Assembly: GCA_031082145.1 (NCBI GenBank)
Contig: JAVHLP010000015.1
Coordinates: forward strand, 1 to 38,693
DNA: 38,693 bases
Source of the DNA: a bacterium
Lineage (GTDB): Bacteria; Bacillota; Sulfobacillia; UBA995
Direction of reading: 5' to 3'
A program made the position numbers and the translations under genes. The notes under the pieces are model-generated. The model was given only the letters and a program-made list of their open reading frames with translations. It did no database searches and had not been told where the DNA came from. Shown here piece by piece: positions 1-38,693 of this stretch. Positions within the stretch are counted from its first letter, which is position 1; every line of letters begins with the position of its first letter.

Positions 1-439
1 CCCGCCATTACGGGACCCCCATCTCGCCATGTGCCTCTGATTTGTCAAACTCCAGCCTGAGCGATGGACTCACATGTTCCTCTTCGCGAGAACAATCCCG
101 GTGCCGTGGGGGGGAGGTTCACATGCTTTGCATGCGTGAACTAAGCATATCCGTCACGGTCTCTCGCTCCGTGACTCAGAGAATGAGCTCATCCCGCGTC
201 CAAGCTGGGTTTCTTCCCTGCATCCTCCTCCCGCCCTTCCGCGCTCATAGCACCCGTCTCAGACCTCTCGCGAGCTCTCCTGCTAGCCACCTTCTCTCCG
301 TCAAACTCCGTGTACTCTCCGGCTCCAATCGCATTGGCGCACGCAGAGCACAGTCCATCCCTACGTTGTTCAGAAGGGAATCTCCGCTATAATGCGAGGG
401 CGGAGTCGCATCTTTGACTTGATCCTAACAAGCCCCTTA
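1..439. other. Gene-poor segment at window edge, possible HNH remnant
   Basis: I see no convincing intact gene here. A 116-codon open frame on the plus strand (42-392) is Ser/Arg-rich, resembles no family I know and looks like chance. On the minus strand an ATG at 221-223 opens 15 codons (MQGRNPAWTRDELIL) before TGA at 176-178. That peptide resembles the N-terminus of some HNH endonucleases, so the stretch may be a decayed restriction-type gene; this rests on memory of the motif only. A hairpin-forming inverted repeat (GTCACGG at 153-159, CCGTGAC at 169-175) lies just downstream. Base composition is visibly less G+C-rich than the rest of the window. Confidence 0.3.
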
Positions 440-2242
440 TTAGGGCCTCCGAGACAGTTCTTGCAAAACCTCCGTCGTAAATCGTTCAGTTCTTATCCTG
501 TCACGACCCAAGTCGCCCTTCGCGGCCAGCTCCACGACCTTAGCCGCTTCCTCAAATAGACTTCGCGACTTACCTTCATCCCACAGTAGCTCCATTAGCT
601 TGCCACAATAGCGTTCTACCTGGCCACTACTCAGATCGGGCGTACGCTCCGCTATTGCCAGCTTCTTGAACGCAAGCAGGATGTGATACCGTGCGGGTCT
701 GAACTTCTTGTCGAGGTGTTGCCTGCGAAAGAACGACTCCATTCTGAAGAACATATACGCAGCAACATAATAAGGATCGAGCTTGTGATCGTTACGAAAG
801 ATTGCGGTGCCGATCTTCTGCAAGACGCTCTTGTAGCTGCGAGTAGTACTGTGAGGAATCTCCATGAACACGGATGCGAATGCACGCACCAATATTGGCA
901 GGGTTATTACCCTTACTTTCTCAACGCCTTCACCATGGTACTGACGGTCGCGGCGCTCGTAGTACAGCCTCTTGTGATTCCCGAACGTCGGGAAGAACTG
1001 CTCAAGTCTCTTCGGAAACTCTGTCAGTGCGAAAAACTGTTCTTCTTTGATCTCAGTCTGGAGATTCGTAGCTCGGATGATTGCGTTTCTGATCGATTCA
1101 TCTGTTGTCGCAATCAACCTAACCGGGATCATCACCCGGTCGAGGTCTCCCACTTCATGGCGGCACTCATGCAATACATAGCTTGTCTGACATCCATTCA
1201 CCACTTGGAAATCTTCTACCTGGAACTTCACTCGCCCGGTTGGCTGGATCCTCCGCGCCACTATCGTAACGCCGTTGTTCAACAACGGGAAGCGTATAGA
1301 CTCTTCCGAGGACTGCAAGGTCCTTTGTATCTGTTTGTTTACGTGGTTCCACTCCTGCCAATGTCTCACGTTGTCATAGAAGACCGATGACCGCATCTCG
1401 CCGGCTTCATTGGAAACGAGCTTGAGAAACTCAAACGCTGGGAGCACGCCGACGTACGCTTGTTCTACTCCTGGGATGTCTGGGATGAAGGCATGATTCT
1501 CAAAGACAATCTCGACCGACACTGCGTTCTGTGATGCTCTGTACCATTCCTGGACACCTCGAGCATCGATGCACTCAAAGCTAACATTCCTAAAGAGCAT
1601 TGTCCGACTTAGGTCCGCCTTCCCGGCCTCGACTCTCGATGCCAGGGTTGGATCGTTACGCCACTCACCTGTTGTTACGAAATATAAACAGCACTGAGGA
1701 TTGCCCTTCCGAAACGCCCGACTCCGCTTGAGTATCTCCTTCCAGATCAGCGAGTAATGCTGAACTCTCTCGTTCCAGGCAATCCCCGGTCTGTCCTCGA
1801 AGAAATCACACACGCCGTAAGCAAAATCGCCGATCTTCGACGCATCGAAGTGACTTGCTCTGGTGGCCTGCACAAAGACAAACTTGACATCCAAATACCC
1901 ATTAAGTTGTTCATAATCATCCACTTCTTCTGGTTCAGTCACAACAGCGCCGTTCACGATAACACTGATGGAGTCTATGCCTCCGTCACCACCGGAGCCC
2001 ACTACGAAATCTTCGCTAGTGAACGACTCCTGTACATGCTGTGACGTCGCCAGGAATGCTGCGAAGTGCTCAAACGCTTCATCTTCGGGAATCGACCCAA
2101 GGGAGTTATCAGCTATGTACTCCTCAAATAGTCTCTTCGTAATCCTGTCCACGATGTCCCTCCAATGACGGTTGGTCACTTGCCACAATTCGCCATCACC
2201 ATGACCCCTTCCTCTCCTAAGCTCACGGTAGACGTCGACCAC
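440..2242 (-). CDS. AIPR-family abortive infection/phage-resistance protein
   Basis: A 600-residue protein of the AIPR family (abortive phage-infection resistance). The diagnostic core is present: NNGVTI at about 322-327 and QVVNGCQTS at about 346-354. The N-terminal third has GSGGDGGIDSI (82-92) followed by VFVQATRAS (122-130). In relatives I recall, this region is a PD-(D/E)xK-like nuclease fold with Q-x-K; here the Lys position reads Thr127, so the nuclease site may be altered. The GTG start at 2242 overlaps the antisense recombinase remnant and lacks a good Shine-Dalgarno site. Similarity starts near WRDIVDRI, so a GTG at 2177-2179 is an alternative. The gene is less G+C-rich than its neighbours and sits in a tRNA-linked island, which suggests horizontal transfer and phage defence. 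Confidence 0.85.
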   Translation of the reverse strand: MVDVYRELRRGRGHGDGELWQVTNRHWRDIVDRITKRLFEEYIADNSLGSIPEDEAFEHFAAFLATSQHVQESFTSEDFVVGSGGDGGIDSISVIVNGAVVTEPEEVDDYEQLNGYLDVKFVFVQATRASHFDASKIGDFAYGVCDFFEDRPGIAWNERVQHYSLIWKEILKRSRAFRKGNPQCCLYFVTTGEWRNDPTLASRVEAGKADLSRTMLFRNVSFECIDARGVQEWYRASQNAVSVEIVFENHAFIPDIPGVEQAYVGVLPAFEFLKLVSNEAGEMRSSVFYDNVRHWQEWNHVNKQIQRTLQSSEESIRFPLLNNGVTIVARRIQPTGRVKFQVEDFQVVNGCQTSYVLHECRHEVGDLDRVMIPVRLIATTDESIRNAIIRATNLQTEIKEEQFFALTEFPKRLEQFFPTFGNHKRLYYERRDRQYHGEGVEKVRVITLPILVRAFASVFMEIPHSTTRSYKSVLQKIGTAIFRNDHKLDPYYVAAYMFFRMESFFRRQHLDKKFRPARYHILLAFKKLAIAERTPDLSSGQVERYCGKLMELLWDEGKSRSLFEEAAKVVELAAKGDLGRDRIRTERFTTEVLQELSRRP

Positions 2243-2713
2243 CTAGAGAACGAGGTTCTCAGCATAATCCGCTCCAAGTACACCAGCCCCGAAGCCGTCG
2301 ATAGGGTGACCGATGAGATCATGGCCCGGCTCAGCCAGGGCCAGGGCGACTACCAGACCGCGCTCCGTCACCACGATGGCCGCCTTAAGAAGATCGAGAA
2401 AGAGAAGCGCCGGCTGCTGGATGCCATCAAGAGCGGCATTGACCCCGCCTTCGTCCAGCCCGAGGTTGATGCTCTCACCGCTCAGGAGTCCGACATCAAG
2501 TAAGACATCCGCGACCTGGAGGCCGCGCCGCCGCTTGCCTTGCTTATCACCCGGGAGCGGGTTCACGAGCTCCTGTCGACCTTCGACCACACCTTCGATG
2601 CCGCGTCACCGGAGCAGCGCAAGCGCCTGGTCCGCACCTTCGTGCGGAGACTGGATCGACCCGAAAAGCAAGAGGTCCGAGTGTTCTTCTACTCGGACCC
2701 GCAGGTTCGATGA
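2165..2713 (+). pseudogene. C-terminal remnant of large serine recombinase
   Basis: The plus-strand frame reads through one in-frame TAA (2501-2503) to a TGA at 2711-2713. Either side of the TAA the peptide is continuous and has the character of the C-terminal coiled-coil region of large serine recombinases: charged heptad-like helix (DGRLKKIEKEKRRLLDAIK), then RERVHELLSTFD, ASPEQRKRLVRTFVRRLD and a short beta end VRVFFYSDPQVR. The catalytic resolvase domain and zinc ribbon are absent, so it is non-functional. Recognisable recombinase sequence begins around 2220; 2165 is simply the first ATG. It ends two bases before the 3' CCA of a tRNA-Leu gene, as expected for the integrase end of an element inserted there. 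Confidence 0.7.
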
Positions 2714-2715
2714 AT

Positions 2716-2803
2716 TGGTGCCGGGGGCGGGATTCGAACCCGCACGGGGGGTTGCCCCAACGCATTTTGAGTGCGCCGCCTGTGCCAGCTCGGCTACCCC
2801 GGC
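2716..2803 (-). tRNA. tRNA-Leu (anticodon CAA)
   Basis: Read on the minus strand, the 5' acceptor GCCGGGG (2797-2803) pairs with CCCCGGC (2720-2726), followed by discriminator A and encoded CCA. The anticodon loop is CTCAAAA, giving CAA. A long variable arm and GGTTCGAATCC T-arm identify a class II leucine tRNA. Its 3' end directly abuts the recombinase remnant, making it the probable attachment site of the left-hand island. Confidence 0.95.
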
Positions 2804-2822
2804 ATGTTCGTGCAGCAAGGCT

Positions 2823-2852
2823 ATTCTAGCATACGCGGCTCCTCTGCTTCAA
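2823..2852 (-). promoter_or_regulatory. Promoter for tRNA-Leu(CAA)
   Basis: Minus-strand -35 TTGAAG (2847-2852), an 18-bp spacer, and -10 TAGAAT (2823-2828) preceded by TG (extended -10, TGCTAGAAT). It lies 19 bp upstream of the tRNA 5' end. The same TGCTAGAAT block occurs in the ribU promoter of this window. Confidence 0.7.
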
Positions 2853-2911
2853 GCGAGACCGTCTCATCGCCCGCGAACCCGCGGCAGGCCCGGAACTCGC
2901 GTACGCTAGGT

Positions 2912-3457
2912 TTACGGCTCCGCAGAGTCGCCGTGGCGGGCACGAAACTCGCGGTCCAGGATGCCCATGCGAACCATGTTCACGAAGCGGCCGCCGGAGA
3001 ACTGCGCCTCGCGCTCGACGCCCTCGACCACGAAGCCTACCTTGTCATAGCAGCGCCGGGCCCGATGATTGTCCTCGCGCACCACCAGGGTCACGCGGTG
3101 CAGGTTCCACTCGTCGAAGGCGAACCGGAGGAAGGTCGTGATCGCATCTGTGCCCAGGCCCTGGCCCCAGTAGCCTTTCTCGAAGATGGCGATGCCGAGC
3201 TCCGCGTTCCGGTAGCGGTGGTCGATCCGGTGCAGGCCCAGGTTGCCGACCGGCGTACCGTCGGCGGTGGTGATGACCAGGATCTTGTCCGTCGACGAGC
3301 TGGTGATCCGCTCGTACCAGCGCTCCTCCTCGGCCAGGCTCATGGGCCAAGGCGTGATGAGCCAGCGGTTGACCTCGCGATCGTTGATCCACCGCTGGAA
3401 CATCGGGACATCCGATCGTTCGGGCGGGCGCAGGATCACCTTCTCGCCCCGGAGCAC
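2912..3457 (-). CDS. GNAT-family N-acetyltransferase (RimJ/RimL type)
   Basis: A 181-residue acetyltransferase that would transfer acetyl from acetyl-CoA to an unknown amine. It opens with LRGEKVILRPPERSDVPMFQ, the usual RimJ/RimL-type start. It carries the acetyl-CoA loop region GYWGQGLGTDAI after the ELGIAIFEK strand, and the C-terminal NHRARRCYDKVGF segment typical of this subgroup. The start chosen is GTG at 3455-3457, eight bases after a strong AGGAGG; a longer frame upstream to 3559 lacks family similarity. Related proteins acetylate ribosomal-protein N-termini, antibiotics or small amines; nothing here identifies the substrate. It is a single gene, divergent from the L,D-transpeptidase. 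Confidence 0.85.
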   Translation of the reverse strand: MLRGEKVILRPPERSDVPMFQRWINDREVNRWLITPWPMSLAEEERWYERITSSSTDKILVITTADGTPVGNLGLHRIDHRYRNAELGIAIFEKGYWGQGLGTDAITTFLRFAFDEWNLHRVTLVVREDNHRARRCYDKVGFVVEGVEREAQFSGGRFVNMVRMGILDREFRARHGDSAEP

Positions 3458-3600
3458 GGCGGCCACCTCCTGCCGGCGCCGATTCTTGCCCCGAGGGGCG
3501 CGTTCCTCCCCGGTGTTCAGATTTGTCGTCCGGGGGCATAGGCTGGCCGGTGAGAACAAGCGGGCAGGGGGCAGCCTAGCCGGGGGAGGATGGAGAACAA

Positions 3601-4719
3601 ATGCCCAGGTCCCAGACTGCCGGTGTCGTCTGCCTGGCCGTGCTGTTGGCGGTCGGTCCGGCGAGGGCCCAGGGCTCTACCGTGTCGCTCAGCCTCAACA
3701 TCCCCGCACTCCAGTTGACGGTATGGCGGGATGGAGTTCCCGAAGTCACCTATCCGGTGGCGGCGGGCCGGGCCGCCCATCCCACGCCCCGCGGGCTCTT
3801 TCGGATCACGTCGAAGTTCGCCGACCCGTGGTGGCTTCCCCCCGACGGGGGCGATCCGGTGCCCCCGGGGCCGGCCAACCCGCTGGGGGGGTGGTGGCTG
3901 GGCATTAACCTCCCCGGTTATGGTCTTCACGGCACCAATGATGGCCTGTCCATCGGGGGCTGGGTCTCCCGCGGTTGTGTGCGGCTTCACGACCAGAACG
4001 TGGGGGCGATCGCCGGCCTGGTGAACAAGGGCACCCCGGTCCGCATCGACTACCACACGGCGGTGGCCGAGGCCGGCGGCCGGCGGTGGGCCTACGGCGA
4101 AACGGGGCTGGTCGCCCTGGACGGGCCCGGAGACGGCTCCTTTCGGCTCTGGACCTACCCCGATGTCTACCGGCTGGCACCCCTCTCCGGCGAGGTGCTG
4201 GCCGGGCTGCTGGAGGCGGCCGGAGTCGAACTGGCGGGCGGGGATCTGGACTGGCTGGCAAGAGCGGGACCGCTGCACTTCAGCCCCGGGGCCGTCATCC
4301 GCTTCAACGGCTGGGAGATCGGCCGGGGGTACCTGGCCACGGCCCGGGGGACCACGGCCTGGCTGCCCTGGGAAGTGGCCGGAGTTGCCCTGGGCCTGGG
4401 GCCTGACCCTCCTTTAAATGAGACGGCGACTGTGGGCGGGCGAACCTGGGTCGCCTTGGACTACCTGGTCCGAGAAGCCGGTTTTGACTTCACCTTCAAC
4501 TGGGCTGACGGCGCCGCCGACTTCACGGGAGTGGCCGTGGTCCTCAGGGAGCAGTTCCTGACCGGGGCCGCTTTCCTCGGGGATGGCGTGGCCCACGTTC
4601 TGGCCAGCACGCTCGATCCCTGCCAGGAGCGGGTGTTCCTGCCCGTCCGGCCGCTGGCAACCTCGCTGGGCCGCGAGGTCCAGTGGGACGCCCTGCGCCA
4701 GGCGGTGCTCTTGCGGTAA
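3601..4719 (+). CDS. Secreted L,D-transpeptidase with C-terminal copper-amine-oxidase-like domain
   Basis: A 372-residue exported protein. Residues 1-23 form a signal peptide ending ARA-Q. The YkuD catalytic domain spans about 28-150, with the conserved His110 in HGTND and nucleophile Cys126 in SRGCVRLHD. These enzymes form 3-3 peptidoglycan cross-links or attach proteins to meso-diaminopimelate stems. The C-terminal half (about 265-372) looks like the 'copper amine oxidase N-terminal-like' module common in clostridial surface proteins: RFNGWEI, WVALDYLVREAGFDFTFNWADG, and VFLPVRPLATSLGREVQWD. The ATG is preceded by GGAG at five bases. It lies upstream of, and on the same strand as, the sigma/anti-sigma pair, 126 bp away. 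Confidence 0.9.
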   Translation: MPRSQTAGVVCLAVLLAVGPARAQGSTVSLSLNIPALQLTVWRDGVPEVTYPVAAGRAAHPTPRGLFRITSKFADPWWLPPDGGDPVPPGPANPLGGWWLGINLPGYGLHGTNDGLSIGGWVSRGCVRLHDQNVGAIAGLVNKGTPVRIDYHTAVAEAGGRRWAYGETGLVALDGPGDGSFRLWTYPDVYRLAPLSGEVLAGLLEAAGVELAGGDLDWLARAGPLHFSPGAVIRFNGWEIGRGYLATARGTTAWLPWEVAGVALGLGPDPPLNETATVGGRTWVALDYLVREAGFDFTFNWADGAADFTGVAVVLREQFLTGAAFLGDGVAHVLASTLDPCQERVFLPVRPLATSLGREVQWDALRQAVLLR

Positions 4720-4845
4720 GGTTTCCCTCTCGTCACCGGCAGGACTGGCCCCGGCACCCTAGAATTCCCCTGGAAGACCTGCATTCTCCTGCCGCGGGCT
4801 CTCCATGGCTCGTGCTGGGGGGCGGGTCGAGAGGAGCCGGATGGT

Positions 4846-5514
4846 ATGGAAGCCGATCTGGGCAGGGCAGGGAAGCCGGATCCTGATCCGGCCGACGAGG
4901 TCCTGGTGAAGCGGGCCCGAGACGGAGACACGGCCGCCTTCGAGGAACTGGTGGCCCGCTATGAGCGGAGGGTCTATAACCTGGCCTACCGTTATACCGG
5001 CGATCGCGAGGATGCCAGCGACCTGGCCCAGGAGGCCTTTCTGAAGGCCTTCCTGGCCCTGCGCGGCTTCCGGGGCCGCAGCACCTTCTCCACCTGGCTG
5101 TACCGGGTCACGACAAACGCCTGCCTGGATGCCGTGCGCAGCCGGCAGCGGCGGCGCACCGTATCCCTGGACCAGCCCATCCTCACCGTTGACGGCCAGG
5201 TCGAGCGTCAGGTGTCCGACTCCTCCGTCGATCCCGAGGAACTGGCCCAGCGGCGTGAGGTGCAGGCCGTTGTCCGGCAGGCCATCGCCCGGCTCAGCCC
5301 CGATCACCGCATGGTCCTCGTGCTCCGTGACCTCCAGGGTCTCGCCTACGAGGAAGTGGCCGCGATCCTGGGGCTCAACCTGGGCACGGTCAAGTCCCGC
5401 CTGAACCGGGCCCGCCTGGCCCTGCGCGACCTGCTGGCGGGGACGGAACTCCTGGCGGCTACAGGCGTCTATAGGCCAGACCGGGGAGCGGCGGGAGGAG
5501 GCGACGCAGGATGA
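4846..5514 (+). CDS. ECF-type RNA polymerase sigma factor (SigW-like)
   Basis: A 222-residue group 4 sigma factor. Region 2 is at about 24-100 (AFEELVARYERRVYNLAYRYTG, DASDLAQEAFLKAF, FSTWLYRVTTNACLDAVR). Region 4 is at about 149-195, ending in the helix-turn-helix LAYEEVAAILGLNLGTVKSRLNRAR. There is no region 3 and no C-terminal extension of note. The ATG has GAGGAG about nine bases upstream. The stop overlaps the ATG of the anti-sigma gene (ATGA), so the two are translationally coupled. A TAGAAT hexamer at 4760-4765 could be a -10, but no good -35 accompanies it. The stress it senses is unknown; the L,D-transpeptidase upstream suggests the envelope. Confidence 0.93.
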   Translation: MEADLGRAGKPDPDPADEVLVKRARDGDTAAFEELVARYERRVYNLAYRYTGDREDASDLAQEAFLKAFLALRGFRGRSTFSTWLYRVTTNACLDAVRSRQRRRTVSLDQPILTVDGQVERQVSDSSVDPEELAQRREVQAVVRQAIARLSPDHRMVLVLRDLQGLAYEEVAAILGLNLGTVKSRLNRARLALRDLLAGTELLAATGVYRPDRGAAGGGDAG

Positions 5515-6695
5515 AGTGCCGGGAAGCCGGCGATCACCTGTCGGCCTATCTTGACAACCAGTTGGACGCCGGGCTGCGGGGGAGGCTTGAGGAGCACCTC
5601 GCCGGTTGCCCCGGCTGCCGGCGCGAGCTGGAGGAACTGCGTTGTACCGTGGAGCTTTGCCGGGACCTGGAGGAAGTCGCGCCGCCGGCCGGCTTCCACC
5701 AGGCCGTCAGCCGTGCGGTGCGGGGAGCAGCCCGCGTCCCCCGGACACCCTGGCGCCAGTTGGGCCGCTGGTGGGGCGGGCTGCCTTACCGCGGGGTGGC
5801 GGTGGCCGCGGCCGTACTGGTCCTCGTCTTCGCCCTGAACCTCGGTTGGGAGGGCGCCCGGCTGGGATTCATGGGTGCGCCGGCTCCCGACGAGGGGATG
5901 GTGCTGGGCAAGGGCGGGGATGTGAACTTCTCCCGGGGAGGGGGAGACATGGCCCCGGCCCCCGCTGCCGCCGAGATGAGCGAGGGGTGGGCCGGTGGTA
6001 CCCCCAGCGACCCGATGCCGGTCTACTCCGACCGCAAGATCATCCAGAATGCCGACCTGGAGCTGGCGGTGGAGGAGTTTGACCGGGCGTTCCGGGACAT
6101 AGTCTTCCTGGTCGAGGCCGCCGGGGGTTACGTGGAGGGGTCCAGTTTCTGGACCGGCGACGGTGACCGCAAGGGAGGTCACCTGCGGCTCCGGGTGCCC
6201 CAGGAGAGTTTCCTCCGGGTCCTGGCGCAGATCGAGGACAAGGGACGCCTGCTGCACAAGAGCATCTACGGGCAGGATGTCACGCTGAGCTACGTGGACA
6301 CCGAGGCCCGGCTGGGCGCCCTCAAGCTCCAGGAGGAGCAGTTGCTGACCATACTGGGCCGGGCCCAGACGGTGGGCGAAGTCCTGCAGGTCCAGGATCA
6401 GCTGGGACGGGTCCGCTCCCAGATCGAGTCGCTCATCGCGACCCTCCGCAACCTCGACCGCCTGGTGAGTTTCTCCACCATCGGGGTGAACCTGGTGCCG
6501 CCGTCGGAGGAGCCGCCGCCTCCTCCGGAGGACCTCTGGAGCCGGATCGTGCAAGCGTTCTTGAACTCGCTGCGCACCATCGCCCGGCTTGGCGAGCAGC
6601 TGATCGTCTTGGCGGTCGGGCTGGCGCCCGTGGCCGGCCTGCTGGCTATCGTCTACCTGGGCTGGCGGCTGTACCGCCGGCGCGGCCCGGGATAG
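5511..6695 (+). CDS. Membrane anti-sigma factor: zinc-finger (ZAS) plus DUF4349
   Basis: A 394-residue probable anti-sigma factor for the adjacent ECF sigma. The cytoplasmic N-terminus is a ZAS/zf-HC2 domain with Cys3, His29, Cys33 and Cys36 (H-x3-C-x2-C). A membrane segment lies at about 95-113. The extracellular part begins with a low-complexity Gly/Ala/Pro linker and then a DUF4349 domain at about 170-335 (IIQNADLELAVEEFDRAFRD, GGHLRLRVPQESFLRVL, ARLGALKLQEEQLLTIL), with predicted coiled coil. A second membrane segment follows near 360-385 and the protein ends RRRGPG. DUF4349 is usually a stand-alone lipoprotein or membrane domain; here it is fused to the sigma-binding module and may serve as the sensor. 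Confidence 0.9.
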   Translation: MKCREAGDHLSAYLDNQLDAGLRGRLEEHLAGCPGCRRELEELRCTVELCRDLEEVAPPAGFHQAVSRAVRGAARVPRTPWRQLGRWWGGLPYRGVAVAAAVLVLVFALNLGWEGARLGFMGAPAPDEGMVLGKGGDVNFSRGGGDMAPAPAAAEMSEGWAGGTPSDPMPVYSDRKIIQNADLELAVEEFDRAFRDIVFLVEAAGGYVEGSSFWTGDGDRKGGHLRLRVPQESFLRVLAQIEDKGRLLHKSIYGQDVTLSYVDTEARLGALKLQEEQLLTILGRAQTVGEVLQVQDQLGRVRSQIESLIATLRNLDRLVSFSTIGVNLVPPSEEPPPPPEDLWSRIVQAFLNSLRTIARLGEQLIVLAVGLAPVAGLLAIVYLGWRLYRRRGPG

Positions 6696-6710
6696 GGTAG
6701 GGGAGCAGGG

Positions 6711-6738
6711 CAAGGCGGACCGGTAGCGGTCCGCCTTG
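6711..6738 (+). terminator. Hairpin after sigma/anti-sigma operon
   Basis: Perfect 12-bp stem, CAAGGCGGACCG (6711-6722) with CGGTCCGCCTTG (6727-6738) around a GTAG loop, 16 bases past the stop codon. No T-run follows, so it may act as a weak terminator or an mRNA 3' stabiliser. Confidence 0.6.
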
Positions 6739-6800
6739 TGGCGGGAAAGGGCCGGGCGCCCTGACCGGTGAATACTGCCTGACGGAAGAGAGGTGGGCCG

Positions 6801-9464
6801 GTGGCGAAAGCGGTCTTCATCGATGGTCATAGCCTGGTCCACCGGGCCTTCTTCGCCCTGCCGGACTCCTGGGTCACCGCCGAGGGGCTTTACACCAACG
6901 CCGTCTACGGGTTCCTCACCATGCTGCTGCGCCTGCGGGAGGAGGAGAAGCCCGACTATCTGGCCGTGGTTTTCGACACCGGCCGGCCCACCTTCCGGCA
7001 CACCGAGTTCGGGGAGTACAAGGCGCACCGGCCGGGGACCCCCGATCGCCTCCGGGGCCAGATTCCCTTGCTCAAGGAAACACTTGAGGTCCTGGGGATA
7101 CGCTCCTATGAGATGGAGGGGTACGAGGCCGATGACGTCCTGGCCACCCTGGCCCGGAAGAGCGGGGAGGCGGGGGCCGAGACCCTGATCGTCACCGGTG
7201 ACCGGGACTTCCTGCAGCTGGTGGACGAGAAGACCCGGGCCGTGTTGACCATGAAGGGGATCAGCGAGACGGTCGTCTTTGACCCGGAGCTGGTTCGCCA
7301 GCGCTACGGCGTCAGTCCCTCCGGTTTTGCCGACTTCCGGGGCCTGGTGGGCGACCCCTCCGACAACCTCCCCGGGGTGCCGGGAGTGGGTCCCAAGACC
7401 GCCGCCCGCTTGCTCGAGGAGTTTGGCAGCCTGGACGCTGTCCTCGACGGGGTGGATCGGGTACGGCCGGAGCGTCTGGGCGATACCTTGCGCCAGCACG
7501 CCGAGCAGGCCCGGCTTACCAGGGCCCTGGCCCGGCTGAAGGACGATGTGCCGCTGACCTTTGCCCTGGAGGACTGCCGGATCCGACCCTATGACTCCGG
7601 CCAGGTGGCCGCCTTGTTCCGGCGCCTGGAATTCCGGAGCCTGCTGAAGAAGCTCGGGTTGGAGGAACGGGCCACCACGGCCCCTTCCCCGGTGGAGGTC
7701 ACCCTGGTCCAGACGGTGGACGAACTGGAGCAGGCCGTGACCGGCCTGGCCGGAGCGGAGTCGCTGGACCTGGCCTTTGCCCTGGGTGCCGGCCACCCGA
7801 TCCGGGCCAACCTCCGGGGCCTGGCCCTCACGGCCCCGGGCCGGCCGGTCTTCTACGTCCCCGTAGGCGATGGGCTGCTGGCCAGCGGCATACCCGAGGA
7901 CCGCGCCATGGAGGCGATCGGGGGCTTCCTGGCCCAAACCTGCCCCCGGCTGCGGGTTGCCGACCTCAAGTCGTTCTCCGTGGCGCTCGGCCGCCGGGGC
8001 ATCCGGATCGAGACGCCGGCCTTCGACCCCACCGTGGCAGCCTACCTCCTGGATCCGGGCCGCTTTGGCTATGCCCTGGACTCCTTGGCCCGGGAGTACC
8101 TGGACGAGGATGTCTACCTGCCCGGGGCGGGGAAACGGGGTGAGGAACCCGATCTCCGGCAGGTGCTTCCCCTCCAGGTGGAACTGGTCCAACGCCTGTC
8201 CCCGGTCCTCGAACGGCGCCTGGCCGAGGACGGCCTGGACCGGCTCTTCCGGGAGGTGGAGATGCCCTTGAGCCGGGTCCTGGCCGGAATGGAATTAGCC
8301 GGCGTTGGGCTGGACCGGCAGGGGCTGGAGGAGATGGCGAGCGAGCTGGGCCGCCGCATCGGGCAAGCCCTGTCCGATATCCACCGCCTGGCCGGCCGGG
8401 TGTTCAACCCCAACTCCCCCCGGCAACTGGCCGAGGTCCTGTTCGAGGACTTGAGCTTGCCCCCCGTCAAGAAGACCCGCAAGGGGGCGGTGTCCACCGA
8501 CGTGGAGGTACTTGAGGAACTGGCCGACCGCCACCAGGTGGTGGCCCGGATCCTGGAACACCGCCAGCTGGTCAAGCTGAAAGGGACCTACGTGGACGGG
8601 CTCCGTTCGCTGCTGGATCCGGTTACGGGGAGGGTCCATACCAGCTTCAACCAGACGGTCACGGCCACCGGCCGACTCTCCAGCGCCGAACCCAACCTCC
8701 AGAACATACCCATCCGCCTGGAGCTGGGCCGCCGCATTCGCAAGGTCTTTGTCCCCTACCGGCGGGACCACCTTCTGCTGGCCGCCGACTACTCCCAGAT
8801 CGAGCTCCGGGTGCTGGCCCATCTCTCGGGAGACCCGACCCTCGTTGAGGCCTTCCGTCAGGGTGAGGACATTCACGCCCGTACCGCCCGCGAGGTCTTC
8901 GGCGAGGTCAACCCCGAGTTCCGGGCCCGGGCCAAGGCCGTCAACTTCGGTCTGATCTACGGGATGACCGACTATGGGTTGTCCCGCGACCTCGGTGTAC
9001 CCGTCAGCGAGGCTGCCCGCTACATCGAGCAGTATTTCCAGCGCTACAGCCGGGTGCAGGACTTCTTCACCGGCATCGTGGAGCAGGCGAGGCAGTTCGG
9101 TTACGTCTCGACCATCCTGGGCCGCCGCCGCTACTTGCCCGAGTTGAAGAGCGCCAACCGCCAGACCCGCGGCTTCGCCGAACGGGCGGCCCGCAATACC
9201 CCCATCCAGGGCAGTGCGGCCGACATCATCAAGCTGGCCATGGTTCGGGTCCAGGCGGAGCTCGAACGGAAGGGGCTCCGGGCCCGCATGATCCTGCAGG
9301 TGCACGACGAGCTGCTCTTCGAGGTACCCCCGGACGAACTGGAGCCGGTCATGGTCCTGGCCCGGGAGGAGATGACCGGGGCCTTTGTCCTGGCGGTGCC
9401 GCTGGTGGTGGACCTCAAGGTCGGCCCCAACTGGTACGACGTGCGGAAGATCGAGGAAGCCTGA
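6801..9464 (+). CDS. polA: DNA polymerase I, proofreading domain degenerate
   Basis: An 887-residue family A polymerase for gap filling and Okazaki-fragment processing. Residues 1-290 are the 5'-nuclease (FIDGHSLVHRAFFALP, YEADDVLATLA, GDRDFLQLV, the helix-hairpin GVPGVGPKTAARLLEEFG). The polymerase domain carries motif A (AADYSQIELRVL, about 660), motif B (RAKAVNFGLIYGMTDYG, about 711) and motif C (QVHDELLFEV, about 832). The middle 3'-5' exonuclease domain keeps its fold but not its metal ligands: the FDTET-type motif reads LDLAFALG, and the later aspartates are missing. It should therefore lack proofreading, as in several other Bacillota and Thermus. The start is GTG after GAGGTG. mutM follows after one base. 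Confidence 0.97.
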   Translation: MAKAVFIDGHSLVHRAFFALPDSWVTAEGLYTNAVYGFLTMLLRLREEEKPDYLAVVFDTGRPTFRHTEFGEYKAHRPGTPDRLRGQIPLLKETLEVLGIRSYEMEGYEADDVLATLARKSGEAGAETLIVTGDRDFLQLVDEKTRAVLTMKGISETVVFDPELVRQRYGVSPSGFADFRGLVGDPSDNLPGVPGVGPKTAARLLEEFGSLDAVLDGVDRVRPERLGDTLRQHAEQARLTRALARLKDDVPLTFALEDCRIRPYDSGQVAALFRRLEFRSLLKKLGLEERATTAPSPVEVTLVQTVDELEQAVTGLAGAESLDLAFALGAGHPIRANLRGLALTAPGRPVFYVPVGDGLLASGIPEDRAMEAIGGFLAQTCPRLRVADLKSFSVALGRRGIRIETPAFDPTVAAYLLDPGRFGYALDSLAREYLDEDVYLPGAGKRGEEPDLRQVLPLQVELVQRLSPVLERRLAEDGLDRLFREVEMPLSRVLAGMELAGVGLDRQGLEEMASELGRRIGQALSDIHRLAGRVFNPNSPRQLAEVLFEDLSLPPVKKTRKGAVSTDVEVLEELADRHQVVARILEHRQLVKLKGTYVDGLRSLLDPVTGRVHTSFNQTVTATGRLSSAEPNLQNIPIRLELGRRIRKVFVPYRRDHLLLAADYSQIELRVLAHLSGDPTLVEAFRQGEDIHARTAREVFGEVNPEFRARAKAVNFGLIYGMTDYGLSRDLGVPVSEAARYIEQYFQRYSRVQDFFTGIVEQARQFGYVSTILGRRRYLPELKSANRQTRGFAERAARNTPIQGSAADIIKLAMVRVQAELERKGLRARMILQVHDELLFEVPPDELEPVMVLAREEMTGAFVLAVPLVVDLKVGPNWYDVRKIEEA

Positions 9465-9465
9465 A

Positions 9466-10353
9466 GTGCCCGAGCTCCCGGAAGTCGAGACCGTCTGTAG
9501 GACCTTGCGGCCCCGGCTGGTGGGCCGCACCGTGACCGGGGTGCGGCTGCTGCGGCCTTTCGTGGCCAACTGCGCTCCGGCGGAGTTCGCAGAGCGGGTC
9601 GGCGGCCGCCGGGTGGAGGGAGTCCGCAGGCGCGGCAAGTACATCGTCATCGAGCTGGGGGCATCGCCCGGCCGGCCTCCCGACGATCTCATCTTCCACC
9701 TGATGATGGCGGGTCGCCTCGGCCACCGCCCGCCCGGAGCCGCTCCTCCCGATCCGGTGGAGGCCAAGCACACCCACGCCGTCTTCACCCTGGACGACCG
9801 ATCGGAACTGGCCTGGGCCGACCTGCGTCACTTCGGCCGTATCCACCTGGTGCCGCGGCATCAACCGGAAGCGATCCCCCCGGGGTTGGCCGCCCTCGGC
9901 CCGGAGCCCCTGGCTGCCGGTTTCACGGCGGCCCGCCTGGCCTCCATCCTGCGCCGCCGTCGCGCCCCGCTCAAGCTGGTGCTGCTGGACCAGGCGGCCG
10001 TGGCCGGGCTCGGGAACATCTACGCCGACGAGAGCCTGCACCGGGCAGGCCTCCACCCGCTCCGCCCCGCCTGTTCGCTGGACCCGGGGGAGGTCAGGGC
10101 CCTCCACCGCTCCCTGCGGGCTGCCCTGCGGGAAGCCATCGCATCGGGGGGGACCACCCTGCGCACGTACGTGGATGGTGAGGGCCGCCGGGGCGCCTTC
10201 CAGGCCCGCCTCCGAGTCTATGGCCGGACGGGGAAGAGGTGTGCCCGGCCCGGCTGCGAGGGGACGGTGGAGCGGGTGCGGGTGGGCGGCCGGTCCACCC
10301 ATTTCTGCCCCTTGTGCCAGCCGCCACGAACTGCTGTTCGCAATTCCCGGTGA
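9466..10353 (+). CDS. mutM: Formamidopyrimidine-DNA glycosylase (Fpg)
   Basis: A 295-residue base-excision repair enzyme that removes 8-oxoguanine and formamidopyrimidines and nicks at the abasic site. Start GTG at 9466-9468 gives MPELPEVETV; after Met removal Pro1 and Glu2 are the catalytic residues. Lys57 (mature numbering) lies in RRRGKYIVIE. Further marks are DLRHFGRIHLV, the helix-two-turn-helix region GLGNIYADESLHRAGLHPL, and a C-terminal zinc finger with C-x4-C and C-x2-C around the GGRSTHFC loop. The start is one base after the polA stop, so the genes are coupled. A longer upstream frame exists but would destroy the essential N-terminal proline. Confidence 0.97.
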   Translation: MPELPEVETVCRTLRPRLVGRTVTGVRLLRPFVANCAPAEFAERVGGRRVEGVRRRGKYIVIELGASPGRPPDDLIFHLMMAGRLGHRPPGAAPPDPVEAKHTHAVFTLDDRSELAWADLRHFGRIHLVPRHQPEAIPPGLAALGPEPLAAGFTAARLASILRRRRAPLKLVLLDQAAVAGLGNIYADESLHRAGLHPLRPACSLDPGEVRALHRSLRAALREAIASGGTTLRTYVDGEGRRGAFQARLRVYGRTGKRCARPGCEGTVERVRVGGRSTHFCPLCQPPRTAVRNSR

Positions 10354-10366
10354 TCTGTGGTACAAT
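10337..10366 (+). promoter_or_regulatory. Promoter upstream of small unknown gene
   Basis: -10 TACAAT (10361-10366) preceded by TGG (extended -10) with -35-like TTCGCA (10337-10342) at 18 bp. It overlaps the end of mutM and lies about 15 bp from the expected Shine-Dalgarno site of the next gene. Confidence 0.5.
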
Positions 10367-10387
10367 GTGGATCAGGGGTGGTGACAC

Positions 10388-10594
10388 GTGTTCTCCTTCA
10401 CCCTGCGCTTCGCGGACGAGACCATGGCCCGCTCAGCCGCCCGCAGACTGGTCAACCGTTTCAAGGTGACAGGCGAAGTGACGACCATGCCGCTGGCCGA
10501 AGGAGGCTGGCTACTGGCCGTCGACTCCGAGCGCAAGCTTCCCGAGTCCTGCCTCAAGGGGCTCGAGCGCACGGCCGGACGGACCTCGGGGTAA
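10388..10594 (+). CDS. Small conserved-looking protein of unknown function (68 aa)
   Basis: A 68-residue protein with no family I recognise. It reads as a compact alpha/beta unit: FSFTLRFADETMARSAARRL is a strand followed by a helix, and TMPLAEGGWLLAVDSE a beta hairpin. There are no cysteines other than one near residue 55, no signal peptide and no membrane segment. GTG start with AGGGGTGG six bases upstream and its own promoter-like sequence. It is followed 25 bp later by the MntA antitoxin gene. The ordered beta-alpha pattern and good ribosome site argue it is real; function cannot be inferred. Confidence 0.6.
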   Translation: MFSFTLRFADETMARSAARRLVNRFKVTGEVTTMPLAEGGWLLAVDSERKLPESCLKGLERTAGRTSG

Positions 10595-10619
10595 GCTCTC
10601 TATCACCTGGAGGGCGGGA

Positions 10620-11039
10620 ATGGAGGCAATGGAAACCGAAACGCAGGCCATCGTACAAAGGCTGGGGGCACTCCTACTGGAGGAGGAGAGAGTGCGCTTG
10701 GCTTACCTCTTTGGCTCCCTCGCTCGCGGTAGAACCCACCGGACTAGCGATGTGGACGTGGCCGTGTTGTACGCCCCCGGCTTTGACGCTGGCGACCGCT
10801 TGAGGCTGAACCTGGACCTGGCCTTCCGCTTGAGCCGGCAACTCAAGGTTACGGTTGATATCATCGACTTGGCCGCCGCCCGGGCTTCCCTCAAGCACCA
10901 GGTGCTCAGGGACGGCCTCCTCGTCTTGGAGCGAGATCACGCCGAGCGCGTCGCCTTTGAGGTCTCCGCCCGAAGGGGCTATCTCGACCTCAGAAGGCAC
11001 CTCGAGAAGCGAGCCCGAGCCATTCTGGGGCGTCTATAG
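10620..11039 (+). CDS. mntA: MntA-type nucleotidyltransferase antitoxin
   Basis: A 139-residue minimal nucleotidyltransferase. The signature G-S-x10-D-x-D is complete (Gly32, Ser33, Asp44, Asp46), with a third acidic residue in VDIIDL (about 79-84). In characterised type VII toxin-antitoxin pairs this protein AMPylates tyrosine(s) of the HEPN partner and silences it. ATG with GGAGG at six bases. The HEPN gene starts 18 bp downstream, the usual order for this system. Its family assignment is firm; that it neutralises this partner is inferred from the pairing. Confidence 0.9.
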   Translation: MEAMETETQAIVQRLGALLLEEERVRLAYLFGSLARGRTHRTSDVDVAVLYAPGFDAGDRLRLNLDLAFRLSRQLKVTVDIIDLAAARASLKHQVLRDGLLVLERDHAERVAFEVSARRGYLDLRRHLEKRARAILGRL

Positions 11040-11057
11040 CAGGGAGGCAGTGTCGAG

Positions 11058-11486
11058 GTGGATCCGGCAGTCGTCAGAGAGAGGCTGCTCCTGTTGGCCG
11101 AGTATATCGAGGATCTCCAGGAGTTCTCCACTTTCTCTCTCGAGGATCTCATCAGGGACAAGCGGGACCGTCGTTACCTGGAGCGGACGCTTCAGTTGGC
11201 CATTGAAGCCTGCCTGGACATTGGAAGCCACCTCATAGCCGAATTGCGTTTCCGGGAGCCAGAGGACAACCGCGACATCTTCCGCATTCTGGTGGAGAAC
11301 GGCATCCTCGGGCCGGAGAAGAGGGATGACCTCACCCGGATGGCCGGCTTCCGCAACGTACTCGTGCACGACTACGCCCGGCTCGATCCCGCCAAGCTAC
11401 ACTGGGCGGTGAGCCATGGCCTCGCCGATCTGCGCTACTTCGCGCGGGAGATCAAGGACCGCTTCATCGACCTGCCCCCGTCCTGA
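11058..11486 (+). CDS. hepT: HepT-type HEPN toxin (DUF86)
   Basis: A 142-residue HEPN-domain protein of the DUF86/HepT family, an all-alpha ribonuclease-like toxin. The active motif R-x4-H-x-Y is intact at Arg99, His104 and Tyr106 (RNVLVHDY). Tyr106 is the residue AMPylated by MntA in the studied systems. N-terminal helices (VVRERLLLLAEYIEDLQEF) and CLDIGSHLIAE match the family. GTG start, with a modest GGAGG/GAGGTG context. It converges on ribH with 21 bp between the stops, so the pair is self-contained between mutM and the rib operon. Systems of this kind act in stress or phage response and often travel horizontally. Confidence 0.92.
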   Translation: MDPAVVRERLLLLAEYIEDLQEFSTFSLEDLIRDKRDRRYLERTLQLAIEACLDIGSHLIAELRFREPEDNRDIFRILVENGILGPEKRDDLTRMAGFRNVLVHDYARLDPAKLHWAVSHGLADLRYFAREIKDRFIDLPPS

Positions 11487-11507
11487 ACCTAGGAGCAAGA
11501 TCGCCGA

Positions 11508-11987
11508 TCACCTGCCTGCCGTCTCAAGCACCCGGTTCAAGTTGGCCATCTCGATCGCTGCCTCGGCAGCCTGAAAGCCCTTGTTGCCGCCCTTGCTCCC
11601 CGATCGTTCAATGGCCTGTTCCAGTGAGTCGGCAGTTATCACGCCGAAGATGACCGGCACCCCTGTCTCCAGGCTGACGGCGGCGATTCCCTTGGTCACC
11701 TCGGCCGCCACGTAGTCGAAGTGAGGAGTGTCGCCGCGAACCAGGACTCCCAAGCAGACCACGGCATCGTACCGGCCGGTGACGGCCATCCGCCGCGCCG
11801 CCCAGGGGATTTCGAAGGAACCGGGAACCAGCACCACCGTTATGTCCTCGTCAGCCACACCATGCCGCACCAGAGCATCCTGAGCCCCTTCCAGGAGCTT
11901 GCGGGTGAAGAACTGGTTGAAACGGGACACAACAAGCGATACGCGCAATCCCTCGCCGGTCAGCTTACCCTCCAACGTTCTGGGCAT
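11508..11987 (-). CDS. ribH: 6,7-dimethyl-8-ribityllumazine synthase
   Basis: A 159-residue penultimate enzyme of riboflavin synthesis, joining 5-amino-6-ribitylaminouracil with 3,4-dihydroxy-2-butanone 4-phosphate; it forms pentamers or 60-mers. Typical motifs: [45 protein letters not shown] and [24 protein letters not shown]. The start chosen is ATG at 11985-11987, eight bases after GGAGG; two in-frame ATGs farther upstream lie too close to that site. The start lies inside the end of ribBA (overlap 23 bp), so it is translationally coupled as the last gene of the rib operon. Confidence 0.95.
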
Positions 11988-13224
11988 CGCCATCTCCTCC
12001 ATGCAGAATGTGGCCGAGCTTCGTGCGTTTGGTCTCCAGGTACCGGTGGTTGAACTCGCCGGGCGTCACCTGTAGGGGGACCCTGTCTACTATCTCTAGG
12101 CCGTAGCCGGACAGACCTTGGAACTTCCTCGGGTTGTTGGTCAGGAGCCGCAGTCTGTGAATGCCCAGGTCGGCGAGGATCTGGGCGCCAATCCCGTAGT
12201 CTCTCGCATCGGGGGGGAAGCCCAGAGCCTGATTTGCCTCCACCGTGTCCATCCCTGCATCCTGCAATTCGTAGGCCCGCACCTTGTTGGCCAGGCCAAT
12301 GCCTCTCCCTTCCTGGCGCATGTACAAGAGGACGCCGGCTCCGGCGTTGCCGATCGCTTTCAGAGCGAGGTCCAGCTGGTGGCCGCAGTCGCAACGTAGC
12401 GACCGGAACACCTCCCCGGTCAAGCACTCGGAGTGAACGCGCACCAGGGGAACTCCCCGGTCGGAGATGTCGCCGAGTACGAGGGCCAAGTGGTGCACGC
12501 CGGTGAGGCAATCCTCATAGGCGTGGAGGACAAAGACACCCCATGGCGTGGGCAAGGATGCGCGGGCCAGCCGGCGGACAAGCTTCTCCCGCTGCAGCCG
12601 GTACTTGACCAGGTCGGCAATGGTGACGATTCTGAGAGCGTGGGAGCGTGCGAACACCAGGAGATCTGACAGGCGGGCCATGGTACCGTCCTCATTCATG
12701 ATCTCGCAGATGACCCCCGCCGGGTGAAGACCGGCCAATCTGGCCATGTCCACTGCGGCCTCGGTGTGACCTGGCCGCCGCAATACACCTCCGTCGCGGG
12801 CCCTAAGGGGGAAGACGTGCCCGGGCTGCAGGAGATCGTCGGGTCGGGAGTGGGGATCCGCGGCCGTCCTGATGGTCAGAGCCCGCTCGTGCGCCGAGAT
12901 GCCGGTCTTGGTCCCCCTGGCGTCGACCGAGACGGTAAAGGCGGTGGCCATCTGATCGCCCGGGGGGCCCACCATCAGCGGCAGTCGGAGTGCTCTGACC
13001 CGCCCGGCGGTGAGGGGTAGGCAGATCAGTCCTCGCCCGAACTTGGCCATGAAGTTAACGGCCTCGGGTGTCACCTTTTCCGCCGCCATCACGAGATCAC
13101 CCTCGTTCTCCCGGTCCTCGTCGTCGACGACGACTACCATCTTGCCGGCGGCAATGTCCCTGATCGCATCCTCAATTGTGTCTAACTGGGCACTGTGGCT
13201 TGACAAAGTCCTACCCCTCTCCAT
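11965..13224 (-). CDS. ribBA: Bifunctional DHBP synthase / GTP cyclohydrolase II
   Basis: A 419-residue fusion. The N-terminal half makes 3,4-dihydroxy-2-butanone 4-phosphate from ribulose 5-phosphate: acidic loop [10 protein letters not shown] (34-43) and [16 protein letters not shown]. The C-terminal half opens the imidazole ring of GTP: zinc site in [20 protein letters not shown], then [19 protein letters not shown]. Length is normal for the fusion. It supplies both branches of the riboflavin pathway. It overlaps ribE upstream by 14 bp and ribH downstream, consistent with one transcript from ribD to ribH. Confidence 0.97.
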
Positions 13225-13873
13225 CGAGCCATCCGTGTTCCCGAAGGAAGGTGGCGGTGATCCGGCGTCCTCTTTCCAGTCGCAAATACCCTTCCGTCAT
13301 GCTCAGCACGTACTTGCCGATGATGTCCGCCTCCAGGTTCACCTTGTCCCCGGGCCGCTTGTTTCCCAGGGTAGTGCTTGCCAGGGTGTGCCGGACAAGT
13401 GCAACCGAGAGATCTTCTCCCTGTACCCGCGCCAGTGTCAGGCTCACGCCGTCCACGGCTATCGAACCTCGAGGCGTCAGGTAGACCACCATCTGTCGCG
13501 GTGCTCTGGCACCCACGATGACCGACCCACCCTCGGGTCTGACCGAAGTGATGCTTCCGACACCGTCCACATGGCCGAGGACGAGGTGTCCCCCCAGGCG
13601 TCCTCCCGCCGCCAGTGCCCGCTCCAGGTTGACGGGACTTTCGGCGGTGAGCCCACCGAGATTGGTCTTACGGGCGGTTTCGGGCATCACGTGGCTGGTG
13701 AACCATAAGGAACCCCGGCGGTCTACGGTCAGGCAGACACCGTTGACGGCTACGCTGTCGCCGGTCTTGAGGTCCCGGGCGATCTGCGGTGCTTCTACAG
13801 TCAGGGACAGGCTACTGCCCGAGCGGCTTACGTGTCGGACTCTCCCCACTTCCTCGACGAGCCCGGTGAACAT
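13211..13873 (-). CDS. ribE: Riboflavin synthase alpha chain
   Basis: A 220-residue enzyme that dismutates two lumazine molecules to riboflavin plus the pyrimidine substrate. It has the internal tandem lumazine-binding repeat: [19 protein letters not shown] with NGVCLTV in the first half, and [15 protein letters not shown] with [10 protein letters not shown] in the second. The extreme N-terminal MFTGL and length match the family. ATG start three bases after the ribD stop; overlaps ribBA by 14 bp. Confidence 0.97.
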
Positions 13874-13876
13874 ACC

Positions 13877-14998
13877 TCACCCCCGCCCCTTTGGGAGGTA
13901 ACCATCAACCACCACGTCGGGCCCCGCCCGGGTCACCTTCACTCCGGTCAGGCTCAATGCCGAAGCCACGAACGGGGTGCCGCTGCCCGCCAGCGGTGTG
14001 GGGGCTACCGTGCCTCCCACCAGGCGGGGGGACAGGAAACACACGACCCGGTCCACCAAATGGCTCTCAACCATGGCGGCGGCGAGGGTGCCACCCCCCT
14101 CCAGCAGAACGCTGTTGAGCCCTTCTCCTCCCAGACGCCGCATGAGGTAGACCAGATCGATCCTCCCCCGGGTCTCGGGCAGCACCCACACCATCGCACC
14201 GGCCTCTCTGAGCGCAGCCAAGCGGTGTTCAGGGGCCGATTCCCCGGCAGCGACAACTGCCGGCGCCGCTTGCGAACTCGTGATGACCCTGGCCAGGGGC
14301 GGGAGCTTTGCGGCGGTATCGACTACCACCCGCCATGGCGGGGACGCTTCTCCGGTTGCCAGCCGGACGGTCAGTCTGGGGTTGTCGGCCAGCGCCGTGC
14401 CAATGCCGATCATGATCGCCCGGCAGGATGCCCGGAGTTCGTGGGCCAGTTCCCGTGACTCGCTGGAGCTTATCCACCGGCTGTCGCCGGTGGACGTAGC
14501 CGTCTTCCCGTCCAACGTCATGGCGTACTTGTAGATGACAAACGGCAGTCCGGTGGTCACATGCTTGACGTAATGCTCGTTAAGGCGGCAGGCCGGTGAC
14601 CGCAGGAGGCCAACCTCAACCCCGATGCCGTGAGCGCGGAGGGTGGCGACTCCGCGCCCGCTTACCCGAGGGTCGGGGTCGACCATGGAGACGACGACCG
14701 TCGACACTCCGGCGGCAACAATGGCGTTAGTGCACGGCGGGGTTCGGCCGTGGTGGCAACAAGGTTCCAGGTTGGCGTACAGCACTGAACCGTCGGCGAG
14801 GTCGCCAGCCTGGTCCAGGGCCTCAGTCTCGGCATGCGGGAACCCCGGCCCCTGATGGTAGCCCTCACCGACAATGCTGCCGTTCTTGACGACAAGCGCA
14901 CCGACCATGGGATTGGGGCTGGTTCGTCCCCTGGCGCGAGCCGCCAGCGACAGGGCGCGGGCCATGTACTCGCGATCAAGCGGCTTCCATCGAGTCAT
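13877..14998 (-). CDS. ribD: Bifunctional riboflavin deaminase/reductase
   Basis: A 373-residue enzyme of steps two and three of riboflavin synthesis. The deaminase domain (1-145) has the zinc site H55-A-E57 and Cys80/Cys89 (EPCCHHGRTPPC). The reductase domain (about 147-370) has PFVIYKYAMTLDGKTATSTGDSRWIS and the NADPH-binding LLEGGGTLAAAMV. It is the first gene after the downstream FMN riboswitch. The Shine-Dalgarno site before the ATG is weak, so initiation may be limited or tied to the leader RNA. Confidence 0.97.
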   Translation of the reverse strand: MTRWKPLDREYMARALSLAARARGRTSPNPMVGALVVKNGSIVGEGYHQGPGFPHAETEALDQAGDLADGSVLYANLEPCCHHGRTPPCTNAIVAAGVSTVVVSMVDPDPRVSGRGVATLRAHGIGVEVGLLRSPACRLNEHYVKHVTTGLPFVIYKYAMTLDGKTATSTGDSRWISSSESRELAHELRASCRAIMIGIGTALADNPRLTVRLATGEASPPWRVVVDTAAKLPPLARVITSSQAAPAVVAAGESAPEHRLAALREAGAMVWVLPETRGRIDLVYLMRRLGGEGLNSVLLEGGGTLAAAMVESHLVDRVVCFLSPRLVGGTVAPTPLAGSGTPFVASALSLTGVKVTRAGPDVVVDGYLPKGRG

Positions 14999-15056
14999 CG
15001 GTGTCTGTCACCGCCGTCGATAGGTCTGTCCGTTCTCCCGGTGAGTCCAACAGAAG

Positions 15057-15082
15057 GCCCCCGGCCAGCGACCTCCGGGGGC
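15057..15082 (-). terminator. Expression-platform terminator of the ribD FMN riboswitch
   Basis: Minus-strand stem GCCCCCGG/CCGGGGGC around a 10-base loop, followed by CTTCTGTTGG. It lies 17 bases after the aptamer and 58 bases before ribD. It corresponds in position and sequence to the stronger terminator before ribU but has fewer trailing T residues. Confidence 0.65.
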
Positions 15083-15099
15083 ACCCAAGGTGTAGAACT

Positions 15100-15236
15100 C
15101 CTTCTCCCATCCAGACTATACTGTCGGCTCCGGGTTTGCACCGGATCCTGCCTCACGGCTCGCGGGCTCGTCCCCTGGAGGGCATCACCGCCGGTCAGGA
15201 ATCGGGCTCATTACCGCCCTCACCTTGCCCCGAAGG
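15100..15236 (-). promoter_or_regulatory. FMN riboswitch (RFN element) upstream of ribDEBAH
   Basis: All conserved RFN blocks are present on the minus strand: GGGGCAAGGTGAGGGCGGTA, CCTGACCGGCGGTGATGCCC, AGCCCGCGAGCC, CAGGATCCGGTGCAAACC, CGGAGCCGACAGTATAGTC and GGATGGGAGAAGG. The P1 helix is CCTTC (15232-15236) with GAAGG (15100-15104). FMN binding should promote the terminator hairpin just downstream and shut off ribD-ribE-ribBA-ribH. It is the same length (137 nt) as the second copy before ribU. Confidence 0.95.
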
Positions 15237-15266
15237 ATTGTTCAGGTCTATTCAATTGTTTGGTGG

Positions 15267-15280
15267 GCCAGCTTGTTGGC
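15267..15280 (-). repeat. Conserved 5' hairpin upstream of ribD riboswitch
   Basis: GCCA (15277-15280, minus strand) pairs with TGGC (15267-15270) around ACAAGC. The hairpin and about 35 nt that follow (CACCA..ACAAT.GAATAGACC) match the corresponding segment before the ribU riboswitch, showing that the duplicated leader is longer than the aptamer. Confidence 0.5.
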
Positions 15281-15299
15281 TCCCGCCCGCTTCCCGGCC

Positions 15300-15857
15300 T
15301 TACCGGAGCAAGGCCCGGACCCGCTTGTACACCAGGAAGGTAGCTGCCGCGTTCATGCTGCCCTTGGCCAGGTTGAAGAGTGCCGTCACCCGCAGGAGCT
15401 GCAGCAACAGCGACGTCTCGATCTTCCCCAGGTACATCGGTATGAAGAAGTAATAGTTGGCCAGCACCATGACCACGGTGGCGGCCAGGATGCCGCCCAC
15501 CAGGCCCAGGATGGCACCTTTCAACGTGTGGTACTGGTGGTAGACGACAGCCGCCACTCCCACCAGGCACAGGCTGGACACAAGGCTGGCCAGGGTTCCG
15601 ATCCAGCCGGCCTCGTCCTTGCCCGAGAAGAAGAAGATGGCGTTACGGACGAACACCACCGCCAGCCCGGCCACGGGCCCCATCGCGAAGCCGCCAAGCA
15701 GGGCGGGCAGGTCGCCCACGTCGAACTGGAGATGAGGCGCCATCCCGGACGGGAACTCCAGCAACATCAGGATGAAGCCTACCGCCGCCAAGACTCCGAC
15801 TCGGACCAGGATTGCCGTGCGATGCCCGGTCTTGGCACCCGCAACTGCCGTGCTCAA
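15300..15857 (-). CDS. ribU: Riboflavin ECF transporter substrate-binding subunit
   Basis: A 185-residue integral membrane S-component of an energy-coupling-factor transporter. It has about five or six hydrophobic segments and the RibU/YpaA signature LEFPSGMAPHLQFDVGDLPALLGGFAMGP. The later FNLAKGSMNAAATFLVYKRV segment is also typical. It binds riboflavin and needs the shared EcfA-A'-T module, which is not in this window. The start is TTG at 15855-15857 with GAGGAGG eight bases upstream. It is preceded by an FMN riboswitch with terminator, and followed by a second riboswitch and ribD, so uptake and synthesis are co-located and both FMN-regulated. Confidence 0.93.
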   Translation of the reverse strand: MSTAVAGAKTGHRTAILVRVGVLAAVGFILMLLEFPSGMAPHLQFDVGDLPALLGGFAMGPVAGLAVVFVRNAIFFFSGKDEAGWIGTLASLVSSLCLVGVAAVVYHQYHTLKGAILGLVGGILAATVVMVLANYYFFIPMYLGKIETSLLLQLLRVTALFNLAKGSMNAAATFLVYKRVRALLR

Positions 15858-15890
15858 TCAACGTCCCTCCTCCGCCGGCCACCGTCAACA

Positions 15891-15920
15891 GAAAACCCCC
15901 GCAGAGCATCCTCCGGGGGC
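15891..15920 (-). terminator. Expression-platform terminator of the ribU FMN riboswitch
   Basis: Minus-strand stem CCCCCG/CGGGGG with an inner GAG/CTC pairing, followed directly by TTTTC. It sits between the aptamer and the ribU ribosome-binding site, the layout of a transcription-terminating riboswitch. Confidence 0.85.
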
Positions 15921-15936
15921 CCTCAATGAGAAACAT

Positions 15937-16073
15937 CCTTCTCCCATCCAGACTGTACTGTCGGCTCCGGATTCGCACCGGATCCTGCCTCCCGGCTCGC
16001 GGGCTCGTCCCCTAGGGGACATCACCGCCGGTCAGGAATTGGGCTATCTGCCGCCCTCACCTTGCCCCGAAGG
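15937..16073 (-). promoter_or_regulatory. FMN riboswitch (RFN element) upstream of ribU
   Basis: A second full RFN aptamer with all conserved blocks: GGGGCAAGGTGAGGGCGGCA, CCTGACCGGCGGTGATG, GAGCCCGCGAGCC, CAGGATCCGGTGCGAATCC and GGATGGGAGAAGG. P1 is CCTTC/GAAGG. It controls ribU through the adjacent terminator. It is closely similar to the ribD copy along its whole length, indicating duplication of one leader. Confidence 0.95.
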
Positions 16074-16101
16074 AATGTTGGGGTCTATTCGATTGTGTGG
16101 T

Positions 16102-16117
16102 GGCCAACTGTTTGGCC
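16102..16117 (-). repeat. Hairpin at predicted 5' end of ribU leader
   Basis: GGCCAA (16112-16117, minus) pairs perfectly with TTGGCC (16102-16107) around a 4-base loop. From the promoter at 16128-16156 the transcript should start near 16121, so this stem would sit within the first 20 nt of the mRNA, where such hairpins commonly protect against 5' decay. Confidence 0.5.
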
Positions 16118-16127
16118 TCTTGCGTTC

Positions 16128-16156
16128 ATTCTAGCATCACCCGACGGGCGGGGCAA
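16128..16156 (-). promoter_or_regulatory. Promoter for ribU leader
   Basis: Minus-strand -35 TTGCCC (16151-16156), 17-bp spacer, extended -10 TGCTAGAAT with TAGAAT at 16128-16133. It precedes the leader hairpin and the riboswitch. No equally good promoter is visible before the ribD copy. Confidence 0.75.
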
Positions 16157-16254
16157 GACCTGTCTTTGCCCCTCTTGCTGCGATAGGACGTCGTGGCGCC
16201 GATCACCGCTGGAGTTAAGTCGGCCAAAGCCCCGCAGCTTCAAGACTCTTCGCG

Positions 16255-16284
16255 TTGACGCGCCCCGTCCCCCGGCGGTAGAAT
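16255..16284 (+). promoter_or_regulatory. Promoter for coaE
   Basis: -35 TTGACG (16255-16260) and -10 TAGAAT (16279-16284) with an 18-bp spacer, five of six matches in each hexamer. The expected start near 16291 leaves a short leader before AGGAGG and the TTG start codon. It is divergent from the ribU promoter, about 100 bp apart. Confidence 0.75.
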
Positions 16285-16309
16285 TGGACCCGGTAGGAGG
16301 CGTCATCCC

Positions 16310-16942
16310 TTGTTCATCGTCGGCCTGACGGGAGGCATAGCCAGCGGCAAGAGCACCGTGGCCCGGATCTTGCGTGAGCTGGGAGCGACGGTGCTGGATG
16401 CCGACCTGGCCGCTCGCGAGGTCGCCGTTGAGGCCCTGCCGGAGTTGGTGGAAGCCTTCGGCGAGGACGTGCGGGGACCGGGAGGTTCACTGGACCGGGC
16501 CCGGCTGGCCACCCTCATCTTCACCGACCCGCAGGCCCGGCAGCGTCTGAACCAGATCACCCATCCCCGCATACTGCGGCGGCTGGCCGGCGAATTGGGC
16601 CGGCTGGAGCGGGAGGGGGTGGCGATCGTCGTGGTCGAGGCGGCCCTCCTCGTCGATGCCGGCCTGACCGGGCTGGTGGATGAAGTGTGGGTTGTTGCCG
16701 CCGACCCCGACCGGCAAGTCGCGCGCCTGGCCGAGCGCGACCGGCTCACCGGGGACGAGGCCGCCGGCCGCCTCGAGGCCCAGTTGCCGCTGGCCGAGAA
16801 GCTGCGGGCGGCCCACGTCGTCATCGACAACGATGGGACTCTTGCCCGGACCCGGTGTCAGGTGGAGGCTAGCTGGGCCCGTGTGTGCGGGACACGGCCG
16901 CGGGGAGTGGCCATGGCCCGCTGGACTGATCTCGGCACCTAG
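16310..16942 (+). CDS. coaE: Dephospho-CoA kinase
   Basis: A 210-residue kinase for the last step of coenzyme A synthesis (ATP-dependent 3'-phosphorylation of dephospho-CoA). P-loop GLTGGIASGKST at 5-16, then LDADLAAREV, NQITHPRI, VVVEAALLVDAG and the lid-region RDRLTGDEAAGRL. The start is TTG with AGGAGG nine bases upstream. It lies downstream of a good sigma-A-type promoter and upstream of a lytic transglycosylase, a pairing I recall from other Peptococcaceae-type genomes. The last ten or so residues (GVAMARWTDLGT) are unusual, but no break is evident. Confidence 0.95.
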   Translation: MFIVGLTGGIASGKSTVARILRELGATVLDADLAAREVAVEALPELVEAFGEDVRGPGGSLDRARLATLIFTDPQARQRLNQITHPRILRRLAGELGRLEREGVAIVVVEAALLVDAGLTGLVDEVWVVAADPDRQVARLAERDRLTGDEAAGRLEAQLPLAEKLRAAHVVIDNDGTLARTRCQVEASWARVCGTRPRGVAMARWTDLGT

Positions 16943-16996
16943 AACGTAGACTCAGGGGGAGGGGGGAGCGAACTGAGCCGCCAGCTGGGCCGGGCC

Positions 16997-17575
16997 GTGA
17001 CGGCCGGGGTCATCGCCCTGATGGTACTGGCGGTCGTGGCCGGCTGGACGTTCCTGCGCTGGCAATACCCTCTTCTCTACGAGGACGTGATCCGGCACCA
17101 CGCTGCTGAGCTTGGTCTCGACCCCATGCTGGTGGCCGCCGTCATCCGGGTGGAGAGCCGGTTCCGGCCGGACGCCGTTTCCCCCAAGGGCGCCCTCGGG
17201 CTCATGCAGGTGATGCCGGACACCGGACGCTGGATAGCATCCCAGTTTGAGATGGACGATTTCTCGCCCGAGATGCTCCTCGACCCCTTCCTCAACATCC
17301 GCTTCGGGACCTGGTACCTGGCTCATCTCCAGGAGGAGTTCCGGGGCGACACGGTGATGGCTCTGGCCGCTTACAACGGCGGCCGTAGCCGGGTGCGGGA
17401 GTGGGCCCGGGCGGCGGACTGGATCCCCGGGGAGGGCCGGGTGGACGGGGAAGCGACCTCCTTCCCTCTCGGTCTCATCCCCCAGGGCGAGACCAGGGAC
17501 TTCGTGATCCGGGTGGTCCGGGACCATTCCTTGTACCGGCATCTATACCGCTGGTGGGGCGACCGGGCCTCATGA
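16997..17575 (+). CDS. Membrane-anchored soluble lytic transglycosylase (SLT family)
   Basis: A 192-residue peptidoglycan-cleaving enzyme. One N-terminal membrane anchor (about 3-20) precedes an SLT domain with catalytic Glu53 (RVESRFRPDAVSPKGALGLMQ) and the AAYNGG motif near 125-130. It cleaves the MurNAc-GlcNAc bond with formation of 1,6-anhydroMurNAc. The GTG at 16997 lacks a close Shine-Dalgarno site. An in-frame CTG at 16973-16975 sits four bases after GGGGAG and would add SRQLGRA, positive residues suited to an inside-facing anchor, so translation may begin there. The stop overlaps the next gene by ATGA. Confidence 0.88.
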   Translation: MTAGVIALMVLAVVAGWTFLRWQYPLLYEDVIRHHAAELGLDPMLVAAVIRVESRFRPDAVSPKGALGLMQVMPDTGRWIASQFEMDDFSPEMLLDPFLNIRFGTWYLAHLQEEFRGDTVMALAAYNGGRSRVREWARAADWIPGEGRVDGEATSFPLGLIPQGETRDFVIRVVRDHSLYRHLYRWWGDRAS

Positions 17576-19110
17576 GCGGCCGGACCGTCTTGCTGGTGGC
17601 CGTCCTCCTGGTCGGGGCGGCCCTGATCGGCTACCCCTTCGCCTCGCCCCCAGGGCCGCTGCGGCAGGGGATCTACGTTGAGGGCGGGCTGGGCGCCCCC
17701 GAGGGCCTGAACCCCCTGGTGCACCGTGACATGGTCTCCCGGCGGGCCTGGGGACCCATCTTCGATGGACTGGTCGTGGTGGACGGCGGGGGCCGGGTCA
17801 GCCCCGGTCTGGCCGAAAGCTGGGAGGTGTCGGCCGACGGCCGCGAGTGGACCTTCCGGTTGCGGGACAACGTGGCCTGGCATGACGGAAGACCCTTTAC
17901 CAGCACCGATGTTGTCTTCACGGTGGAGAGCCTGGCCCACCCCGCCTTCCCCGGCCCCCTGCACACCATCTGGGCCGGGAGATCGGCGCGCCGGCCGGAT
18001 GAGCATACGGTAGTCATCACCCTCCCCGAGCCCGACTTCGGGTTTCCCTACGAGCTTGACCTGCCGGTGGTTCCCCGCCACCTCCTGGCCGGGACTCCCG
18101 CCCACCGGTGGTTCGAGGCCGCGTTCAGCGAGCGACCGCTGGGTACCGGACCGTACCTCCTGGAAGCCTGGGATCGCGAGGCGGGAGAACTGCGCTACCG
18201 GGCCAACGCGGGGTACTTCCGGGGGCGGCCGGCGGTCGCCCGGCTCGTGTACCGGGAAACTGCGGAACCCGGGCCGGCCGGGTTCTTCCAGGCCGGATTG
18301 GCCGGCGGGCCCATCAGCCCCGGCCAGGCCATGGCCTTCCGGATGCGCGGCTACCGGGTCTACCGGTGGCCGTCTCCCTGGTACTGGGCCGTGATCTTCA
18401 ACCTCCGGGAGGGACGCCCGCTGGTGGATCCCGGGTTCCGCCGGGCCTGGGTGGAGGCAGCCGGCCGCCATCCGCCCGGTAGCCTACCGGTCCACCAGCC
18501 CTTCTTCGCCTACCCCTGGATCGAGCCCCCGGCCGTTCCCGCTTGCCGGGGAGTGCCGAGCCTCCTTCTCCGGCCCTTTCTCCGGCCGGCTGCCCCGCCG
18601 GGGGCGGTGACCCTGTTGGCCTGGGACCAGGGGCAAGCTGAGTTGGCGATCGCCGAGCAACTTGCCCGCGAGCTGGGACGGGCGGGATGGAAGGTACGCA
18701 TCCTCCGGTTGCCCTTCTCCGAACTCCTGGCCACCCTGGGCGATCCCGGGGCGGACTGGGATGCCCTGGTCTGGCGGTGGGATCTGGTCGCCGACCCCGA
18801 GGTGACCGACCTCTTCCATTCCGCCCGGGTGCCGATGGGCGGGGCGGGGGGACTCCAGGGAGGCGCCAACCTCGGCGGCTACAGCAACCCGGAGGTAGAT
18901 CGGTTGCTGGAAGCGGCCCGGCGTACCCCTCCCGGTTCCGCCCAGGGCGACTTGCTAACGCGGGTGGCCGCCATCCTCAACCACGATCGCGCCTACCACT
19001 TCCTCTGGACGGAGCCGAACTACTTCGCCATCCGCCGCGAGGTGCGGGGGTTCGCTCCCGGCGCCTTTGCCACCCACTGGAATCTCTGGGCCTGGCGCGT
19101 CGGCCGGTGA
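17572..19110 (+). CDS. ABC-type peptide/nickel solute-binding protein (family 5), orphan
   Basis: A 512-residue extracellular binding protein. An N-terminal hydrophobic segment (about 5-22) without a lipobox Cys acts as an anchor or signal. Family 5 hallmarks follow: GLAESWEVSADGREWTFRLRDNVAWHDGRPFTSTDVVFTVESL, and later GTGPYLLEAWDREAGELRYRAN. The start overlaps the transglycosylase stop (ATGA), so both are co-translated. No permease or ATPase is nearby, so it either feeds a distant transporter or has a different wall-related task, perhaps binding muropeptides released by the preceding enzyme; the latter is speculation from context. Confidence 0.88.
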   Translation: MSGRTVLLVAVLLVGAALIGYPFASPPGPLRQGIYVEGGLGAPEGLNPLVHRDMVSRRAWGPIFDGLVVVDGGGRVSPGLAESWEVSADGREWTFRLRDNVAWHDGRPFTSTDVVFTVESLAHPAFPGPLHTIWAGRSARRPDEHTVVITLPEPDFGFPYELDLPVVPRHLLAGTPAHRWFEAAFSERPLGTGPYLLEAWDREAGELRYRANAGYFRGRPAVARLVYRETAEPGPAGFFQAGLAGGPISPGQAMAFRMRGYRVYRWPSPWYWAVIFNLREGRPLVDPGFRRAWVEAAGRHPPGSLPVHQPFFAYPWIEPPAVPACRGVPSLLLRPFLRPAAPPGAVTLLAWDQGQAELAIAEQLARELGRAGWKVRILRLPFSELLATLGDPGADWDALVWRWDLVADPEVTDLFHSARVPMGGAGGLQGGANLGGYSNPEVDRLLEAARRTPPGSAQGDLLTRVAAILNHDRAYHFLWTEPNYFAIRREVRGFAPGAFATHWNLWAWRVGR

Positions 19111-19194
19111 GATGGCCCGTGAGAATCGCAGCCGGTCTTCCTCAGGCGATCATTGCCAGGATAATGCCGGGCATTCGCTCAGAGGTCACCTTGC

Positions 19195-19223
19195 TTGAAG
19201 GATGCCCCGGTTCGTGGTAGCAT
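19195..19223 (+). promoter_or_regulatory. Upstream promoter candidate for tRNA-Leu pair
   Basis: -35 TTGAAG (19195-19200), 17-bp spacer, -10 TAGCAT (19218-19223). The TAG-CATAGTGT segment resembles the stronger promoter 58 bp downstream, suggesting tandem tRNA promoters. Confidence 0.45.
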
Positions 19224-19252
19224 AGTGTTTGCCCGGACTGCCGGGGCCGCTC

Positions 19253-19281
19253 TTGGCAGACTACCGGTCTTCTGCTAAGAT
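19253..19281 (+). promoter_or_regulatory. Promoter for tRNA-Leu(CAG)-tRNA-Leu(GAG)
   Basis: -35 TTGGCA (19253-19258), 17-bp spacer, extended -10 TGCTAAGAT with TAAGAT at 19276-19281. It is located 42 bp before the first tRNA, a typical arrangement for stable RNA. Confidence 0.75.
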
Positions 19282-19323
19282 AGTGTCAAGCGTACCGGCG
19301 TTGAAACGAGACGCAGACAACGT

Positions 19324-19410
19324 GCCGAAGTGGTGGAACTGGCAGACACGCGGTGTTCAGGGCGCCGTGGGCGAATGCCCGTGTGGGTTCAAATCCCACC
19401 TTCGGCACCA
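19324..19410 (+). tRNA. tRNA-Leu (anticodon CAG)
   Basis: Acceptor GCCGAAG pairs with CTTCGGC, followed by encoded ACCA. The anticodon stem CGGTG/CGCCG closes the loop TTCAGGG, giving CAG. A long variable arm (GTGGGCGAATGCCC) marks a class II leucine tRNA. Confidence 0.96.
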
Positions 19411-19421
19411 AGCTTTATAGG

Positions 19422-19506
19422 GTCGGGATGGCGGAACTGGCAGACGCGTACGTTTGAGGGGCGTATGGGGAAACCCGTGGGGGTTCAAGTCCCCCTCCCG
19501 ACACCA
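19422..19506 (+). tRNA. tRNA-Leu (anticodon GAG)
   Basis: Acceptor GTCGGGA pairs with TCCCGAC, then ACCA. Anticodon stem TACGT/GCGTA closes loop TTGAGGG, giving GAG. Long variable arm present. Eleven bases separate it from the preceding tRNA, so both come from one precursor. Confidence 0.96.
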
Positions 19507-19512
19507 AGGTTT

Positions 19513-19550
19513 GCACCCCGGGCGGGAAACAGCCCGGGGTGCTTCGCTTT
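19513..19550 (+). terminator. Rho-independent terminator of the tRNA operon
   Basis: Perfect 11-bp stem GCACCCCGGGC (19513-19523) with GCCCGGGGTGC (19532-19542), followed by TTCGCTTT. It ends the tRNA-Leu transcript just before the convergent pseudogene. Confidence 0.85.
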
Positions 19551-19556
19551 GGCCCG

Positions 19557-21082
19557 TCAGTCCAGGTGACACCTGAGAACTCGGCCGTTGCCGCTCTTGC
19601 CGATGACGTAATCGTCGCCGACTTCCCAGGGGTAGAAGGCGTTCCGGTCAGGGCAGGATCACTCGTCCACCAGGGCATGGTCTGCCAGCCGGATCTTGCG
19701 CAGGGTCCGGCCGGGAGCGTAATAGGTGTAGAGATGGCCGTCGCAGATCTGTCCATGCCGGTAGCGTCGGGGGCCGGCATCAGGTAGGCAGCCTGAAGCG
19801 GTGAAGCTCCCGGTGACGGGGTTGAACCTCGTGAGCGCCTCGCCACTGCCGATGATATACAGCAAGCCGGTATCCCCGTCACCCGCCAGCCCCAGCGCGG
19901 CCCGCAGTCATAGCAGCCCTCGGCCGCCCCCGAGGAAGGGTCGGTGAGGCGGGTCAGCCGGCCAGGCCGGTCGCCGGCCGCCCAGACTGCGTCTCCCAGC
20001 GCGGCACAGAACACCTGGTTGTCGTAGGCGGGGTACCCTGCTGGCTCCACCCGTACTCCCGTATGCTTCATGGCCACCGTGGTCTCATCACCCACGTAGA
20101 TGAGCCCCGACCGGTCCTTGCCGGCCACCCAGCCCACGCCCGGGAGGCGGCAACCATAGAGATAGGTATCAGGCCACCGATCTGTCCCCGGAGTGGCCGG
20201 GTTCAGAGCCGTCGGCCTCCAGTCAAAGGCCCAGGTCCGGTAGTACAGCGCAAACCTGGTGAGCGCGGCGCAACTGCCGGGGCTGGGGAAGACCACGCCC
20301 TGTCCCACGTAGTACTCGCGGGCCAGGCCGCCAAAGCTGAAGGCCACCATCTCAAGATCGTGGAGGATCTCCTGCCAGATAGCAGGCAGTACGTCTCCGG
20401 CGTTACCATCGCCACCCCAGCGTCCGAGCGGCCAGGTTATCACCCTGCACTCGCCGTAGGGAACGAGGAGCTCCTTGCAGCGGTAGATGTCATCATGGAG
20501 CCGGGTGTACATCTCGCCGTCGGTCTCGTACCGCCCGGGGCCGGCAAGGTAGAGCCGGTTGTTGTAGAAGGTGTCGCCTGGTGTGATCGGCACTCCCGGC
20601 GCCTGGTAGTAAGTGGTCCCGTCGCCATGGCCAACGTAGCCGTGGGTCCCCAGGCTCCAAGCCCCGGAGTCAACCATGGCCCGGAGGCTCTCCGGCGCCA
20701 GTTGTCGTCCGCGGCCGAACTTGGCCGGGTTCAACTCCGGGCACACAATGGCGTGCCCCTGATACTGAAGGAGCAGTGGCGTTCCGTTCCGATGAACATC
20801 ATCGTAACCATCATCGAAGCTAAGGGCAATGGCCGGCCAATGAGGGTCGGCCTCCAAGCCCCGTACCCGCCGGTAGACCTGCTCCCCGGTGAGGAACATA
20901 GCCCCCCGGGCCTGCGCGTCACGGAGGACCCGGGCCAGTTGCCACTGGTAGATCCAGGAGTTTGCCGCTCCCCAGGCCAGCACCTTGTGGTTCATGGACA
21001 TGAAAAACGCGCCGCCCCACAGAGGTGCGGCCGCGCGCAGGGCCTTCACCTGTGCTCTCCCTCCCGCCTCCAGCGCTGCCAT
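19557..21082 (-). pseudogene. Polysaccharide deacetylase / beta-propeller protein, frameshifted and interrupted
   Basis: The N-terminal part reads as a NodB-type polysaccharide deacetylase: IALSFDDGYDDVHRNG, then SLGTHGYVGHG with the metal-binding histidines. After it comes a propeller-like region with LIYVGDETTVAM and VFCAALGDAVWAAGD. Between about 19886 and 19907 the coding signal moves to another minus-strand frame, which continues as LAGDGDTGLLYIIGSGEALT and DGHLYTYYAPGRTLRKI. That frame hits TGA at 19659-19661, yet coding-like sequence (NAFYPWEVGDDYVIGKSGNG) continues to a second TGA at 19557-19559. One frameshift plus one nonsense codon make it a probable pseudogene. No signal peptide is seen. 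The 555-codon open frame running on to 19415 through the tRNAs is an artefact of the shift. Confidence 0.7.
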
Positions 21083-21164
21083 GAAGAGAAATCCCTGGCA
21101 TTATTTTACGCCGGCCGGCGGGAACCCTGCTGGCAACCGGGGAGGCCCAGCCTGGTGGCTGGAC

Positions 21165-22346
21165 CTAACTCGCCACCCGGACTTCGATGGCCTCCACCAG
21201 CTGATCAGCCCGCTCAGAGGTCTCCTCGTAGGTCGGGCCGGTGAGGGCGACGCAGCCCAGCCGATCCTTGTCGGTCCGGGGCGGCCCTACCGGGTAGCCC
21301 AGTTCACGGTAAGGGTAGAAGGAGAAGCAGGTCGGGCTGGCGGGGAACTTCATGGTGTACATGCAGCCCTTGGCAGCCGCGGTCAGGAACCGGCTGGCGC
21401 CGTAGCGACCGTTCCACCGCTTCTCGACCACGGGCCGCTCGCCCAGAGCCATCCGGATGACCGCCTCGATCATGTTCACCCCCATCAGACGGGGAGCGAA
21501 GTCGAAGATGACGGGGCCACTCGCCAACCGGGGGCCCACGTCTATGACCCGGGGTACCCCGTCCTGCACGATCATGTCGATGTGGGCGGCTCCCATGGTG
21601 AGTTCCAGGGCCCGGGCCACCGCCCGGGCGGTCTCCTCCACCCGGCGGACGACGTCCTCCGGCAGCCGGCTCGGAGTGGTTAGGCCGAGGGTCACGAACC
21701 AGGGCGGGTGGGTGTTGAACTTATCGGTGATCAAGACGGGTGTTAACTGGTTGTCCACGATGAGGCACTCCGCGCCCACCGTCGGCCCCTGAACCTGTTC
21801 CTCCACGATGACCCGCTTCCCCGGCGACCACCGGAAGGCGTGGGCGACGGCGTCGCCAATGCGGTCCTGGGAATCCACCAGCGAGATGCCACGACCCTTG
21901 GTGCCGTCGGCCGGCTTCACGACTGCCGGCAGTCCCCGGTTCTCAATCACGGAGCGGGCCTGCTCTGGTGTGGAGCAGCCGGCGCCCCCGGGAACGGGAA
22001 CTCCCGCCCGCTCCAGGACGGCCTTGATGGCTGTCTTGTCGGTGGCCCGGCGGGCGGCTTCGGGGCTGATCGCGGGCAGGCCGAGTTCGCGGGCGACCTC
22101 GGCCACCGTGCGCATCCCCAGATTGCTCACCATAGTGGTTATCCCCGCGATGTCCCGCGATCTGGCCGCCTCCAGAACTGCGGCCGAGTCCATGACGTCG
22201 ATCGGGTGGAAGTCGTCGCTGATGGCTCGCCCCGGAGCCTTGGGGTTCTTATCTACCGCCACTACCTGCAGTCCCATACTCCTGGCGGTTTCCAGCATGG
22301 GAATCTGATCGTAGCTGGCTCCCAGCACCATTAACCACTTGCCCAT
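21165..22346 (-). CDS. ATP-grasp protein, carbamoyl-phosphate-synthase-like
   Basis: A 393-residue ATP-dependent carboxylate ligase of unknown substrate. The pre-ATP-grasp domain is at about 1-100 (VLGASYDQIPMLETARSMGLQVVAVDKNP). The ATP-grasp core follows: LPAVVKPADGTKGRGISLV as the nucleotide lid, RVIVEEQVQGPTVGAECLI, and HIDMIVQDGVPRVIDVGPRLASG. The last motif normally reads E-x-N-P/A-R; here it is D-x-G-P-R, so metal binding may differ. The start is ATG at 22344-22346 with AGGAGG seven bases upstream; the frame extending to 22403 is not needed. The broken deacetylase follows 82 bp downstream on the same strand. Relatives act in peptide-like or polysaccharide modification; context does not decide. 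Confidence 0.82.
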   Translation of the reverse strand: MGKWLMVLGASYDQIPMLETARSMGLQVVAVDKNPKAPGRAISDDFHPIDVMDSAAVLEAARSRDIAGITTMVSNLGMRTVAEVARELGLPAISPEAARRATDKTAIKAVLERAGVPVPGGAGCSTPEQARSVIENRGLPAVVKPADGTKGRGISLVDSQDRIGDAVAHAFRWSPGKRVIVEEQVQGPTVGAECLIVDNQLTPVLITDKFNTHPPWFVTLGLTTPSRLPEDVVRRVEETARAVARALELTMGAAHIDMIVQDGVPRVIDVGPRLASGPVIFDFAPRLMGVNMIEAVIRMALGERPVVEKRWNGRYGASRFLTAAAKGCMYTMKFPASPTCFSFYPYRELGYPVGPPRTDKDRLGCVALTGPTYEETSERADQLVEAIEVRVAS

Positions 22347-22386
22347 TATGTTGCCTCCTGTCCGAAGCCAAGGCCTCTTCTTAGAC

Positions 22387-22395
22387 AGTATATCA
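22387..22395 (-). promoter_or_regulatory. Extended -10 element upstream of ATP-grasp gene
   Basis: Minus-strand TGATATACT, an extended -10 with TATACT at 22387-22392, about 40 bp before the start codon. No recognisable -35 precedes it, which is common for extended -10 promoters. Confidence 0.4.
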
Positions 22396-22462
22396 TGACC
22401 CATCGCTCACCTCCCCCTGCCGCCGGCATAGCCTGGATGATGGCTGGCCAAGGGGGGGCATA

Positions 22463-23077
22463 GTGTCGCTGCTATCCTCGCTGGCACTGGCGGTTGCGCT
22501 CAGTCTGGATGGCCTGGGGGTGGGCGTGGCTTACGGCATCCGGGGCATCCGGGTGCCGGTCTGCTCGCTCGGCATCCTTGGCGTCTGTACCGGCGGGCTG
22601 ATGGCCGTCTCGATGACCGCCGGGCAGTTCCTGGCGTCGCTCACCGCCCGTGCCGGGACCGTGGGCGGGCTGCTACTAGTGGCCGTTGGGACCTGGCAGT
22701 TGGTGCAGGGTTGGCGGAACTACCTCACCGGGCTGGAAGACTCCAAGCGCCCCCTGCTGCATCTCCGGGTGACCGTGCTGGGTGTGGCCGTGCAGGTGCT
22801 CCGGGATCCCGTGCAGGTCGATGTGGATAACTCGGGCACCATCGACACCCGGGAGTCTTTGCTCCTGGGGGGAGCGCTGGGATTGGACGCCTTCGCGGCC
22901 GGGTTTGCCGCCGCCATGGTCGGCTTTCCGCTCTGGATCGTGCCGGCGGTCATTATCACCTGCATGGTGTTTGTCGCCGTAGGGGCCTGGCTGGGGGTCC
23001 GGGCGGTCTCGGGCCGGCGCGCCTTCTTTGCGTTGCCCGGCCTCCTGCTGATCGCCATCGGCCTCATGAGGCTCTGA
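22463..23077 (+). CDS. ytaF: YtaF-family sporulation membrane protein
   Basis: A 204-residue integral membrane protein with about six hydrophobic segments in two related halves. Each half opens with a charged membrane motif: ALAVALSLDGLGVGVAYGIRGIR near the N-terminus and GGALGLDAFAAGFAAAMVGFP after residue 130. Between them is a soluble loop DPVQVDVDNSGTIDTRESLLL. This is the YtaF layout, related to the manganese exporter MntP, and found in spore formers. Its biochemical role is not settled; the conserved membrane aspartates suggest ion transport. GTG start after a G-rich Shine-Dalgarno stretch. It converges with the VanX-like gene, nine bases between stops. Confidence 0.88.
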   Translation: MSLLSSLALAVALSLDGLGVGVAYGIRGIRVPVCSLGILGVCTGGLMAVSMTAGQFLASLTARAGTVGGLLLVAVGTWQLVQGWRNYLTGLEDSKRPLLHLRVTVLGVAVQVLRDPVQVDVDNSGTIDTRESLLLGGALGLDAFAAGFAAAMVGFPLWIVPAVIITCMVFVAVGAWLGVRAVSGRRAFFALPGLLLIAIGLMRL

Positions 23078-23086
23078 AGCGCGCCG

Positions 23087-23767
23087 CTACTCGCCTTCCA
23101 GCGGGATGTCCAGTACCTGGTAGCGGCCAGCGTCGGGCTCGTTGAAGTGCCACCACTCGGCGATGTAGGGGACAAAGCCCTCGGCGACCATGGCGTCGGT
23201 CAGGATCTTGAGATGGCGGCTAGCGGCCTCCGAGAAGTGAGGGTTATCCCGGTGCCCGCGGTCGAAATCATCGTAGTCGCTCGGCATCTCCACGTCGTTC
23301 CCGTGGAGGTCGACCAGGGTGACGTCCACGGCGGCGCCACGGTTGTGGTTGGAGCCCTTCTCGGGGCTGGCGACATAGCGGGGGTCGGGAAGCGCTTCCC
23401 AGAGCAGGCGCTGCACCGAGAGGGGGCGATAGGCGTCCCAGACCTTGAGACCATAACCCTGCTCGCGCAGGCGGGCCTGTACCCGGGCCAGCCGCTCGGC
23501 GGCGGGCGGCCGCAACAGGGCCCGATTCGCCCCATAGAGGGCTTGGCCCACCAAGTTGTCAGAATTAAAGTACCGCAGGTCGATGATCATGGTTGGGTCA
23601 AGCGCGCTCAAGTCGACCAGCGGGCCGGCGCCGGCGGCCGGCTCGGCGGGAGCCGGCGCGGGGGGCATAAAGGCAGGCGCCCGGGAGAGGATTACGACGG
23701 CCAGCACCATGAGTAACCCGCTGACCCCGAGCCGTAGAGCGAGGATCATGAAACCCCGGCCGTTCAT
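23087..23767 (-). CDS. Exported VanX-like D-alanyl-D-alanine dipeptidase (M15D)
   Basis: A 226-residue zinc dipeptidase with an N-terminal hydrophobic anchor (about 7-28) and an Ala/Pro linker. The catalytic domain holds every key residue of the VanX/DdpX family: DAYRP (Arg114), GSNHNRGAAVDVTL (zinc ligands His141 and Asp148) and EWWHF (general base Glu204, ligand His207). It would cleave D-Ala-D-Ala or related dipeptides. VanX for vancomycin resistance is cytoplasmic; the anchor here points to an extracellular role in wall or peptide turnover, and no vanHA genes are present. The Shine-Dalgarno site is weak, so the exact start (Met1 or Met7) is uncertain. Confidence 0.9.
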   Translation of the reverse strand: MNGRGFMILALRLGVSGLLMVLAVVILSRAPAFMPPAPAPAEPAAGAGPLVDLSALDPTMIIDLRYFNSDNLVGQALYGANRALLRPPAAERLARVQARLREQGYGLKVWDAYRPLSVQRLLWEALPDPRYVASPEKGSNHNRGAAVDVTLVDLHGNDVEMPSDYDDFDRGHRDNPHFSEAASRHLKILTDAMVAEGFVPYIAEWWHFNEPDAGRYQVLDIPLEGE

Positions 23768-23824
23768 GGCAATGGTCTTCGGCGCCGACCAGACGGTTCC
23801 CTGCTGTGATTACGAAATTCTCTG

Positions 23825-24694
23825 TCAATCGAGCCCCAATGTCTCGTTTCCCGGCGGCTCAAAGGCAAGGCGACTGGCCAGCCAGTCGACGCGGTCCCGG
23901 CGGGCCGCCGGAACCCCGGAGAAGAAGTGGTCAGCATCGTACCAGGTGATCTCTTTGGGCTCGCTGGCCAGGCGGAAGTAGAGTTCGGCCTCCTCGGGGG
24001 TGATGAACTCATCCCGCCGGGCGAACTGGAAGAGCAGGGCGGCCGGGGCCGCCTGGCCGATGTAGTGGACGGCGTCCAGCGGGGCGAGGATCTCCAGGTA
24101 GCAGTCGAGGTCGTCGGGGCTCAGGCGCGAGCGCATGCCGCTCAAGGCCGGATGGGGGTTGGAGCGGTAAGCCGCGGTGAGGCTGGGGAAGCCGGCCATC
24201 AGGACCAGCGCTCTCAGGCGGGTCTCGACCCCGGCCAGGGGCCCCCCCCAGGTGGCGCCGAGGCTGTGCCCAACGTATCCTATACGCTCCGGGTCGCTAC
24301 CCGGGGTTACCGCCAGCAGGTCGATCCCCCGGCGGACGTCCACGACGAGTTGACGGTAGGCCCGGGCTTCGGTGGTGGCGATCGCCTGCAGCGGGGTCCC
24401 GGCAGCCGGACGGGTGAAATCAGGCCTCCGGAACGGGGCGTCAATGAGGAGAGAGGCCACGCCGGCGGTGGCCAGGGCCTGGGCCTCTGGCAGGTAGGTG
24501 CTCCGGTCGCCCTGACCCGGATGCACGTAGATGATGGCCGGGAACGGGCCGGGCCCGTCGGGGACCACCAGGTAAGCCGGAACCCGGCCGCCCAACGGGC
24601 TGGCGTAGGTCAGGTCGTGCACGACGTGGGCGGCGCCCGGCCGGGCCGCCTCCTCCCTCACGTCAAGGGCCTGGGTCGAATCGTAGCTGAACAC
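23825..24694 (-). CDS. Alpha/beta hydrolase (dienelactone-hydrolase-like)
   Basis: A 289-residue serine hydrolase. The catalytic triad is visible: Ser144 in VGHSLGATWGG, Asp228 in FARRDEFITPEE and His256 in YDADHFF. The oxyanion region is FPAIIYVHPGQGDRS (about 51-65). Two extra helices after the nucleophile form a short lid. No signal peptide. GTG start with GGGGAG nine bases upstream. The layout resembles acyl-peptide or dienelactone hydrolase-type esterases; the natural substrate is unknown. It lies between the YeiH transporter and the VanX-like gene on the same strand, but hairpin and spacing suggest separate transcription. Confidence 0.85.
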   Translation of the reverse strand: MFSYDSTQALDVREEAARPGAAHVVHDLTYASPLGGRVPAYLVVPDGPGPFPAIIYVHPGQGDRSTYLPEAQALATAGVASLLIDAPFRRPDFTRPAAGTPLQAIATTEARAYRQLVVDVRRGIDLLAVTPGSDPERIGYVGHSLGATWGGPLAGVETRLRALVLMAGFPSLTAAYRSNPHPALSGMRSRLSPDDLDCYLEILAPLDAVHYIGQAAPAALLFQFARRDEFITPEEAELYFRLASEPKEITWYDADHFFSGVPAARRDRVDWLASRLAFEPPGNETLGLD

Positions 24695-24755
24695 CGCCCA
24701 CCACTCCCCTGTGCTTAGGACGCGGGGTTGGCCGCGGCGGTTTCGGAGCGGGCCG

Positions 24756-24781
24756 GCGGGGGCGGTATCTACCGCCCCCGC
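24756..24781 (-). terminator. Hairpin after YeiH-family gene
   Basis: Perfect 11-bp stem GCGGGGGCGGT/ACCGCCCCCGC around ATCT, 12 bases past the YeiH stop. No T-run follows on the minus strand, so it is a candidate intrinsic terminator only. Confidence 0.55.
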
Positions 24782-24793
24782 TGCCGCGATGGG

Positions 24794-26143
24794 TCAGCCG
24801 GCCACCGGCAGCCAGCCGCCTCCGAAGAACAGCCAGGCTGCCAGCAGGGTCAGCAGTATGTTGAAGGTTTGACCGACCACGTAGAGGACCACCGGGCGGC
24901 CTCCCCGCACTGTGCCGGCCATGTTGGCAAAGCGCGACTCGAGACCGATGCACACGAAGGCGAGGCAGAACAGCCAGTCCCTGAGCCGCGAGGTGACCTT
25001 GAGGACTCCGCTCACCGCGGCCTCGCCCATCCCCGGCAGGAGCAGGAAGGAGAAGACGACCGAGGCGAGCAGGAAGCCCACGATGAACTTGGGCAGTCGC
25101 CGCCAGATCTCGGCGGGACCGGAGGTCCCGGCGGCCGGGCGCTCGAGGCGGGTCACCCACAAGGCGGCGAAGGTGAAGGCCACCAGGCCGATCAGCACAT
25201 TCTGAATCATCTTGATGAGGGCCGCCACCTGCATGGCCTCCGCACCCAGCAGGGCCGCCGCTGCCACCACGGCCCCGGTGCTGTCCACCGTGCCGCCGAT
25301 GAGGGCGCCTCCTACGACCGGGGTGAGCCCGATCGCCTTGATGATCAGAGGCATCCCCAGCATCATGAGCACGGTGAAGAAGAGGGACAGGGAGATGGCG
25401 AAGGAGATCTCCTCCTTCTTGGCCCGGGTGGCCGCCCCGGTGGCGATGGCCGCCGACACTCCGCAGACCGAGGTGGCGGCGGCTACGGTGGCGACCAGCG
25501 GCTTGGACTCGATCCGGAGCACCCGGGTCCCGAAGAAGTACATGAACCCCAGCACTACCGGGGTCACCAGCCAGGCTACCCCCAGGCCGCGCACACCGAG
25601 GGCCATGACCCGCGGGAAGAGGATCTCCGCTCCCAGGAGCACCAGGCCAGTCTTGATGAACAACTCACCGCGCAAGGCGGGTGCGAGCCAGCGAGGTACT
25701 CCCACCGTGTTGCTGATGGCCAGCCCCAGCAAGAGCGCCCAGATGACGTAGTTGAAACCGTAGTGGGCGAGGGTGGACTGGCTGCCGATCACGTAGGAGA
25801 GCACCGCCAGGCCGAACAGGGCGGGGAAGGCTGCCAGGTAGGGGGTTGCCTCCCGCCGGGTGGCGGCAACGGCTGCCGCCGTGAGCAGGGCCAGACCGGC
25901 CCCGAGGGCCAGCAAGGCGGGCAGCGCCGTCACCGGCAGCGCTGCCAGGGGGTTGCCTGACCAGGCGGCGGGGCGGGGTACCTTCAGGACCAGGCCGGTG
26001 CAGGCGGCCACCATCAGGGCCGTCCCCAGCCAGTTGCTCCACCAGTCCTCGAGCTTCCACAGGGGCTCCAGGGCGGTGGCGACTCTATCCAGCGGTCTTG
26101 CGGGAAGCGATCGGAGAGTCAAACCGTGTTCCTTGGCGTCCAT
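24794..26143 (-). CDS. YeiH/UPF0324-family putative anion exporter
   Basis: A 449-residue polytopic membrane protein of the Cons_hypoth698 (YeiH) family, often annotated as a putative sulfate exporter. About ten or more membrane helices are evident. Family motifs include GVPRWLAPALRGELFIKTGLVLLGAEILF, TSVCGVSAAIATGAA and GALIGGTVDSTGAVVAAAALLG. It carries an N-terminal extension of about 40 cytosolic residues before the first helix. The start chosen is ATG at 26141-26143 with GGGGGG six bases upstream. The XRE regulator gene ends 56 bp upstream on the same strand, so the two may be one unit with the regulator acting on the transporter. Substrate is not established. Confidence 0.85.
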   Translation of the reverse strand: MDAKEHGLTLRSLPARPLDRVATALEPLWKLEDWWSNWLGTALMVAACTGLVLKVPRPAAWSGNPLAALPVTALPALLALGAGLALLTAAAVAATRREATPYLAAFPALFGLAVLSYVIGSQSTLAHYGFNYVIWALLLGLAISNTVGVPRWLAPALRGELFIKTGLVLLGAEILFPRVMALGVRGLGVAWLVTPVVLGFMYFFGTRVLRIESKPLVATVAAATSVCGVSAAIATGAATRAKKEEISFAISLSLFFTVLMMLGMPLIIKAIGLTPVVGGALIGGTVDSTGAVVAAAALLGAEAMQVAALIKMIQNVLIGLVAFTFAALWVTRLERPAAGTSGPAEIWRRLPKFIVGFLLASVVFSFLLLPGMGEAAVSGVLKVTSRLRDWLFCLAFVCIGLESRFANMAGTVRGGRPVVLYVVGQTFNILLTLLAAWLFFGGGWLPVAG

Positions 26144-26199
26144 GCTTTCCCCCCCTATAATACGGGCCATGGCAGTCTATGAGGGGGGGGCGGGAGGGG

Positions 26200-26553
26200 C
26201 TACCGCTTTCCGGATATCTGCTTGATGACCCGGGAGAGTTCCCGGACCTGGTCCGGCTCCAGACCTTCATCGGCCAGTTCCTTGGCCAGGTAGAGGTATG
26301 GCCGGCTTGACTCCCGGGTCAGAAAGGCCTGGAGTTCGGGGGGCAGTTCGGGACCAGGACTCTCCCGCACCAGGTAGTCCAGCGATACGGCGAAGAACTC
26401 CGCCAGCCGGGAGAGGGTCCCGAGGTCGGGCGAGCGCTGAGCGCTCTCGTACATGGCTATGGTGCTGGGCGCGAAGCCAAAGACGGCGGCGAGTTCACGT
26501 TGGCTGAGCCCGTGGGCCTTGCGCAGCGCTCTCAGACGCCTGGCGAAGACCAT
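26200..26553 (-). CDS. XRE-family transcriptional regulator
   Basis: A 117-residue DNA-binding protein. The N-terminal helix-turn-helix (about 4-60) is a clear Cro/C1 type: LRALRKAHGLSQRELAAVFGFAPSTIAMYESAQRSPDLGTLSRLAEFFAVSLDYLV. The C-terminal 55 residues are a helical tail (DEGLEPDQVRELSRVIKQIS) of the SinR-like or phage-repressor-like kind, probably for dimerisation. It precedes the YeiH transporter gene and is divergent from a small zinc-ribbon gene, so it may regulate either. Confidence 0.9.
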   Translation of the reverse strand: MVFARRLRALRKAHGLSQRELAAVFGFAPSTIAMYESAQRSPDLGTLSRLAEFFAVSLDYLVRESPGPELPPELQAFLTRESSRPYLYLAKELADEGLEPDQVRELSRVIKQISGKR

Positions 26554-26650
26554 GGGACACCCCCGGTGAGTGCTACGTTCATCCTATCACCGGAGCTAGA
26601 CGGCCGCCATAAACCTCACGAATCGTCAACGGACCGGCTGCGCTTGGCCC

Positions 26651-26679
26651 TTGCCAATTCACGGGACGTGACCTATCCT
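26651..26679 (+). promoter_or_regulatory. Promoter candidate for small zinc-ribbon gene
   Basis: -35 TTGCCA (26651-26656), 17-bp spacer, -10 TATCCT (26674-26679). The expected start near 26686 leaves only a short leader before the ATG at 26701. Confidence 0.5.
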
Positions 26680-26700
26680 GGGGGTGAGGTGTCTGGGGCT

Positions 26701-26883
26701 ATGGGCGGGCTGATCCCGCTTGCCGACGTGGTGCGCTGCCGGCGCTGCGGCCGGTGGCGACTGCGAACTCCCACCAACAGCTCGTTCTGCCGTTCCTGCT
26801 GGAGAAGCATGGCCGCCCGCTTCAACTCGGCCCTGGAGCCGGCCAAGCGAGCTCTGGCCGGCAGGAGCCGGGGCGAGGCTTGA
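26701..26883 (+). CDS. Small zinc-ribbon protein of unknown function (60 aa)
   Basis: A 60-residue basic protein with two CxxC knuckles, Cys13-Cys16 (CRRC) and Cys30-Cys33 (CRSC), spaced as a zinc ribbon. It is followed by an Arg/Ala-rich helix (RSMAARFNSALEPAKRALAG). I recognise no family. An upstream open extension to 26500 has no family character. A promoter-like sequence and GAGGTG nine bases before the ATG support expression. It could be a nucleic-acid-binding or protein-interaction module; nothing nearby fixes its role. Confidence 0.5.
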   Translation: MGGLIPLADVVRCRRCGRWRLRTPTNSSFCRSCWRSMAARFNSALEPAKRALAGRSRGEA

Positions 26884-26926
26884 CCGCCCTCGCGGCCGGA
26901 GCGGATAGCCTATGAGCGACGCCGGT

Positions 26927-27178
26927 TCAGTTCACCTTTAACCGGAAGACCACCGGGTTCTCGTGATCGGGACAGGCCAGGTCCATGCTGCCGTCGGGAT
27001 TGGCCCAGGGGAAGCTCCCGCCTGCCGCCAGCGCCCGGAGGGTAGGGTAGATCGCGTTGTACGCCGCGGCGCAGAGGCCGCCGGGAGTCTTGCCCCCGCA
27101 CACGAACCGGTCCCCGACCCGGTGGCCGGCACCGCAGGTTCCCTTCTGCACGATAACCTCCGCCATCACGTCCTTCAT
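26927..27178 (-). CDS. TIGR04076-family small cysteine protein
   Basis: An 83-residue protein that fits the uncharacterised TIGR04076 family: VIVQKGTCGAGHRVGDRF, PGGLCAAAYNAIYPTLRAL, GGSFPWANPDGSMDLACPD, then a terminal strand VVFRLKV. Conserved cysteines are Cys15, Cys36 and Cys69, with an additional Cys27. Members are common in anaerobes, often near redox or Fe-S proteins; no function is established. The start chosen is ATG at 27176-27178, 11 bases after GGAGG, although ATG four codons later is possible. It is divergent from the QueG-like Fe-S gene, 123 bp apart. Confidence 0.78.
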   Translation of the reverse strand: MKDVMAEVIVQKGTCGAGHRVGDRFVCGGKTPGGLCAAAYNAIYPTLRALAAGGSFPWANPDGSMDLACPDHENPVVFRLKVN

Positions 27179-27301
27179 GGGGCGTTCCACCTCCGGTCGG
27201 GGCTTCGCCGTTGCCGCGGCCGACTCCTCCGCCTTGGGGGTGGAGGTAAACCGGCAGGGGGACCGAAAGGAGAACCAAACCCATGGAGGGAGGGGTGGCG
27301 C

Positions 27302-28075
27302 GTGTCCAGGCAACTGGAAGATAGCCTGGCCCGCTTCATCGACGAGAGCCCCGGCAACCGCCTCGAGGCCCACGGCGGCATTGCCATCTACGGCCGGCCC
27401 CTGCTGGGCGTCGCTCGGGCCGCTGACCCCCTGTTCGACCGCTTGCGGGACGTGGGTGCCCCGCATCACCGAAGCCCGGCGAGCTGGCTCCCCGGAGCGA
27501 AGACCGTATTCAGTTACTTCCTTCCCTTCACCGAAGCCGTCCGGGCCTCCAACCGCCACTTGGGGCTGCCGTCAAAGGAGTGGTGCGGGGGCCGGATAGA
27601 GGGTGAAGCCCTGAACGACGAAGCCCGCCGTTTCCTGGTCGAATCGCTCCAGGCAGAGGGCTTCCGCGCGGTGGCCCCCCCGCTAGCCCCTGGGTACGGG
27701 GTGCGCGACCTGGCCGCCAACTGGTCCGAGCGGCACGCAGCCTACATCGCCGGTCTCGGCACCTTCGGTCTCAGCGCCTCGCTGATAACTTCCCGGGGCG
27801 CCGCGGGCCGCTTCGGCAGCGTGGTGACCGACCTGGAGTGCTCACCTACCCCCCGGCCTAGGGGGTCGCACCATGCGGACTGCCCGTGGCTCACCCGCCG
27901 TGAGTGTGGGGACTGCATCGCCCGTTGCCCGGCCGGGGCCATAAGCGCGGAGGGGAAGGACAAGGAGATCTGCCGCCGCTATCTGGACGAGGTGGTGAAG
28001 CCCCGGTTCGCCCCCCGCTACGGATGTGCCAAGTGTCAAGTTGGGGTGCCGTGCGAGGCGGGCATTCCCGGGTAG
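27302..28075 (+). CDS. QueG-like 4Fe-4S protein
   Basis: A 257-residue protein related to epoxyqueuosine reductase and similar Fe-S reductases. N-terminal half: AIYGRPLLGVARAADPLFDRLRD and GAKTVFSYFLPF. Middle: ANWSERHAAYIAGLGTFGLSASLITSRGAAGRFGSVVTD, a stretch shared with QueG-type cobalamin-binding domains. C-terminal ferredoxin-like motifs: CGDCIARCPAGAI (C-x2-C-x3-C-P) and CAKCQVGVPC (C-x2-C-x4-C). It is shorter than true QueG (about 370 aa) and lacks HEAT repeats, so it is probably a paralogue of unknown substrate rather than the tRNA enzyme. GTG start with AGGGG about six bases upstream. Confidence 0.8.
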   Translation: MSRQLEDSLARFIDESPGNRLEAHGGIAIYGRPLLGVARAADPLFDRLRDVGAPHHRSPASWLPGAKTVFSYFLPFTEAVRASNRHLGLPSKEWCGGRIEGEALNDEARRFLVESLQAEGFRAVAPPLAPGYGVRDLAANWSERHAAYIAGLGTFGLSASLITSRGAAGRFGSVVTDLECSPTPRPRGSHHADCPWLTRRECGDCIARCPAGAISAEGKDKEICRRYLDEVVKPRFAPRYGCAKCQVGVPCEAGIPG

Positions 28076-28093
28076 GTCCGGCCCCTCCCCGCC

Positions 28094-29398
28094 ATGCTAG
28101 GCGGGGAGGCGGACTCACTGCGTCACGATCGGGACCTATTGGGACCGGTGCCGGTTCCCTCCGGCGCCTACTACGGTGTGCACGCCCTGCGGGCCCGGGC
28201 GAACTTCCCGGGCCTGGGGGGGCCGGTCCATCCCCAGCTGATCCGGGCCATGGCCGAGGTTAAGCGGGCGGGGATCAGGGCCAGCCTGGAGGAGGGGCGG
28301 CTGGATCGCGGGCGGGCCTGGGCCCTGGACCGGGCGGCCGCCGAAGTGGCGACGGGCCACCACGGGGAGAGCTTCATCGTCGACGCCCTGCAGGGCGGGG
28401 CGGGCACGTCTAGCCACCTGAACCTCAACGAGGTGCTCGCTAACCGGGCATGTGAGCTCCTGGGCAGCCGGCCGGGCGACTACCGGCTGGTGCACCCGGT
28501 GGATCACGCCGGGCTGGACCAGTCCACCAACGACGTGTTCCCGACCGCCCTGAGGGTGGCCGCCATGAGGCTGGCCCACCGGGTGGTGGAGTCCCTGGCC
28601 GGCCTGGCGGCCGCCCTCGGCGAGAAGGAGATCGAGTTCGCGGGGGTGCTTAAGCCGGCCCGCACCGAACTCCAGGCCGCGGTACCGGTTAGTCTGGGGC
28701 GCGAGTTCGGGGCCTTCGCCCGCGTGACCGGCCGCGACCGCGACCGGGTGGCCGCCGCCGCCGGGTGGCTAGGCCGGGTGAACCTGGGTGGCACGGCCGT
28801 GGGGACGGGGCTGGGCGCCGCCCCGGGACACCGGCGGCGATCGCTGGCGGCCCTGTGCTCCCTGACCGGGCTGCCCTTGGCGGGGGTGGAGGATCCAGTC
28901 GACGGCACCCAGAACGTCGACGCTTTCCTGGAGTTATCCTCCTCCCTCAAGCTGGCGGCAGCCGATCTGGCCAAGATCGCCCAGGATCTTAGGCTTCTGT
29001 CCTGCCCCGGCTTCGGGGAGATCGAACTGCCACCCCTACAGGCCGGGTCATCCATCATGCCGGGCAAGGTCAACCCGGTCATGACCGAGATGATGGCCCA
29101 GGTGGCCTACCAGGTGATCGGAGCCGATCTGGCTGTCACCCTGGGCGCCCAGGCGGGGCAGCTGGAGCTGAACGCCATGTTGCCCCTCATCGCCCACAAC
29201 CTGTTGGGGGCCCTGGACCTTATGGCCGCCGGGGTGGAGGCCTTTACCGACCGCTGCGTCCGGGGCATCCGGGCCGACGCCGGCCGTTGCGCGCAACTGC
29301 TGCGGGCGAGCCGGGACGACCTGCAGGCGACCCTGGCCGCCGCCCACATCGGCTACGCGGCCGCTTCCCGAATGGCGGGGTCCGATCAGACCGTGTAG
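28094..29398 (+). CDS. Aspartase/fumarase-superfamily lyase, divergent active site
   Basis: A 434-residue lyase closest to aspartate ammonia-lyases. Superfamily signature GSSIMPGKVNPVMTEMM (about 316-332) and DQSTNDVFPTA (142-152) are intact. Other sites deviate: GTSSHLN (104-110) where aspartases have GTSTNMN, and ARTELQAAVP (189-198) where the family has GRT(H/Q)LQDAVP, so Glu192 replaces the usual His/Gln. The C-terminus stops soon after AAHIGYAAASRMAG, about 30-40 residues short of typical aspartases. The ATG at 28094 has no Shine-Dalgarno site; an in-frame CTG (codon 9) lies eight bases after GGGGAGG and would give the family-like start RHDRDLLG. It converges on splB with a 13-bp overlap. 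Confidence 0.82.
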   Translation: MLGGEADSLRHDRDLLGPVPVPSGAYYGVHALRARANFPGLGGPVHPQLIRAMAEVKRAGIRASLEEGRLDRGRAWALDRAAAEVATGHHGESFIVDALQGGAGTSSHLNLNEVLANRACELLGSRPGDYRLVHPVDHAGLDQSTNDVFPTALRVAAMRLAHRVVESLAGLAAALGEKEIEFAGVLKPARTELQAAVPVSLGREFGAFARVTGRDRDRVAAAAGWLGRVNLGGTAVGTGLGAAPGHRRRSLAALCSLTGLPLAGVEDPVDGTQNVDAFLELSSSLKLAAADLAKIAQDLRLLSCPGFGEIELPPLQAGSSIMPGKVNPVMTEMMAQVAYQVIGADLAVTLGAQAGQLELNAMLPLIAHNLLGALDLMAAGVEAFTDRCVRGIRADAGRCAQLLRASRDDLQATLAAAHIGYAAASRMAGSDQTV

Positions 29399-30414
29399 AG
29401 CACGGTGGCCGACGGGAAGGAGCCGGCGATGGCTTTCTCCAAGACCGCCCCCATCTCGCGCCGCAGTGGCCCAGGGTATACGTACTTGCCGTACCCGAAC
29501 TGCCCCCAGCGAAACTCCCGCTCCGCCTCGTCCATGGGTAGCCCGGCGCCGGGGAACAGTTCACCGATGCGAGCCTTGGCCCGGGCGGTGAAGCGGTGGG
29601 TGATCAGCTCGAAGGTCAGGCCCGGGTGGTCGCCCAGACTCCCGGCCAGGCTCCGGATGAGCTGGCGGTACTCGTCCTGCCATCCCTCGGTGGCCATGAT
29701 GGGCGCCACCAGGAAGCCGATCGGGTAGCCGGCTTCCCGCGCTTGCCGGGCGGCCCGCAGCCGGGTCTCAAGATCGGGGGTGCCGCGCTCGAACCGCTCC
29801 ACCAGCGCCGGCGGGTTTACGCTGAAGCGGATCCGGGTGCGTCCCCGGTGCCTGGCCTGGAGCAGGGCCCGGGGGGGAGGGTACTTGGTGGCAAAGCGGA
29901 GAGACGCCCTTGGCAGCCCCGCGAAGTGCTCCACGGCCCGGGCCAGGGAACCGGTGTAGCTCTCGATCGCCACCGGGTCGGAGGTTGCCGACCCCTCGAA
30001 CGAGGTCTCCTCTGGCAGTCGCCCGTCTACCAGGGCGGTTGCCCGGTCGAGGATCTCCTCGAGGTTCACGTAGACCCTCACGTACGGGCGCTTGCCCAGG
30101 GTGGTGAAGAGGTAGCAGTACTGGCAGAGCCCCGGACAGCTGCTGGCCAGGGGGAGTTGATAGTGGGCGGACGGCCGGCAGCCGGCGAAGTCGAGCTGAC
30201 GGCGAACCGCGACCACCAGGGTGCGCTTGGCCTCGAGGAAGGCGGCCCGGGCGGGAAGTCCCCGCCGGACCGGTATCCGGCGATGGGGAGGGAGCATTGC
30301 GACGGGCACGCCCATCGCCCGGAAGCGGTCCCAGAGCTCCTGGCCCAGGGGGTAGCCGAGGGCGTCCGGCTCTAACAGTACCTGCCGGGGAACGAAGTGA
30401 GGCGTGGCCGTCAT
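29386..30414 (-). CDS. splB: Spore photoproduct lyase
   Basis: A 342-residue radical-SAM enzyme that reverses 5-thyminyl-5,6-dihydrothymine in UV-damaged spore DNA. Cluster cysteines Cys93, Cys97 and Cys100 (CPGLCQYC, C-x3-C-x2-C). Overall colinear with Bacillus SplB: QVLLEPDALGYPLGQELWDRF near the start, PYVRVYVNLEEILD, and the end FRWGQFGYGKYVYP. The Bacillus hydrogen-donor Cys141 (FEASCTSD) corresponds to Ala143 here (FEGSATSD), while Cys79 sits just before the cluster motif where Bacillus has Ser. An endospore-specific gene, supporting a spore-forming host. Weak Shine-Dalgarno site at the ATG. Confidence 0.94.
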   Translation of the reverse strand: MTATPHFVPRQVLLEPDALGYPLGQELWDRFRAMGVPVAMLPPHRRIPVRRGLPARAAFLEAKRTLVVAVRRQLDFAGCRPSAHYQLPLASSCPGLCQYCYLFTTLGKRPYVRVYVNLEEILDRATALVDGRLPEETSFEGSATSDPVAIESYTGSLARAVEHFAGLPRASLRFATKYPPPRALLQARHRGRTRIRFSVNPPALVERFERGTPDLETRLRAARQAREAGYPIGFLVAPIMATEGWQDEYRQLIRSLAGSLGDHPGLTFELITHRFTARAKARIGELFPGAGLPMDEAEREFRWGQFGYGKYVYPGPLRREMGAVLEKAIAGSFPSATVLYTV

Positions 30415-30440
30415 GGGGCTAGGATGCCCGCCGGAGCCAC

Positions 30441-30476
30441 AAAGAAAGGGACCGGGAGGTGGTGTCCCTCCCGGTC
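30441..30476 (-). terminator. Rho-independent terminator after the subtilase gene
   Basis: Minus-strand stem GACCGGGAGG/CCTCCCGGTC around a 7-base loop, followed by CCTTTCTTT. It sits 15 bases past the subtilase stop and upstream of splB, which therefore needs its own promoter. Confidence 0.8.
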
Positions 30477-30490
30477 TCCTGCGGATCGGC

Positions 30491-32950
30491 CTACGGGCGG
30501 ATCACTGTCACCGGGCCCGACGTCCAGGTGTCCCAGTGGGCCGGGTTGTCATCGTCGCCCAGCGGTTTCTGGACCGAGAGCCGGAGCACGTAGGTGCCGG
30601 CCGGCACCGGACCATTGCGGCCGGAGCCGTCCCACGCCCAGGCGAAGAAGGCCGTGTTGGCGGAACTGCGGCCCATGTAGTCGATGTCTAGCACCCGGCC
30701 GTGAGCGCGGCCGGTGGCGGCGTTAAGCACCTCCACCCGCACTTTCCGGGCCTGGCGGAACAGGTTGAACAGGATGTAGGCGTACTCGCCTTCCTGGGGG
30801 TTGATGGTCAACCCCTCGGCCGGCGCCTTGAAGTAGGAGCTGCCCACCAGGCTGGCCAGCCAGGGGAAGGCGTAGGGGCCCGAACCCAGGACCGGCGCGG
30901 CCAGGTAGTCGCCGCGGAAGCCGCAGTAGGGCACCGAGAGCACCGGGCCGCCGTCGTCGGGGGTGAAGCGGATATAGCCGCCGAAGAGCCAGGTTGTGGC
31001 GGCCAGGTTCACCGTGACTTCCACCGTCGCCTGCTCACCCGGCGCCAGGGTCACCGCCGCCGGGAACGCGGCGGTGGCATAGGCCAGGGCCAGGCCGGGG
31101 CTCAGGATGTTGTTGTTGGTGGCCAGGGCCGGCGCGTGTGAGAGCGTGAAGGTGACTGGCGTATCCCGCTTGTTCTCGATGGTGAGAGCGAAGGCCGCGG
31201 GCCCGGTCACCTCGCCCAGCGACACCTTGGAGGGTTCAATCCTGGCACCCGCCGTCAGGGCGGCCAGCACGTCGGCCATACCGGCTCCCTGCCGGTGCAC
31301 CGCAAGCAGGTAGAGCGGATTGAAGTTCTGCGGTACGGCCGTGTTGCGCAGGGTATCGGCCAGTGCGTTGGGGTTCAGCCGGGGGTTGGCCTGCAGCAGC
31401 AGGGCCGCCGCCCCGGCCACGTGCGGCGCCGACATGCTGGTGCCGCTCAGGGTCGCATAGCCGCCCTTGGCCAGGGGGTAGGGGGCGTAGACGGAACCGC
31501 CCGGGGCGCCTAGGTCGGGCTTGAGGGCCAGGTCGGGGGAGGGACCCCAGGACGAGAAGCTCGAGATCTGCCCGGCCGTCGGGTTGGGAAAGGACATCTT
31601 CTCGTCGGTCCAAGTGAGGGTCACTGGTCCGGCTGCCACCAAGTCGCGGATTGCGATCCCATCCGCCAGACTGATGCTGGCGGCCGGGATGTAGTCGCCC
31701 GGTTCGCCCATGGTGCCGGAGAAATTACCCGGCGCGTTGTTGTGGATGACGCAGGCAACGGCGCCCCTGGCCTGGGCCATTAGCACCTTGTGGCGGAAGG
31801 GTTCAACGCCCCGGCTGCACAACACCACCTTGCCGGCCGCATCCTTACCGGCATAGTCCGCCGCGCTGTTACCGAGGCCGACGTACACCACCTCGGGACT
31901 GGTGCCTGCGGTCGGTAAGTTCGGAGCGAAGGTCATGTGGTTGTAGCCCACCGGGGTGCCGTCCGGCAGCCGGAAGATCGGGCCGGCGGCGTGGGTGTTG
32001 TCAAAGCTGGCCACCGCCAGCACCTTGCTGCCCAGGGCCGGGGCCCCCCCGGCGAAGAGGCCTTGCGGGCCGTTGTTGCCCTGGGAGACAACCACCGCCA
32101 AGCCCTTGTTGACGAGACGGTCGGCGCCCACGGCAGTCGGGTACTGGGGCCACTGGTAGGCGGCGCCGATGCTCATGTTGACCACATCGGCCCCCATGCT
32201 CAGCGCCATCTCCATTGCCGCCAGCATCACGTCGGCGGTCGTGGAACCGGTGGCGCCGAACACCTTCAAGGCCAGGAAGTCGACCCCGGGGGCCACGCCC
32301 CGGGTGGTTCCGCTAGCGCCGACGATGCCGGATACGTGGGTACCATGACCGTTGATGTCCATCGGGTCGGGGTCGGGATAGGGGGTGCGGTTGGCCGGGT
32401 CGCCGGCATTGAAGGCGTCGCCGACGAAGTCCCAGCCGCCGACGACCCGGAAGCCGGGTCCGAATCCCCCACCGAGGTCGGGGTGGTTGTAGTCGATGCC
32501 GGTGTCGATGATGGCCACCAGCACACCCGCGCCGTCATAGCCAAACTCGTCGTAGGCATCGGGCACCCGGAGCATGTCGGTACTGGTGAATAGCTCGGGA
32601 ATGGGGAATTCGACGACCGGCCAGATGGCTTTGACGCCCTTCAGTCGCGCCAGCGCGGCGAGGTCGGCAGTGGCTATCTCCAGGGAGAAGCCGTTGAACA
32701 GGGACTTGTAGGCGTAACGCGGCTTGACCTTGATGCCGGAGCGGCCCAGTTCAGCTTGGAACGAGCCATGTTCGCCGTCCAGTATCCGCAGGGTGCCGCC
32801 GTCGGCCAGGGGACGGCCGGTGAGTTCGACGAAGACGAGGCCGCCCCACTCGCCGGCACCCGTCTCGACCCGCGGGGCGTCGGCGGTGGCCGGTCCCACC
32901 AGCGCTAGGACCAGTACCAGGGCCAGGAACAGGGACAACTTGGCGCGCAC
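30491..32950 (-). CDS. Secreted subtilisin-like serine protease (S8) with PA domain
   Basis: An 819-residue exported protease. Signal peptide 1-24 (ATADA cleavage region), inhibitor-like propeptide to about 120, and catalytic residues Asp149 (AIIDTGIDYNHPDL), His202 (NGHGTHVSGIV), the oxyanion Asn in SQGNNGP and Ser505 (SGTSMSAPHVAGAA). A PA insert lies at about 345-450 (AAGKVVLCSRG, ARGAVACVIHN). The tail holds a fibronectin-like domain (about 545-670) and a FlgD-like Ig fold at the end (AFFAWAWDGSGRNGPVPAGTYVLRL). The start chosen is GTG at 32948-32950, seven bases after AGGAGG; the longer frame would bury the signal peptide. Probably feeds peptides to the neighbouring permease genes. Confidence 0.94.
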   Translation of the reverse strand: MRAKLSLFLALVLVLALVGPATADAPRVETGAGEWGGLVFVELTGRPLADGGTLRILDGEHGSFQAELGRSGIKVKPRYAYKSLFNGFSLEIATADLAALARLKGVKAIWPVVEFPIPELFTSTDMLRVPDAYDEFGYDGAGVLVAIIDTGIDYNHPDLGGGFGPGFRVVGGWDFVGDAFNAGDPANRTPYPDPDPMDINGHGTHVSGIVGASGTTRGVAPGVDFLALKVFGATGSTTADVMLAAMEMALSMGADVVNMSIGAAYQWPQYPTAVGADRLVNKGLAVVVSQGNNGPQGLFAGGAPALGSKVLAVASFDNTHAAGPIFRLPDGTPVGYNHMTFAPNLPTAGTSPEVVYVGLGNSAADYAGKDAAGKVVLCSRGVEPFRHKVLMAQARGAVACVIHNNAPGNFSGTMGEPGDYIPAASISLADGIAIRDLVAAGPVTLTWTDEKMSFPNPTAGQISSFSSWGPSPDLALKPDLGAPGGSVYAPYPLAKGGYATLSGTSMSAPHVAGAAALLLQANPRLNPNALADTLRNTAVPQNFNPLYLLAVHRQGAGMADVLAALTAGARIEPSKVSLGEVTGPAAFALTIENKRDTPVTFTLSHAPALATNNNILSPGLALAYATAAFPAAVTLAPGEQATVEVTVNLAATTWLFGGYIRFTPDDGGPVLSVPYCGFRGDYLAAPVLGSGPYAFPWLASLVGSSYFKAPAEGLTINPQEGEYAYILFNLFRQARKVRVEVLNAATGRAHGRVLDIDYMGRSSANTAFFAWAWDGSGRNGPVPAGTYVLRLSVQKPLGDDDNPAHWDTWTSGPVTVIRP

Positions 32951-33023
32951 GGTGATTCCTCCTTGGGGAGCAGAGTGGAGTGGTGTTCGCCAGGCGCCTA
33001 CCAATTCCCTTTCCTGTAATGTT

Positions 33024-34382
33024 CTAGGGCACGCGGCTATGGCGTCTCCCATAGAGGAAGTAGACGACAAGTCCCGACAGAAGCCAAACCCCGAAGCGCC
33101 ACCAGGTCAGGGAGGGCAGCCGGGACATGAGGTACAGGGCGGTCACCCCGGCCAGGACGGGGAGGTAGGGGACAAGAGGCATCCTGAATGGGCGTCGGAG
33201 GTCAGGGCGGGCTCGCCGGAGCGCGATCACGCCCAGGTTAACCAGGGCAAAGGCGATCAGGGTGCCGATGTTGGCCAGCTCGACCGTCTTGCCGAGGTCA
33301 AGCAAGGCGGCGGCCAGGCCCGTCGCCAACCCGGCCAGGAGAGTAACGGGCTGCCGGGCCCGCGAGAAGAAGGGGGGCAGCAAGCCGTCAGCGGACATCG
33401 CATGCAGGATCCGGCTGAGCCCGAAGAGGCTGACCAACAACACGCTGGTGAGCCCGGCCACGGCTCCCAGGCCCACTACCGGGGCGGCCCAAGCGGCCCC
33501 GGCCCGGCTCAGGGCCACGGTGAGGGGCGAGGGGGTGTCCAGGCTGGCCGAAGGAACCAGCCCGGTGAGCACGGCGGCCACCGCAAGGTAGAGAAGGGTG
33601 GCCGCGAGAAGCGAGCCCACGATCCCCCGGGGCAGATCCCGGCCCGGGTTGCGAGCCTGCCGGGTGGCCGTGGACACCGCGTCAAAGCCGATGAAGGCGA
33701 AGAAGACCAGGGCCGCTCCCCGGGTCACGCCGCCCAGGCCCAGGGGAAGAAGGGGCCGCCAGTGAGCCGGGTCGATCCGGGGTAGGCCCAGGGCCAGGAA
33801 CAGGAATAGCGCGACCAGCTTCACGGCCACCAGTGCCCGGCTGGCACCGAGGCTCTCCCGGAGGCCGGCCAGGAGCAGGGCGGTCAGCGCGATCACGACC
33901 AGGAGGGCGGGCAGGTTGATTAGCCCTCCCGCCGCCGGGGGCGCCGCCAGGTGATGGGGCAACTCCAGGCCGGCCGCGGCCAGGAGCTCAGCAGCATAGG
34001 AGCTCCAGCCGATGGCCACCGCTCCCCCCACCATGGCGTACTCATGAAGGAGGTCCCAGCCGACGACCCAGGCGGCCAGTTCCCCCAGGGCCACGTAGGT
34101 GTAGGTATAGGCGCTGCCCGCGACGGGCACCAGGGCGGCGAGTTCGGCGTAGGCCAGGGCGGTGAGGGAGGCGGTCAGCGCGGCGATGAGCAGCGACAGG
34201 ATGACGCCGGGGCCGGCATAGCGCGCCGCGGCCACTCCCGTCAGCACGAACACCCCGCTGCCCACGACGGCGCCCATGCCGAGGGCAACCAGATCGGGAA
34301 CACCCAAGCCGGAGCCAGGGTACCGTTCCGCGGTCTCGCCCGGAAGGGCCTCTGGGGAACGAGTGCGGAATAGCGAGTTCAC
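33024..34382 (-). CDS. APC-family amino acid permease (cationic-type)
   Basis: A 452-residue secondary transporter with about twelve to fourteen membrane helices. The first helix has the APC substrate loop (LVALGMGAVVGSGVFVLTGVAAARYAGPGV), followed by SFLI-like LIAALTASLTALAYAELAALVPVAGSAYTYTYVALGE and the later FFAFIGFDAVSTATRQARNPGRDLPRGIVGSL. It resembles the CAT/YfnA group, for which cationic or small neutral amino acids are usual. It starts GTG with a poor Shine-Dalgarno site, 18 bp after the D-aminoacylase stop, so coupling is likely. Co-transcription suggests import of free amino acids or N-acyl amino acids. Confidence 0.9.
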   Translation of the reverse strand: MNSLFRTRSPEALPGETAERYPGSGLGVPDLVALGMGAVVGSGVFVLTGVAAARYAGPGVILSLLIAALTASLTALAYAELAALVPVAGSAYTYTYVALGELAAWVVGWDLLHEYAMVGGAVAIGWSSYAAELLAAAGLELPHHLAAPPAAGGLINLPALLVVIALTALLLAGLRESLGASRALVAVKLVALFLFLALGLPRIDPAHWRPLLPLGLGGVTRGAALVFFAFIGFDAVSTATRQARNPGRDLPRGIVGSLLAATLLYLAVAAVLTGLVPSASLDTPSPLTVALSRAGAAWAAPVVGLGAVAGLTSVLLVSLFGLSRILHAMSADGLLPPFFSRARQPVTLLAGLATGLAAALLDLGKTVELANIGTLIAFALVNLGVIALRRARPDLRRPFRMPLVPYLPVLAGVTALYLMSRLPSLTWWRFGVWLLSGLVVYFLYGRRHSRVP

Positions 34383-34400
34383 AGACGCTAGCTTGCCCCG

Positions 34401-35987
34401 CTAACCCGCCCGCAGCACCTTCCCCGGCCGGGCCCCGGTCGGCCGGCCGTCCTCGGCGGCCACTACCCCGTTGACCAGCACCAGGTCAATGCCGGTGGGG
34501 TGCCGGCAAGGGTCTTCGAAGGTGGCGGTGTCGGCAATCGTCTCCGGATCCAGCAGGACCAGATCGGCCCAGCAGCCGGGTGCCACCCGGCCCCGGTCGG
34601 TGAGGCCCAGGCGGGCGGCCGGCATGCCGGTCATCTTGCGGACCGCCTCTTCCAGCCGGAGCACTCTCTCCTCGCGGACGTAGCGGCCCAGCACCCGGGC
34701 GAAGGTGCCGTAGGAGCGGGGGTGGGGCTTTCCCCAGATCGGGTCGGGTCCCAGGGCGCTGCCGTCCGAGCCCACCATCACCGCGGGATGGGCCATGACC
34801 CGGCGGACGTCCGCTTCATCCATGCCGAAGTGGATCACGCCCACCGCCCCCTCTTCCTCAAGCACCAGGTCGAGTACGACCTCAGGCGCGGGCCGGCCGC
34901 GTTCACCGGCTATGTCGGCTACCGCCCGGCCTTCCCATTCACGGTGGCCCCGGACGTAGGCGAGCACCACCAGCGACCAGTCGGCGAGTTCCTCCGCCTC
35001 GCCCCGGAGATGGGTGAGCTCGGCCAAGAGACGGGAACGGACGGCCGGGTCCCGCAGGCGGTCCAACAGGGCCGGGGTGCCGCCCTCCCGAGCCCAGGCC
35101 GGCAGGTAGGCGGTGAGGTCGGTCTGGGAGGCTACATAAGGGTACTGGTCCAGGGTGACGTCGACCCCCTGATCCCGGACCTCGTCCACCAGGGCCAGCG
35201 ATCGGGCGACCTTGCCCCAGTGGCGGCGACCGGATGCCTTGTGGTGGGCGATCTGTACCGGCCCTGAGCCCTGGCGGCCCACGTTGATCGCCTCGGCCAC
35301 CGACTGCTCCAGGGTCGGCCCCTCGCCGCGGATGTGACTGGCGTAGAGGCGGCCCCGCCGGTAGGCCACCCGGGCCAGGGCCGTCAGCTCCTCCGGTGGA
35401 GCGTAGCAGCCGGGGGCGTAGATGAGGCCGCTGGACAGGCCCAGGGCGCCGTCATCCAGGGCCGCCTCCAGCAGCTTGGCCATCGCCGCCAGCTCGTCCC
35501 CGGTGGCGGCCCGATCTTGCGAACCCATGACCGCCTCCCGGAGCATCCCGTGGCCCACGTGGCACCCGTAGTTAACGGCCAGTCCCAGCGCTTCCAGGGA
35601 GGCCAGGTGGTCGCCGAGGGTCCTGAACCCGGGGGGCAGATCTTCGGGCCGGGGGTGCTCGGCCCGGACCTGCCGCTCCATCTCGGGTGTGAGCGGGCCG
35701 GCTGACCAGCCGCAGTTGCCCCCCACCTCCGTCGTTACCCCCTGTAAGAGTTTGGACGGGGCCAGGGGGAAGGAAAACAGGCTGAGATCGGAGTGCCCGT
35801 GGATGTCGATGAAGCCGGGGGCGAGGACCCGACCCCCGGCTTCAACCGCCCGGCCGGCCGGGGCCCCGCTGCCGGGAGGAAGGATCCAGGCGATACGGCC
35901 CTGGGTCACGCCCACGTCAGCGCGATACCAGGGGTTGCCGCCCCCGTCCACAACCCGGGCATTGGCGATCACCAGATCTGCCGGCAT
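34401..35987 (-). CDS. N-acyl-D-amino-acid deacylase (D-aminoacylase)
   Basis: A 528-residue amidohydrolase that removes acyl groups from N-acyl-D-amino acids. Metal-site elements: HGH (63-65, DIHGHSDLS), Cys92 in TTEVGGNCGWSAGP as in D-aminoacylases, SHIRGEG, and QIAHHKASG, with the catalytic Asp in MVGSDGSALG. The closing segment LGLTDRGRVAPGCWADLVLLD is the usual C-terminal beta sandwich. Length fits the family. The start is ATG at 35985-35987 with GGGAGAG upstream; the longer frame is not family-like. It heads a run with an amino acid permease and a secreted protease, which hints at scavenging of D-amino acids or cell-wall peptides. Confidence 0.92.
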   Translation of the reverse strand: MPADLVIANARVVDGGGNPWYRADVGVTQGRIAWILPPGSGAPAGRAVEAGGRVLAPGFIDIHGHSDLSLFSFPLAPSKLLQGVTTEVGGNCGWSAGPLTPEMERQVRAEHPRPEDLPPGFRTLGDHLASLEALGLAVNYGCHVGHGMLREAVMGSQDRAATGDELAAMAKLLEAALDDGALGLSSGLIYAPGCYAPPEELTALARVAYRRGRLYASHIRGEGPTLEQSVAEAINVGRQGSGPVQIAHHKASGRRHWGKVARSLALVDEVRDQGVDVTLDQYPYVASQTDLTAYLPAWAREGGTPALLDRLRDPAVRSRLLAELTHLRGEAEELADWSLVVLAYVRGHREWEGRAVADIAGERGRPAPEVVLDLVLEEEGAVGVIHFGMDEADVRRVMAHPAVMVGSDGSALGPDPIWGKPHPRSYGTFARVLGRYVREERVLRLEEAVRKMTGMPAARLGLTDRGRVAPGCWADLVLLDPETIADTATFEDPCRHPTGIDLVLVNGVVAAEDGRPTGARPGKVLRAG

Positions 35988-36003
35988 GGCACTCTCTCCC
36001 AAC

Positions 36004-36038
36004 GAAGAAGAATGGCGCAGGGAGTATCCCCCGCGCCA
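36004..36038 (-). terminator. Terminator after YbjQ-family gene
   Basis: Minus-strand stem TGGCGC/GCGCCA with inner G-C pairs (36013-36038) followed by TTCTTCTTC. It separates the ABC/YbjQ region from the D-aminoacylase gene. Confidence 0.7.
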
Positions 36039-36065
36039 CTTCATCCTCGGCTTGCTTCTTACCTC

Positions 36066-36368
36066 CTAAATCTTCACGGCGGTGCCATAGACGATGATCT
36101 CCGCCGCACCGGTGGTGATGGTGGAGGTGGAGAAGCGGATCCCGATGATCGCGTTGGCCCCTAGTTGCTGGGCTTCGGCCACCATCTGCTCGGTGGCCGC
36201 CTCCCGGGCTTCCTTGAGGAGGGAGGCGTATTCCTGGACCTCTCCCCCTACCACCTTGCGAAGCGAGGCCATTATGTCCTGGCCCAGATGACGGGCCCGC
36301 ATGCAGGACCCCTTGACCATCCCCAGCACCTGGTAGTCGGTTCTTAGATCGGACGTGGCCAACAGCAC
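36066..36368 (-). CDS. YbjQ-family (heavy-metal-binding-domain) protein
   Basis: A 100-residue protein of the YbjQ/UPF0145 family: LLATSDLRTDYQVLGMVKGSCMRARHLGQDI, MVAEAQQLGANAIIGIRFSTSTI and the terminal EIIVYGTAVKI. These form pentameric beta-rich rings in solved structures; a metal or dodecin-like role has been proposed, with no settled function. The start chosen is GTG at 36366-36368, eight bases after GGGAGG; the extension to 36407 overlaps the permease stop. It follows the ABC permease by 19 bp on the same strand and probably belongs to the GntR-ABC operon. Confidence 0.88.
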   Translation of the reverse strand: MLLATSDLRTDYQVLGMVKGSCMRARHLGQDIMASLRKVVGGEVQEYASLLKEAREAATEQMVAEAQQLGANAIIGIRFSTSTITTGAAEIIVYGTAVKI

Positions 36369-36387
36369 TCCCGTTCCCTCCCTCAGT

Positions 36388-37155
36388 CTAAGCTTCTTTT
36401 CGCACAAACAAGTAGCCGGCCGCCAAGGCCAGGATCAGGGCGACGGCCAGCACCCCCGCCAGGGCGTCCCAGCGCAGGGATCCCGTGCTCAGGTAGTAAA
36501 CGGCCTGCATCTGCCGGAACACGGAGAAAGCGGCTGTCCGCGGGAAGTAACCGGGCACCGAGAGGACCAGGGCGGCCAGGGCGGCCGCCACTCCGGCCCG
36601 GACCTGATCCCGGGACAGAGCCGAGCAGACCACGGCGAGGCCGTACACGACCAGGGTTCCCGCCAGGGCGGGCGCCAGCCCCGGGGCGAAGCGGGCCAGG
36701 GCGACCGGGTAACCCCAGGCGATCGCCGCCGCCCAGGTGACGAGGGTGGACCCGGTGATGGCGGCGGCCAGGCCGGCCGCGCCCACCAGGTACTTGGTGG
36801 TGAAGATGGCGGTCCGGGATAGCGGTCGGGTGAAGAGGAAGCCGAGCGTTCCCCGGCCGGTCTCGGCCGCCACCACGCTCATGCCCACCACGAGGGCCAG
36901 GATGGTAGCGATCTGATAGAGGTTCTTGCTGTACCAGTTGGTCCAGAGGTAGACGTAGTGGTTCGAGAGTTGGGCCGCCAGCATGCCGGCAGCCTCCGGG
37001 GGCAGGGGTATGGCCTTGAGCATGTCGCCCATGCCCCGGACCCACTCGAAAGTGGCCACGATGACAACTCCCAGTCCGGACAGGACAAGGAGCCCCACCA
37101 GGTGCTTCCACCGTGTCTCCCGCCACTCCTTGGCGGCCAGGGCTCGGCTAACCAC
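36388..37155 (-). CDS. ABC-2 type transporter permease
   Basis: A 255-residue integral membrane protein with about six hydrophobic segments and the ABC-2 landmark SVVAAETGRGTLGFLFTRPLSRTAIFTTKYLVG, where the coupling helix contacts the ATPase. A large extracellular loop separates the first two helices (PLPPEAAGMLAAQLSNHYVYLW). The start chosen is GTG at 37153-37155 with GGAG ten bases upstream, giving an 8-bp overlap with the ATPase gene. In YtrA-type operons such exporters respond to cell-wall-active compounds. The substrate here is unknown. Confidence 0.87.
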   Translation of the reverse strand: MVSRALAAKEWRETRWKHLVGLLVLSGLGVVIVATFEWVRGMGDMLKAIPLPPEAAGMLAAQLSNHYVYLWTNWYSKNLYQIATILALVVGMSVVAAETGRGTLGFLFTRPLSRTAIFTTKYLVGAAGLAAAITGSTLVTWAAAIAWGYPVALARFAPGLAPALAGTLVVYGLAVVCSALSRDQVRAGVAAALAALVLSVPGYFPRTAAFSVFRQMQAVYYLSTGSLRWDALAGVLAVALILALAAGYLFVRKEA

Positions 37156-38053
37156 GGCGGCCACTCTCCTTGTCGACGTAGTCGAAGAATACATCCTCCA
37201 GGTTGAGGTCGATCACTTCCAGCACGAAATGGGGGACGGCGGCCAGTCGACGGATGACCGCGTCCAGGTCCGCCGACACGCTCAGCACAAAGCCCTTACC
37301 CTGTCGCTCCACCGCCGCCACCCCCGCCAGCCGGAGGTCTTCCTCCTTCACCTCGTGCTGGGGGACGAAGCGTATCCGCTTCTCGTTGCTGCGGATGGCC
37401 TCCATCGAACGGACGGCGAGGATGCGACCATGCTGCATGATCGCCACCAGGTCGGCCACCCGCTCCACCTCGTGGAGGATATGAGAACTCAGGACGCAGG
37501 TCCGGCCCCCGGCCACCTCGTCCGCCACCAGCGCCAGGAACTCCCGCCGCATTACCGGATCCAGCCCGCCGGTGGGCTCGTCCAGCACCAGGAGTTCCGG
37601 TCTCTGGCCCAGGGCCAGCACCAGGGCAAGCTGGCTCTTCATGCCCTGCGACAACTCGTCAACCCTCCGACCGGCCGGCAGGTTGAAGATCTCGAGGTAG
37701 CGGCGAACGGCGTCTCCGTCCCAGCTCGGGTAAAGGCGGGCGTTCAGGGCCAGCAGCTCGCCTACCCGCAGGTAATCGTACAGATCGCGGCCCTCCGACA
37801 CGTAGCCCACCCGGGCCAGCAGTCCGGGCAGGCTAGCCCCAGATACAGGCTGTCCCAGCAGCTCAACCGTACCCGAGTCGGGGCGAAGGAGCCCCAGCAG
37901 TAGCTTGAGAGTGGTGGTCTTGCCGGCGCCGTTGGGTCCCAACAGGCCGAAGGTGCAGCCGCGGGGGACTTCCAGGTCCACCCCGTTGACGGCCCTCACC
38001 TCCCCGAATCGCCGGTGAAGACCCTGCAACCGGACCGCCGGGTCAGCACTCAA
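37148..38053 (-). CDS. ABC transporter ATP-binding protein (CcmA/YtrB type)
   Basis: A 301-residue ATPase. Walker A GPNGAGKT at 39-46, signature LSQGMKSQL, Walker B LLVLDEPTGGLDP and switch His in LSSHILHEVERV. The C-terminal 80 residues form the regulatory tail common in CcmA-like exporters. It energises the adjacent ABC-2 permease. The start is TTG at 38051-38053 with GGGAGG eight bases upstream; the codon overlaps the GntR stop (TTGA), so it is translationally coupled. Confidence 0.93.
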   Translation of the reverse strand: MSADPAVRLQGLHRRFGEVRAVNGVDLEVPRGCTFGLLGPNGAGKTTTLKLLLGLLRPDSGTVELLGQPVSGASLPGLLARVGYVSEGRDLYDYLRVGELLALNARLYPSWDGDAVRRYLEIFNLPAGRRVDELSQGMKSQLALVLALGQRPELLVLDEPTGGLDPVMRREFLALVADEVAGGRTCVLSSHILHEVERVADLVAIMQHGRILAVRSMEAIRSNEKRIRFVPQHEVKEEDLRLAGVAAVERQGKGFVLSVSADLDAVIRRLAAVPHFVLEVIDLNLEDVFFDYVDKESGRRG

Positions 38054-38457
38054 GTCCGATCCCTCCCTCCCCGGCCGGCGTCTTGAGCCAGGACGGCGTG
38101 AAAGAGCTCAAGGATCTCAGCCGGCTCCATTCCCCGCCCAAGCGCATCCCTCACCACGGCCCGGGCCTTGTCCAGTATCGCCCGCGAACCCTCGTCGTGC
38201 TCCGAGGGGTGTGCCGCCACGAAGGTCCCCTTGCCGGGTACCGCCTCCACCCAGCCGCTTCGTTCCAGTTCGAGGTAAGCCCGGGCGACGGTGTTGGGGC
38301 TGATGGCGAGTTCGACTGCCAGTTCTCGGACCGAGGGTAGCGGCTCGCCGGCGGAGACGGCGCCGGCGGCCACCAGGGCGCGGATTTGCCCCGTCAACTG
38401 CGCATAGATGGGGATCCCCAGCGAGGGGTTGACGTGAAACCACGCATTCCGGCCCAA
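38050..38457 (-). CDS. GntR-family regulator, YtrA subfamily
   Basis: A 135-residue repressor. Winged helix at about 15-80: IPIYAQLTGQIRALVAAGAVSAGEPLPSVRELAVELAISPNTVARAYLELERSGWVEAVPGKGTFVA. The short C-terminal tail, with no large effector domain, is the mark of the YtrA subfamily. The start is TTG at 38455-38457 with a perfect GGAGG six bases upstream; the open frame extending to 38667 runs through the promoter and is not coding. It heads the operon with the ABC ATPase and permease and should bind the inverted repeat just upstream (autoregulation). Confidence 0.9.
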   Translation of the reverse strand: MGRNAWFHVNPSLGIPIYAQLTGQIRALVAAGAVSAGEPLPSVRELAVELAISPNTVARAYLELERSGWVEAVPGKGTFVAAHPSEHDEGSRAILDKARAVVRDALGRGMEPAEILELFHAVLAQDAGRGGRDRT

Positions 38458-38476
38458 GGGCACCCTCCGGCGTCCT

Positions 38477-38500
38477 ACTGTAGCAATATGCTGATACAGT
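38477..38500 (-). promoter_or_regulatory. Operator-like inverted repeat for the GntR regulator
   Basis: Perfect half-sites ACTGTA (38477-38482) and TACAGT (38495-38500) separated by 12 bp. It lies directly downstream of the -10, across the expected transcription start and leader, where a bound repressor would block the operon. Confidence 0.65.
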
Positions 38501-38509
38501 CCTGGCATT

Positions 38510-38537
38510 ATTGTACTCCTTCCTGGCCTGCTGTCAA
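38510..38537 (-). promoter_or_regulatory. Promoter of the GntR-ABC operon
   Basis: Minus-strand -35 TTGACA (38532-38537, consensus) and -10 TACAAT (38510-38515, one mismatch) with a 16-bp spacer. It is the best sigma-A-type promoter in the window. The start codon of the GntR gene is about 45 nt downstream of the expected start site. Confidence 0.85.
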
Positions 38538-38693
38538 CACTCGATCGGCTCGTCACCGATCTCCTCGGGACCGGGGAGGGGCCGTCAGCTAGCACCGATG
38601 CCAGGCTGACGGCGTCCCATTGGGTGCTCTTCGGCGATCTGGAGTTTGACAAACGCAGGTCACACAAAGCAGCGACAAAGCCCGTCGCAACGG

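Follow-up and report, generated by a model that had tools for sequence, protein, structure and literature searches.

The locus comprises an open reading frame at positions 29386-30414 on the minus strand of the window (the whole stretch of 38,693 nucleotides that was analysed), which begins with ATG and encodes 342 amino acids followed by a stop codon; ORF translation of the plus strand of the same interval yields no such protein. Upstream on the same strand lies a subtilase gene (30491-33070), and downstream a gene of the Lyase_1 family (28094-29398) runs convergently on the plus strand, and the 3' ends of the two genes share 13 bp. A terminator-like hairpin with a T-rich tail is found on the minus strand between the subtilase gene and the ORF (30441-30476), in a region that folds with -28.9 kcal/mol over a 51-nt stretch (z -3.8). 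Only 26 nt are left from this hairpin to the start codon, too little for the downstream gene to have its own promoter in between, and, judged from the sequence, attenuation or read-through at the hairpin is possible. Sites resembling a sigma-G promoter were also sought: none lies close to the gene, and in the window as a whole they are no more frequent than expected by chance.

Spore photoproduct lyase (SPL) is a radical enzyme that mends UV-damaged DNA during spore germination. On its sequence, the product of 29386-30414 is a true SPL of an ordinary kind and belongs to the clostridial (Cys74-type) variant. Its profile score of 418.5 bits against TIGR04070, the NCBI SPL family, passes the cut-off of 400, and its match to PF20903 (364.6 against a threshold of 27, E 5.4e-109) spans residues 7-340. 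Against TIGR03886, a family of SPL family proteins from proteobacteria, cyanobacteria and others, it scores 96 bits, below the cut-off of 437.55. The radical-SAM motif is present as CPGLCQYCYL at residues 93-102, a CX3CX2C arrangement followed by a tyrosine, in which Cys93, Cys97 and Cys100 are the cluster ligands (C93-PGL-C97-QY-C100, 30115-30138, minus strand as for all codons below) and are invariant in 188 of 188 distinct survey sequences. A fold model of the protein, built with 51 relatives, has a mean pLDDT of 93.3 and adopts the SPL fold over the whole chain, matching Geobacillus SPL structures to within 1.3-1.6 Å over 336 residues with Z scores of 45.5-46.7 (Z 45.5 and 1.5 Å rmsd for PDB 4rh0); unrelated radical SAM proteins come next in the structure comparison, with Z below 15. 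The host genome also contains SASP and SpoVA genes, so the substrate of the enzyme should form in its spores.

In the B. subtilis enzyme the hydrogen donor is Cys141, with Tyr99 and Tyr97 forming the relay (PMC3742179; PMC5368176). Alignment with PDB chains equates these tyrosines with Tyr101 (codon 30112-30114) and Tyr99 (30118-30120) of the window SPL, respectively, both of which are invariant in the survey. The donor cysteine itself is absent. Residues 136-149 read ETSFEGSATSDPVA, and the initial annotation was right to see FEGSATSD, with Ala143 (29986-29988), at the position of Bacillus Cys141 and Geobacillus Cys140, where the Bacillus (Cys141) type carries its donor within FEASCTSD. The protein has four cysteines in total, at positions 79, 93, 97 and 100, of which Cys79 (30178-30180) is the only one outside CX3CX2C. 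It lies shortly before the cluster motif, within residues 72-83 (RQLDFAGCRPSA), and the further claim that the Bacillus protein has no cysteine there is borne out by the serine that occupies this column both in wild-type Geobacillus SPL, by PDB-chain alignment, and in B. velezensis SplB, which has its cysteine at the 143 position. The arrangement found is that of the clostridial (Cys74) type, namely a cysteine at the Geobacillus Ser76 column without one at the 141 column. The same PDB-chain alignment places Cys79 in the engineered S76C column of the Geobacillus SPL in PDB 4rh0, entitled 'C140A/S76C mutant with bound AdoMet', and Ala143 opposite the alanine of the Geobacillus C140A mutants. We take the 4rh0 structure to originate in a study discussed in PMC5368176.

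SPL sequences for comparison, an alignment of which the initial annotation had proposed, were drawn from profile searches of 61 relatives and 398 genomes of the phylum, from a pattern scan of the genome contigs, from the class and from a B. velezensis plasmid record. The 173 distinct SPLs divide into 159 of the Cys79 type and 14 of the Cys143 type, with none having both or neither, in a set that is biased because the contig-scan patterns derived mostly from Cys79-type proteins and because 30 loci taken from the 398-genome search were its top scorers; 40 further genes lower in that list were picked regardless of cysteine. Position 143 in the 159 Cys79-type proteins is always Ala (136) or Ser (23), and the Cys143-type proteins, B. 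velezensis SplB among them, have Ser at 79. The homologous cysteine falls at about residues 72-82 in relatives, given plausible start codons. A chance occurrence of Cys79 is implausible, because the column holds Cys in 159 of 173 SPLs and position 143 is Ala or Ser in every one of these. The view that a 'relocated' cysteine marks the clostridial type therefore needs qualifying: the type fits, but the residue is relocated relative to Bacillus only, being the majority state in Bacillota (159/173). This survey makes the textbook mechanism, that of Bacillus, the less common one in the phylum.

Two further positions switch with the cysteine, an association that may be new. Gln86 (30157-30159) is Gln in 142 of the 159 Cys79-type sequences and Ala in 14 of 14 Cys143-type sequences, and position 96, Leu in the window SPL (30127-30129), is His in all 14 of the latter, whereas most of the former have Met, Lys, Leu or Gln. 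Conversion of one SPL type to the other would begin with residues 86 and 96. Three more distant SPL-family proteins of cyanobacteria and alphaproteobacteria likewise combine Cys143 with His96. The sequences L142, L215 (the same gene as L009) and L219 have Cys143, His96 and Ala86, yet are placed among Cys79-type sequences in the trees, outside the main Cys143 clade. On the best trees the cysteine state changes five times, which suggests repeated switching, or transfer, of the Bacillus-type cysteine. A repeated origin of the Cys143 type was not accepted as established, as the data are still compatible with one clade uniting every ingroup Cys143 type (AU p 0.07) and well-supported branches hold only two independent pairs. 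Proteins carrying the annotation 'spore photoproduct lyase family protein' are themselves of two kinds (L235, L237 and L241 versus L236, L238 and L239): one has the Bacillus-type Cys143, and the other lacks both SPL cysteines and has another motif (GEN.D). On the Roseomonas plasmid p546-2, two adjacent genes with this annotation lie beside repB (L239:390-1738). A search of phage records for SPL returned one weak partial match only.

The sequence, family, fold, residue correspondence and conservation observed here, combined with a chemistry and a donor role for Cys79 that we infer from the Bacillus, Geobacillus and C. acetobutylicum enzymes, point to a clostridial-type SPL in which Cys79 acts as hydrogen donor in place of a cysteine at 143, a reading to which we assign a probability of about 0.9. 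The reduced [4Fe-4S] cluster held by Cys93, Cys97 and Cys100 would split SAM, and the resulting 5'-deoxyadenosyl radical would abstract H6 of the spore photoproduct, whereupon the dimer would break and leave a thymine allylic radical. Cys79, rather than the residue at position 143, would supply a hydrogen to this radical, and the thiyl radical so formed would pass via Tyr101 and Tyr99 to regenerate SAM. Precedent for such a donor comes from C. acetobutylicum, and the initial annotation had correctly pointed to a clostridial enzyme with an N-terminal donor cysteine: PMC5368176 describes an SPL with a conserved C74 instead of C141 (Yang et al. 2017, via PMC5368176). The equivalence of Cys79 with this C74 is probable from the numbering and from its being the sole conserved spare cysteine.

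The same source also supplies the argument for a different role, in which Cys79 would be structural or bind substrate and the thymine radical would be quenched by another residue, solvent or an external reductant. The C. acetobutylicum cysteine is reported there to be poorly placed, with a predicted position on the other side of the pocket from the conserved Tyr, and around 20% of the product leaks as the TpT-SO2- by-product (PMC5368176). Nevertheless, that enzyme still yields around 80% TpT according to the same account, and neither Ala nor Ser at 143 could donate from a thiol. Loss of the donor in the C141A variant of B. subtilis leads to lost repair or to the sulfinate product. The strict exclusivity of Cys79 and Cys143 in 173 sequences is also hard to square with a merely structural residue, whilst it is what would be expected if one donor is required. 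A purely structural or binding role is consequently considered improbable, and donation by Cys79 is preferred.

The host genome contains a second, divergent SPL-family gene, on contig C31 (G000:C31:132745-133761; L002:1483-2502), flanked by an amidase gene on one side and rph-rdgB on the other. Its presence raises the alternative that this paralogue carries out repair, whereas the window gene is decaying or serves another function as an SPL-like radical SAM protein. This is very unlikely, since the paralogue reaches only 207 bits against TIGR04070, compared with 418.5 for the window gene, and 165 against TIGR03886, under both cut-offs. Moreover, the window gene has an open frame, an SPL fold over its whole length and the invariant SPL residues, including R173, R274 and R299, that the paralogue lacks. 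Of the 43 columns whose conservation in SPLs is 97% or more, the 16 distinct members of the paralogue clade keep 31. Position 79 is Asn and position 143 Ser in these proteins, and the cluster motif is followed directly by an invariant Cys104 (CxxxCxxCYLxC). In 16 of 16 the three arginines, almost invariant in SPLs, are replaced (R173 by Thr, R274 by Thr and R299 by Met), which argues against a shared substrate. The clade might be taken as a third, undescribed SPL type, in which case the family would have placed its donor cysteine at 79, 143 or 104 and never at two of these together, although we regard this as unlikely. In ten sampled genomes the paralogue is the only full-length SPL match, and all ten have SASP genes; these were discarded as support for the Cys104 protein being a true SPL, because 344 of the 398 sampled genomes have them overall and they do not discriminate. 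In the first tree the paralogue came out among fast-evolving Cys79 sequences, on a stem 3.3 long; this position was judged unreliable, and later trees were built without the clade. One member, in genome G397 (L184:268-3612), is flanked by yebC and ruvC, with a RuvA-like ORF further on, a setting that fits a role in DNA repair. The paralogue may be a DNA-repair radical enzyme in its own right, and the occurrence in the same genome of a paralogue with neither SPL cysteine may be new.

The window SPL shares with B. subtilis SplB, the C141 type, a common fold, the CX3CX2C motif and the relay tyrosines, whereas the donor of SplB stands at 141 and the cysteine of the window SPL at the Cys79 column; in addition, B. 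subtilis possesses an SplA gene, and a search of the host genome for this gene gave no match. Like the window SPL, the C. acetobutylicum SPL lacks a cysteine at the Bacillus Cys141 position and has a conserved cysteine before the cluster motif together with a conserved tyrosine relay, but the two sequences have diverged, and the window enzyme is known from its sequence and a model. The Cys74-type SPL is already known, and the window enzyme is one more of the majority type in Bacillota. Its cysteine and alanine occupy the same columns as those of the engineered C140A/S76C SPL of Geobacillus thermodenitrificans (4rh0, 4rh1), with 46% identity and 1.5 Å over 336 residues. In contrast to that protein, the window SPL is natural and has its own Gln86 and Leu96, Ala and His being the residues of Bacillus-type enzymes at these positions, and it can be regarded as the natural counterpart of the engineered enzyme.
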